Shown in pieces: positions 1-64,000 of a stretch of DNA of 64,000 bases (within the stretch, counting starts at the first letter, position 1; every line of letters starts with the position of its first letter). Made by a program: the position numbers and the translations under genes. The notes beneath the pieces are model-generated. The model saw nothing but the letters and a program-made list of their open reading frames with translations. It was not told the DNA's origin and did not search any database. This stretch comes from Watersipora subatra. Taxonomy: Eukaryota; Bryozoa; Gymnolaemata; Cheilostomatida; Watersiporidae. Location of the stretch: assembly GCF_963576615.1 (NCBI RefSeq), contig NC_088711.1:24708182-24772181 (forward strand), read 5' to 3'.

Positions 1-160
1 AGTTCACAATTATATATTGCTGTAAATAAATATGAATGTTCAAAGAGGCCCTATAGAAACTAAACATATATATTGAGAAGTAACTTTATAAATGTTTGTA
101 AAGCAGGAGATACTTTCCAATGAACTGGAATTTTATGTAGCACTACATGTATGACACTAC

Positions 161-368
161 CTTTTCCCGGTGGTAGGATTCCCTGATCTTTATATAGTGG
201 GCGGCGCAGGCAAGTACACCATCAATAGGGAGGATACTGTTGGCTTCATTGTTGCTAAGCAGGTTCATTAGCTGCTCCTCAGTGAGCAAAGAGATGAATG
301 TGTAGGGTAGAATAGGGATGAATGGAAAGAAGGGCTTTAACCAGTCTAGCCAAACACTCCATTGACCT
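161..368 (-). CDS. RNF213-like exon 17, last exon in the window
   Basis: The acceptor is tatttttgtag and the donor gtagtg; it enters in phase 2 and leaves in phase 0. It encodes 69 residues including VWLDWLKPFFPFIPILP and PIDGVLACAAHYI, matching the spacing of the SWFSLLPL and ILDCLSGIYY segments in RNF213. The gene continues beyond position 1 after this exon. Confidence 0.85.
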
Positions 369-543
369 CTACAAAAATAACAACACCTATAATAAAACAC
401 CTAGAATTTGCTGAAACAATTAGTTTTTTCAACTAACATGCTTCACCAAAGCTCTTGGCAATACCTAATGTTGAACTTTGTAATGACTGCAAATTTCCTG
501 CCTATATACAGTTGTTTATATTCAAGCTTTGGGTACTACTTAC

Positions 544-753
544 TTAGTGTTGTGGTCTTTTTTGGATGCTTGTATCAGTGAGCTTATGAGTGAAATACCC
601 CACCATTTTGTACTTGTAAAGTCACCAGTGTTTGGTGCAGGTGCGTCAGATACTCTTGTCAGTATATGAAGAACAGGGATAAGAAGAATCCAGCACCGAG
701 AGTAGCTTTCTGTTGATGGGCATACTTCCTTGATTAGCCTTTGACAAACAGCC
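544..753 (-). CDS. RNF213-like exon 16, conserved CQR...PVLH segment
   Basis: The acceptor is ttgttgcag and the donor gtaagt; it enters in phase 2 and leaves in phase 2. It encodes 70 residues. The order VCQR, SYSRCWILLIPVLHIL, then TSTKWWGIS parallels LCQR, TYTWLGALPVLH, then DTWAALEGLS of vertebrate RNF213. This is the strongest single match for the family assignment. Confidence 0.85.
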
Positions 754-3369
754 CTGCAACAAAAAATTGATCACACCACTTTATGCCAAATTGGATGAAT
801 ACACAAAAAAGCCAGCGTACAGAGAAAAAAAAGTTTCACTATGTCAAAAATATTTAGTTCAGCCACAGATTTCATCATCATATGATTGATGAAAGATTAG
901 CACAGTAGCAGTTCTGAAATTAGCTTTATGTGAACCATTGATACAAGATCAACCGAATTTAATGGATCAAATTACAATTGATGAAGTAAATAGATGGATG
1001 GATGAGAAGCATGCATACTAAATTCCACAAATAGCTAAAGGAGGCTTCTGCATGATGACTTCTAAACCGTTTTGTGACTTCTGGTCAGCATGTCCTTTTA
1101 GGTACTGCTAAACTATGTTTAAGTAAATAATTTATTAACAGCATGCTTTTAGCAAGGTCTTTTAAGAAAATCACCAAATTTTAGGTAATTTGAAGTATGA
1201 GTATTTTTTGTAATTAGCTAACATATTCATGCAGATTTGGCTGACTAAAAAAACAGCTATGGCCTTTACCAGTCATTTGATGACGCCTGAAAAAAATTTT
1301 TCATTGTTGTTTAGAGCAGCTGGTCAATAAACTGCTAGTGTTCGAATCTTACACATAGAATGATAGTGCAAAAGCTGATAGCTTAATTTCTCTGGCACTA
1401 TTGAAGCGAGCTAAATTGTTGCTCAGACAGATAAAGGATTACCTTCACTTGCACCCTATTTAATCATTTCAGATAATAACACTCTTTCAACTAGTTTTTG
1501 TAGACTTTGTACAAGAAAAATATTTCAGTGATGTGTGGGCAGAGCTTGTCAGCGAGATGACTCTCGCTCTGGTTCTATTAAACTTTACCACTGGAATGAT
1601 AAGGAGCAAGGTTAAGGTAGCAACAGACGTCTATTCTGGAAATAGATCACGACTGTTTAAAACTTGCACTATGCATAAACCAATACTATTTGGAATATGA
1701 GCTTTTGAACTAGTCGAATAAAAAATGAACAGCATGTGATCATTTTGCTAAAAAAGAATGATAATGCTGCTTGGCTATGGCCAATAATTGTAGCCCTTGT
1801 TTAGAAAGCAGTAAAAAGTGAGTTGATACATGGATAATAGATGTAATACAAAAAATAATTCATGATTTGAATCGTACCAGTTTTACAAACATTGATGGAA
1901 TTATATACATTACTAAATGTAAACAGGTTCAGCATATTTTCTCAGCTGAAGTAACGTTGCTAAATATTAATTCCCAACGTAACATAAAAAATATATATAA
2001 AAAATATAGTTTTATAAAATATATATAAAGAAAATATTTTTTTATGTCCAGCGATAAAGAATAAAAAACAGAGCAAAAAAACATACTTCATTTGGAATTT
2101 TTTAGCACATGTCAGTCTTGGGAGATGACTCTTCTTTGCGGTTTAAGGCGTACTATCAGCTATGATTCACAAATAATATTAGCAAGCCAGGGAAAGCAAA
2201 AAGGCTAGGACTAGTTTTGCAAAGGAGCAACTATAAAAATGTTTGCAATGATAATTTAAGCATCATCTGCACATAATTTATTCAATTTTGACATCCTTGT
2301 CAAAATCAACATTCGTAAATTTTGGACAAACTCTAAATATCTTAATAAATTCTAAAAAATGAAAGAGCACAATTGAATCACTACATTGCATTATAATTTA
2401 AATACTACCAGCTGTTTTTCATTAAAGAATTGTTAAAAATTCTTATAAAATCACCTGACATATTCGGCATCCTCACTGACAGCAGTGAGCAGTTCGCTGA
2501 TTAAACTACTGGGATTCTGTTGACCAACTTTCTGCATTGTCTTTCTGATGGCACCTTCTACTTCGGCCATAAAACTCTTAGCACCAAAATACTTTTGCAT
2601 TTCAAGAATTCCAATGAGAGAAGCAGTCATGGTGACTGTAGAGGCATCACCCTCATCAATGTATTGCATGTGGGCCTTCACTGCTGAGCGACAAAAGGCA
2701 ACTCGAATCTAAAAACAAAAGGTGCGATTAATTACAAACTATATCAATATCAATTTGAAGGGATATTAGGCACAGGTTGAAAATCTCTTTTTAGATTGGT
2801 TTAAAAATATCACACTAAATTATAGTGCTAGTTTTTGCACTGAAAACCTAGTTTCCAAAGCACCTGCCACACCATCTACAAAAGCTTTAACAATCATACT
2901 ACTCAAGCTATAGCTATGAACAATTGTAACTTCTCACTGATGTAGAGCTCAATAATTAGAAAAATAGTAAACACCTAAAAACAGCATTAATTACTAAATC
3001 GATACCACCACTGGTTTGAGCAGGTAAATCATTGCATTGGCAGTTAACAAATGGAACCATAGCCCTATCTTATAGTAGGAAAAGACAGAATTATGTAAGT
3101 TTGTGTGAGCCAAGGGAGAGCTACTGTCAAAATAGGTCACAACTGTTTTGCTGTTAACAGCAAACAGCAGCATCCTTAATTCCCTTAGCACTGGTAATGG
3201 TTGCTGTTCAACTCATTTTGCTCTCTATACAAATCTATTGCACTGATAAATACAAATAGATAATCTTAGATTGATACTATCAAGGAGTAAAACAACTTTG
3301 TGCGACAGTCAAAGATCTAGAGAAGCAAGCAAAGCTATGCTGCAGCAATAACTAGGACTGAGGCATTAC
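754..3369. other. Introns 14-15 of the RNF213-like gene (between exons)
   Basis: Apart from exon 15 (2455-2708), I see no coding sequence, repeat ends or RNA gene here. The short open frame at 2994-3191 has no family features. Confidence 0.6.
2455..2708 (-). CDS. RNF213-like exon 15, helical
   Basis: The acceptor is tttttag and the donor gtgatt; it enters in phase 0 and leaves in phase 2. It encodes 84 residues of helical sequence (VTMTASLIGILEMQKYFG; SLISELLTAVSEDAEYV). It sits where RNF213 has a hydrophobic helical segment leading to the CQR motif. Confidence 0.8.
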
Positions 3370-3677
3370 CTTTTGAAGAGCTTTTTCAGCATCTCTTTTT
3401 GCTGAATAATATCCTGCATCCTGTGTAGACATGAATGCAGAGAACACTTTAAGCTGCCGAGAATATATGTTTCCCAACTGTTCAGTAATACTTTGAACAC
3501 TTAGACCATTCACAAAGTGATGAATCCAATCAGGCAAGATAGCCTGAGCTCCAGCTAACAAATCCTTGTACCACTGGCTGTCACTTGCAAATATGAAAGA
3601 TTTGAAATAATCGACGATTCCACTTTTCTCCTCTGGACAAACAGCACCATCAAACACAACACCTTCTTTGCTAATAT
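3370..3677 (-). CDS. RNF213-like exon 14, start of helical arm
   Basis: The acceptor is cttgtttttcag and the donor gtaatg; it enters in phase 1 and leaves in phase 0. It encodes 102 residues. The first ten complete the CBM20 edge (GVVFDGAVCPEE); the rest is helical (DYFKSFIFASDSQWYKDL; LPDWIHHFVNGL). The pattern resembles the helices after CBM20 in RNF213. The intron before it is about 12 kb and is filled with transposons. Confidence 0.8.
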
Positions 3678-4101
3678 CTGAAAAACAAGCAAGTTTAGTT
3701 GGCCAAACTAAACATATTATGCTTCCAATATCTTGATGAAAAATTATTATATAGCATGAACGCGTCATGCCAAAATTAACACTCCTTTCCACTTCTGAGA
3801 CATATAAACTGCATTACGTTGACACATCAGTGTGTAAGAAAACCTCATCAGGGCAAAGAAGAACTATGTTACATTTGTTCGTGCAAAGATAATTGTATTT
3901 TAATTTGGTGATGTAACATGTAGCAATCTGGAGTAAGTATAAAAAGCCAAGATAGCTAATAGCATCTATGCATACAAATTAAAAAAGCTGTTACAGTTAC
4001 CAAATAAAAGCAGCAGAAAGAATTTCAAAACCTTGTTATGCACAGTCAAACCTCAATTTCAAAGTTAATCCATTCCGATACTGGCATTATATGTTAAAAC
4101 T

Positions 4102-4245
4102 GCTGCATATAGTCAGTCAGCCAAGGTAATTTATCATTCAGTTTTGTTTCTACTTAATTTAAACTAAGTTTTGTAACTATAGAGTTATGTAAGGAAGTTT
4201 GTAGATTCCATTTCTTATAGTTTGCCCCAAAATCTGTTGCACCTT
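4102..4245. repeat. Left arm of a diverged inverted repeat bracketing the CXC gene
   Basis: This segment (containing tagtcagtcagcc, tgtttctact and tttgccccaaaat) recurs inverted at 10749-10909. It is preceded at about 4046 by cagtcaaacctcaatttc, which resembles Tigger/mariner-type termini. It may be half of a palindromic miniature element into which the CXC gene was inserted, or a subterminal repeat of that element. Confidence 0.6.
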
Positions 4246-6076
4246 AAATAATTATTTGATTCAAGACATTGACATTTTATTAGCGTAGCCAGCGCAACAA
4301 TATTTATATATAATCCATTGAAATGTGATACGGTTTGTTATGAATATTGCCCAATGAGCATCAATTTCCGGAATAGGCAAACTGATGAAGAAAGTTTGAA
4401 AAAGTCGTGATTGATGCATTAGGATTGATTGATGATCTAAATGACTGCTATAATTGCTACTGAGGCTTGTTGCATTCATCTTGAGGGTAGCTCATCAAAG
4501 CCTGAAACTGTATCACGATTGACAACACTTAAAATAAACAAGATAAAAGAATGCTCTAACAGATGGGCTGCTGTTTCTAAACAACCTGAACATTCCCTTG
4601 CAGTCAAACTGCAATACACTACTCTGTCAACAGATCATGTGTGCTATCAGAGTTGTTATTCTAAGTATACTAATGTTAGTAAGATTGAAAAGGCTGAAAA
4701 ATCACATCTAAAGAACTCATCAACTGTTACATTATTAGAGGTAAGATAAATTGTATTATTATCATTTGATGGTGTAGCTGCTGTATATATTAAATTAAAA
4801 AATTTATTATAAAAAATCTAGGAAGTTTGTAGACTAGACAAATATAATTTGTTATTGTAAGTAGCAGCATGTGAACAATTGGCATGTAGAGACTGAAGGT
4901 TACATGGGCTGCTGCTAATTATCTTTACATATACATGTACTAGGCCTGTACCCAACAAAGCACTTATCTTTTCTTACGAGTATACTTAAGTTTCCCAATG
5001 CGTCCCATCTTCTGATGAGAAGAAAACTAAAAACTCTGAAAGTGAACCAACTGCCAAGCTTTTACGCTCTAGCTCGACTGTGAGGGCACGTCGACGAACC
5101 TCTGTTCTTGATCCTACTTGCATTATATGTCAATGGTTGGGAAAGTTCATAAAATCTAAGCGTACTCACAAAAGGAAATCGGAAGCATTATCACAGACCC
5201 AAACTCTTACAGCGGGTATGCCTATATTAATATAATTATATTTTTGTACTAATCTCTTGAAATTAATAGCTTGAATCTCCATTAGTTAATGTTTTACAGT
5301 CTTAACATTTTAATTAATTATTGTCAATGATCTTTTTCCATACTTTATTATTTAACTGGATTGCAGGACTGCTGAAGAAAGCAGCTGAAATAAGAAATGA
5401 TCATAGAATCTTGATGTATGTAAGAGACGCGGATCCTGTAGCCTCCGAGGTTTGATATCATAAGTCTTGTTATCAAACGTACACCAACTTTCTTCATTAT
5501 GAACCTAAAGGTGGAAGGTATATTAAATACAATTAATCTCTGTGATTAAAAAAACATTGCTTTTGGCATGCTCGTTACTAAATGAATTTTGTCACTTCTG
5601 TTTTTAGCACTCTTAAATGTATGTATTTTTCATTGTTATGTTAAATACTTTCTTACAGAACCAAAAGATTTTAGTAAGTACACTTATTGTATATAAATGT
5701 ACGTTGAGTGGTGTGGTCTAATCTAAGCAAGTTAATCAGGAAACCGATAAGCTAGCAATGATATAATTTACGCTACTACGATTTCACACTTTCTGTTTGT
5801 TGTGGTTTTGGATGCTTCTGGTAGATTCTTAACCATGTTGGCGGTAGATTCTTAACCATGCTGTTGCACCTAATGGGATGTAATATAACACTTGCTTTCT
5901 GGCATATTAGGTTTGTTCATATGTAAATTCAATCAAACGATTGTCCACCTTTTGCAGACATGAGGATGACGAGCTGTATAGATCATTTTTTGAGTCAGTT
6001 GTGAAAAAAAGAATAATAGAAGGGAAAGAGTGTTTCACAATGACTGATCTAGTGGCTTTATATAACAAGCGTAAAG

Positions 6077-6670
6077 GCCCGGCCACACGTAACGAATTAT
6101 TCGTTCAATCTGACCGAATTCACGAATTTCACAGAATTCACAGATTTATTCAGCCGAATATCACAGAATCGTCTGAGCTGTCCATGCACACCGAATTCGT
6201 CAATGAAACGCTTTTAATTAGCTAACCAATTTTTTTAGCGAGCACGATTTTAGTAGCTTTGACAAGTGGTATAGTCCAAGACACGTACGATGACACACAA
6301 TAAAAGTATCAGCGCGATATGACTTGATACATATGATGCAACTGCCTATATGCGCTAGAGATAGCAACTGTTTTTGCGACGGAGCTTTTGCTGCATAAAA
6401 AGAAATTATTATTATTATTGAAAAAGAAACAATTTATAGCTTCTAAAACATCTAAAAGAAAATACTGGATACATGATGAGAAGTTCCTGCCATGGTGAAC
6501 CAATGAGCGAGAACCAACAATAGCGCATATAGACAGTTACATCGTATGTATTCGGTGTGCAAATTGTAATTTTATGTAGCAATAAGCGAGTGTTCTGTGC
6601 TGTGTGCCTCATGCAGCACAAAATTTAGATTTTATTGTTTTATGCTTCAGGACATAAAACTAAGCTAAGC
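6077..6670. mobile_element. Insertion in the CXC gene, class unresolved
   Basis: The coding match stops at about 6075 and resumes at 6676. The inserted block starts gcccggccacacgtaacg, which looks like a transposon terminus. TAAAG at 6072-6076 and 6671-6675 could be a 5-bp target duplication. I did not find a matching inverted right end, and removing the block does not perfectly restore frame. Confidence 0.45.
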
Positions 6671-7628
6671 TAAAGTATCGACTTCGTAAGCAGTTGAACA
6701 GATTGGTCTTTTACAAGCCTGCAAACCAAACTCGATCTGAAATTGTCTATGCTGAACTGCTTCACTGTCTGATATTGTGGCAGAAGACAATTTTCGACTA
6801 GCCAGATCATCAACAACTAATGAAGACTCTGTAGACTGTAATCTTAGCCAGTCGATACTGTCTTCAGCATCTAATGTAAACAGAGAACTGTATTATAGTG
6901 GTCTACACATAAGAAATGTCATAGAAGATTCAACAAAGGAAGAATTTTTCTCATGGCCTCCTACACCTGATGAATTTTCTCATGAACAATGTTTAATGAC
7001 GGTTCCTGTTGATCTTTTCAATATGATTGCTACAATCGTTGGAGAAAATGACGAGCCTAACCCTGACAGCCATGTTGAAGTCTCTAAAGATGTTCAGCTT
7101 AAAATATTGTCAATATGTCAGGACATTATTTACCTGCACTCTAATGGAAAGAAACCTAGATCTAAGTCTCTGGCTTTAGGTCTTACTTTACGTCACATGA
7201 CTGGCTCTTCCGCTATTAGCAAGCTACTCAGTGGACTAGGGCATAGCTGTAGTTATGACACATCTGTACGAATGGAGACAGCATTTGCCATGAAAGCTGT
7301 TTCTGAACATCACGATGGCTTTATACCACCTACGTTTGCAAAGCATAAATTTGCGTTTCTAGTTTTCGACAATATTGATTTTGCAGAGGAGACATTGTCA
7401 GGCCATGGAACCACTCACCACACAAATGGCATATTAGTACAACAAACAGACGAAGAAATTGAAGCTACAGCTTCTACAGCTACAGCTTCTACAGAAGTCT
7501 CCATGGATCACCCTATCTCTAAACGATTTAGATCATTTTTGCGTGCTCTCACTGATATACAACCGTATCATCTTGGGAAGCGTCACAGGCCAGAGGGTAT
7601 ATTAAAGTATGCTGAAGACTCACTAAAG

Positions 7629-9999
7629 CGGTAGTTCTTAACCAGGGGGAATTCCTCCCAGGGGGGAATTTTGGGGGGGAATTTGGCAGTTTGCCAAAGG
7701 GGATTTCCGTGGCACCAATTTTTCTTATATAAAGGGCAGCGAGGAGTGAATGAATTTCAGTATTTTCAACAAAGCCAAGATCTAAAATTGTGGAAAAGCT
7801 AAGGATTGCTACACTACTTGCATATACATACCTGCAATATTAATTGTTCAGTTACCGATTTGGTTTGCATAAACGTATAACATTTTGACAATTTGCTCTG
7901 TAGCCTAACATATGTATGATGTTTTGCTCATGTAGATATTGAAGGTATTCAAATATTTTGATTGCATATCCCATATTGTAGGTGTTAGAAATGTCAAAGA
8001 CAAAAAGACGAACATATGATGATTCTTACCTTAACTATGGATTCACTTGTATGATTAAAAGCGGCATCGAAGTACCACAATGTGTTTTGTGCATGAAAGT
8101 GCTCGCTAACGACTCCAGGAAACCACATCAACTTAAGCAACACTTAAGAAATCAACATGCAGAACGCATGGATAAATCAAAGCCGTTCTTTGAAGCTAAA
8201 GAGAGAGAACTCAAGCGGGAAAAACTGGATTCCACTGGCAGCTTTCATATCCAGGCACAGGCCATTACCGAGGCATCCTATGCTCTGTCTTACCGTATCG
8301 CCAGAGATAAGAAGCCACACACTATTGGTGAAACATCAGTTAAACCTTGTCTGCTGGAGTGTACTAAGATTATTCTCCGAGACACAGCCGCTCAAAAGAT
8401 AGCTGATTTATCCCTCTCAGACAGCACAGTGAAATCGAGGATCGATGATATGTCTGCGGACATAAAGAGGCAAGTAATTGAAAAGATCAAGTCATCTCCC
8501 ATGTTCGCCATTCAACTTGATGAGTCCACTGATGTTGCTAGCATTTCACAGCTGATGGTGTTTGCGCGCTATGTACACAGAGAGACAATTGAGGAAGAAT
8601 TTCTGTTCTGCAGTCCTCTAACAGAGACCACCACAGCTGCTGATGTTATGAACCTAGTTTCCGACTTCTTCAGCAAAGAACATCTGGACTGGGGCGAACT
8701 AATTGGAGTTTGCACTGATGGTGCTCCAGCCATGCTTGGCTGTCGTGCTGGATTTGCACAGTTGGTAAAAGAAAAGAATCCTTTAGTGGTGAGTACCCAT
8801 TGCTTCATTCACAGACAAGCACTAGCAGCAAAAACTCTTCCCAAAGGATTGCAGGAATACCTTTCTTCAGTGATTAAAGTAGTAAACTTTATCAAAGGCT
8901 CTGCCTTGCAAACACGTCTCTTCTACAAGTTATGCGAAGATATTGATGCTGTGCACTCATCACTATTGTTCCACACCAAAGTTCGATGGTTATCAAAGGG
9001 TAACATGGTTATGCGTTTTTTCAATCTACGAACAGAGGTCAATGAGTTCTTGAAAACTCATAACAAACCCAAACTACTGGCTTCAATGCAGGTGGAAGGC
9101 TTCCATCAGTGTCTTGCTTACCTGGTTGACATATTTGGTTCAATCAATGAAGTGAACACAAAGATGCAAGGCAGAGACAGAAATGTGTTGAATGTAACTG
9201 ATAGTATCAATGCATTCAAGGACAAGCTCAAACTCTGGGTGGAAATACTGGCTACTGGGAATGTAAGAGTTTCATTTCTAGTTCTGCATTCATTAGTTGA
9301 CAAGAAAGCTCCTTCCGCTTCTTTGCTAACCGACATAAAGCATCACTTGAACAGCTTGATAGCAGAGTTTGATAGATATTTTCCAAAGTTAGATCCTAGG
9401 ACAGAGCAATTGATGAGCCTGACCCGAGACCCTTTCAGACGCAATGTCCTCGAGATTTCGGAACAGCTTCAGGAGAAGTTTTTGGAGCTGACAAACAACT
9501 CTGCATGAAAAGATGACTTCAAGGAGCTATCAATAGAGCACTTTTGGGTTCAGGCCCAAAGATTGTATCCCAACATAAGCCTGGCCGCTTTCAAGATGCT
9601 CATACCATTTGCTTCCACATATCTTTGCGAGTCAGCAGTTTCAGCAATGCTAACCATAAAGAGCAAATCTAAAAACTGTCTGGAAGTAGAAGCTGACCTA
9701 CGGTGTGCCCTATCTACAACAACTCCTAACATCAAAATTCTGGTCAGCTCCAAACAAACACAGAAATCGCACTAGTCTGCTAACTGTCTTACAATGATAG
9801 ATATATTGAGTTTCAATATACATTCATTTTTAATATTCCATGTAAATATGACTGTAATAAATGCATATATACATATATATACATGTATATATATGTATAT
9901 AGGTTGTATATGTAAATAAAGTTCACTATCTAGTTGCAGTGCATTCTTTGAAGGAGTTGAGAGGGGGGAATTTCTGTCTTTAGGTTTGGAAAAGCACTG
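7629..9999 (+). mobile_element. hAT transposon (ZBED type), 2371 bp, in the CXC gene
   Basis: The 8-bp target duplication CACTAAAG is at 7621-7628 and 10000-10007; 8 bp is the hAT signature. The left end reads cggtagttcttaacc and the right end, inverted, cagtgcttttccaaacc, so the termini are short and imperfect, as usual for hAT. Removing the element and one duplication restores the reading frame of the interrupted CXC gene across the junction, which fixes the boundaries. Confidence 0.92.
7991..9775 (+). pseudogene. hAT transposase with N-terminal BED finger, one in-frame stop
   Basis: The frame runs from ATG 7991 to the TAG ending at 9775, about 594 codons, broken only by TGA at 9506-9508. 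The N-terminus has a BED zinc finger (CVLC, then HLRNQH). The middle has the FAIQLDESTD and GVCTDGAPAM blocks typical of ZBED5/FAM200/GTF2IRD2-type hAT transposases, and the THCFIHRQALAAKTLP motif. After the stop the frame continues into the C-terminal dimerisation region (CESAVSAMLTIKSKSKN). The product would bind the element's termini and excise it. One substitution separates it from an open frame, so it is a young insertion. It has no introns. Confidence 0.88.
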
Positions 10000-10748
10000 C
10001 ACTAAAGGAAGCCAAATTACGTGTTGACAAAGCTAGTGCTAAAGACTTGTTTACGTTACTAGAGATGCATTACAGAAACATCTGCTAGGAGTCAACTACC
10101 AGGCAATCATCTGGCAGCTATCTTTGCCTGCTAAAATTAAACCTCCATCTCCTCATGGCTTTGGCTGGATATTGCAGGATGAGAAGTTGGATATTAAGTG
10201 GATGGAAAACCCTACTGCTCCACCCAGTCTAATGCAGACAGTTTACTGTTCTTGCAAAAAGTCTGCCTGTCAAAGTGGTAAATGTTCCTGTAGTAACTCC
10301 CAACTAAAATGCACTGACTTATGCAAATGTGATGGTTGCAGCAACAGTGATCAAGATTGGACAATGCACAGCATGTTTCCAGTGACTTTGAGGAGGACTT
10401 TGATAATTTTGATGACTAAGTAAATCTGTAATTAGGCTATTTTTTTTATTTTTTGTCAAATCTACATCAAATTTTAGTCAACATTTATTATTTTCTAAAT
10501 ATAGAATTCGAAGTTGTCCGTCTTGTATTACATTCAGATAAGAAACAATTCTACTTTTGCTACAAAAGAGGTAAATCAACAATACATGTTTGCATGATAT
10601 AATTTTAAACATAACTTGATTGTTATGCACATATATTATAAAGATAGTAACAGCCTTTCTCAAAATATTTCTTTTTGGCACAATAGGGACAATTATTGCA
10701 AATTGGCCAAACTTTAGCGGATAACAATTTTGGTAATAACTCGAAAAC

Positions 10749-10909
10749 GTGCATAGAAATTTTGGGGCAAAAGTTTATAAATAAGTTCCTTATTATATAG
10801 AGAATGTTTTTCCACTATCAAACTTTAGTTTAAATGAAGTAGAAACGAAATTTTATTTCTAGTCACTTTTCTGCCATGTGGCTGACTGACTAATATTGTA
10901 GCAAATGCC
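10749..10909. repeat. Right arm of the inverted repeat bracketing the CXC gene
   Basis: Its reverse complement aligns with 4102-4245 by eye with scattered mismatches and small gaps. It lies about 330 bp after the end of the CXC gene. Confidence 0.6.
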
Positions 10910-11115
10910 TTTATAAGAATATATTTTATGTTGCTGAATTTGTTCTACAAATTAAATTACATCAATAAGTACTTTGAAGTAACTTCATATATCATGAAAT
11001 CGAATGCATTTTCTAAAACTACCTACTAAATAAAAAACCTTGACTATCTGTACAAGTAAACACTAAATTAGAACATGAAACATTGGTAAGAAGACATTTT
11101 TGTTTGTGCATTACC
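10910..11115. other. Intergenic-like intron sequence
   Basis: AT-rich, with no feature I can support. It lies inside the 12-kb intron between exons 13 and 14 of the RNF213-like gene. Confidence 0.6.
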
Positions 11116-11580
11116 TTAAACCATAACTGCCACGTACAACTTTTATCGTTTATTCTAGGTAAGTCAGACACACTGATTCCAACTTTGTACTCAAAATAAA
11201 GATTGGTCCACTGACTTTCAAATTCATGAAGGCTTTTTTACAGCGTTTCAATATCGGTCTTGAAAACAACACAATCGGCACAACAAGCCTGCCCATAAAT
11301 ATGTGATGTATGCTAGCTTTTTAAAAATGGATGTTGGGGATGTTTAGTCCAATTTAGAATGAGAGAGGTGGGTGTCTTAAAACCCATTATTATCTAAATT
11401 CAGCCATCAAAATAATCTCAGTCTGTTATGAAAGGTAGATAAACTATTTAAGATTACTCGTAGCTTGTTACAGGATGTTTAATAGGCTGAACGCCAAATA
11501 AAATTAGCTCAAAAAAGCGTGATAACAACGTTATTTTGTGAATCAATCAAATCAATCAATACGTGGCAATTATGGTTTAA
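11116..11580. mobile_element. TTAA-flanked fold-back miniature element, copy A
   Basis: TTAA at 11116-11119 and 11577-11580 flank termini ACCATAACTGCCACGTACAA and its imperfect complement. It shares internal sequence with copies B (17341-18201) and C (20606-21402). No coding capacity. TTAA duplication points to the piggyBac or Kolobok groups; the terminal bases do not decide which. Confidence 0.85.
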
Positions 11581-11847
11581 AGATACGTGAGCAGTAGTGT
11601 AGACCCGTGGTAGAATGAGTGATGAAGATATACAGCACAATATTTTATAATTTAAACTAGTTATTTACAAGTGGTAGTGCAGATATAGTCAACTGAATTT
11701 ATACATATTTCTATTATTTAAAATTTTTTGTTGCAGATGTTTTACTTTTACAAACTGAAATTTTTCGATAAATTGTGGGCCCTGTATGCTACATAATACA
11801 TCACATGTCCAGTAAAATATTTGTTCGAATTTTACACCGTATTGTAA

Positions 11848-12112
11848 TGGCAGGACGCTGAGACAAGAGCCGGCTGCCCAGCCGACCCCAAGGCCGACAC
11901 CACGAATGAACTAAGTGCCGGCACAGCAAGAGATCTGACCATATATGCCAACTCAGCATACCGAGAAAGGATAGCCAAGACCACCAAAAGACAGAGACGA
12001 TCGATGGGTAGAGCCAAGCTTGAGACCACGCATATATAAGGAGGCCAGAAGAATGACAAGATCAGAGATCGCTGGCAGTCTTTTGCATGTTGTATGCGCA
12101 AACAATGATCAC
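11848..12112 (+). repeat. Solo LTR-like sequence with TATA box
   Basis: A GC-richer block against an AT-rich background begins tggcaggacgctgagaca and contains catatataagg at about 12030. Phrases such as agagccgg followed by tgccc also occur in the block at 42170. No internal retroelement genes adjoin it, and target duplications were not recognised. Confidence 0.45.
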
Positions 12113-12282
12113 ATTTCTATATATACATGTATATATAAATCTCAGTGTTTGTCTTTTTGTACAACCCTGAGTCCAGTTATAGCAATTAAAATCTAGCAAT
12201 GAAAAATTCTCTTGGCACTGGATTTGTTCTCGGGATCTCCAGATCTAGAGGTAGTGAACTTAACCATTGAGCTATACAGAAT
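12110..12282 (-). repeat. SINE-like element with tRNA-type promoter boxes
   Basis: Read on the minus strand, tagctcaatggttaag (12259-12276) resembles a tRNA A box and gagaacaaatcc (about 12220-12232) a B box, in the right order and spacing. It ends in a TA-rich tail near 12110. Related sequences occur at 28665, 35810, 38850 and 55030. Confidence 0.5.
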
Positions 12283-12861
12283 GCAATGGGTTCATTGGGC
12301 AAATAGTCATTACATCGGTTAAGATACTTATGCTTGAAGCGCTTGCTTCAATAACTTCAAATAACTAGCACCGTTGATCGGTGCTAGATACATGTACATT
12401 TAAGATTTCTTCTGTGCTACTGAGTGTCACATTAGATTAAAAAAGCATGTGTTTCGGAGTTGGTAGTCGTCTAGTATGTATTAGTGTCGTATGTGCGCTA
12501 TGTGCTGTGGTATCCCGTGCTTGATTATTGTAGCAAACCGAAAAATCGGCAGTTTCATTCTCATCATAAATAGCAATAGCATTTTTAAAGGTATCAACTT
12601 TTCTCAATGCCAAAATTAAAAAAATTAAAGAAATGGCATATTTTGAAATTCAGTAATGGCAGCACTTAAACAGAAAAGTTGGTAATTTCTGCTTTAAATA
12701 CACAAACTGCTATATATTCAATCTTTAATAAACCTATCATTTGCTTATATTTTATAATTTTGTACAGAATTTGCTTATTCAATTTAAATATCGCAGCTTA
12801 AATTCATGCTGAGCTCTAACAGTTATCTGTTTGATTAAAGCCCTATAACTAAACAAAAGTA

Positions 12862-15224
12862 CAGTGCACCCTTAAAATACGATTACCCTGATATAGGATT
12901 TTTTTCACCTTACAAAGTTGAACATAGTGAGGGTTTCACCTCATCATACAAATTTTATTTCCTCATACTAATTCAAGAAAATTTTCGTCGAAATAACAAA
13001 GACGCCAAAATGTGGTTCTCCAAAAACATTTTCACAACGTTTCAAAGAGACATGACTGATTTCTCTCAGATCAGCCTTCCACGTGGGAAATTTTGTGAAA
13101 AGTATGTAAGCGAGAGCAAATATTAATTTTTAGCGTTATACTCATATTTACTATAAACTTTTATTCAGCATACGTATATAACTACAAGTATCTATATTTA
13201 ATTTGTTAGCTATGGAATCTGGGACCAATACAAACGTTACAAGATGAAGGAAGAAAATGATTTCCATGACAAATTCCATGACATAAATAAACAGGAAGAA
13301 GGCGCCCGTATTGTTAATGTTGCCAAGGAATATGGTCGCAACCGAGCAACAAATGCAATTATTATTGAAAACAAGAAATCCATTAAAGCAAACACAGGGA
13401 AGAGCTTACGACTGATGACTTGAAGGAGTTGGAGGCCATGCATGAGATCAGCATTCAAGAAGAGCAACAATTTAGTGGTGACGAGAAAGTACAAGAGACA
13501 GAAAAACCTACATCGGCAGAAATCAAGGAAGCTATAAGTTGGTATGAAAACCTTACTAGATTCATTGAAAATAAGCATCCAGAAAAGGTTTTCACAGGCC
13601 GTGTTATGGATTATGTTAATGAGAGGTGCATGAGCTATTTTAGAGAAACTTTAATGACTCGTCAGAAACAGACTTAATTGAATGGATTTTCTTCAAAAGA
13701 AAAGTGTCAAAAAGCACAAATAATAACAGTGGATCTAATAAAAAAGTTAGAGATGAAAACCCCCTGAAGAAGTACTATCAGATTAAGCTTTTTAAAAAGA
13801 ATTTTTAATTTCATGTGTTCAATTTACTGATGTAGGCTGGTACATAAAAACAATACTGTACAATGCATGTATAATGTATATCATTATTTATGGTCTTTGT
13901 GTGGCATGTTTTTCATGTTTTACGCATTTCATTTTATGTTTTATTTCATGTTTAATCATGCTTTATTTATTTAACTTTGATTTTATGTTTCATTTTCTTG
14001 TTTAATCATGTCTTTGCAGGAGGGCCTGTTTTCTACTACATAAATACAAATCATATATGGTATGTAACTCATATATAACTAGCTACTCAAGATAGTCGAC
14101 ACATCCACATTACCTTCCAGAATTTTTTAAAGCCTTGCCCTCTAGGGTATAAATACGTACAAACCTTTGTATGTATGGTTACATTGATTCTTGTGCACAT
14201 TTCATACATGACAAACTACAATCTTCTCTGGATCTTTTTTATAAGCGTTAGCTAGCTAGCAATTTTCTGCATTGCACCAGCATTTACAGTGTACCAGCAA
14301 CCATCATCTTCAATAAATGATCAAGTAGGCTATCTTCTACATTGCACCAAGTTAGCTTGTTTTCTTCGAAAATTTTTTGCACCAGCAGGAAAGCTGTGTC
14401 TTCCTGGCTATTTCTGCTTTTCAGGACCCAAAAGTGGTAAACTTTTTCTTTTAAAACCAATAGAAAAATCGGAGTTGCGATCCCTTCAACAGGACTAGAC
14501 AACTTCTTTTAGCCTGCTAAAAACTCCATTTCGTTACATATTAAATTTATTTGTAAGTTTACTGTAACATAATTAGCATTAATATATTTTTGGCTCTTCT
14601 CTGCTCTACTCGCTACATGTACCAGCTTAAGTCACGTTACTCCAAAGGTATGTAAGTACTGTATAGTAAATAAAATTTCATTTTTCTTTTCAATGGCCAT
14701 TAAATGGTCAAGTGTGCGAGAGGCCGCTTTTGAGAACTACATCGCTCGGCCTTTCTTGTTGAATTAGGTTGAAAAATGTTTTAACCAGACACGATAAACG
14801 TTATAGTGAAAGCAAAGACAGAAACTGATAAATGATAAAATTTTAATGATAACAAGTTGAAATTCAATAAAATAAGTTGAAAATACATACAAAAACGTCT
14901 TGAAGGGAAGAACTCCTTACCGTACGTACTGCATTTGGTACACACATTATAATATTGCATTTTATTGCATGTTATCACCACTAAAATACCCTAAATACAA
15001 TACAGTTACTGTAGGTAACTATAGTCACTAAAGTTAACATGCTATTTTGTTATTAATTTTCAATATGTACATATTTTTATAAAATTTTGATGATTTTTAC
15101 CAGGGGATAATTGCATTGTATAATTGCAATGGTTTCTATACCCCTACATACGAATGTAGGATTTTTTTTCACCATACGATGCCAACCCTAGAACGAATCA
15201 ACATCGTGTCCTGAAGGTGCGCTG
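12862..15224 (+). mobile_element. pogo/Tigger-type element, degraded, 2363 bp
   Basis: TA dinucleotides at 12860-12861 and 15225-15226 flank related termini (cagtgcacccttaaaatacg at left; cagcgcaccttcaggacacg inverted at right), with ttttttcacc further in at both ends. TA duplication and CAGTGC-like ends are typical of Tc1/mariner/pogo. It carries the remnant transposase 3' end described next. The interior from 14.1 to 14.8 kb looks unrelated and may be a further insertion. Confidence 0.7.
13210..13790 (+). pseudogene. Tigger/CENP-B-like transposase C-terminal remnant
   Basis: Two overlapping frames are linked by a frameshift near 13400. The end reads WYENLTRFIENKHPEKVF, then YFRETLMTRQKQT. 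The RQKQT motif after a helical Phe-Arg segment is the usual C-terminus of Tigger transposases. The N-terminal HTH and DDE regions are not recognisable. Confidence 0.7.
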
Positions 15225-15630
15225 TACGTTGTTGTTGTAAAATTGTTGTTTTTGTGTCTCAGAGCTCCTAAGACTTTTTGACTTTCAGTAACGCTGTGGT
15301 GGTGAAGGCTGGTTGCAAAGGGGAGGTTGTTGCTGCTAACAACTTTTACGTGTGCTTACATTCTTAACTTTTCTGAGTTTGGTGATTTTGAGAATAAAAA
15401 CAGAATTTTCAAAATACAAAAGATGGCTTGGTGCAAGTAATGATAAGTTAAGGAATCACTGATATTGCCAATAATCGACAAAGGTAGCACTCACTGGAAG
15501 GCACATCAAAAATGCTTGAATAAATCAATCATCAGGATTCCAACTTGTGCAACCTATATTAGGTTACAGCCACACATTCAACAGATTTTTATCCAACGAT
15601 AGATAAATTACACATTGTTGTGTAACTGAC

Positions 15631-15782
15631 CTGCTTCTGTCAACACTCTGTTCACAATCTGGTGAGAATTAGTTCCTGGTATCCATTCAAAAAAACCTTT
15701 CTCTTCTGCGCCGATGAAGTACTTGTACTGAAAACAAGCCTTGTTCAAGTCCAGATTTGTAGTACCACTCCAAATGTTGTTA
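15631..15782 (-). CDS. RNF213-like exon 13: second half of CBM20-like domain
   Basis: The acceptor is ccttttgcag and the donor gtcagt; it enters in phase 2 and leaves in phase 1. It encodes about 50 residues. The FQYKYFIG block followed by FFEWIPG is the typical CBM20 signature (YKY...WE), and IVNRVL afterwards matches the YVNRCLF segment of vertebrate RNF213. Splicing to exon 12 places the two halves in one frame. Confidence 0.8.
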
Positions 15783-16344
15783 CTGCAAAAGGTGGATTTT
15801 ATGAAAACTTTCATTTGAATTGCACAGCAAGAGATATTACAGTATATTCCCATATATAAGCCTACCTAGCAAATAAGCCATCCCTAGAAAAACCAGCCCT
15901 GAAATCAGGGTATTTATATGAATTCGCATATAAGCCAACTTTATAAGCCATAACACGTCGTACATACATAGTAGCAGAAATGGGGTGACTTTTTTAGGCT
16001 CAGCACAACACATTTATGCATAATTGCAACATTGCATAATTAGACTATCATGGATCTCACGCTAAGCCTAGTTTCGCTTAGCAAAAGCACGTTTTTATAG
16101 GTCCTTCTTCGCAATGACCACACATTACAACTACGCAGGTTTCACAAATTGCAGATCGATGGACTTATGATGATTATCTATTAGACAATTGCAGAAGTGA
16201 CAGTAAGTTTGGTTTGGTTTGATTTTTATTGCGTAATAATAACATGACAATATGAGTAAAAAAAATACACAGAGTAGCAATAGGACATGCCAGATAGCCA
16301 GAGGCTAGAGTATGAAATTCAAATGAAAGTATTTACTGTTAATA

Positions 16345-17280
16345 CAGACGGTTCCCAACCTACAAACGAGTTACATTCCGAACGATTGTTCGTAAGGTGA
16401 ATTTGTTCGTAAGTTGCTTCAGTGCTATATTTTGTATTATAATTTATGTTTAAGGCCTATATGAGTATATTGAAGGTTTATATAAGTATGTTTAAGGCTT
16501 GTATAAGCAACCTGTATTGGTTTGTACTGAAAAAAATATTTAATAAAATGGAGATAATACTTTAGTGGACGCCGGGCCAGGACACTGCATTTCTTATTTA
16601 TTGTATGTCTTGTCCTTTTTTATTATATTGTCGTTTTAATCATTATGCTATCACTTATCGTTGTTGTCTTATTTTTTTTATGTGCTGTCCTTTTATTATA
16701 TCGTTGTTTCACTCGTTATGCTATTGTTATATCTGATATCCCGTCATAACACTATCACTGGCCATCACTTATCGTCACTTATATTGTTGTCATACCAACG
16801 CACTAGCGGTCCTATTTATTCACCTTGTTAGCCGGTGTTCTTACCGTTTGCCGTCAGCCGGAACAGTTGATATTATTGTATATAAAGGATCACGCTCACT
16901 TAGTTGATCAGAGCAGTAGCCGTATGCTCCTCGCCTAGTGAAATTTCCTTCGCTAATAAAAAGCTGAATGAAACTACACGCACTCTCTTATCTTTATTTA
17001 TTATTCTAGATCGTGACAAGTAAAGGCCGGCAAATTCCTTTACAATACGTACAGTAAAAATAAAAAAGTTCTTTGCGCACTGGAGATACGTTCACGCACT
17101 TATGCGCTGCAACGAACTGGGCAGAGAAAGGTGGATGCTGGGTTGGGCTTCTGAGTAGTGCCTATTTCCGCCGCTAATACGTCGGTAATACCGTCGGTAT
17201 TAGCGGCGGACATACGCGCAGACCTGTTCGTATGTACGGGTTGTTCGTAACTCGAATGTTCGTAAGTAGGGAACCGTCTG
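16345..17280. mobile_element. TA-flanked miniature element with nested LTR
   Basis: TA at 16343-16344 and 17281-17282. The termini are inverted copies: cagacggttcccaacctaca at left, cagacggttccctacttacg (reverse complement) at right. Both ends are followed by repeated ttcgtaa motifs. It belongs to the mariner/pogo type by TA target. The centre is replaced by an LTR-like insertion. Confidence 0.8.
16561..17018 (+). repeat. Solo LTR-like sequence inside the TA-flanked element
   Basis: It runs from tttagtggacgccgggcc to ctagatcgtgaca. It has a tatataaag promoter-like site at about 16878 and an aataaaaag polyadenylation-like site at about 16956. The expected first TG is altered and no target duplication is clear. 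Confidence 0.5.
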
Positions 17281-17340
17281 TAGTAATAATGTAGAAAGCT
17301 ATTAAGCTATTATAATAGCGGTAACTATTGGTAGCAGTAA

Positions 17341-18201
17341 TTAAACCATAACTGCCACATACAACTTTTATCCTCTTTTCTAAGTAAATCAGACACGCTG
17401 ATTCCAATTTTGTATTCAAAATAACGATTGGTTCACTAACTTTCAAATTCATGAAGGCTTTTTACAGCGTTTCAATATCGGTCTCGAAAACAACACGATC
17501 GGCACAACAAGCTCCACCCATAAATATGTGACGTATGCTAGCTTTTTAGGAATGGAAATCGGGAATGTTTATTTCAATTTAGAATGATAGAGATGAGTGT
17601 CTTAAAACCCATTATTATCTAAATTCAGCCTTCATAACAATCTGTCTTTTCTGAAAGGTAGATAAGCTATTTAACATTGCATATTTAAAAATATGCTCAC
17701 AAAAGCGCGATTACAACGCCAGCTTGTGATAAAATCGTGCTTTATTGAACTCATTTTTCTCGGCGTTCAGCCTATTAAACATCCTGTAACAAGCTACGAG
17801 TAATTTTAAATAGTTTTCTAAAACTATTTAAAATTACTGTTATGTTTACTATTTAAAAACTGTTATGAAAAGTAAATCTACTTTTCATAACAGATTGAGA
17901 TTATTTTGAAGGCTGAATTTAGATAATAATGGGTTTTAAGACACCCATCTTTATCATTCTAAATCGGACTAAACATCCCGAACTTCCATTCCTAAAACGC
18001 TAGGATACATCGCATATTTATGAGCGGAGCTTGCTGTGCTGATTGTGTTGTTTTCGAGACGAATATTGAAACGCTTTAAAAAAGCCTTCATGGCTTTGAA
18101 AGTTAGTGACTAATCTTTATTCTGAGTACAAAACCAAAATCAGCGTGTCTGGTTTACCTAGAAAAAAACGATAAGAGTTGTACGTGGCAGTTATGGTTTA
18201 A
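17341..18201. mobile_element. TTAA-flanked fold-back miniature element, copy B, 861 bp
   Basis: TTAA at 17341-17344 and 18198-18201. Nearly the whole element is one long inverted repeat: the first ~430 bp are the reverse complement of the last ~430 bp with scattered changes. The ends are ACCATAACTGCCAC and its complement. Same family as copies A and C. Confidence 0.88.
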
Positions 18202-19026
18202 CTTGTCAACCATGGCAGCATGAAAAGGACAAAAAGTGTCCGAACTCATTCTGCAACACATTCGTGGCTTTTTATGGCATCTGATGACGTAAATTTTATG
18301 CAAAGTAACTTGGAAAAATGTTATGACAACATATGCTTCAATGACATATATTTGTGTTGCCAAATATTTAATTGTCTCCGTAAAAAACTATTTGATGGCA
18401 AAACAGTTGATGATAGAGGTAACTATTATTGAAGAAGCAGTGTAGGACATTCGTTCCTGTTACGGGTAAATCAGATATTTCTATATTTATATGTGAGAAC
18501 ATTCAAGTGACAAAACGATAACCAAACTGTAATGACTATGTCAGAAAAATAAACGGATTCCGATGTACGGCAGCTTTTTGTTTTTGAGTTTTTAAGAGTT
18601 TGTAATTACATTTCCACATATTTTGCACCTACAACACAGCAGAGTAAGACATGGTGAATCTTTTGATACCAAATAACTGTAATGTGAAATTTGTTGCAAA
18701 TCAAAATTTAAACATTTTACCATATATTGAAATACATTTCTAGCAAGCGTTTTAGTAAATGTTAAAATTCATTGAACAGTCTCATCAGATATTTTATTGA
18801 ATGTTAGGTTATCGTGGTTACATGGACCACTCAGGGCAAGCAAAATTTGAGCAAACCATTTATGATTGTGCCCACAACAAGAGAAAAAAATTATTTTGGA
18901 GTGCTTTACAAGCAAGCCATTATCTGAATTACCTCTGAGTGGCTGTAAAACCGTGATAAATCGTTAGGTATGCCAATAAAGCACAGAGAAAAAGAAGCTG
19001 CACAATTATTCAACGATACCTAAAGA
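18202..19026. other. Intron sequence with one unassigned small reading frame
   Basis: An open frame of 70 codons (18220-18432) starts 18 bp after element copy B. It has four Cys but no motif I recognise and no coding neighbours. The rest is AT-rich and featureless. Confidence 0.4.
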
Positions 19027-19117
19027 GGGTGATTGATGCGGGTGATTGACGCGGGTGATTGACGCGGGTGATTGACGCGGGTGATTGATGCGGGTGATTG
19101 ATGCGGGTGATTGGTGC
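19027..19117. repeat. Tandem repeat, 13 bp x 7
   Basis: Seven units of gggtgattgacgc with T/C or G variation at the third- and fourth-last positions. Confidence 0.9.
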
Positions 19118-19447
19118 AGGTGTTAGTGTCGAGTTTACCTAGCTGAATGTCACTATTTGGAGGCTCACTGAATGTTATCTTTTATCAGAAACTCTATTCC
19201 TAGCTTTGGACAGACGGGCTGACAGACAGATACCAACCAGTCTTTTTATACTGAAATGTATTTTTGTATTGCTTTATTTTAGATACATACATTTTGTTCT
19301 TTCTACCATAGACCTTGCTGTCTAGAGCAAAGGGAAAAAATTGATTTAAATTGACATTGAAGGCATGCGCTTCCGTTAACTTAACGTTAAATTACCATAA
19401 TCAAGAACCCTAAAACAAGAGAAAGCAATAAGAAAAAAAAGCCAACC

Positions 19448-19533
19448 AACAGTGACTGTACAACCGACAGTTACTGTACAACCAACAGTTACTGTACAAC
19501 TAACAGTTACTGTACAACCAACAGTTACTGTAG
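19448..19533. repeat. Tandem repeat, 18 bp x about 4.8
   Basis: Units of cagttactgtacaaccaa repeated with single-base differences. The first unit has cagtgactg. Confidence 0.85.
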
Positions 19534-20351
19534 TCATTCAAGTAAAAAATTATGATTAGTTTTTTGCCTTATTGAAGGGCCAGAGGGGTGAGTTTAGAAA
19601 ATCTTAGAACAGATAGGGCAATTTACATGTATTACGTGTGTTTATATAACGTAAAATCTTTATAGTGTAAACGTTCTCGGAATGGATTATTTACAGTATG
19701 TTGTAGAAGTGTCTACCGTACTATACTTGTACAAGTATGTACGCATAACATTTTATGAGCATTAGTAAGTAATCAACAAAAATTATGTTTTTCGTGGCAT
19801 GGAAAAACAAAAATGAAAAGACAGAAATCCTGAATTACTTAATGAATAGAACAAGGGTTTTAAGATGTGGTAATCGAATAGTATTGCAGAAGAGTCAGGC
19901 TAGAGAGTTGTAGGTTATAGTAAAATAAGTTCATTAACAATAAAAAATGCGATATGATGGTGGATGTAGTGTATCGGTGTCACGGAGTAGAAAAAAATGT
20001 TTATCATATGTGTAGAAGCATAAATACAAATATTCTGGGCATAGTTCACACAATAATTTGAAACCCGTAACACAAATGAGCAAGTTTAGAATAAGGTAGC
20101 ATGTTCAAAGACTATGATGATTGGTAAATGTGTTATGAGCTGGAATGCGTGATCGGTAGTACACAAGCCAAGTAGTATAGAGTGTAAGAGAAATATCTTT
20201 TTCTGCTGTGAGTGTGTCAGACAAGGAAATATCCACTCCATTGATGATACTTACAAGTTTAAATTAAAAGAGGACCACAATTAACACAAATAACAACTCC
20301 AAAAAAACTTTATGAAGAAATGGCCCAAATTGAGCAATTTTATCTACTAAC
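19534..20351. other. Intron sequence, nothing recognised
   Basis: AT-rich, with many stops in all frames. It precedes exon 12 on the minus-strand gene's 3' side. Confidence 0.5.
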
Positions 20352-20501
20352 CGTTCACTCATAGACACAACTTCCTGCCAATCACTCTTTGGCATCTTTC
20401 CCCAAATTGCAACTCTACGGTCAAGTTTGTCCTTTTCCATCATTTTCTTGATTCTCTCAGATAGTACGGCTTTGAATGTGACTGATCTTGATATGACACA
20501 G
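20352..20501 (-). CDS. RNF213-like exon 12: first half of CBM20-like domain
   Basis: The acceptor is caatttttgtag and the donor gttagt; it enters in phase 2 and leaves in phase 2. It encodes about 49 residues: SVTFKAVL gives the first strand of a starch-binding fold, followed by VAIWGKMPKSDWQEVV, which resembles the CBM20 pattern of a strand with Gly and then Trp a few residues later. In RNF213 the corresponding stretch reads VTVFFHAII followed by VFIRGG. A second acceptor 15 nt inside (at 20487-20488) is possible. Confidence 0.75.
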
Positions 20502-20605
20502 CTACAAAAATTGATAATCAGACTTGGTTTTTATGAGTTTATGGTTTTTAATTGTTTCACCAATGATTATTTTATAAACATAACATATACCAGCTGTAAT
20601 CTATT

Positions 20606-21402
20606 TTAAAGCATAACTGTCACGAACAACTTTTATCGTGTTTACTAGGTATATCAGACACGCTGATTCCGATTTTGTACTCAAAATAAAGATTAGTCCA
20701 CTAACCTTCAAAGTCATTTAGGCTTTTTCAAAGCGTTTCAATATCCATTTCGAAAACAACACAATCGGCATTACAAGCTCCGCCCATAAATATGTGACGA
20801 AACCTAGCTTTTTCAGAAACGGAAGTTAGGAATGTTTAGTCCGATTTAGAATAATAGAGATGGGTGTCTTAAAACCCATTATTATCTAAATCCAGCCTGT
20901 AAAATAGTTTCAGTTTTTTATGAAAGGGATATAAACTATTTAAAATTGCTCGCAGCTTGTTACATGACGTTTAAATGGGCTGGACGCCGAGAAAAATGAG
21001 CTCAAAAAATGCGGTTTTATCACAAGCTAGCGTTGTTATCGCGCTTTTTAAATATGCAATGCTAAATAGCTTATCTACCTTTCAGAAAAGACTGATATTA
21101 TTTTTAAGGCTGAATTTAGATATTAATGGATTTTAAAACACCCATCTCTATTATTCTAAATCAGTCTAAACATCCCTACGTAACTTCTGTTCCTAAAAAG
21201 CTAGGTTACGTCACAATTTTATGGGCCGAGGTTGTTATGCCGATCGTGTGTTTTTCGAGTCCGATATTAAAATGCTATAAAAAATCCTTCATTACTCTGA
21301 AAGTTAGTGGCCTAATCTTTATTTTGATTACAAAATCGGAATCAGCGTGTCTGATTTATCTAGTAAATACGATAAAAGTTTTACGTGACAGTTATGGTTT
21401 AA
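20606..21402. mobile_element. TTAA-flanked fold-back miniature element, copy C, 797 bp
   Basis: TTAA at 20606-20609 and 21399-21402. Termini agcataactgtcacgaaca and the inverted accataactgtcacgtaaa match copies A and B. Most of the element is palindromic. The 98-codon open frame inside one arm is fortuitous. It lies only about 100 bp from the CBM20 exon at 20352-20501, in its upstream intron. Confidence 0.85.
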
Positions 21403-23170
21403 GCCAAGTTCTGCTACTGTGATTAAAATTAAAAACCATATTGTATGATATAGCAATTAACATGTTTTGTAGTTTGTTGTTACAACTTGATAACGTGGTA
21501 CACTGCAAGGCAACATTGAATTCAACTTGCATACAAATATTTTGATGAACAGGGGCTGGGGGATTTAAAAACAAAGTCATATTAGAAGAGTAACATTAGT
21601 CTTTTGATTGTTGACAAAAGGTGCTTTTGACTTGTTATCAGAACAAAATCTCCTTCTCAAATGTAAAAGAAAAAGTATCCCAGTTTATTGAAAATATTCA
21701 TAACTACATTTTGAGTAACGCATTTGGTGTCAAAATAGATTATTAATTACGATTGGGAAATCATACAAAAAATAGACTACCCTAAGACACTTATATTTCG
21801 CTAGTATTTAGTTTCGTGAGTAGCATAGAGAGTAAAATTTTGATGCAACTTAATTTTGCAACTCTGATGAGTGCGAAAATGATGTGAAAATAAATGCAGT
21901 GGAACAAACATAATTAGATTTCTTAGGTTCGGTTCACCAGTAAGAAAAAATTTTTTAATTTGGTACTAGTTTGTAATTGTAAACCGCAGGTAGAATTGTG
22001 TGGCCGAGATCGATAATGCAATTTGATCGATTGCTGCCATTTTTTTCTTGGACTATCAATGAACAAAGCTATTTAATTCCGTGTTTTCGCTTGTTTGTTA
22101 TGATAGTTTTGTTTCGCTCATGAAACTTTCGCGAGAGGATGACTCCGCGAAAACGCGAAAGTTAGATGAGGCGAATATATAAGTGTCCTAGGGTAAATAG
22201 TTCTTTGTAACTAATTTCTAAAAAGCTCTACCCACATTCAACCCCACATGCATAAACAATGTATGATAACGACAAAGATATTTGGTTTGCTCAAAAACTT
22301 CCGTTTACAACATGCATTTTTAAGTCTGAATGACGATCAATATGATACAGATTCAACTAAGCTAAAATAAACAGATAAAACAAACCACTGTAATTTTAAT
22401 CACCAGCAGCTGTAAAGCCCTCAAACATATTGTAACAGATGGTTGTGAGCATCACTTGACTATATGCATTGTTACAATATCATTATTTGGATAATTTGCA
22501 GAAGATGAGGCACAGCAATAAAGTCTAATTGACAGCAGGCAGCTTTGTTTTAATTCACTGTAATCAAAATAGAATTGATTTAGAAGATAAAACTTTATCT
22601 AAATTACTAAATACTAGATCTATAAATCTAGTAAATATCTAGATTACTAAATAGCATTAACTTCGAATGCTCACCAAAATGCAAGGACTAAATTGGAATC
22701 ATTAGCTCAGTATTCCTAAATAATTCAGCGCCGTGACAATTTGTTATAATCATTTCATGTCACCTGTGCAACAGTTCTCAAAATTCTAAGAGCAAAGCTT
22801 GTAACTAGTCAAATTCATATTATTGTTTCATTAATGAAACAATAATACAATGAAACATCTGTAAAGTTAATACTAAGAATAACGTAGCACCTCCTAAACT
22901 TTAGCTGATCTAGAGATACAAAAACAACACAATATTGCAAGTTTGCACTGCAAACTTATTTATGAACTAGAGACACATTCAAATTAGTTTATCATTACGC
23001 CGAGTTTCAGATTCTTCAAAATTGCAATAAAAAAACTTTGAACAATTCAAATGGGTACAAAGTACCTATAATATAAAACAACCAGAAAGATATTTTGGAG
23101 GCATTCTGTGAGTGGAACAAGTTACATTTATTCCACTCACTGAATGTGGTAGTCTTAAATATAAGCACTA
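21403..23170. other. Intron sequence, nothing coding
   Basis: I see only AT-rich sequence and small palindromes: a 30-bp perfect one at 22818-22847 (attattgtttcatt and its complement) and repeated tagatt/ctagta at 22598-22650. Confidence 0.5.
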
Positions 23171-23941
23171 CAGTGGAACTTCTACTTCCAAAATTAATTC
23201 ATTGTGTAAGCCATTTTGTAAGTATAAAATGTCATTAGTAAAACCAATTTTACTATGCAAATGCCCTAATTCAATCCAAGCCAACATAAAACAAGGACAT
23301 GATATTTGTATGAAATCTAAATACATGTAGTAATTAAAACCTATAACAAATACATGCTAGAATTATATTATGATATTAGTACGCAATGAATGGAAAAAAG
23401 AACACATGGAAAGATCAGAAAATAACGAAAACAATGTTTGTTTACTTTTGGCGTTGGCCGTTTAGACGAGGCTACGCAAAGATCACAAGGAGTGAAAAAA
23501 TGACTGTCAAAGTAGGTAGGTGGGTGTTGTGTTGCCATGGTTTTGTTTTGCTCAGAATAAATGTTTCAAGCAGCCAAGTAAAAAGATTATTTATGTCACC
23601 AAACTAAAAAAAACTGTCATACAGAACACGCAAACTTGAATTGCTAGAACCTAAAGTTGTCTTACCATTTGCATTGCATAATAACTCCAAATTATACTAA
23701 AACAAAACATTGTCGTTTACCGACTTTCGCTAGCTAATGAAGCAGCCATCTGCGTTGTACGTTGTACCCACAGGAAGCAAACGGGCCAAAATAGAAAAAA
23801 AACAGGCCAAAATACGAAGCAAACAAACATGCCAAATTACGATAGGCTTTTCATATCTAGAAAAAAAATTCATAAGTCGAAGCAAAATTTCTATCAAAAG
23901 ATATTTCGTAACTTGAAATTTTCATACGTAGACTTCTACTA
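23171..23941. mobile_element. TA-flanked miniature element, mariner/Tigger type
   Basis: TA at 23169-23170 and 23942-23943. Left end cagtggaacttctacttcc, right end (inverted) tagtagaagtctacgtatg. The central sequence is non-coding apart from chance frames. Confidence 0.6.
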
Positions 23942-25275
23942 TAATATGTAAGGGTTTCATCATACAATGTTTGTATAATGGTCACTGGCCAAACTGAACT
24001 CAAGTGAGAGTTATCATCTCTAAGTATTAGCAACTAGAAATTCCCCTGTCATACAGCCCCCGACCACAGTGATGTTGGAAAAAAGAAAGGGAACTGCTGG
24101 TTGAGAAATACAATATTAGCAGTCAAATGGCACTGCAGTGCAATAGGATAACTGCAATGGTAGCTGCAATGGTAGCTGTAATGTACTGGGTGTTATTAAG
24201 TACAACAAACAGCAATAATGAAAGGAAAAGATTATATGTTTATATCTCTCCCCTGCAATAGGAGAAATGCAATATTAGAAGTAAAATGGCAAGCTACTGT
24301 GTAATATACACAGTTTGAAAGTCGGTTGTGTTGAATGTAGAATGGTTTTGATAGCGATCTGTAACAGAAAGCGAGCATCAGCATTCACGCGTCTGGAAGT
24401 TTTCTGCAAACTGGAGCAACATAAAAAAATGTTCTCGTCATAAAGGGGCATTGTAGTTCGGCCCTAGCTTGTACATAAGTGTAAAGAATTTCAGCTAACG
24501 TTCTAAATAATTTAATGAAACCTTCAGTAATTGGACAAAAAAAAAACATAGGCTGATAAACTGAGTACCACAATTTCGTACCTGTAAATCGGTCTATGCC
24601 TCAAACAGTCTACGTTCATTACAGAAACCTTTGGACAAATACATTCGAATGATTATTCTTATAATTAAATCTTATAATAATTTTATAAAATCGAATAATT
24701 ATTCTTATAATTAAATATTTTTGCAAGATATTAAAAATGGAAAGATATTAGAAACCTTCGGCAATTGGACAATGCCATAGACTGGTGAAATGTGCACGGT
24801 TTTCTCGTGAAATGCTTCTGACTTAATGGTTCTACTCTCGGTCGCACGGCTTTATCGGTGTTTTGTTGGCCGGTCTTAATTTTGATTAAAAAAGGCTTGT
24901 CAGGTTTTAATTGCGATTTTAGGCCAAATTAATGTCTAGTTATGTATTATCCGATCAGATGGGTAAGGTTTAGGATATTGTCTACAAATTTCAAAGACTT
25001 GGTAACATATTTAAATAGGTTTATATGTGTTTTGTATCGTTATTATACTTAAACGACTCCATTGAAAAATGGTTAAAATTGTTGATGAGATTTCGGTACA
25101 AGGGTTTGCGACAGTGTTGAATAATTTTCGTGAGTTGTGTGCACATATGCATTTATCATAAAGCTCCCAAACAATCGCTTCGTTCGTGTTTGGTCGTGGG
25201 AATATTGATGGATGTACGTAGATTGTATGCAACCATAATTGAGTGTTGTAATTCTTATATATTTTTATTTATTAT
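23942..25275. other. Intron sequence, nothing coding
   Basis: AT-rich. A short duplicated stretch (attcttataattaaat) occurs at 24654-24672 and 24702-24718. No gene seen. Confidence 0.5.
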
Positions 25276-25279
25276 TTAA

Positions 25280-26122
25280 CCCTTTTGCTGACAAAGACGC
25301 ATTTATGCATTTTCTAAGGTCGAGTGCCGTAGACACATTTTTGCGACTTTCCCAGCAATTGCGTTGTAACTTAATTTTATTATTCGTTGACAACATAACC
25401 CACGGTCTTTAGGACTATTATGAAATTGACAGTGTTGTCCGAAGATTTCTCTATAAAATTAGCCTAAAACAACGAAGCAATTTTAAATTTTTGTTTGAGA
25501 ATTTCCAACGACTTTCCCAGCAATTGCGTTGTAACTTAATTTTATTATTCGTTGACAATATAACCCACGGTCTTTAGGACTATTATGAAATTGACAGTGT
25601 TGTCCGAAGATTTCTCTATAAAATTAGCCTAAAACAACAAAGCTATTTTAAATTTTTGTTTGAGAATTTCCAACCTAAAAACAAACATTTTTTGTGTAAG
25701 TTTTGTTAAGTACCGCGCGAGTCAGAAAACAGGTAATTAGTTTATGTTGATGACATTATAGCCAATTCAGATTCAGATTTCCATGATTATATAGATAATT
25801 AAAGTAGCAGCACTGTCTCTGATAGTGGTGAAATTATTAGTTTTGTAAGAGTAAGGAACATTATGGAGGATCGTTTTAGTTTCGCAGCAATCGCAGCTTC
25901 ACATAGCTTTATCATAGCACAAAGTATAAATACATTGAATTTTTTGCAAAGCAACTTTGATTAAAATGTTGGCAAAATAAAATATGTAAAACAAATGTTC
26001 TAGATAATGTTTGAAATTGAAAAAATATCGTATACATATCATGAAGCAATATCGGTAATTTTCGGTAAAATGACTGGCACTAGGCCGATAGCTGAATTTG
26101 TACATGGTTGGCAGTGAAAGGG
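25280..26122. mobile_element. piggyBac-like miniature element, 843 bp
   Basis: TTAA at 25276-25279 and 26123-26126. Ends cccttttgctgac and, inverted, ccctttcactgcc; CCCTTT ends with TTAA targets fit piggyBac. A short acidic remnant (IIANSDSDFHDYIDN, 25750-25800, plus strand) resembles the N-terminus of piggyBac transposases. It contains a 165-bp tandem duplication. Confidence 0.72.
25344..25673. repeat. 165-bp tandem duplication
   Basis: Two head-to-tail units starting cgactttcccagcaattgcg (25344-25508, 25509-25673) differ at only about three positions, so the duplication is recent. It lies inside the piggyBac-like element. Confidence 0.93.
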
Positions 26123-26126
26123 TTAA

Positions 26127-26822
26127 TATCATTATCGGCTGTTAGTTTTTTTTTGGGTTCTTTAAGGCTAAACAGAACCACTAATGGTAACTAACAATAC
26201 GTCATCTTTTTATACTCTAAAACCATCATGGCTCATTTAATAATCTTTGAAAATTGGCAATTTTCTATTAATTTTATGTATGCAGCTATTAAAATTACTT
26301 TGCCATTTTACTACGCTATGACGATTAATATAACTAGTTCAACTATAAATTCAATATTCTCTCTTTAGAATACATAATCACCTCTCAAAATAACGTTCAT
26401 TGTTAACCTTAGAACAAAATGGTAAATATCTTGATCAATTTAAGAACCAAGTGCATGCATACAAATTTGTGTGCATTACAAAAAAACATCAAATTGAATG
26501 ATCTTTCTTTTATCGCATACTTAAACAACACTTGAAAAAGTTTTACTGTCAAACTATGTACAAAATGTTACTCAATTTGTAGCATGTAACAAACAACTTT
26601 CAATTTGCATACTTAAATCTGTTTAAAACGTACCAATCCACAATCTACAGCGTTTACTGTATCAATAATTTTATAACTAATTGTATGAAAGACTCTGGAT
26701 ATCACTTGGAGCACCCCATGTAAATTTTTTACTAATTTTTTGAATCGCCTTAGATCTGGTGTTTGGGGCCTCTGAGTTGTTCATGTAACAATGGTGATTA
26801 TTATATCTACTCATATTACCAC
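26127..26822. other. Intron 11 sequence
   Basis: No feature seen apart from chance open frames on the far side of exon 11. Confidence 0.5.
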
Positions 26823-26929
26823 CTTGACACTTGTGAGCTCTGGCTGCCAGTCCTTGAAGACTGATTAGTCTTAGATGATTTTCCATCTTTTTTCTGAGGT
26901 ACTGGTTTTTGTAGCTCAGTAAAAGGTAA
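26823..26929 (-). CDS. RNF213-like exon 11, Ser/Lys/Gln linker
   Basis: The acceptor is ctgttttag. It enters in phase 0 and leaves in phase 2, exactly what is needed between exons 10 and 12. It encodes about 35 polar residues (LPFTELQKPVPQKKDGKSSK). A second possible donor 3 nt further on (gtaata) leaves the same phase, so the 3' edge could be 26820. Another open frame across this stretch, starting MENHLRL, is a shadow. Confidence 0.65.
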
Positions 26930-27027
26930 CTAAAACAGACATCAGTGCTCTATCAGTAGAAGCAGGACAATTGCTGTTAGCTAAAAATAACATTGAAGGG
27001 AATATACAAGATATATGAAATACTTAC

Positions 27028-27341
27028 AGGGTCAATCTGCAGCTTTGCAAATATGAGATCCATCGTTGGTGACCACTTATTGAAAACATTTCTCATTTGA
27101 TTTTTCTTCTCATTCAGCGTCTTCTTTGTATGCCGCGTAGATTTGATTGAATCTTGCTTCAAAATATCCTTGTAGTCATTGTGAGCTCTCTGAACAGCTG
27201 CATATGCTTCGTTAAAGTCTTGCTCCTCCTTTGGGCTCAGTCGATTTTTTCTATTTCCTTCTTTCAACTGTTGCAGCTTGTCTTTAAGTTTTAAGAAAGC
27301 ATTCACCACATCTTTTCCATCCTCAGTAGATGCGTCCATCT
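27028..27341 (-). CDS. RNF213-like exon 10, charged helical region
   Basis: The acceptor is cctgtag and the donor gtaagt; it enters in phase 1 and leaves in phase 0. It encodes 105 residues, very rich in Lys, Glu, Asp, Asn and Gln with regularly spaced Leu/Phe/Val (KLKDKLQQLKEGNRK; NEKKNQMRNVFNKW). It probably forms one or two long helices. Position before the CBM20 module suggests a helical spacer. Confidence 0.75.
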
Positions 27342-28664
27342 CTACAGGATAGGGTTAACTGTATTCAAGCATAACAGATTACTAGCAACTCATTGTTCCA
27401 GTAGAGATTACATAATCACTGATATAACAAACATTGCAAAAACGACTTTATTACATAGATTTAAAATTTTCAAAAACCATAGTCAACTGTTTCTGAATAA
27501 GAGGTTGTATTAACATGCGTTTTTAATAGCAAACATATCAGGGTAACCAACCCTTATGAGTACCTTGTAATTTAAAACTTGACAGCATATGCCTTTGATT
27601 AACCAGTTAACTTTTGTTTACGATTCATTAATATTGATGCTTAAATGTGGCAATCAAAAATGAAGCAATCAATTAGTAATCAAAAAGGGGCCAATATGAA
27701 GCTTCTGCTTGCAATCCATCATTTTTCGTGTCGAAAAACTGATTTCATTGACAGCATTCACGGAGAAACTTACTGAAAAAGCTATCAAACTACTTGAATC
27801 GGAATAATTTTTGCATGAAGAAGCATCAGCAAGGTTGGAATCATTAGAAAACACGATGAAAATATTAAAAAATAAGATTAAAGTTGCAAGACCTAATGAT
27901 TTAGACAATTCCATATCATCTTACAAATTACACCATGAATGTTTTCTCTGTCTTTCTAATGCTGACATGATTGATTCAGTTCTGAAGCGGATATAGCTTT
28001 CAATGTCATCTCAAATATTGTAAAATTATGGGTTCTCAAAGTTGTACAAACCACAGTGATGGAAAACAGCATAACTTTGCGAGAACCATTCCAATGCTCG
28101 CAAAAATATTAAACGTACTCTCATACAAGGATAAAAATTAATGTTTGGTTTATCTATGTGCTATATTCATTGTAGTTTTGAAACACTAAAAGTGATTCAT
28201 AACAATTCTAGCTTCTTCTATAACAATGCTTCACTAACTAACCAACCCCATTGGTCTGACAACTATCAACATATTTACGGAATGTTTTACATGAATTATT
28301 TATTTTAAATTTCCGCAACAATTGGTCAATTGAGTTTTGAGCGAGATATGCTCAATTAATGGCTAATGCACACACTTTAAATTCCACACAAACAAGCATT
28401 GCCCAATCTCATGGCGACAAACACCTTTTGCAAAACACCAAAAATGATCAATATTTTTGTGTTTCTAGCACTGAAATAGATCAACTATCTGTCAGTCGCA
28501 CATTTTCGCTCACAAATGAATTTTTTTGTAAATGCAATGCTTAAACTTAGTCACTATGCCATACACCTAATTTCATTAAAAACTTGTCCTTTCCAACTAG
28601 TGCGCATTGCAGTAAAAAATAAATAAGCTCGCCGCAAGCCTACTCACCTATCTTCTATCTAATG
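27342..28664. other. Intron 9 sequence left of the Harbinger element
   Basis: No coding or repeat structure that I can support. Open frames at 27669-27914, 27811-27996 and 28359-28544 lack motifs and splice context. Confidence 0.5.
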
Positions 28665-28840
28665 TATATATATATATATAAATCTCAAAGTTTGTGTATG
28701 TATGTGGGTACTTTGGTAAGTCCGGTAATGGCTATTAAAACTTTGGATTAGAATCTCACTTCCTGCTGGATTTGAAATCAAGGAGAATGCAATCGCAAGT
28801 TCATAATCCAATTGTTTAATCACAAGTCTACGAAGGCTTC
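28665..28840 (-). repeat. SINE-like element, TA-rich tail at 28665
   Basis: It begins with (ta)n then aatctcaaagtttgtg, the same head as copies at 12140 and 34790. On the minus strand ttgatttcaaatcc (about 28768-28781) resembles a tRNA B box. The A box is poor. Confidence 0.4.
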
Positions 28841-29236
28841 TACGATTCATAGCTCTTACTATATACTGTATACACTGTTTTCCCGATTTCACAAGCTAAA
28901 TGACGTATTAATTAAAATTCTATGAATTCAATGAACTCTATGAAATATATGATGCTTTTTTTCGTAATGGTGCGTTTACACTGGCCGATTTTGTCACCGA
29001 TTTTGTCGTGCACAGACAAATTTTATGAGTCGGTGTCGGTAGGTGTGAACAGAAAAATCGGTGTCGGCACCGATCTGAAAGTCGGTGTCGGAGCTACCCA
29101 GCAGTGCCCGGTTGCACCGACAAGTCGGACGCTCATCAGCCAATCAGAAGCTAGGAGCCCCTGGTTAAATGAGCCTAGGCTTTAATGAGAGGCCTAGGGC
29201 TAGGTTTATTAGCGCTCTTTATGATAGTTAACCAGC

Positions 29237-31306
29237 ATGGCTAGTAACGATGTGAACGCGAGAGTTCCAAAAAATCAAGTGAGTTCGTTAATAAAACAAA
29301 TAGATACAGACTTGTTTATTGAGCAACTAGAATCGAGACGGTTTATTTGGAACCACCGGCTTCCAGAAGCCCACACGAAGGCTCAAGAATCCTATGTTTC
29401 GCTGGCCCAATCAATGAATTCGACTGGTAAGTTGCTGTAACTTTTATTTAAATTGATTAAAAGTGATTAGCCTGTTGTACGACTACTACTAATACTACTA
29501 CTATTTCTACTAATAGAACTACTGTAAAGGAATTCGCCAGTCTTCACTTGGCACGATCTAGATTATTTCAAACAGAAATAAATTGCGTGTGATAAAATAT
29601 TTACAGACAAAATATATGCAAGCATATAATTACAAGAAGTGTAAAGTATTGGCCCGGTGTCCACCACACTACTACCACTAATATACATTCACCATTCAAT
29701 CTGCTTCATTATTAATTAATAATTACGAAAGAACTGTACGTACAGTTCTTTGTTCGGATTTTCATCATTCTTTCATTGCCTCATTCATTCATTGCTCGGT
29801 ATTTTATTCATTCCTTGAATGATTATGCATTTAATAAAATTTGTTTATTCACTTTCCTCAAAATGAAGTTGTGTAGATGTGGCATGGACATAGCAACAAT
29901 ATCACCATGTGTTCTGTCAGGCTTTACATGGCTACTCACCAACTGTTATCACTGTCACTATATATTACATTCTGTTTATTTTACAGTACAACTAATGAAA
30001 GCTAAATATGCCAATATCAGGACATATTTTGTAAAGAAGTACAAAATGGTGCAGCAGAGCAGCCGCTCTGGCGCGGGAGCAGCTCAAGTATATACGCCTT
30101 CGTGGCCATACTATGAGCGCCTCTTATTTTTGAGTAGCACTGTAGATATACAGGAAACAGTATCTTCCATTGCACCACAGCCAGAGCCTGTAGTGGAGGA
30201 TAACCTGCCGGTAAGTCTAGTATGTTCCTGTAATATTAATATATATGTGCTCAGCTTTCAGTGAGTCAAGGTTCTTGCGTGATTAATCGCTGATAATGAA
30301 TCCATGCTTTGCTAAATCAATGTCTTTTCCTTTTAGGACTCTGATGATAATGATGATATGCTTAGTACAGCAAGTACCTCAGCACCACCACCATCTACCT
30401 CAGTGGGATCTGTTGCAGCTTCCACTATAGCTGGACGAAGTGGTCGGAAAAGGTCCAAGCCTACTTCTGCTACCGCTGCTGTTGCTGAGCAAATGACCTC
30501 CACATTCCGAGAGATGGTGGAGGAAAAGAAGAAGAAGGCCACTAATGACTATTCACATTTCGGAGCAAATTTTGCGACTCAGATAAACTTACTACCAACA
30601 CCATTTCAGAGGTCAACTGCCATGGTACAAATCCAACAGCTCCTTCACAACATCGCTTTCAATATGGCAGATATTCAACGATCACCCTACACCCAGCCTC
30701 AATCCCAGTACAATCCTGTTCCAACCCAATTCAATCATGGCCCAGCCCAATCATATGTAACACAAATCCAATCACCCCTATTCAATCCTGGCCCAGCACA
30801 AACAACCCAAATCCAATCACCCCTATTCAATCCTGGCCCAGCACAAACAACCCAAATCCAATCACCCCCATTCAATCCTGGCCCAGCCCCATCACATGCA
30901 ACTCAAACCAAATCACTCCCATTCAATCACGACCCAGCCCAATCACCTGCAGCTCAAATCCAATCACCCCTATTCAATCCTGGCCCAGCACAAACAACCC
31001 AAATCCAATCACCCCCATTCAATCCTGGCCCAGCCCCCATCACATGCAACTCAAACCAAATCACTCCCATTCAATCACGACCCAGCCCAATCACCTGCAG
31101 CTCAAATCCAATCACCCCTATTCAATCCTGGCCCAGCACAAACAACCCAAATCCAATCACCCCCATTCAATCCTGGCCCAGCCCAATCACCTGCAGCTCA
31201 AATCCAATCACCCCTATTCAATCCTGGCCCAGCACAAACAACCCAAATCCAATCACCCCCATTCAATCATGGCCCAGCCCCATCACCCCAAAATCAAGAA
31301 ATCTGA
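29237..31306 (+). CDS. Harbinger-associated MADF-domain DNA-binding protein
   Basis: Three exons: 29237-29426, 29987-30210 and 30337 onward (donors gtaagt and gtaagt; acceptors ttttacag and ccttttag). Residues 10-115 form a MADF domain: DTDLFIEQLESRRFIWN, then VQLMKAKYANIRTYFVKKYK and WPYYERLLFL, which match the helix-turn-helix pattern with its conserved Trp residues. An acidic Ser-rich stretch, a basic patch (RSGRKRSKP) and a helical segment follow. The C-terminus is a Pro/Gln-rich tandem repeat (30700-31290). An extra C in a run near 31035 shifts the frame; the shifted frame runs to 31398 while the parental one would stop at 31306. In this superfamily the partner binds subterminal sites and helps recruit the transposase. 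Confidence 0.85.
30700..31290 (+). repeat. Coding tandem repeat in the MADF protein
   Basis: Imperfect units built on caatccaatcacccctattc and aatcctggcccagc, in higher-order arrays of about 42-45 and 140 bp. They encode Pro/Gln/Asn-rich peptide repeats such as QIQSPLFNPGPAQTT. Confidence 0.88.
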
Positions 31307-31440
31307 ATATGTGTATATATGTCTTAGTGGATATTAAAATAAACATGAACATGTTCCTTGAACACATGATAACTATTATTATGTGTATATTATTATAACA
31401 TTATACTACATGTACTATATAAGCCAAATATATTATAATC

Positions 31441-33669
31441 CTAAAGCTGTGGCACCATTCGTTCCTGCCAAGAGACAGCTCCTATAGTGTTAAAATAATG
31501 ACAATATTCATCACGGACTCGGCTTGCTGCTGCAGTCGGCCTTAGAGCAATTGGGGCAAGTCCTGGCAGCTGTTCACCATAATCTTGAGTCTCATCATTT
31601 TGAGTCTGAGGTGGTGCACCTCGTGGTGGTGTTCTCGATTTCCTCAGGATGTTGTGCAAGATGCAACAAGCCAAAACTAAAGTTTTTGTCTTTTCTGGCT
31701 CCAGATCAATCCTGCGCAGTAAAATTCGCCAAGTATTTGAAAGAATACCGAAAGAATTTTCGATCAATCTTCTCAGTCTTGAGAGTCTGTAGTTGAATAT
31801 CTGTAATAGATATATTTAATTATATAATAAATATATAATTATATTACAAATAGATATATTGTGATTATATATCACAAGACTATTCATACACACACCCTTC
31901 GCTCATGATTCAAAGTGCGTTTTGGATAAGGTCGCATAAGATTGGTTTGTAGCTGGAATGCCTCATCCGCCAAGATGACATGTGGTAGAGCCTGATTGGA
32001 ATTGGGGGGACATCGATCAGCGGGAAAGTTTAGGGTGTTGCCTTCAATTCCCAGCTGCAAGGTGGATCTCCCAAATACACCACCATCTGAAGCTCTACCT
32101 TGTGCTCCAACATCAACATAAGTGAATCTGAAAGCATAAATTTAACCACTTGAAATATTGCTCACCATACTCTTGAAGTATTAAACTATTAACATGCAAT
32201 GTTTGGTTCTGGTGAGTTCAAGATGGATGGGTGGTCCAACCATGATTGTCATGCTTGAAAAAGTATCAAAAGATTGCACACACGCAGTAGTTAGTTTTAT
32301 TGTTAGTTACACTCACGAATAATTGGCATCACACATAGCCATGAGTATTATTGACTCCTGTGTTTTATAATTGTGATATTCAGACCCTGCATGCCAAGGC
32401 TTCGTCATGATGATATGCTTCCCATCAAGAGCGCCTGCAACAAAAGGACACAGTTTGTATGTGTGTATGTGTGCGCATGGCTTGAATAATTTGGAATTTT
32501 CACAGAACCCACCCAGTGCATTAGGAAAGTTCCAATTGTCCTCTAGTTGCCTGGAAATCTCAATCCATTCTTGCTCTGTGGTAGGTGTCCTGAGATAATC
32601 AGCGCACAAAGATGTGTAAATGGCGTGGCATGTTTCAGGTATGATTGCAGACAGGGAGGCGACAGATATACACCAATCATAATGGAGTTGTGTCATACTT
32701 GTCCCAGTCGCTAAATACCTCAGTGTCACCATCAGTCTTTGTTCAGCACTTATGCTGACTCGGAGTGCAGTGTTCTCCTTGGCTATAAGGGGTTCTACCT
32801 TCTTTAATATCATATCAAATTGCTTCCGTGTCATTCGGAAATAATTTCTAAATGTTCCAACACGATTTGATGGAAGTCCACTGTCATCATCATCGTTATC
32901 GTCATCATCATGTATCAGTAGAGGCACAGTGGCATAATAAGCACCATTATTTTGCCTTGAGCTTGTGATGGGGCCTGTCCATGTACGGTTCTTCCGCCTA
33001 TCTGAATGGTTCTGCATAAAACACATGAGAAGATTGAGACCACTAAATGACGGAATAATATCATCATTAAACATACTCACACTCTGACCAACAACTTTGG
33101 TACCAGCCATCACCGAAAATTGACCTCAGTTAAGCTATTGAAAACCATTACATCTTACATCTTCTTCATAGAACGTACTAGAGCCGGTTGCGGCAAGCGG
33201 CACGCCTCATATGTTGAGCAGTTAACACTAGATAATATTGTTATTTATTGCCATATTAGCAAATAATTGTTTATTGTTGATGTGATATACAGTTTTTAAA
33301 TTCACGAACAGTCTTTGGTAATAAGCTGTTGTGATAAACAGACGTTCTTGCATATATAGTAGGAGGATCGCCTTTTCCATTAGCAGTTATATTATAGTAG
33401 TGAGTGTAATAATATTATTTAAATAAATAGTAGTAGACTAGACTGGTACGTATGTTGATAGCAGTCGTGACACGCAAACGTACACTAAAAAGCTACTTGC
33501 GTACACACACAAAACAGTAACTAATAACTAGTACTACTGCTACCAACAAACAACAACAAAATAAATATATCAAACAAACCTGTTCTTCCTCCTCCATCAT
33601 ACAGACTGTCAGAGCTGCTGCAGCCGAGCCTGCCATCAACAAAATTTCATCGTCATCGGAAGACTCCAT
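31441..33669 (-). CDS. PIF/Harbinger DDE transposase
   Basis: Five exons on minus: 33669-33580, 33011-32513, 32434-32317, 32127-31896 and 31800-31441. All junctions are GT-AG and in phase, giving 1299 nt (432 residues plus stop). The start is the ATG at 33669 in a short exon encoding MESSDDDEILLMAG. The open frame also reaches an ATG at 33110, but the acceptor at 33012-33013 and the usual family N-terminus argue for the upstream exon. Catalytic acidic residues fall in GALDGKHI, YVDVGAQGRASDGG and ILADEAFQL. The tail YRLSRLRRLIENSFGIL...LHNILR is family-typical. The 78-bp intron at 32435-32512 has no stop, which hides it from a simple ORF scan. No disabling change was seen. Confidence 0.93.
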
Positions 33670-33964
33670 ACGGCATACAGTAGTTGCTTCTAGCGGTAGT
33701 AGTAGTAGGAGCAGCAGTAGTAGTCTAGTACTGGTGTATAATTTTTCACATCAAGCGCGTTGATTTTTATTCGTACTCGTCTTCGAGGGGTCGGGTGAAG
33801 GTCAGAACGGCGAAGCGCTGTGATTGGCTGTTGCTACCGACAAAAATAGTTCGATCGTTGCTGTGTAAAGGGGGAGTCGGTGTCGGTACCCATGCGTGAA
33901 ATGTCGGAGGTACCTGTCTGAGTCGGGGGTATTGGAGTCGGTGTCGGCCAGTGTAAACGCACCA

Positions 33965-34547
33965 TAAGGCTCAATTTCTAAATCGGTAAAGGCTAATACT
34001 TTTCACGTGGACAATTGTATTATCTCGAGTAGGAATAGCCTGCACATTCTCTCTCAGTTCGGTCAGACAAAGTACCAGACAAAAACAGTCTGGTATCTCA
34101 TTTTCACCTCTCGATACTGATACAAATGTAAAAATGAGGTATCGTACCGTTTGAGTGATTCATGATTGAAAAAGTCATGATTGACTTTTTGGCATACTAG
34201 ACCTTATTCAAGCAAAATAATGTGTGTGCCAACTGTTCGGTCTGTCAGATGAGAGCTAATATGATAATGGGCTTTTCAATGCTTTTTATTGCATCAACAC
34301 TGATGCAGTAATTATTGTAGCCCCGGGTCTAAGGGTTGCAGAGAACTTCCACAATTCTTCAGTTTCTTTAAAAAGCTAAAGCATCAAAACAAAAACACAA
34401 CTCACAGAAGAGTTTTGATATTTAAATCCAAAAGGAATTGTGGTATGTGTTGTAAAGTGTGAAAAAGTGTTGAAAAGTGTGAAAACCAGGTGTTGAAAAG
34501 TTCTAAAGGCTGTTGCGTTTACCTCCCTAAATGTTGATTTTTTAAAA
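33965..34547. other. Intron 9 sequence right of the Harbinger element
   Basis: Nothing recognisable except a short inverted pair near 34085-34145 (gataccagac type motifs). Confidence 0.4.
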
Positions 34548-34775
34548 CTTGAATGTGGGTGACCAATCATTGTTTGTGGGTGGCCAACCCTTGCTTGTGG
34601 ATGGCCCACCCTTGCTTGTAGATGGCCCACCCTTGCTTGTGGGTGGCCCACCCTTGCTTGTGGGTGGCCCACTCTTGCTTGTGGGTAGCCTATTCTTGTT
34701 CAAGGTGACCTATCCTTGTTTATGGGTGGCCTACTCTTGTTTGTGGGTGGTCTACTTCGTTTGTGGGTGGTCTAC
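34548..34775. repeat. Minisatellite, about 21 bp x 11
   Basis: Units of gtgggtggcccacccttgct plus t, degenerating to the right (ggcctactcttgttt). Open frames on both strands here are artefacts of the 21-bp period. Confidence 0.9.
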
Positions 34776-34825
34776 AGTTGACTCTAGTATATATATGAAT
34801 CTAAGTGTTCTGTTGTTAGTTAATC

Positions 34826-34872
34826 TGTTGTATGTCCAGTTATAGCAAAAACTATAACCAGACATACAACAG
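34826..34872. repeat. Short inverted repeat in a SINE-like fragment
   Basis: ctgttgtatgtccagttata is followed after about 7 nt by its near-complement. The preceding tatatatatgaatctaagtg resembles the TA-tail end of the SINE-like family. Confidence 0.6.
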
Positions 34873-35270
34873 ATGTACAGTTATAGTTAACCTGCCCATC
34901 TTAAATGGAGCATAGGACTGGTAGTGTACTACCAAAATATGTGCCCAGACTTTCCCAAAGTCCTATAAATATATGTATACATAGCATAAACCTAATTCAA
35001 CTCATGGCACACACAAATTTGGAACGGTACGTGTTGTCGATTAAAAATGAATTTTCTGCGCAAAATCTTTTATCACCTGTGTAACGCTGGGGATTCAACT
35101 AACCTAACCACAAAACAAAAATATATTTGATATAAATTTCACTGTTAAGCCCATCAACAAATGTCAGGGCGAAATTCTTATGAAAATCAAGAGAAGGCTG
35201 ACACGCTTTACTTTTTAACACAAAGCCTTTGCATTTTGAAAAAAAGATTTAGCTATATTACAAAAAGTTA

Positions 35271-35378
35271 GAATATGTGTGTTGGCAGTATTAGTTGTTA
35301 ATATATGTACATGTATAAAAGTTGGAATATGTGTGTTGGCAGTATTATTTGTTAATACATGTACATGTATAAAAGTTG
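35271..35378. repeat. 54-bp tandem duplication
   Basis: Two head-to-tail units beginning gaatatgtgtgttggcagta, with about three differences. Confidence 0.88.
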
Positions 35379-35550
35379 GCATATGTAAATGTTGTTGGTA
35401 CGGTGAGCAAGTCATGCTACAATCTATTTACCTGTTTCGAAAAGTGTTCAAGTCAAAACAATGACGGATGATAAAAATAAATATAAATGATCTATGAACT
35501 TTTTGAGTCACCAATGGAAATGAGTGTTCAATGTTATATTTGAATGTTAC

Positions 35551-35631
35551 CTGGCTTTGCAGGTTTTCTAGAGGTTGAGGTTTCTTCTTTATCAGGTTCA
35601 CCACCCTCATCACTTTGCATTGGTCTCTCAT
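35551..35631 (-). CDS. RNF213-like exon 9, acidic linker
   Basis: The acceptor is gtttgtctag and the donor gtaaca; it enters and leaves in phase 1. It encodes 27 residues, first acidic then Ser/Thr/Lys-rich (SDEGGEPDKEETSTSRKPAK). Confidence 0.65.
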
Positions 35632-35809
35632 CTAGACAAACGGAATGAGAGATAGAAATTCTGGAGAAAATTTCAGGAGACCATGAAATTAACTTATTTA
35701 CTAAAAGCTCGCTAATTGTGCCTGACAGAAGTGTAGCAGCAGTTAACACATTTTGCAAAACTCCAACTGATTACATACATAACTGAGTACATACTACTTA
35801 TTTAATCTT

Positions 35810-35935
35810 TACTATAATAAGAGCAGTGTCTGTCTGTGTGTCCAAAGCCATGCTAAGAGCATTAGAAAAAATGATTGCCTCACACGGGAATCAAACCCAG
35901 GGCATCAAATGCACAGGCAAGTGGCTACACCTACT
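35810..35935 (-). repeat. SINE-like element with tRNA B box
   Basis: On the minus strand gggtttgattcccg (35885-35898) is a good tRNA T-arm/B box, and gtagccacttgcc lies where an A box would be. The far end has a tactataataagagcagtg head of a kind I recall from mollusc repeats. No folded tRNA can be drawn, so it is not a functional tRNA gene. Confidence 0.5.
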
Positions 35936-37489
35936 GTAACACTACTCCTTACCACTTCCTGGAATAATTATTCACGTACTGATTGTTTACGCTCACGGTG
36001 CACGGGACCGGCAAGCGTACTAGTCAAAAATAATTTCCTCAAATATATTTATAATTGTTTGTTATGCATACATGCAAGTAGCACAGGTAAATGACAAACG
36101 CAAAGTATAGTCGATTATGGCTATACAGCCAACTCTCTACTCAGCCAACTTAAATAATATAATGCTAAGGGCAGCACACTATTATGGTGTCACTAGCCGA
36201 GGACTTAGAAAAACTTTGTTTAAAGTGTTTAAATTGTGTGTGTGTAATTGTCTCAGTAAGAGAATTAAAATGTTTGTATATATGCTCATAAAAAAACTGA
36301 TACTAACTAAAAAATACATAAATAAAAATATGAAACCATAAAAATCATATTACTTGGTAAAAATGTGATTTAGGTACCATATACACTTAGATGTAAAACA
36401 GTGAGAATAGGCTACTAAAAATAGCTAAATGCGCATTGTTATCACAAGTATATTTACCAACCATATCGCTATACAATTTGAAACTACATGACATCTGCCT
36501 TTAATAATGAGTCACATGGTGTATATACAGATAGATGAAGAATAGGTAGACACTCTTTTTACAGTAAAAAATTTATTTTTGTATTGCTTTATTGTAGACG
36601 TATAAAATATTCATTATTAGTTCTACTTTGCAGAATAGACTTTGCTGTCTGCAAAACATAAACAAATCACTGTGAATAGACATCGAAGATGTGCGTCCCC
36701 ATCAACTTATTGAAAAATTACCGCATTCATAGTCTATAAAACCGGTGAAATTGAGCAGAAGAAGAAAAAATTTGTCGACCAAACTAGTGATACTGCAGTT
36801 TCGATACAGCCGACAAATTACAAAGTTAAGTATAGTTTATCCTTTTTGTATGACCCAGAGGAGTTTAAAGTTTAAAAAGATCTTGGAATAGATTAAGCAA
36901 TTTGCATGTATGTTTTTATGTGAAATTCCTATAATGTAAATGTCCTGAAACGGATAATATTCATTGCAGTAGCGGGTACTATATTTAATTACAATGTCTC
37001 ATTTTTATGTCTGTGCCAGTATCGACTATCGAGAGGTGCCAGTTTTGTTGTATTCAAAATTTTGATGGATAGCTTCTGCAGCAATGGTAACCTTTTTAAA
37101 CACACACTTCTATGTAGTCTTTGTTATTATTAAATCATATTCGTGATTTTCATTTTGTTTTATTAGTTCATTTTAATTGCATCAGTATTAAATCATTTTT
37201 CATTGATATCATCGTAACAACGCATACTTTATCGCGTCATTACTTGCTAATGATTTCACATTTAAACACCTTTACAGTTATTTTAGTTTTTCTCTTAATT
37301 TATTGGAACTGCAAAAACACTTTTCTCATCATATGAAGTTTATAAGTTGTGATGGTAAATGTTGTATATGTTAAATAAAAATAAATTTTCTGTTCAGACT
37401 TTTTGATTACTCGACCAACCCCGGGCATTTAGTAGTTGTAACATAAATACAACTCACTCCACTGATTCACATTGTAAGATACCGTAAAA
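35936..37489. other. Intron 8 sequence, nothing coding
   Basis: AT-rich. Open frames at 35909-36094, 36117-36341 and 37121-37336 have no motif or splice support. Confidence 0.45.
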
Positions 37490-38775
37490 CCTTATTTGAA
37501 CACCATGGCACACTATGGTGACGCTTTAATAGGGGTGAAATTCAAATAAAGATGGTATTGTAGTTTTCAAACACCTCGTTCTAATTTTTGGAAGATAAAT
37601 TTAACCCTTTCACGGTAGAAACAAATGTTGCCTATATTTAGCACTCTCGTTCGGGCACAGCGACATTAATCCTTTTGGATGCAAGGAATTGGCTAACTTA
37701 CCTCCAAATCAAAATAAATAAATATGCACGGGAAAGCTGATACCTGTCTTTACCAGTTGATATATATTGCTTGCAATTAACATACAGTAATATTATAGCC
37801 TGTGTCCTTTGCAATTCGTTGGAGCTTTAAATTTTTTACTTCATTTCAAATTTGAAAACACATTTCCATTTTATGACCATATTATATTTACCAAGGTTGC
37901 ATAAAAGCTCATCGCACTCATTGATATGTTTTCTACAGTTTGCAGCCAAAACTGTCTTTTTATGTGCAATAAAAGGAGAGTTATGAGTGTGGATCCATTG
38001 TGAGCCAAGTTTATATAACCACAATGGTGCTATCAAATAATACGCTATAAACTCGCAAGCTTATAAGTTATATAACAATAATCTATCAAATGCTACAAAT
38101 ATATATTCAAGAGCAAGTACTTACAATACATTCAGAAATGAAAAACTAACATTTTTAAAACAAAATTAATAGCATTGCTTGCTCAGCCAGTTGCATTCTG
38201 ATTGGTGCTTTTGTTTGAAACCATTTCATATTTTTCTGGCTGTTAAATACTTTCCAGTGTCTTCTGACTTCAACTAATTTTCTACACTGTTGAACTAGTC
38301 GATATTAGCGTGCAAACAATTTTTTAGCTGAGCAAAACTTTTGCGTGATGCAATTTATACTTATCGCGCAAATAAAGAGAAATCGCTTGTAATCAAAATA
38401 GTCTCAAAATTTTGGCCTCAAAATGCATAGTAGCACAGATTCCATCGTAAATGCGCAAAAACCTTTTTTCACATACATCGGTGTATCAGGACCGTGTTAA
38501 AAAAAAGAACTATTATTAGCCTGATACAGTAACTATTTATTTCTATGGTGCTGCGTTCAGTTTTAATGAAAAAAACCATACATGTGGAGTTGGAAAACAG
38601 ACTTCAATATGAACAAAAACAATCAACTAATTAATTGTTACTGATGTAATCGAGTCATTATTAATTCACGGTTTTGTGGACACTTTCCAACTGATCATTT
38701 GCTATTATGAGTTTGTAAAGATCAAGAATGTCAAATAGTGGCTTTCAAATAGATGTGGTGTTCAATTAAAGGGTG
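37490..38775. mobile_element. Miniature-element family with TACCGTAAAAC-type end, long copy
   Basis: The left end taccgtaaaaccttatttga and the right region (inverted, ttgaacaccacatctatttg) resemble the ends of the shorter elements at 51775 and 59170. An internal stretch at 37594-37640 matches, inverted, the aacatttgcttcgccagtaa segment of those copies. Exact ends are uncertain. Confidence 0.45.
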
Positions 38776-38849
38776 ACAATCTATCTCCCAACCTGTTTTC
38801 TGCGATGGCGCTTACTCTACTGATTCACATCTACATGTAAATGCATAAA

Positions 38850-39022
38850 TTTCACAGTTTGTACTTGTCTGTTGCTCTGTTGGGTGGTCTGTCATTCGTG
38901 TGTCCTGTTATAGTGATAAAATTTTAAGAACGAAAAATCTATTTCGCACTGTATTTGAACACCTCCAGTTCTAGAGACAGGAGAGCTAACCCACTAAACC
39001 ACATGACTAAACTGCTATACAA
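38850..39022 (-). repeat. SINE-like element with tRNA A and B boxes
   Basis: On the minus strand tggtttagtgggttagc (38984-39000) resembles an A box and ggtgttcaaatac (38951-38963) a B box. The head reads tctgttgggtggtctgtcat. Confidence 0.5.
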
Positions 39023-39840
39023 AGGAATAATTGTGGACACATTTATATCATCAGTTAAGATAGGCTGGGAAGATACCATTGGTTACTATTACTACTAGCA
39101 CACTTCCAGATTGTGATTGCATGAGATATCATTAAGCATCATGTAACGACTATTAAGTTGGCTTTAGACACGGCTCTTAGTATAGTAAGGATTCAGACTA
39201 ACTTAAGTTACTAGCTTACCAAGTAAGTTACTTAAATTCATTGAGTTTGTTTAGTTTGTTCTAGTTGCAGCATAAATACCAAAAAATCTACTGATTTACA
39301 TTGTAACATAAATTGAGTTGATATATAATAAAAATAAATGCTGTTGTGAGCATATTAATTTATTCTCCACTTTTTGGTGGTTATAAGAACAACATGAGCA
39401 ATCATTTCTGTCTAGTTTGCAGATTAAGGATGTCAAGTTTTATTTAAATGTTGTCCAGCAGCATAGTATTTGTGGCAATACGCCCATTAGAATTCCATTA
39501 GATGAGTTTTTACTACGCATTTGTCATGTCTCAAACTTTCTCTTATAGATGAGACAATGCAGAAGCTTTGCGTGGTAACAAAAGATAAATTTTAGTAGAT
39601 TTGTGTTTTATAGCTATTTTGTGTTAATTTAGATGAAAAACCGGATAGTCATAGCTCAAGAAAAATAGCAAAAGTTCCTTTATGCTGCAGCATTATCATT
39701 GAGTCCACTAATTTATCATGTTTAAGTAGCTTCCTGTATTCAGCAGCACTCTGCTCTAGATACAATACTTTTGCTTCAAAAGATCTTCGAAGCGTGTAAA
39801 TGTCAGACTTCGTTAACAATTTCATACATACATTACATAC
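39023..39840. other. Intron 8 sequence, nothing recognised
   Basis: AT-rich, with no supported feature. Confidence 0.5.
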
Positions 39841-40522
39841 TAGCCTGTCTTGACAAACTGTTGTTTTTGTGGAGTTGTCCCCCGTCGAGCGGGCGAGCAA
39901 CACAACAGCTTGTCACAAGACGTACTGCACCTGATGCGTCAGCTGCACTTATAAGGAGTTGTTCTCTTGCGGCTATGCAGCTTGGTTACGATGTTATGTC
40001 AGTCGCTCCATCGGTAATCATAACGAATTTCACGTAAAAATTTATGTAAAAAAAAGATTACAACGTCTAACCAGTAACCAGTCTCTGCGGTAAACTTTTG
40101 TAGAACTTGAGAACTTAGGCAACAACAGCGACTAAACATGTCGTTATTTGTGCGCTCAGTCAGTTTAATTTCTGTTTTTGTATCAGTCAGTTTTATTTGT
40201 TCTTATGGATTTTATTTTCAATTTATTTTATTCTCAAGTTCTACTAAAGTTTGCAGCGGAGTTGTAAACAACCAACAGTCTTTGGTTAAACGCTGTAATC
40301 TTATTTTTTTATACATACATTTTTGCGCGAAATCAGTTATGATTACCCGTGGAGCGACCGACATAACATCGCAACCAAGCCGCATAGACGGAAGAGAACA
40401 ACTCCCTATAAGTGCAGCTGATGCATCAGGTGCAGTACGTCTTGTGACAAGCTGTTGTGTTGCTCACCCGCTCGACGGGGGACAACTCTGCAAAAACAAC
40501 AGTTTGTCAAGACAGGCTAATT
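39841..40522. mobile_element. Long-armed fold-back element
   Basis: The left arm (39841-40022) and right arm (about 40337-40522) are inverted copies about 180 bp long, over 90 percent identical by eye, beginning tagcctgtcttgacaaactg. The loop is about 315 bp. The TA at each outer edge could be the target duplication. Open frames at 39771-40037 and 40138-40524 span the arms and are not genes. Confidence 0.88.
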
Positions 40523-40796
40523 AGAGACATAGAGTCAGTGCAAAACTTCGCTTAGCTGATAGTATACCTTGCTTCTTTGAAATTCTCATTCATAGTTCTA
40601 AAATTAATAGCTTTTACAATGTGAACATATAAGCTATTCTAATAATACAATACTACAATTCTACAATACTTTATGCATAATATATTAAAAATTTCAACGC
40701 AAGCAAAAAGTCAACTGCAAGTCAGCATTCCAAATCTACTGGTGTAACTGAGCATTGAATTGTCCAATGCTGTGCAGCTGGGCTTATTTAACTCAC

Positions 40797-41078
40797 CTCC
40801 ATCTTCACCTGTTGCTTGGATAGGATGCGAATCTTTGAGACATCCTTTTGAGACATTTTCTGTCACATCCTGAATGTTATCACCAGAACCCTGATTGTTA
40901 TCACCAGAACCCTGATTGCTATCACCAGAACCCTGATTGTTATCACCAGAACCCTGATTGCTATCACCAGAACCCTGATTGTTATCACCAGAATCCTGAT
41001 TGTCATCACCAGAACCCTGATTGTTATCACCAGAACCCTGATTGTTATCACCAGAACGCTGACTGGGCCCAGGATCAT
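40797..41078 (-). CDS. RNF213-like exon 8 with nine-copy SGDNNQG repeat
   Basis: The acceptor is tctcttacag and the donor gtgagt; it enters and leaves in phase 1. It encodes 94 residues. The core is nine tandem 21-bp units (40868-41056), each giving the heptapeptide SGDNNQG with single substitutions (N to S, D or I; G to D), then a non-repetitive tail (VTENVSKGCLKDSHPIQ). The repeat is in frame and free of stops, as expected for a length-variable disordered linker. Confidence 0.75.
40868..41056. repeat. Coding minisatellite, 21 bp x 9
   Basis: Nine tandem units of the form ccctgattgttatcaccaga plus a. Differences are confined to a few positions (gttat, gctat or gtcat; one gaatg). The period is a multiple of three, so unit gain or loss keeps frame on the minus strand. 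Confidence 0.95.
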
Positions 41079-42169
41079 CTGTAAGAGAATCAATTGTTGT
41101 GGTAAGTAAACAACCAAGAATCTTTTGATATGTTTGTATTACTTTGCATTTGCTATATATGCATATTGCCCAAGTGATGTACTTTGATTGAGATCAGAAT
41201 GCTTTGTATGCAGCAAGTAAAACATCTCCAGTAGAGCTCAGATCATTTTTAAAAGCCTTCTTCAAGCTAGCTACTGTTGCATGGCATGCCTAAACAGGCA
41301 CCAGTTGTTTTGAGTTCCCAGCCAAAAATCAATAGAGCATTCAAGTAATAATTTGGGAATCATATTTTCATCACATAAGTAGCATTATTTTTATGGTTTA
41401 TGGCATTTTATGCAAACATAGCAATTTTTTAAACATGTTAAACACGATTTAAAGATGTTCTAAGTTTTGCAAATCATAACATACAAAATTAGTTGTTCAT
41501 ATTAGAAAACGCTTACGAAAAATATTTCAATGCACAGCAAGGAAACTCATTATTAAAAATTGCATGTTTTAAATTTATTATACAATTTATTCACATAAAA
41601 ATGCTTAACATCTTGAAATGAGTAACTATGGCCCTTTCACAATATCATCATGTTAACCAATTAACCACAAAGTGCAAATGACTTCATGTCACATTTTCTT
41701 CTCAATGACTAACACACTAACAAGGAAATACTTTGAACAACCTTTTTTATTTTTTTATTATTTTGTATTTATAAATTGACATACTACTGTATATAATGCA
41801 TAAAATTTAAACTATAGTGCAATAAGCTTTTAAGGACTGCAGTAAGGTTTACGTCAAATATCATCGCTTCATATTTTATATTTAATTTTCTTACTGATCT
41901 GAAACCACACCAGTTAGGGTCTTTTCTGATTTCGTATTATTACAGAGGAATCATCTGCAAGCTAAGCATTAGCAATTTGATACTGGATATTGTTCACGAA
42001 TTGTTCTACAGTAAATGTAGATAAGAATTAAGGTTTCTTGATAATCGGCTACAATTATTGGCAATTTTTCAAGCAGTTAAAGAGTTGGCTAAGAGTACAT
42101 CTTTTACACAACAATTTTGTCAGAGCATTTTAGAAGACTTGACGAAATGCTAAGTTGCTATTACTTAAG
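41079..42169. other. Intron 7 sequence, nothing recognised
   Basis: AT-rich, no supported feature. Confidence 0.5.
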
Positions 42170-42500
42170 TGTGGCGGAAGATCGCAGTGGCCAGAGCCGG
42201 TTGCCGAGCAAATATTAAGGAGGCAATTGACGCCACAACCTGGCCGAGGCTCGAATCAGCAAGCGACATAACTACTGGTAATACTTCCAGTCAGCCAAAA
42301 AATCGGCTGTCGAGTCGACTGTGCTACCTTGGGGTGGAGCCAATCGAGAAGAATATAAAAGAAGTGACTGAAGCGACGAAGAGCAAAGAGCAGAGCACCC
42401 GGAAGTCTCATCCCATGCAGTTCATTTGTATGCTCGTTACTCTTGACTGTATAATATATTGGTGAAATATATACCACTCGCGTGCAAGGCAACAAATGTA
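42170..42500 (+). repeat. Solo LTR-like sequence
   Basis: It starts tgtggcggaagatcgcag, is GC-richer than its surroundings, has TATAAAAG at 42354-42361, and shares phrases with 11848-12112. Its 98-codon frame is probably fortuitous. The 3' boundary merges with a perfect palindrome. Confidence 0.5.
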
Positions 42501-42532
42501 TATATACATTTGTTGCCTTGCACGCGAGTGGT
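42473..42532. repeat. 60-bp perfect palindrome
   Basis: accactcgcgtgcaaggcaa continuing to caaatgta, then TATA, then the exact complement: 28-bp arms with no mismatch. It lies at the end of the LTR-like sequence. Confidence 0.97.
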
Positions 42533-43159
42533 TAGTTTTCTTGTGGAGCATGTAGAAGAACTCAATCGAGTTCTTTACGTGTGCATAGCACCTTTGGGTT
42601 GACACAAAAATCAAATGATTTAAATTATTGAAATAAGTCATTGATTTATATCAGCAAGTCATTTTTTCATGAAATCACAAGTTTTTTTTATTTTTGTTAT
42701 AATTTTACAAAATCAGTGTTTTGACAAACAATCTTCTTTTGACGATTGAAAGACCTTTGAAGCTCAGACCTACGAGTTCAATTAGAAAACCTTAAAGCAG
42801 AATTAACCATGAAATGGCACTGTAACTGGTACAGTTTTACCCCTCACTACTACTCTTTTTAATAATGACAGGACACCAAACTCTTTACTACAATCAGCTC
42901 AAATGCAAGCATCAAAAGAGTAATTTCCACCTTACGTTTCATTTATTCTAAAATAAAAACTAGCTAGGTACTGGGAAAGCCGGCAGCTGGTATTTATATT
43001 TCGCATGACCAACAACATCAATCGCAATCGAAAAGAATGCGCTTAAATATTTCATCATGCCTTTCTATGTCTTTGGCTTTCATTTGGACTTTGTGCGAAA
43101 CTCCTAGTAGCTCTACTCCAATAACTTACATTTCACGTAATTATTAAATTTTAATGCGC

Positions 43160-44475
43160 AAACTACACATAAGTTAGCGTATCAATAGTGAATTCATATC
43201 AAACAGTGAATCAACATTAAATTATAACGTACAATGACTGCTGAATGCAAGAAATGTAAGTATTTGTAAACCATTAATATTGAAAAGTGGGTTCACTAGC
43301 ATTCTGATGTGCAATGCAATACAGAGACAATTTACATAAGTTAAAATGAAAAAAAATTCATAAACATCGAAAAAAATCGATTCAAATAAAAATTCCGATT
43401 TTTCTGAGAAAAAAATCATGATTTCTTTCAACATTGAGGAATAGCAATTAATTTAGTGCATAACAATAAAATTATCAAAATAATCAAATGCAAAAAAGGA
43501 CATAACTCATGAAAAAGTGTCTGTCAACAAATTATAAAGTCTGCTTGTTGTTTATGCACTGCTAATACAGTTAAATATCTATGTATAAAATTGATTAGTT
43601 TTGAGATGAGTTCCATGTTAAAATCGTCATATGTTGGGGCAAATACCGCTAAAAGTATACATCGCTAGTCACTCAATTTCGAGATAACCTTGGAAATATG
43701 CAAATGGAAGCACAGTGGGGCATAAGGAATAATATACGTGATATGGCTAAGTTTAACTAGCTAAGGTCTAAATTAAGATTATATATTTTTATTGTGTTCT
43801 CCATTTCTACCAGTCTCTCTAATCTCCTTGTAAAACTGCAATGTTTCAAGGAACTTCCAAGATTGGATACGGCTAACTATCGCAGATGTGGAGTGGAATA
43901 TTTGGCCAAATTTTGTACCGCATGTTAAAAATTCGAATGTTGAGGTGAGCAGGAGTACAGATTTACATGTAGCTGTGATGTTCACCAAAAATGTATTCGA
44001 CAGATTGAGTCTTTGATATACAGCCAAAATATGAACGACTTTTATTCTGAACGATAATGAAAACCCTGAATGTGAAAACCCAAATACTATCAAACCTTGA
44101 TTCACAATCACATTAACCAACCTATTTTTCCATAAACAAATGTGAAATTCGTAGTAATAATTGACTCTACACTCTGAAATATTACGTTGAATGGTTCTCA
44201 AAACGTTTCAGCTTGGATTGCAGTGATTGGATAAAAAAGCAAAATATAGCACACAGAAACGGATGAGCTTAGCTAAAACCTAACCTAATTAACAGCGAGT
44301 TACACCGCATATCACCCCATCCACTTAAACTTACTTATGGCTGAGTCTACACTGCCATTTGTATGTCTGTAAGGTGAAATACAAAATCCTTTTTATTGTC
44401 CAATCAACCTTTTTAATGTTGATTCACTGTTTGATATGATACATTGATTTCACTATTGATACAGAAACTTACGTG
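43160..44475. repeat. Inverted-repeat pair around a broken Cys-rich frame
   Basis: aatagtgaattcatatcaaa with cagtgaatcaacattaa (43180-43215) is repeated inverted at 44415-44465 with a small insertion. Between the arms, plus-strand 43835-44060 reads as a Cys-rich peptide (RCGVEYLAKFCTAC; FTCSCDVHQKCI) with two internal stops. The opposite strand is open for 140 codons (43779-44201), probably a shadow. Possibly an element that carries or hit a gene fragment. Confidence 0.4.
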
Positions 44476-45746
44476 TATAAATTAGTGTTAAATTGTTTCT
44501 TACACTCAATGGTGTTTTGGAATATTCTTTCTCACATAGTTTCATATAATGTATTTGTTATAATGCTGTGTAAACCTCTTTTGAGTTTAATATAAAGTTA
44601 AATATTTTCAGGCTATAAAAGGAATTAAATGAATTACAGCTTACTCTTATACGAACATTTGCTGCAACATATCACTTTTTCTAACTTGAAAAATTAGTTA
44701 TGTTTGAGCTGTCTCATGTCCTACCACAGCAAGATCTTTTGCACGACATTAATTTCCGTTTTTGTAAGGATTGCTTGTAAAGTCTATGTTGAGCTATGGC
44801 TTTAAAAATGGTCATCGGCAAATGAAATAAAGCTAAACTACATGTATTACATAATGCTTTAATTTGTTCCAAGACTTGTGTTTTCAAATTGCAATGGGAT
44901 CATCAGTGACAATGTACATGTACACTAATTTTGAACCACAATGTTAATCTGTTCAAAAATTTGCTTTAATGTCAAAACCTCCGCATGTTGGAGCAAATAC
45001 TCTTACAAGTATACTTTGTGAATCATTTAATTTTGTGAACAGCCCAAAGAAGTAATAATAAACGCTTTATGGTACTTACATATAGCATTAAAACTATGCA
45101 GAAGAATCAAAAATAGTTATACACAAGAAACTAAATATATAGACTAATAATTAATGAAAAGAGTTTTTCATCGGCACATCAAGACAAAGACAAGTGAATT
45201 GAGGTGTAGGATCAGTGGTATATAAGTTGAAGGCATGATTAAGCTTAAGAGTTAGTCTATCTATGACTACGTAAACTTCACATCAACACAACTAACATAA
45301 AAGTGTTTGCTTTTATTTTTTTATACTCAATATTTTTCAAAACTTGATTTTTAATTATTGCACAGTACACTTCTCCACTTCTACTCTTTCCAGGCTCTTC
45401 ATTTCGCACCACTCTCATATGTTTTCTTGGGATAATTACATCAGAGATTTTCTAGATAATTGATCCCAAGATCTATGATCAGTTTTTTACAATAATTTCC
45501 TGCTCCAATTCTAAAAAAAGTATTGCCTTGTCTCCCCACCACTACCGCTCAAACCAATCGTTTTAGAATCCATGGTTCATGTCGACATAAATATTTACCA
45601 TGAGTCATATGTAGAAAAATTTATATGTTGAGACGATTGTAAGTAGAGGTTTCACTGTAAATTTACTTTATTCCAAACCTAGATTCCTTGAAACTCATTC
45701 ACTTAGGAAAATAGAAATAATTAGACCTACTCTATAATTACATCAC
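44476..45746. other. Intron 7 sequence
   Basis: No gene. agtagaggtttcactgta at 45641-45658 resembles the terminus of a Tigger-type miniature element; no partner end found. Confidence 0.4.
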
Positions 45747-45815
45747 CTTGTGAACTATTTTGGCGATTATGTTGTTCTTTGTCTTGATATGGTGTCTGAT
45801 TCCGAACAAGCCCTC
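45747..45815 (-). CDS. RNF213-like exon 7, short linker exon
   Basis: The acceptor is gctttcag and the donor gtgatg; it enters and leaves in phase 1, so the reading frame does not depend on it. It encodes 23 polar residues (NQTPYQDKEQHNRQNSSQ). It is the least certain exon because it is short and symmetric. Confidence 0.55.
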
Positions 45816-46855
45816 CTGAAAGCAAAGGCATCGACATAAGCGTTCTAGGTGTATATTATCGAAAGTGTATCATTGATCATTTAGTTTAATTTAACCGTTT
45901 TGACATTTACTACAGAAGGTGTAAGTTTTCATGACTTCATGAGGACAACTGACATGAGCGTGATTACACGAGTTCCAAGTATAAAAACTTTCCAGAAAGT
46001 GAAGCAAGAAGTTCTGGTGCTCTTCCGCAAGTTTTAAAGATGGTTACCAGATAAAAGTGTAACCATTTGCAACAACCATTCACTGGCCCATTATTGAGCT
46101 AAAAAATTTGAGAGTTCGGATTTGTACTAGATTTAATTTCCATGATACAAGCAATTAGATATGACAATAAAATTATTATATTATCACCCCCTTTGTGATT
46201 ATCGCGATATATAATTATCAAGAAACAAACATGCCCTTACTAGAAGGAATAAACAAAAAGTGTTTGCGGATCCTGCAAAATCAACTCTATGTTACACAAA
46301 ACTAGTCAACAATTCAAGTCATCAGTTCAATTAAGTGAACTGAAGAATTTATCAATAAGTATGTAGGTATAACACAACACAAGTTGTAAACCATTCATAG
46401 CAAATTTAACACAGATTTAAATACTACCAGATTGTACCTTACTACAAAAGATGGAAGAGAAGGCGCGAGTGAGAAGGATAAAGTACAAATGTTTCACCCA
46501 AAAGAGAAACATTAAAAAGTAACACTTATATCAGTAATCATAGGAGTTCTGCAATATCTGCACAACAAATAGGCTTGCAGAGATTAACATCAAGCAGGTG
46601 ATGAAAAGTACATTGCTAGAATAGCTAAGACGTTGAGATGAACGCTCAAAATTAGGTGTAAAATAAAAAAACGGTCAAAATTATGTGTATTAAATTAAAT
46701 ATGATATGAGATGCTTCATAACAGCATTGTCCAGCAACAGGCTATTAAAAACACTAACTCAGCAGGCAGGTAAATCCTGCTGCCAAAGATGACCTAGATC
46801 CCATCTGTGCTACGTGTGCACTCATGCAGATAAGCAAAACAAAGGTAATACTAAC

Positions 46856-47239
46856 CCTGCAGTTTGCTGCTGCCACCAAATTCACTCTCAAGTTCATAGT
46901 CGCTGTTGTTAGTCACCTGACTAGTTGTAGATGAAACCGTGCTTGTCCTTGGAAGAGTAGGGTCTGAAGTTTGCATAGTTGATGGATGGTCAGGAGAGTT
47001 TAGCCTACGACCGGCCAAGTTGATATGTGTTACATACCGGGCGGCACCATCCGCTGTAGGGTCAGTGTTAAGAGCTACCTGAGCTTGGGAGTCATTTTTG
47101 GTGTCAGTCAATGCAATGTCAGATGGAGAAGCTTCCTGCATTTCAGTCTGGGTCAAGGATGTTTGATGTACATCAGGAGGGTATGGGATAGACGAGCCAT
47201 CGACCTCCGTTTTTTTATACTTTGGTGATACATCGTTAT
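46856..47239 (-). CDS. RNF213-like exon 6, longest linker exon
   Basis: The acceptor is attattag and the donor gttagt; it enters and leaves in phase 1. It encodes 128 residues rich in Ser, Thr, Asp, Pro and Gln with no recognisable domain, ending in a short acidic stretch (YELESEFGG). Its length without a stop and its clean splice sites support it as coding. Confidence 0.75.
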
Positions 47240-47343
47240 CTAATAATCGCGAATAAACTATAAACACTAAAAAACTTTTGGACTAATTTTACAATCGCAG
47301 TATAAACATGGATTAAATATAAAAACAAAAGTCAATGACATAC

Positions 47344-47435
47344 CATCTTGGCCGTGAGATGAAGAAGCTTTCTCAGCCATTTTTGGAGCTGGTCTCTTGC
47401 TCACATGTGAAAAAGTTGTTTGCTCACCACAAACT
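47344..47435 (-). CDS. RNF213-like exon 5, linker
   Basis: The acceptor is gtatttcag and the donor gtatgt; it enters in phase 2 and leaves in phase 1. It encodes about 31 residues including HVSKRPAPKMAEKASSSHGQ, which is basic and low-complexity. Confidence 0.7.
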
Positions 47436-47715
47436 CTGAAATACAAAGCATATCTGTCAATCACTTATCCAACAGCTTTCATGAAAATAAATGAGAATGC
47501 TACAGAAAATCGCATCCAGACAACATCGCCTTGTGAAAGCATCCAACAGTGTTTAACATGAAGGTGCGGCACGAATCTTTCACCAATATCTAAAAATTTT
47601 AACCAGTCACACCTGGGGCTGTTTGCAAAATATAAAAAGTATATAAAACAGGGATTAAAAACAGTGGTCAATGATACATGCAATCAAAATTTCAAAACTA
47701 CTGGAATAAACTAAC

Positions 47716-47935
47716 ATGTTAGGTTGTTCTGCTGAGTGATGCGGGTTTGAAGACTGGGCAGGTGTCATTGTGCCAGATGTTGGCAGTACTAATTGTTGAG
47801 GAGTATGTCCTTCAGTAAAAGGCTTTCTGGGAGCTGCGGTGGGAGGTCTTTGGTGATTCGTGTCTGCTCCACTGAACTCTCCGGTTTGCGCGGAGGGTGT
47901 GCTGATCGGTCGATCCTCCAATTTAGTTTCGTACT
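47716..47935 (-). CDS. RNF213-like exon 4, disordered Pro/Thr-rich linker
   Basis: The acceptor is catacag and the donor gttagt; it enters in phase 1 and leaves in phase 2. It encodes 73 residues rich in Pro, Thr, Ser, Gln and Ala, with no domain. The frame stays open just past the donor, but the gttagt site puts it in phase with exon 5. Confidence 0.7.
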
Positions 47936-49160
47936 CTGTATGATACACATTCAAGATAATTTCTTAGCAAGTATTATGAAGACATGAGGCTGTTAATATC
48001 TAGTGGCTGCTATGATTTCTTTTTTACTGAACAGAATTTAGCACGGACAAAACAAAGCGATATGGGTTTGAGGCTGTGGGCCATCAGCTTAACCATAAAC
48101 ATAAGTGCAAAATCAAATGAGAATTAATTCGAAAAACAGGTACCATGAAACAATATATAATATAATATATAATGCTACTTTAGGAAACTTTTGCCTAAAT
48201 CAATAAGCCGGTTAGGGAAGTTTTGTAGATTTTGTGCCAAAAAGAGCTCACACAGTTTTGTTGTACTGAAAATCTAATTCCTGACTACACAATAAACGCC
48301 TTCCCTTTTGCATTCTTCTGCACACAGAGCAATAGCTTGACGACCTGACCTGGGTGATCAGAAAAAGATGACTACTATTAGTCTTGCAACATGACAATAA
48401 CAGTGTTCATGTCATGAGCAACAAACATGAGTATAAAATAACTAGTACCTATGAAGCTGCAAGAAGGCAAGTTACCTGCCAAAGGAGTGAGAGCTTTACA
48501 AAAGTTATAATAAATTCACTATGAATGAGTTTATAATGTTTTAACATAGTATTTTCCTAGACCATTATAAACAGTTCCACTAGTAGATGCTGACATGAGC
48601 AGCTTATGATAGATCAAAATCTTTTACTGATCTGTATGAGCCATGCTACCCTGAATATCAAATCTCAAAATGTTGCTTGTATCAACAATTGCCTGTAAAA
48701 CTGGAGTTTTTTTAAAACGCAACTAAAATGAGAAGAATTTCCAAAGGTTGAAGTACCACATTTGAGCTAAGTATATCACAATATGAAATTTTCGGTCTCT
48801 AGCTGAAAATTAGTTTTGTCAGTAAATGGATCAAGATTTGGAACGCATGAATATGTTATCCTTATGGCCCTTCTGTCTACCCAAAACCCATAAGAAGAGA
48901 CGGCACAGCGTATGGCGGAAAGGAAGTAAGTGGAAAGGAAAAAAGACTGCACTCTGAAGATGGCCGTGTGATTAAGTCGAATGGCATACAAGCTCTAAAC
49001 CGCATAATTGAGCAGACATGGCCTTACAAGTGGCTTCCGCAGGCAGATAGACCTGTTTATTCTATCTAGTTTATTCTATCTATTCTATTTAGTTCTAAAA
49101 AACAGCTAAAAGTGACCAAATTCCATTAATCGAACATAATTTAATGAGTTGATAGATTAC
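47936..49160. other. Intron 3 sequence, nothing recognised
   Basis: AT-rich, no supported feature. Confidence 0.5.
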
Positions 49161-49249
49161 CTTGATGGTGTTGTGGGTTTGAACTTTTGTTAGCAGCCTC
49201 CGCAAAATTGACCATAGTTGACTGAGAACCTACTGCAGTACTGCCAGGC
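49161..49249 (-). CDS. RNF213-like exon 3, disordered linker
   Basis: The acceptor is cttctcag and the donor gtaatc; it enters in phase 2 and leaves in phase 1. It encodes about 30 residues of Ser/Ala/Asn/Gln/His-rich sequence ending NPQHHQ. It joins exons 2 and 4 without breaking frame. Confidence 0.65.
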
Positions 49250-49404
49250 CTGAGAAGATTAATATAAGTATTAAAAATGCAATATTAAGATAATATTGAA
49301 GTATTGCACTAGATAAAAAATTATATTTTGTCAAATCCACTTTTAGATTGGGATTAAATACTCGATTTTAGAGTAACAGCAGCTTAGTTTACATCATTGC
49401 TTAA

Positions 49405-50467
49405 CCCTTTCGCGGGCGAATTTTCAAAACTAAATCAGACTCCCATGGGCGAATTAATTTTCCAAAAAATCAATTTTTCTTCAAAGGTTCATACACTTTT
49501 CTGTGCGTTATTATGTGTATATATCTATGTTTAAAGGTGCATATGTATACATGTATATGTCCATAGGCAAATATATATATTATAAATAAATAAAAATGTA
49601 TAACATAAAATATATGCTTTTCATAATAATTGTCTATTTACGAATGTTATTTTCGAAAGCATTCTCCTTTACAAAGGCCCACATCACAGTCTTTGCATCA
49701 TGTACTTATTCGTGTAACAAAGAGCTCCCACAAAGATGTACTTCCTGGATTGACAGGCTCAAAAAACTTTTCAAAATACTCTACTGGTTGAGCATCTACT
49801 GGAGTAAATACTGGGCCTGTCACTGCTATAAACTGCTAAATTGTAGGAGATTTATCTCTGTTTATGTTGTTTATATTCTTCCAGGCACTGGCATCACTCC
49901 TACTCACATCCTCATTATTACTGCTACCAGCCTTTTATTCACTGTCACTTCCAGATGTAAAGTCATTCCAATCAAAATCCGAACCTGATTCACTGTCATC
50001 TCTTGCTACTAAATCTAAAAAGTCACTGTCAGCTCTGAATCTTCTAGTAATTTCGGTACTAGTACTTGCTTTATTAGAATAATCTCGGGAGGTTCTTTTA
50101 GAAGTCGCCATGACGGTAAACTAAATTCAAACTCTTGAAAAATGCAGTAAATAAAAGCTAAAACCGAACCAAGAAAAATAAAAGTTGATAAATTATTTAG
50201 AACAATTTTCTAACTTTTTTCGAAAGTTTATTTGTTCATCACTGCTAAAAACGATCGTTTTTTTCACAATTTTAAAGTCAATTTTTGAGGCTAACCGAAA
50301 CTACGATATCGTAGCTTGCTATTGGTAAAAAAATTAAATAAAAAACGGCATTTAGCTAACCAGAAACTGCAATAATAAAATACGTTACCGAACCGACAAA
50401 AACGTCGCACTGCCCATTAGCAGCCGTATCGCAAAGCGACAAAAACGTCGCTCTGCCCGCGAAAGGG
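49405..50467. mobile_element. piggyBac-like miniature element, 1063 bp
   Basis: TTAA at 49401-49404 and 50468-50471, with a perfect 13-bp inverted terminal repeat CCCTTTCGCGGGC. It carries a short minus-strand frame for an acidic N-terminal fragment and little else. The DDE core is missing, so it is non-autonomous. Confidence 0.88.
49935..50111 (-). pseudogene. piggyBac transposase N-terminal fragment
   Basis: ATG at 50111, 58 codons then TAA. The Ser/Asp/Glu-rich run (DSESGSDFDWNDFTSGSDSE) is typical of piggyBac N-termini. Coding-like sequence continues for about 30 codons after the stop. No catalytic domain. Confidence 0.65.
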
Positions 50468-51299
50468 TTAAGAACTTGTATCCAAGGAAAAGACTACACA
50501 TCACACTGCACTAGGATTAGCCTTACATTGAAGGTTAATATTCTGTTGTTTCTGATTTATATCTTTAAATGTGAACACCTTGGATGTGGTAGATGTAATG
50601 ACAGAGTTATGGTACGTACATGATGAATTAAATAGCAACTACGCTTGGATATTCAAATTCTACTCAGGTTATTATGCTAAATTTATTAAAAATTAGAGAG
50701 ATCGTCTCAAAAAGTTTCAGCTCAATGTTTATCTGCTCCCAGCACCTAAAATATACATGTAGACTACTTTGAAATAATTGTGTTATTGCAGTTAACGGCC
50801 ATACAAAGCCAAAGAGTGAGTTTATTATGCCACTATTGTTTCAACCTTCCTATGAGAAATTATACATAAACCTTTTTATAACTGCAGATATGGCTGTAGG
50901 CGCTACACAATACGAGTACTATTTAAAGCACACCAGGAGCGCTTAATGAGAATTTTTAGTTGGTTCAAATGAACAGCAAGAACTACTTTCATGTACTAAT
51001 TTAAAGTATAACTCTCAGCGAAACATGAAATGTTTTTGTTTCTAATCTGGCTTTCTGTTAGTAAAGAAAGATTTGTTTAGAAGCTTCTACATAAAACTGC
51101 AAATATTAAAATGTAGGATGTTTTACAAGCCAGGATACCTCCAGGATACTATTGGCAAATCTGGTCTTAGTTTAAATATCAAGTTGTTTTGGTATTAATT
51201 ATATTACATTTTTGTAATTTAGCAGTTTTTGTATAATATCACATTGATCTTGGTCCTTTACTTGTAGGTACTCTTCTGTTTATATTCTAGTTTTATTTC

Positions 51300-51470
51300 A
51301 ACCTATAGAAAAATAAAGTAGACGTTCGAATAAATGTGGCGTTCTCATCGAATGCCACATTTATTTGGAACTTCACTATAGGAGAAAGGTTGAAAAAACA
51401 GCGCGTCTCTTTAATTGAACGTCACCTCTATAGGACTGCCACTTTAAAGGTTGACTTGCAAAAAAATTCA
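51300..51470. repeat. Fragment of the TACCGTAAAAC miniature-element family
   Basis: gttcgaataaatgtggcgtt, aggttgaaaaaacagcgcg and tctttaattgaacgtcacc match phrases of the copies at 51775 and 59170. Confidence 0.55.
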
Positions 51471-51774
51471 CATTACAGTTATTTGATATCAAAAGATTCA
51501 CCATGTCTTGCTCTGTTGTGTTGTAGGTGCAAAATATGTGGAGATGTGATTACAAGCTCTTAAAAGCTCAAAAACGAACAGTTAATCGCAGCCACACCAG
51601 ACCGCTAACATATTGTTAACGTTAACATATTGTTTTGTTACTAATTTTCAATACGTGCAGTATGTATATAAAACTTTGATGATTTTTACCACGGGGTGTT
51701 TGCATTAGATAGTTACTATGGGTTTTTATACCACAATACTTTCGCTACAACACTAAAACCAATTGAAATCATAT

Positions 51775-52118
51775 ACCGTAAACTCTCTAATTGAACCTCA
51801 AATTGACCGCTATTCTGACAGAAAGGTTGAAAAATAAAGCGCCACTCTACAATTGAACGATACCTTAATTTGACCGCCACTTTGACATTTGATTTTTACG
51901 AGTCTATAATATCAATCGATTAGTAGAAGTGTCCACAAAAGATAGGCAACATTTGCTTCGCCAGTAAAAGGGCTAAATTTATCTTCCGAAATTTCTGAGA
52001 AGCTATATGAAAATGACACTACCAGCCTCTATTTGAACGCCGCATTCAATTGACCGCCACTATATAGGAAAGGTTGAAAAATAGAGCACCATGGTGTTCA
52101 ATTAGAAGTTTTACGATA
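51775..52118. mobile_element. Miniature element, copy adjacent to a gag fragment
   Basis: Ends taccgtaaactctctaattg and, inverted, tatcgtaaaacttctaattg. The internal text (gaccgccactttgacatttg, ttcgccagtaaaagggctaa) is the same as at 59170-59520. Confidence 0.7.
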
Positions 52119-52310
52119 AAAAGAGACTGAAATTGCTTCATTTTCAACTGATCAGATGAATCTTGTACACAAAGCTTCATCTTGGGCATCGATATTGGTC
52201 GAAAAGTCACAAATTGTAGCATCATGTCTAATTCCTGCTGCCAGTTCTTGAATTGTCTCTCCTAGATTCCTTTTCATATTGTTTCAGTAACGATTAGTAG
52301 AAAAGTGTCC
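52119..52310 (-). pseudogene. Gypsy-type gag fragment
   Basis: Minus-strand sequence homologous to 59522-59700, the capsid-like segment of a Gypsy-type gag. It is broken, and only about 190 bp are present. It directly abuts the same miniature element, as at 59.5 kb, so both loci share one junction. Confidence 0.65.
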
Positions 52311-52469
52311 ACAAAACTGTATTAACGATGAATCATTTACATCAACAACAGTTAATATAACAGTTAACAACAGTTAATTCTATTGATGTTTTATTTCAAA
52401 GCTTTTCGCTTTTTTTCATTAAAAATGTTTGGCTCAATTGGCTATCACAGAAATTTTGTTTTCCACATA

Positions 52470-53172
52470 CAGTTTAGTCGCGCCATACTATTTTAATTCG
52501 TTCCAGTGTTGGCATCGTATAGCGAAAATGTCATATTGAGTATAGAAGCCCATAGTAATTATCTAATGCAAACAATTCCCAAAAAAAATCATCAAAATAT
52601 TATATACGTACTACATGTATTAAAAATTGGTAACAACACAATATGTTAATCTTATTAACTATGGTTACCTACAGTAACATTAGTGTATTTAGTGTATTAA
52701 GTGGTGATGATCGGCAATAAAATGTAACATTACAATGTACCATGTGCAGCATGTACCCTAGAGAGTTTTTCCTTTTCAGACAGACGTATATCATAAACAG
52801 TGAATTTAACGTAAACGAATGTAGCTTACTAAACGCATGCTTAAAGCTAAGTATGTATTTTACTAAACTTCTACTTCGCAATCGGGTAAAATTTTATTAT
52901 TTATTTGTTTGCAGTTTCGTCTGCACTATAACTAATAACTATAACTAATAACTATAACTAATAACTATAACTAATGACTAATGCTGAACTGAAAGAGCGT
53001 CGTATCTCTTTCATGCATTGTACGAGAGATTTCGGCGTATAGCATTTCGGCATCTTCGTTACTCCCATGTACTCAGCACACCGACTGCCAAACTTGAATT
53101 TCGAAAGAAACTTTTGTTGATAGTGTATGGCGAGAAAATGTCATATGGCGATAGCGAAAAAATGCACTGAAC
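52470..53172. mobile_element. Tigger-type miniature element, right end imperfect
   Basis: Left end cagtttagtcgcgccatact after TA at 52468-52469; right region inverted reads cagtgcattttttcgctatc. Subterminal gcatcgtatagcgaaaatgt resembles the right end at 15.2 kb. Contains a 13-bp x 4 tandem (ctataactaataa, 52926-52977). Confidence 0.5.
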
Positions 53173-53855
53173 ATGCATCGCAATATATCTGATTAGAAAC
53201 TCAAAAATGTGCCTTTGCATGCATCAAGGACAATTCCCTCAATGGATTATTGTCGTAAAAGCAGTGTAGCAACTTGCATTGACAATCGACACACGCGCTG
53301 CAGGTTATCTGATTAAAAACGAAAGAAATACTAGGCAATACTAAAAGTAGGAAATTTCATACTTTTTGTTTTTCATAATATTTACCAAAAATAAAATTGA
53401 AAAGAAGGTGAAATTGAATAGCAATAAACTGCTGACTTATGGAATATCACAATACACTATACACTGGTTGTTAATATTAAACAGTGGCAAAAATATGCTT
53501 GACTGATATGACGATTTTAGGCAGTATTCTATAAAAAATATAAAGAATGGTGAGATAGTAATACATAAGTGATTTCAGTGTTTCAGCTCATGTAATCCAA
53601 CAAAATATCAAAGAACAGCTACCATCAAATAGGCTTTGGTTTAGTACTACACGTATCCATAAACTTGCTACTTTCTAGGACATGGCTAACATGGTAATTA
53701 CACAAAAAATTGAAAATAGCATTTTTTGAATACATCAAATAAGTTTTTATAAGACAAGAGTACACTGGCTGGAGTAATATGTTTGTAAAAGAATGTCTGT
53801 TATTTCAGTATCGGTGTTTGCATTTTAGCCACAGATTAGTAGACTAGATTCCTAC
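53173..53855. other. Intron 2 sequence, nothing recognised
   Basis: AT-rich, no supported feature. Confidence 0.5.
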
Positions 53856-53940
53856 CTGGTTGATCCAAGGTCACCTGCAAGTGACGCATCATCCTGAGGT
53901 GCAGTAGTCTGAGCAATGGCAGGAGATGGGTTAGCAGTAG
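53856..53940 (-). CDS. RNF213-like exon 2, disordered linker
   Basis: The acceptor is ttacctttcag and the donor gtagga. It enters in phase 1 and leaves in phase 2. It encodes 28 residues rich in Ala, Pro, Thr, Gln and Asp (for example TANPSPAIAQTTAPQDD). No fold is expected. The call rests on splice sites, phase continuity and matching composition. Confidence 0.65.
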
Positions 53941-55029
53941 CTGAAAGGTAATACACGTATATATCTTAAACAGCATATGACAACTCCAAATCAGATGATA
54001 GTATTATTGAAAACAGTCAATCATAAGGAGGATATCGTGAAACACAGGCCAAGCGCTCTCACATAATTCAGCAGGGGTGGGGTTGCTATATATCGCCATA
54101 AAAATATGAACTTTAAAAATACATGTTTTTGATTATGCATGACCAAACATGTAATGATGCGATGGTGCAATAAAGCTCAACAAAACAGTTCTCTGTGGCA
54201 GTATGTGGTTGCCTTACTCACTTGCTGTCAACTTTTTTACAAAATTTTCTGTGATGCGATAGAGCAGTCTCTAAATTCAAAGGAGTTCTTCAATTAGAGG
54301 GGATTCCCCTTTTGTTTTTCTAGATTTTCTCCAATTAGGACTAAATATATTGTTATACCACAGGCATAAGTTCGTCCAATACATGTATACTTCTCGGTAT
54401 TATCATTATTCATTTTTGTATTGCTGAATACGTGATGAAGTTTCAGTTGTTTAAACAAAATCATCCCATGTATGGAAAAAACTAAACATATCTAAAGATA
54501 TCTATTGACTATTGACGACCTCTAGATTGACTATTCGTGACCATGTAATTTTACAAAAATTTTTCAGCCAAAATGCTCAACTAAAGGGAAATCCCCTCAG
54601 TAAAAGATTATTGCTTTGTTGTAAGTCCTTATACAGCAGGCGTATGTCAAATTGATCTATGCATTAGATGTGGCATCGACTTTATATTCGCCTTTGAATT
54701 GCATTGAGTGTGGTCAATGGTTATAGCTTTTGAACAAGTCACTCACGTATAAAAACATACATGTCACAAGAGCACTCTCGAACAGATAGCATCATAAACA
54801 TGCTTTTAACATGCGAGCATATTAAAAAGTGCACGCATTTTGCCCAAGCATACTAAATGAAACAGGAAACAGCATGTTTGCAAGACAAAATTGTCTGGTC
54901 ACATCAATAAGCACGGATTACTGGTATCCCTTTGGACACATAGAAAAATTACTAATTGAATTTTTGAATGAATGAACAAGGCCTATGCGTGACCACAAAC
55001 TTGTAGTTATTTTCTCCACAACATTTTTA

Positions 55030-55210
55030 ACAATCTATAAATATACATAAAGTTTGTGTGTATGTGTGTGTGTTTTGGAATGTCCAGCTATAGCTATCAA
55101 AATATCGGAACGATATATCCGTTTCATGATGGATATAATCTCGGAACCTCCCCTTCACCATGCAAATATCTTACCAATTAAGCTGTATTAAGCAATATGA
55201 GCCATTATGT
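55030..55210 (-). repeat. SINE-like element with tRNA A and B boxes
   Basis: On the minus strand tacagcttaattggtaag (55170-55187) resembles an A box and ggttccgagattatatcc (55131-55148) a B box. A gtttgtgtgtatgtg head and TA-rich tail lie near 55030. Confidence 0.5.
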
Positions 55211-55696
55211 CGCTTAAAATAGGCATAGCATTCAGCGTCAGGCAACGCAACTAAAGCTTTCTATCACGGCACATATTGGTAAGTTTGGCAATACGGATAG
55301 TAGCGTACTTAAATTAGTCTTTGGCAATGTGCCAGGCTAATGGAAAATGGCAAACTACATTACCTGCCACTGTTTATAAACTGTTTGTAATACCCATGCA
55401 ACGACGGGAATTCGGCTAGTAAAGATGAACACAATAATGACTACCAGATTATGAATTATTTGCAGTCGAATCCATTGACAGATTGACAGAATTATAAGCA
55501 GACATCCCTAGCAGAGATATGGAAATGGTTGATTAACAAGTGACATGTATGACAGCAACGGATGGTGGATTTATCTGACTGCCTTAGATACTTAGCTTTA
55601 TGAAAACCGTTGATGGAACTGAAAAGTGTAAATGCTGTAGCTGCATGTTGTGCAACCTCGCATATACGTATGCAGGACTGTAAAGGGTAACATTAC

Positions 55697-55892
55697 CTGG
55701 AGGAAACCCATAACCACATTCATGGCAATACTTGGCCACGACTCCTTGCTTTATTGCTCTTTCAGCTTTGCACTTGGGGCAACGAAGCAAAGGTGTTCTA
55801 GTGCCACATTCTGAACAAAAATTTGGAAAACCTTTTGCTTTCCGGATAAGCTGTTCTTGGCATTTTAAACAAAAAATTACGTCTTCTTCCAT
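55697..55892 (-). CDS. RNF213-like coding exon 1: start codon and double zinc ribbon
   Basis: The start is the ATG at 55892-55890. A splice acceptor (ttctag) lies only 6 nt upstream of it, so the 5' UTR is split and begins in an unseen upstream exon. The exon encodes about 65 residues with two four-cysteine ribbons: CLKC paired with CSEC, and CPKC paired with CHEC, each pair about 17 residues apart. RNF213 also begins with a CxxC/CxxC finger. The donor gtaatg leaves phase 1, within the Gly codon after FPP. The reading frame continues past the donor for some 35 codons, but those are intron. Confidence 0.8.
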
Positions 55893-55898
55893 TTTGTT

Positions 55899-57183
55899 CT
55901 AGAATAAAAGATAGCAGATTTCTTTAGGGCAGCTCTCAAGATATGGCATGAAGTATCATTTTCATTGCATGAGCAAATGTACTGATGACTTCTCGCAGTT
56001 GAACTAGTTGTATAACAACACCATATTCAGTCTACTTCCTAAAGTGTTATGCATAAGAATTATATGAACACATCATATCAAATAAGAAGGATAAGGCAAT
56101 GATACGTACATCCGGAATTGCCTCAAATACCAGTAGCCTACTACTGTCATTGTTACACATGCAACCATCATACAAATTATTGTTTTTTTATTGTTTTTTG
56201 TTGTTTTGGTGCATTACTATTATAAGTCTGTTGTATTCTTTCTACTAATTCTGATTCAAACCAACTACTAATTTTGCCACTATTTATAGTTGCTATAGAA
56301 CTGGTAACAAGTGTGAATCATAGAGTTTGTTGATCGTTGAGGGGAACTTGACTCAGTTAACCAAAATAGGTACAGATACACAAAATATTTAATGTTAACA
56401 AGGCTCATTTTTTTTACTTGCTGTCGTACATCATTTGTATTTCATTAAGTGTTACTGTTAATTTTTCATTTGAAATTTAACACCTATTCATTATTTCTTT
56501 TATTACAAAAATACTGGCACTTGAACTTAATAATATCTTACCAAATTCGTTAAGTATTTGTTGGTGAGTAGGGTTTGACTATGCTATAGTCAAACCCTAC
56601 TCACCGATATAAACAAAGCAACAAGTACTATATGTAGACTTTGTTTTAAATGAAAAAATACAATACATTCAATGTTTGGTTTCCGATCATAATCCATTCC
56701 AGAAAACTCAGTTCAAAGGGTGATTTGTTCAAAATACAAAATAATTTTTTTCATTGTACTTTATACCATAAACTGTATACGCAGGTAATAAGAGAGCAAA
56801 TATGTAAAATATAGTGATCGGCTCGTAAAAAATTAATTAACTAGACTAGGTTGGGGAATGTACTGTACACCTTACTTTGTCAACAAAATATTGATTCAGT
56901 TGTCGACAGTATGTGTGAGTTTAAAAACTTCTCCCAGATACTGGTATATATTAGTACACTGAACTGAAATGATGAAGAGATGACCCATTTATATAATCAG
57001 AAGTATTGATAGTTATTTGGCTTTATTAGGAAAAAAGCATTAGTTTCGTGTAAAAGCGTGTTAGAAAGCTTTTAGTATAGTGACCAGAATATAGTAAACT
57101 TACCATTAAAATACATGTTAGGTTGTTTGTGTAGTACATAGTAATGTCCTAACACCCCTCTGCTAGCTTGTTGTTGTTATTAG
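55899..57183. other. Upstream region of the RNF213-like gene
   Basis: It should contain intron and possibly the 5' UTR exon and promoter, but I cannot place them. The only clear structure is a 43-bp hairpin at 56563-56605. Confidence 0.4.
56563..56605. repeat. Perfect 20-bp hairpin
   Basis: ggtgagtagggtttgactat, a 3-nt loop, then the exact complement. Confidence 0.97.
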
Positions 57184-57185
57184 TA

Positions 57186-57927
57186 CAGTGAAACCTCGGT
57201 TCTTGAACGCTTCGGTTTTCGAACAAGAAGATTGAGATTAGTTCATCTCGGATCTCAAACATAAATTTGGTTCTCCGCCAAACAGGAGATGCGCATTATA
57301 ATTAAACGTTCAGAACAACTCCAAAAACAGTATGGAAGCATTCGTTAACACGGAGAAAAGCAAGATACGCATAGTAAATTAAAAAGGAAAAAGTTTGGGA
57401 TGACATGCCTCTACCGAAGAGATTTGCTAGGGAGACAACTCCTCCAGTCGAGTTACCCTAAATTGTTTTGGAGGAGGATTCTCCTTCTAAGATGTGAAGT
57501 AAACGTGCCATTGCTGTTTATATTTTCTTTTTCACATGATTTCTGATGTAACTGATCTGTTGTGTTTTATGTTGTTTCATTATCAATTTCTGCAATTTTA
57601 GTGTTGTATCTTAACCTAGAATGATTTCGATGTTTTAAGAGCAAAACATACAAAATTTGTACTCTGTTTTCTTTATCATAGAAAATCTTTCATTAAAAAT
57701 AGACACAATCTATATCTACCCGTTTTTATTTATAGTGTGTAGTACACAAAACAGTTTATGGTGTAAAATGTTAAAAAAATAAGTTAACGAAGTTGTTTTT
57801 TCGACTTGAAACGGATTAAAATTTACACACATTATTTCTAATGGGAATAATTGTTTCAGATCTCGAACAACTCGGTTTTCGAACATTCTTCTGGAAGAGA
57901 TTATGTTCGAGAACTAAGGTTCAACTG
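57186..57927. mobile_element. Tigger miniature element, 742 bp
   Basis: TA at 57184-57185 and 57928-57929. Termini cagtgaaacctcggttcttg and, inverted, cagttgaaccttagttctcg are classic Tigger ends. At about 57395-57480 a decayed coding stretch (MPLPKRFARETTPP, then EEDSPSK) resembles the acidic/proline tail of Tigger1-type transposases, so it is an internally deleted derivative. Confidence 0.88.
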
Positions 57928-58874
57928 TACTTCAGCCATTTTTTAGTCTTCTTTGAGCGTCTGGCATTTTCTGTTGTGTTCATTAGCATCAGGTAATCTA
58001 GAGTTTCTATGTCATGGTTTAGGTAGTTTGGGCTCTGCTACTGTTTGCATTCAGGTGGTTCTGCTAATGGTTGTGGACCAGGTCGACTGCTGTTTAAAGT
58101 GATAGTTATGTTGAAAGGTGGTTCTATATCTTCTGTTGATGATTATCTAGAGCAGAGCTGATCCAGGTGTCTTTTCCAGGTTGGTCCTCAAGAATGAACT
58201 CATACCTTCACCATTCTGCTGCGGAATACCTTGAATACAACAGCTGCTACCCATATAAGTTGTTGGTCTCTTCATGGTTCACAGTATAAAGCGTAGCATT
58301 GTGTTCTAACTGCGTAATGAAGTACTTTGGTAGATTGTTTATGTTTCATCTGTTTGCCCTGCACCATTCAAGTTGGAGACGGCAACAACATGTCAATCTG
58401 GGTCCTGAACTGTCTACCATTGTACAGTTCACTAGGTGAGTATCCATAAGACAAGGGTGTGCTTCTATACTGTGTCAAACCTCCTACCTGCCTAACTCCC
58501 TGTGATTGTTGTTCCCATATCAGACCTTCAACTGCGGTTCCAAGTTGTCATATACCATTTCTTCCCGTGAAGGGAAAGATTCAGAACATTGCTCCCAACA
58601 AACGTTAGCCCCCTCTCATGAGATGCGCACAGATCTTTTTGTTGACAGGACAAACTGCTAAGATGTCAATCTCGTTTTCAGTTACAGACTCAATGAATTT
58701 TGGAAGTGGTGAATGTTGGACTTGCCATTCTTTTTCAGTTGCTAAGTAATAGGAAGTTATCTCCTGTTCAGGTATCCACATCCAAAGTCATCGGATGTTC
58801 TTGTAAACTGAGGTCCTCTAGTATCTGTGTATTTGGTATCAACAGCTTGTACTGCCTTAACCAATTTTAGAGGC

Positions 58875-59132
58875 TCAGCGCTCTTCTGCTTCTTTCGGCA
58901 GTCTATTTCTATATGTTTTATAAGTTACAGATATAGCAAGTAATGTTCTTGTATCTGCATTCGGTTGACTTGTGATTCGATTGGCATTTGGTTTTCCACG
59001 TTTGTAGCATACTTTTTTATCCACATAAGCATATGTAGGCTTCTTGTAAGTCTTCTTGATTACAACTTTAACAGGATTAGTTGAATGATAAACTGTTCTG
59101 TTTACCATCTTGGCTGCTTTTTCCGTTTCCAT
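58875..59132 (-). pseudogene. Gypsy-type gag zinc-knuckle region, degraded
   Basis: An open frame of 85 codons, beginning METEKAAKMVNRTVY, continues the gag after the inserted element. The knuckle Cys/His residues are mostly lost (VCYKRGKPN remains where CYRCGKPNH is usual). Confidence 0.65.
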
Positions 59133-59169
59133 AGCAATGTCAACATCTTTGGTAGAAATGAGTAAAATT

Positions 59170-59521
59170 TACCTTAAAATCTCTAATTGAACGTAACTCC
59201 AATTGACCGCCACCCTGAGAGAAGGGTTGAAAAATCAATCGCCACTCTCCAATTGAACGCCACCACCATTTGACCGCCACTTTGACATTATTTGATTTTT
59301 ACGAGTCCATAATATCAATTGACCAGTAGAAGTGTCCACAAAAGATAAGCAACATTTGCTTCGCCAGTAAAAGGGCTAAATTTATCTTCTGAAATTTCTG
59401 AGAAGCTATATGAAAATGACACTACAGGCCTCTATTTGAATGCTGCTTTTAATTGACCGCCACTATATAGGAAAGGTTAAAAAATAGAGCACCATGGTGT
59501 TCAATTAGAAGTTTTACAATA
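59170..59521. mobile_element. Miniature element inserted in gag
   Basis: Left taccttaaaatctctaattg and right inverted attgtaaaacttctaattga. It separates two gag segments that are contiguous in the family. Nearly the same as 51775-52118. Confidence 0.7.
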
Positions 59522-59737
59522 AAAAGAGACCGAAATTGTTTCATTTTCAACTGATCAGATGAATCTTGTACGCAAAGCTTCATCTTGGGCATCGATATTG
59601 GTCGAGAAGTCACAAATTGTAGCATCATGTCTAATTCCTGCTGCCAGTTCTTGAATTCTCTCCTAGATTCCTTTTCATATTGTTCCAGTAACGATCTCAG
59701 TCTCTAATGACAAATGTACTTGGGTTGTATTGAGTCA

Positions 59738-60079
59738 TCATGCATTCCTCAATACCATCCATTGAAAGTTTGACTTCTTTCTTAAGGGTCTGTTGATCTG
59801 ACCAATCAGTTCACTGTTTGTAAATAACGTTTGTTTGACTAGGCATAAAAATCTGTAGTACTTTGTCATCAGTGAAAAATTAGCTCCTGTAAATGTCTTG
59901 AATCGTAAAAAGTAATCTGTCCACATGTCTATGTTTAAATCAAAAGCAGTAAAACTAGGAGTAGCTACTCCTTTATTCTCCATTGATTGTATTACTATTT
60001 CCATCAGCTGTCTAGTCTCCTCCATCTGCTGCTCTATCTGTTCTTTCTGCTGCTCCATCTGTTCTTTCTCCTGCTCCAT
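59738..60079 (-). pseudogene. Gypsy-type gag N-terminal segment
   Basis: An open frame of 113 codons begins in a Glu/Gln/Met coiled coil and continues through FDLNIDMWTDYFLRFKTF and GANFSLMTKYYRFLCLV, a pattern I know from Gypsy-type gag of invertebrates. A frameshift follows near 59830. Confidence 0.7.
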
Positions 60080-60260
60080 CTAATCTTTCTGCTGCTCCAT
60101 CTAATCTTTCTGCTGCTCCATCTGGTCCTTCTGCTGCTCCATCTAGTCCTTCTGCTGCTCCATCTAGTCCTTCTGCTGCTCCATCTGGTCCTTGTGCTGC
60201 TCCATCTGGTCCTTCTGCTGCTCTATATGTTCCTCGGCTGCTCCATCTGTTTCTTCTGCA
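60040..60260 (-). repeat. 21-bp repeat encoding coiled-coil heptads
   Basis: About ten units of the form ctgctgctccatctggtcct plus t. On minus they encode heptads (MEQQKDQ). Several units carry TAG where others have CAG. The Leu-rich plus-strand frame at 59987-60286 is a shadow. Confidence 0.85.
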
Positions 60261-60725
60261 GTGCCATCTGTTCAGTGAGCAGCTAAATCAGTTAATCAGT
60301 TAAAGTGGCCATGTTTCAATACACCATGGTAAGATAACTGTATCTGAATGTAATGTAGTTGTGTAGAAATGTGCTGTTGAAATATCCTTGTCGCCAATTA
60401 TGTTGTATTCTCTCATATACTAGTTTTTATTAGGATGCTGAACTGGGGGCAAAATGAAATGATAAAAATATATCCCACCTATATAATCAGAGGCGTGATA
60501 GCAATTTGGCTTTAACAGCAAACAAGGCATTAGTTTCATAAAAGTGTGTTGAAAAGCTCTATAGCTAAATATAGTAAAATTGTCATTAAAATATATGATT
60601 AGTGGTTTGTGTAGTACATTGTAATTTTCTAACAGAAGCTATGTTATTTTCACTGATATAACAAGGTTAGGAGATTATTTTGAGCTCCCGGAAATGGTTG
60701 TAAAAATATCAAAACTCATGTTTAA

Positions 60726-61481
60726 TCCTTTCGTAAGTGATGCGACATTAATGTCCCCCGGAGTTTTGAGCAAAGAGAAATTTATGTCGTTTAGGAAATC
60801 CCAAAAGCCGTTATCCGTCAGCCGTTTTGTTATTGGCTATTTTTGTTTAGTTCTTCAGATATTCTTTCAGTTTTATATTAGTAAACATAATATTATTGTG
60901 TTCGCTATAATAGTGAGTCAAACCTAACAAAAGAACAAAGTCACTATGGTCAAATGGTCACTACGGCAATCAACTACCACCGAGACATCTTCTATCGCGA
61001 ACTACTACTACGATTAAAACTACTATCGAAACGAAACAATGGCAAGTCAAACGAAACGCCCGCGTCAAAAAATTGCTACTAGAACCAACTACGAGGAACA
61101 TATTGCTGATTATGTGGTTGAAACTGATGAATCTTGTTCCAGTGAAAGCGATATTGATGCCAATGAATTCGATGTAGAGTCAGAAACCGATAGTGATGAA
61201 TCTGAACGTGCCGACGGTCATGATCCACGACGATGGTGGGGTTATGCAAAGGTGGCTGCTTCAAAAAATATTAAATGTAGTGATTTCTATGTGTATGAGT
61301 TACGTGTATTTTAAATTTTATGTAAATGAAAAAATTTTAAATTTTTAAAAATTTTAAAATTTTCCTGTAAATAAAAAAGTTATGACGTTTTATGTATCCT
61401 TATGTACAAATTGCTAGTCGTTTTGCAAATATATTCACTCTGTACACAAAGGTTCAATTACTTAATATACTTGCGAAAGGG
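60726..61481. mobile_element. piggyBac-like miniature element, 756 bp
   Basis: TTAA at 60722-60725 and 61482-61485. Ends tcctttcgtaag and, inverted, ccctttcgcaag. Carries an acidic N-terminal frame on plus. Confidence 0.82.
61039..61314 (+). CDS. piggyBac-like N-terminal acidic peptide, 91 aa
   Basis: ATG at 61039 to TAA at 61314. A basic start (MASQTKRPRQK) is followed by a Glu/Asp/Ser run (VETDESCSSESDIDANEFDV). This resembles the N-terminus of piggyBac transposases; the catalytic domain is absent and the last ~20 residues look unrelated. The frame is intact, but whether it is translated is unknown. Confidence 0.55.
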   Translation: MASQTKRPRQKIATRTNYEEHIADYVVETDESCSSESDIDANEFDVESETDSDESERADGHDPRRWWGYAKVAASKNIKCSDFYVYELRVF

Positions 61482-61485
61482 TTAA

Positions 61486-62859
61486 ACAATACTTTTGTTT
61501 AAACAGGCTAAAAATCATGTAAGGTTGCATTGTACTATTTCCTATCATTGGTCATCACAGTCTATTTTCTATTTTTTCAGCTTCTAGTTTTATAACGACA
61601 TCTTTGTCTTTGCCACCAGCTTGGAAAGAGTTGACACGTACACAAAACACGAATATTGTGCGTTTTAGTAAATAACATAATTATTAACATAATTAATTAA
61701 CATCGCGTTTAATAATACATGTAACAATAAACTGAACTCGTGCGACAGCTATCAAACACTATGTGTCTCTGTACATACCGTTGCATATATTATTTTATTT
61801 GTTAAATGAGTCCAGGATTATAACTATCTTGTTTTACATTACTTAGGTATTTAATGAGCAGACGGTACAGTACGCGCGCAAACCGGATGCAGTAAGACGA
61901 TTTGTTTAATATTAAAATAGTTTTGAATAAAATGTAGTTAACATTTATACGAAGCCAATATATTCTACAAACACCACATCTGTACTTGATGCGGATACCA
62001 TTATCAACGAAAACTCACTAAACATGGGATGAATGGGAAAAATTATACGCATTTATGTATGCAATGATGTCGCTGCAAGCCTGTGTTCGTCGTTTGTAGC
62101 ATCATTGCAACACAGGTACATAATGTATTTCTACTTATTATGACTACAGCATGCTGATTTTAGAAAGTTTTTTTCATCAGTACCTTAACCGTATAATAGT
62201 AATGTATAAACGCAATCCAAGTCATGTATTCTGCAACACTTGCGCAGTCTTGGTAACTAACTACATTTATATGTATATTATCGCTACTATTTATTTATTA
62301 AATACTTCTGAGTCAGTTGCTTTTAGACATAAGCAAATATACTTGTAAATATACATTCAAGGACTAGCTCGCTTTTGTCTAAATTGAGGGCGATGACCAG
62401 AAAACGATACAAAGGATTTTACATTATTTTGTGCTTGATAGAAATTGTACACATCTCTTCAAACATTTATGATTTGTTAAATTAAGGTTTGTTAAGTTTA
62501 ATTAAGCGTACAAATATCAAACCCACATTGAAAGAAAACTTGCACTCGCACCTAGCTGGTAAAGGATGTCAAAAAAACAAGGATTAGTAACAAACGATAT
62601 TTAACACAGACTTCAAAAATAAAACCAATATATTCTCTTGATATTAAATATCTAAAATTATTAACGATATGTTACACAAGTGTTATAAGCAACAGCATGC
62701 TGCCCAGCTCACAAAAAGAAACTGACGCAGCGCATTAAGGTTATCTAAGAAAATGTACAGCTACAGCAGGTAGGGGAAACCCCGTGCTGAAAAAAACAGC
62801 CAAAAATAATTCCATGAAGGTCGGCGATCAATTTACGGTCGCATCATAGAGGTAGATAT
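61486..62859. other. Flanking sequence, nothing coding
   Basis: AT-rich, no gene or element ends that I can support. Confidence 0.5.
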
Positions 62860-62929
62860 GGGGCAGATCAGAGCCATCGAGTGTAACACTGTTACACTGA
62901 GTGTTACACTCGATGGCTCTGGGGCAGAT
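62860..62929. repeat. Hairpin insertion between 9-bp direct repeats
   Basis: ggggcagat at 62860-62868 and 62921-62929 flank 52 bp holding a 20-bp perfect stem (gagccatcgagtgtaacact and complement) around a 9-nt loop. Confidence 0.9.
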
Positions 62930-64000
62930 GAACTTTATTAATCTACTTCTATAGGCCAATGAACTTAGTCTTAGATGTAGCATAACACCCGCCTTCGCAT
63001 GTAGCCGAGCCAGTTATTTTCATTTACTCATTATCGCGCAATTATGGACGATTTGTGCTACTATGATTTGCCATACATTCATCTAGCTTAGTCTAACGTT
63101 TTTACCACCAGTTCAGCTTTCTAGTTACATAGCAGTTAATTGAAAATTGAGTTTTGATAAGCCAGGTTAATAAGGTAAATTTTTCTCTCACCATGTGTGA
63201 CACAAAATCAACGCCCATATAAGGTTTACAACACAAATGTAGCAGCATCCTAAGTTAGAGTATTAAAGAATGCTGTTGTGGAAGTCAGTGTTGACTAGCC
63301 ACTTGCAAATTGGCTTTGCGTACAAGTTGTTTTCATGAAATGAGTAATAGCTCTCATGCACAACTGTAATTGTTGCAAGCAAGGCGACTGGCGAATGAGT
63401 GTAGTTCTTTATTACACTAGCTCTATAAGCATGAAAAGACGGAACAATTAGATACAATTCAATACAATCAAGCGTAATCCTGAAATGAGTTCACAAATAA
63501 TAAAAACTCAATCAGTTACACTTGTAAATATAAGAATGTCAATATATACGTGTACACTAAGCTGCACATAGAAAAGTTAACGTTACCACGCTGTTCTTAT
63601 TCATGATTAAGAACGTAATTCTTAGTCTTATAGTTTTGTCGCTCGTATTTCGTATTCCTTGCTCTGTGCTCTTTGTTCTCCCCTTTCACCCTGGAGCTCT
63701 TTTGCTTATATAGCAAGGGCTGGGTGTTAATCCATGGGCTTTCCACGCAAGCTGGCTTTTAAATTACAGGGGTAATCCGAGAATAGCTGAACACTTATAA
63801 TAATTAGAAAAGCTCAGCTTGGTAAATCCATCAAAATACATGTACATTGTTATTAATTAATACAAACGCTTCACATGCGTAGTTTTGTGTATTTTATATA
63901 AATCAGGATTGGATATAATTTTTAAAAATATATTTTGCTTTGTAACTTTTGTTCTAATTTTTATGGAGTAAGTAACATCATTCTAAATTGGATTGAAAAG
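62930..64000. other. Right edge of the window
   Basis: Apart from the TATA-containing stretch at 63590-63740, I see no feature. Confidence 0.4.
63590..63740 (-). repeat. Possible LTR-like or promoter-like sequence
   Basis: On minus, ctatataagc (about 63701-63710) is a good TATA box followed by a purine-rich, GC-richer leader with agagctccagggtgaaagg. It resembles the solo LTRs in the window but has no clear ends. It could also belong to a host promoter upstream of the RNF213-like gene. Confidence 0.3.

Follow-up and report, generated by a model that had tools for sequence, protein, structure and literature searches.

The Academ superfamily of DNA transposons and its AcademX lineage were reportedly described by Kapitonov and Jurka in 2010 and by Kojima in 2020 (cited in PMC4455052 and PMC10045372). 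The AcademX nuclease is of the XPG type, a Cys8 zinc finger has been described in Academ, and Zator is another superfamily with 3-bp target duplications. In published work, Academ is listed as a DNA-transposon superfamily (PMC4455052, PMC9587614) and is reported to have been amplified in bivalves, where its mean length is 5565 bp (PMC10294476). Duplication length in the Academ lineages is tied there to the encoded nuclease or helicase, such that AcademX combines 3 or 4 bp with a nuclease and AcademH combines 9 or 10 bp with a helicase (PMC10045372). Our literature search turned up no account of the XPG part in Academ, and none of a CXC transposase.

We analysed a window of 64,000 nucleotides from the bryozoan Watersipora subatra, in which a preliminary description had placed a decaying, self-spreading CXC-cluster gene of unknown class at 4441..10419, bracketed by inverted repeats inside an intron of an unrelated gene. 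Open exons were indeed found at that position, but the unit spans 4110-10892 and contains a nested hAT element (7629-9999) that had been overlooked. We conclude that this unit is a decayed cut-and-paste DNA transposon, and the host-gene reading is dropped. Judged from its sequence, it is very probably a dead copy of the AcademX type. That strength reflects the 3-bp duplications and a likely nuclease, in a comparison made with published descriptions of Academ. An unknown class finds no support, since the domain set together with the 3-bp duplications matches AcademX as described in print (PMC10045372). Within this known superfamily, the window element most likely represents a new family. Its anatomy is given in Table 1.

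Table 1. Features of the transposon copy in the window, with the basis of each assignment
Feature	Position	Strand	Basis
Left 3-bp target duplication, ATA	4107..4109	.	flank comparison
Left terminal inverted repeat (TIR), left type, TAGTCAGTCAGCCAAGG...	4110..4256	+	boundary common to 19 further left-type sites; aligns to right end
Exon 1, N-terminal Cys/His motifs, still open	4441..4740	+	same exon in L039; donor GTAAG at 4741
Exon 2, second Cys/His motif	5000..5214	+	limits inferred; aligned with L039, L040, L042
Exon 3, in-frame TGA 5453-5455	5367..5517	+	stop absent from L039, L040, L042
Exon 4 start	5958..6074	+	exon end and next intron replaced from 6075
MITE-like DNA replacing ~540 bp of the element	6075..6545	.	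related DNA (72-78%) adjoins L042
Core exon: start of D-D-E core, FDNIDF...GTTH, first Asp	6756..7620	+	open frame, copy alignments
Nested hAT transposon (7629-9999), flanked by 8-bp duplications CACTAAAG	7621..10007	+	Dimer_Tnp_hAT, genome matches, duplication
Deletion joint, ~3.24 kb gone relative to L039/L045	10058..10060	.	removes the second Asp, the Glu and the XPG-like module; size derived by hand from alignment coordinates
Last-exon remnant with CXC cluster	10061..10423	+	TCR E 5.9e-6; frame diverges from L045 past cluster
Right TIR, right type, ...ATGTGGCTGACTGACTA	10735..10892	-	alignment to left end; shared TIR sites
Right 3-bp target duplication, ATA	10893..10895	.	flank comparison

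The termini of the window element are inverted repeats (TAGTCAGTCAGCC...). They have diverged, and 4101-4256 aligns with 10735-10903 at 63% identity (E 1e-7), which bears out the bracketing repeats of the preliminary description. The two protein landmarks it named are likewise present, the FDNIDF...GTTH block within a 292-aa frame (6756-7634) and the tesmin-like C-terminal cluster as a Pfam TCR match. Exon 1, the start of the core exon and the CXC cluster can still be read, as would be expected of a transposase-derived host gene or an ordinary multi-exon CXC gene retained for its function. That reading has to contend with the stop in exon 3, an altered acceptor, an exon 4 whose end is gone, a hAT element separating the two halves and a reading frame that changes past the CXC cluster. 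The copy moreover has TIRs and a target duplication of its own and is 92-97% identical in DNA to other copies over the aligned stretches, and we consider a retained gene of either kind extremely improbable; the ordinary host gene was rejected on the termini and duplications. The altered acceptor is that of exon 2, which is preceded by CAA in the window vs CAG in L039, L040 and L042, and this splice site has probably been lost. The decay noted earlier comprises the exon-3 stop, the deletion of ~3.2 kb and the nested hAT, and the window copy can no longer encode a full transposase.

The nested element, of 2.37 kb, carries a hAT dimerisation domain (PF05699, Dimer_Tnp_hAT, E 1.3e-8), with further Pfam matches to DUF4371 and BED below cut-off, and is flanked on both sides by the 8-bp duplication. 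When the query was compared with the genome, 46 of 47 DNA matches fell on its positions 3176-5554, equivalent to 7616-9994 of the window, and the full-length ones were 90-95% identical. Some 36 additional long copies of this hAT, if not more, were noted, also at 90-95% identity. In sequence terms, the nested hAT is a later arrival that is unrelated to the CXC-cluster element.

To judge the spread of the CXC-cluster element itself, we searched the 783.7-Mb assembly (239 contigs). The 292-aa block has at least 133 matches at E <= 0.001, the window included. Seven non-window matches are 77-94% identical and cover at least 105 residues; 15 short ones cover only the first 62-71 residues, at 82-89%; the remainder are a handful of fragments along with many families at 27-49%. 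A later module (L045:2126-3625) has at least 89 matches, from a search in which 86 of 1659 first-look candidates were scored. Exons 1-4 are common to the window, L039 and L040 and partly present in L042, with L041 retaining only the end of that part, and both L039 and L040 extend well past the point at which the window jumps to its CXC exon. Four relatives (L047-L050, in the close pairs L047/L050 and L048/L049) have a single long frame of 1298-1366 aa, in the order core, XPG-like module, CXC cluster.

Terminal repeats and target duplications were then compared across the genome. Allowing up to 3 mismatches, the TIR patterns occur at 37 places for the right type and 20 for the left type, and at 0 in a backward-read control. 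An identical 3-bp duplication flanks 19 of 20 end pairs, vs 0.021 expected by chance per end pair; A and T predominate among the 19 duplications. In 15 of 15 compared end pairs (13 shorter derivatives, L041 and L042) exactly three flanking bases match. Matching duplications also flank the window copy (ATA) and L039/L045 (ACA), as well as two copies of a second family, L048 and L049, whose ends are TAGTAGAGCAGG...CCTGCTCTACTA and whose duplications are TTA and AAT; the left flank of L049 as printed repeats the first base of the element. The one failing pair is L040, with TAA vs TTA. The ends C9:21997265, C6:3044702 and C5:7231482 stayed unpaired, as no right end was found. Together with the block matches, these shared boundaries and duplications substantiate the self-spreading element that had been proposed.

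Could the copies instead have arisen by segmental or assembly duplication rather than transposition? Such duplication does occur here: L047 and L050, ~83 kb apart on C6, are 99.9% identical over 7.6 kb, flanks included, and the right-end stretches of L014 and L042, ~97 kb apart on C10, are identical over the 41 bases compared. We conclude that these near-identical blocks are segmental or assembly duplications. L014 shares its right flank with L042, and its right end was left unpaired. As an account of the copies in general we give this origin next to no credence, against which stand the many contigs, the differing flanks and the exact 3-bp duplications at shared ends.

What the fuller copies encode bears on the class of the transposon. 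Their proteins comprise N-terminal Cys/His motifs, a D...D...E core, a module with an XPG/FEN acidic pattern and a tesmin/LIN54-type CXC cluster. The check for acidic catalytic residues that had been proposed came out positive: 8 of 8 alignment rows carry the first Asp (FDNIDF), all 7 rows that reach the site carry the second (VVFDQAIY), and none of the 20 distinct stretches covering the Glu (IEQT) has lost it, some of these stretches coming from broken copies and some being near-identical. In P0001 these acids are residues 225, 385 and 633, and two conserved Asp (260 and 263, A3 row 1) compete as the first catalytic residue. Against Pfam the core matched DUF6589 alone, in three proteins (L047, L050 and L018; best E 8.4e-6, which falls short of the curated cut-off). 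The core profile had no match in PDB, two proteins had none in NCBIfam, and we found no paper on DUF6589.

The module is a likely nuclease, tentatively assigned to the XPG type on its motifs and weak EXO1 matches. Seven acids (D73, D118, E220, D222, D244, D246 and D303) show no change across 6 of 6 members and lie, with the expected spacing, at what we take to be the FEN/XPG metal-binding places. In a wider set of 11, L098 and L099 do not extend to the first two acid sites, L097 does not extend to D73, and L096 departs at E220 and D222. L046 has Glu at 222. A profile of the module matched EXO1 in PDB over the GCD motif at E 0.066 and 0.026, above the usual cut-off; a further EXO1-aligned stretch (ER-RR) carries no statistical weight. 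Pfam reported no XPG or PIN family in any of the 11 members. A single XPG-like sequence compared with PDB gave only a chance match and none to the XPG family. Unlike XPG, FEN and EXO1 proteins, the module forms part of a fusion, with a transposase-like core on one side and a CXC cluster on the other. A profile of that cluster matched LIN54 (5fd3) at E 5.8e-6, weakening to 0.01 with a wider alignment; the cysteine spacing is that of the LIN54/tesmin CXC domain, with one cluster seen here, where it forms the C-terminal part of a transposon protein.

Set against the described lineages, the element resembles the published AcademX in its putative DDE-type core, its likely added nuclease and its 3-bp duplications; the 19 end pairs with 3 bp fall within the 3 or 4 bp given for AcademX. 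AcademH is placed in the same superfamily in the literature, but combines 9-10 bp with a helicase, whereas here the duplications are of 3 bp, the added module is nuclease-like and Pfam found no helicase family in the fuller proteins. The alternative is another or undescribed superfamily that also makes 3-bp duplications and came by its XPG-like nuclease and CXC cluster independently. DUF6589, the sole match of the core, has no named function, and the likeness to Academ is one to published descriptions, both of which leave room for this alternative; 3-bp duplications alongside an added nuclease are nevertheless the published combination for AcademX (PMC10045372), and we regard a separate superfamily as unlikely. 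Relatives were also sought among viruses, where three pattern scans of viral contigs matched 3, 106 and 15 stretches, none of them a relative.

If the AcademX reading holds, the element would operate in the manner of a DDE cut-and-paste transposon aided by a helper nuclease. The Cys/His motifs, the CXC cluster or both would bind the element ends; the core, presumably RNase-H-like, would cut and join; the XPG-like module might trim ends, flaps or hairpins; and the 3-bp duplication would be the product of staggered joining. The window copy would have been inserted by such transposition, and then have lost ~3.2 kb, had ~0.5 kb swapped for MITE-like DNA and received the hAT. Having retained its ends, it could at most be mobilised by a partner's enzyme.

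Shorter copies bear on how the ends are used. Thirteen foldback-like derivatives of ~3.3 to 4.0 kb (L043, L044 and 11 further places) all have an outer 3-bp duplication. L043 carries exons 1-3, no more of the core exon than its start, and the right end together with its TIR, beyond which lies an inverted left-end piece; the other 12 share that internal right TIR, each with an identical flank, and both L043 and L044 contain long inverted repeats. The AATCAGTCAG sites were tried as outer ends and rejected, as none of the 13 has a duplication on that reading; their flank is constant, and they are therefore internal right ends of composite copies. Because the derivatives are without most of the core, they point to movement in trans. 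In L039/L045, an inverted left end adjoins the longer unit. Among the window-family insertions, all 17 that show a matching 3-bp duplication combine a left-type end with a right-type end, a pairing that for 15 of them came from searching both end types; L040, the sole copy seen with two right-type ends, has no matching duplication. One scheme would have the ends read by the LIN54-like CXC cluster and processed by the EXO1-like nuclease, one end of each type being needed, and a left end duplicated in inverted orientation giving a foldback-like derivative that spreads in trans; taken as a whole, we consider this scheme rather improbable.

The transposon reading explains as a transposase a CXC-cluster protein that resembles an uncharacterised gene, and such frames can therefore be masked instead of entering annotations as host genes. 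This genome holds many diverged families, among them some that have long open frames, and offers a setting in which to study what an added nuclease does in cut-and-paste transposition.

The supposed location within an intron of an unrelated gene was not established. Likely minus-strand exons lie below the element (frame 3352-3813; 2463-2708), and Pfam had no match for 3352-3690. Above it, the short frame 11150-11320 resembles, by eye, those at 17174-17461 and 21120-21422 (KAFMNLKVS...), and it therefore looks like a repeat; we suggest that the three belong to an interspersed repeat. Two further observations concern the copies elsewhere. At the inverted left end adjoining L040, a piece of exon 1 occurs in tandem copies spaced by 144 bases (L046:2996-3600). 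By eye, an 8-mer, GTTTCTAC, is common to the inner inverted repeats of the window family and of L048/L049.
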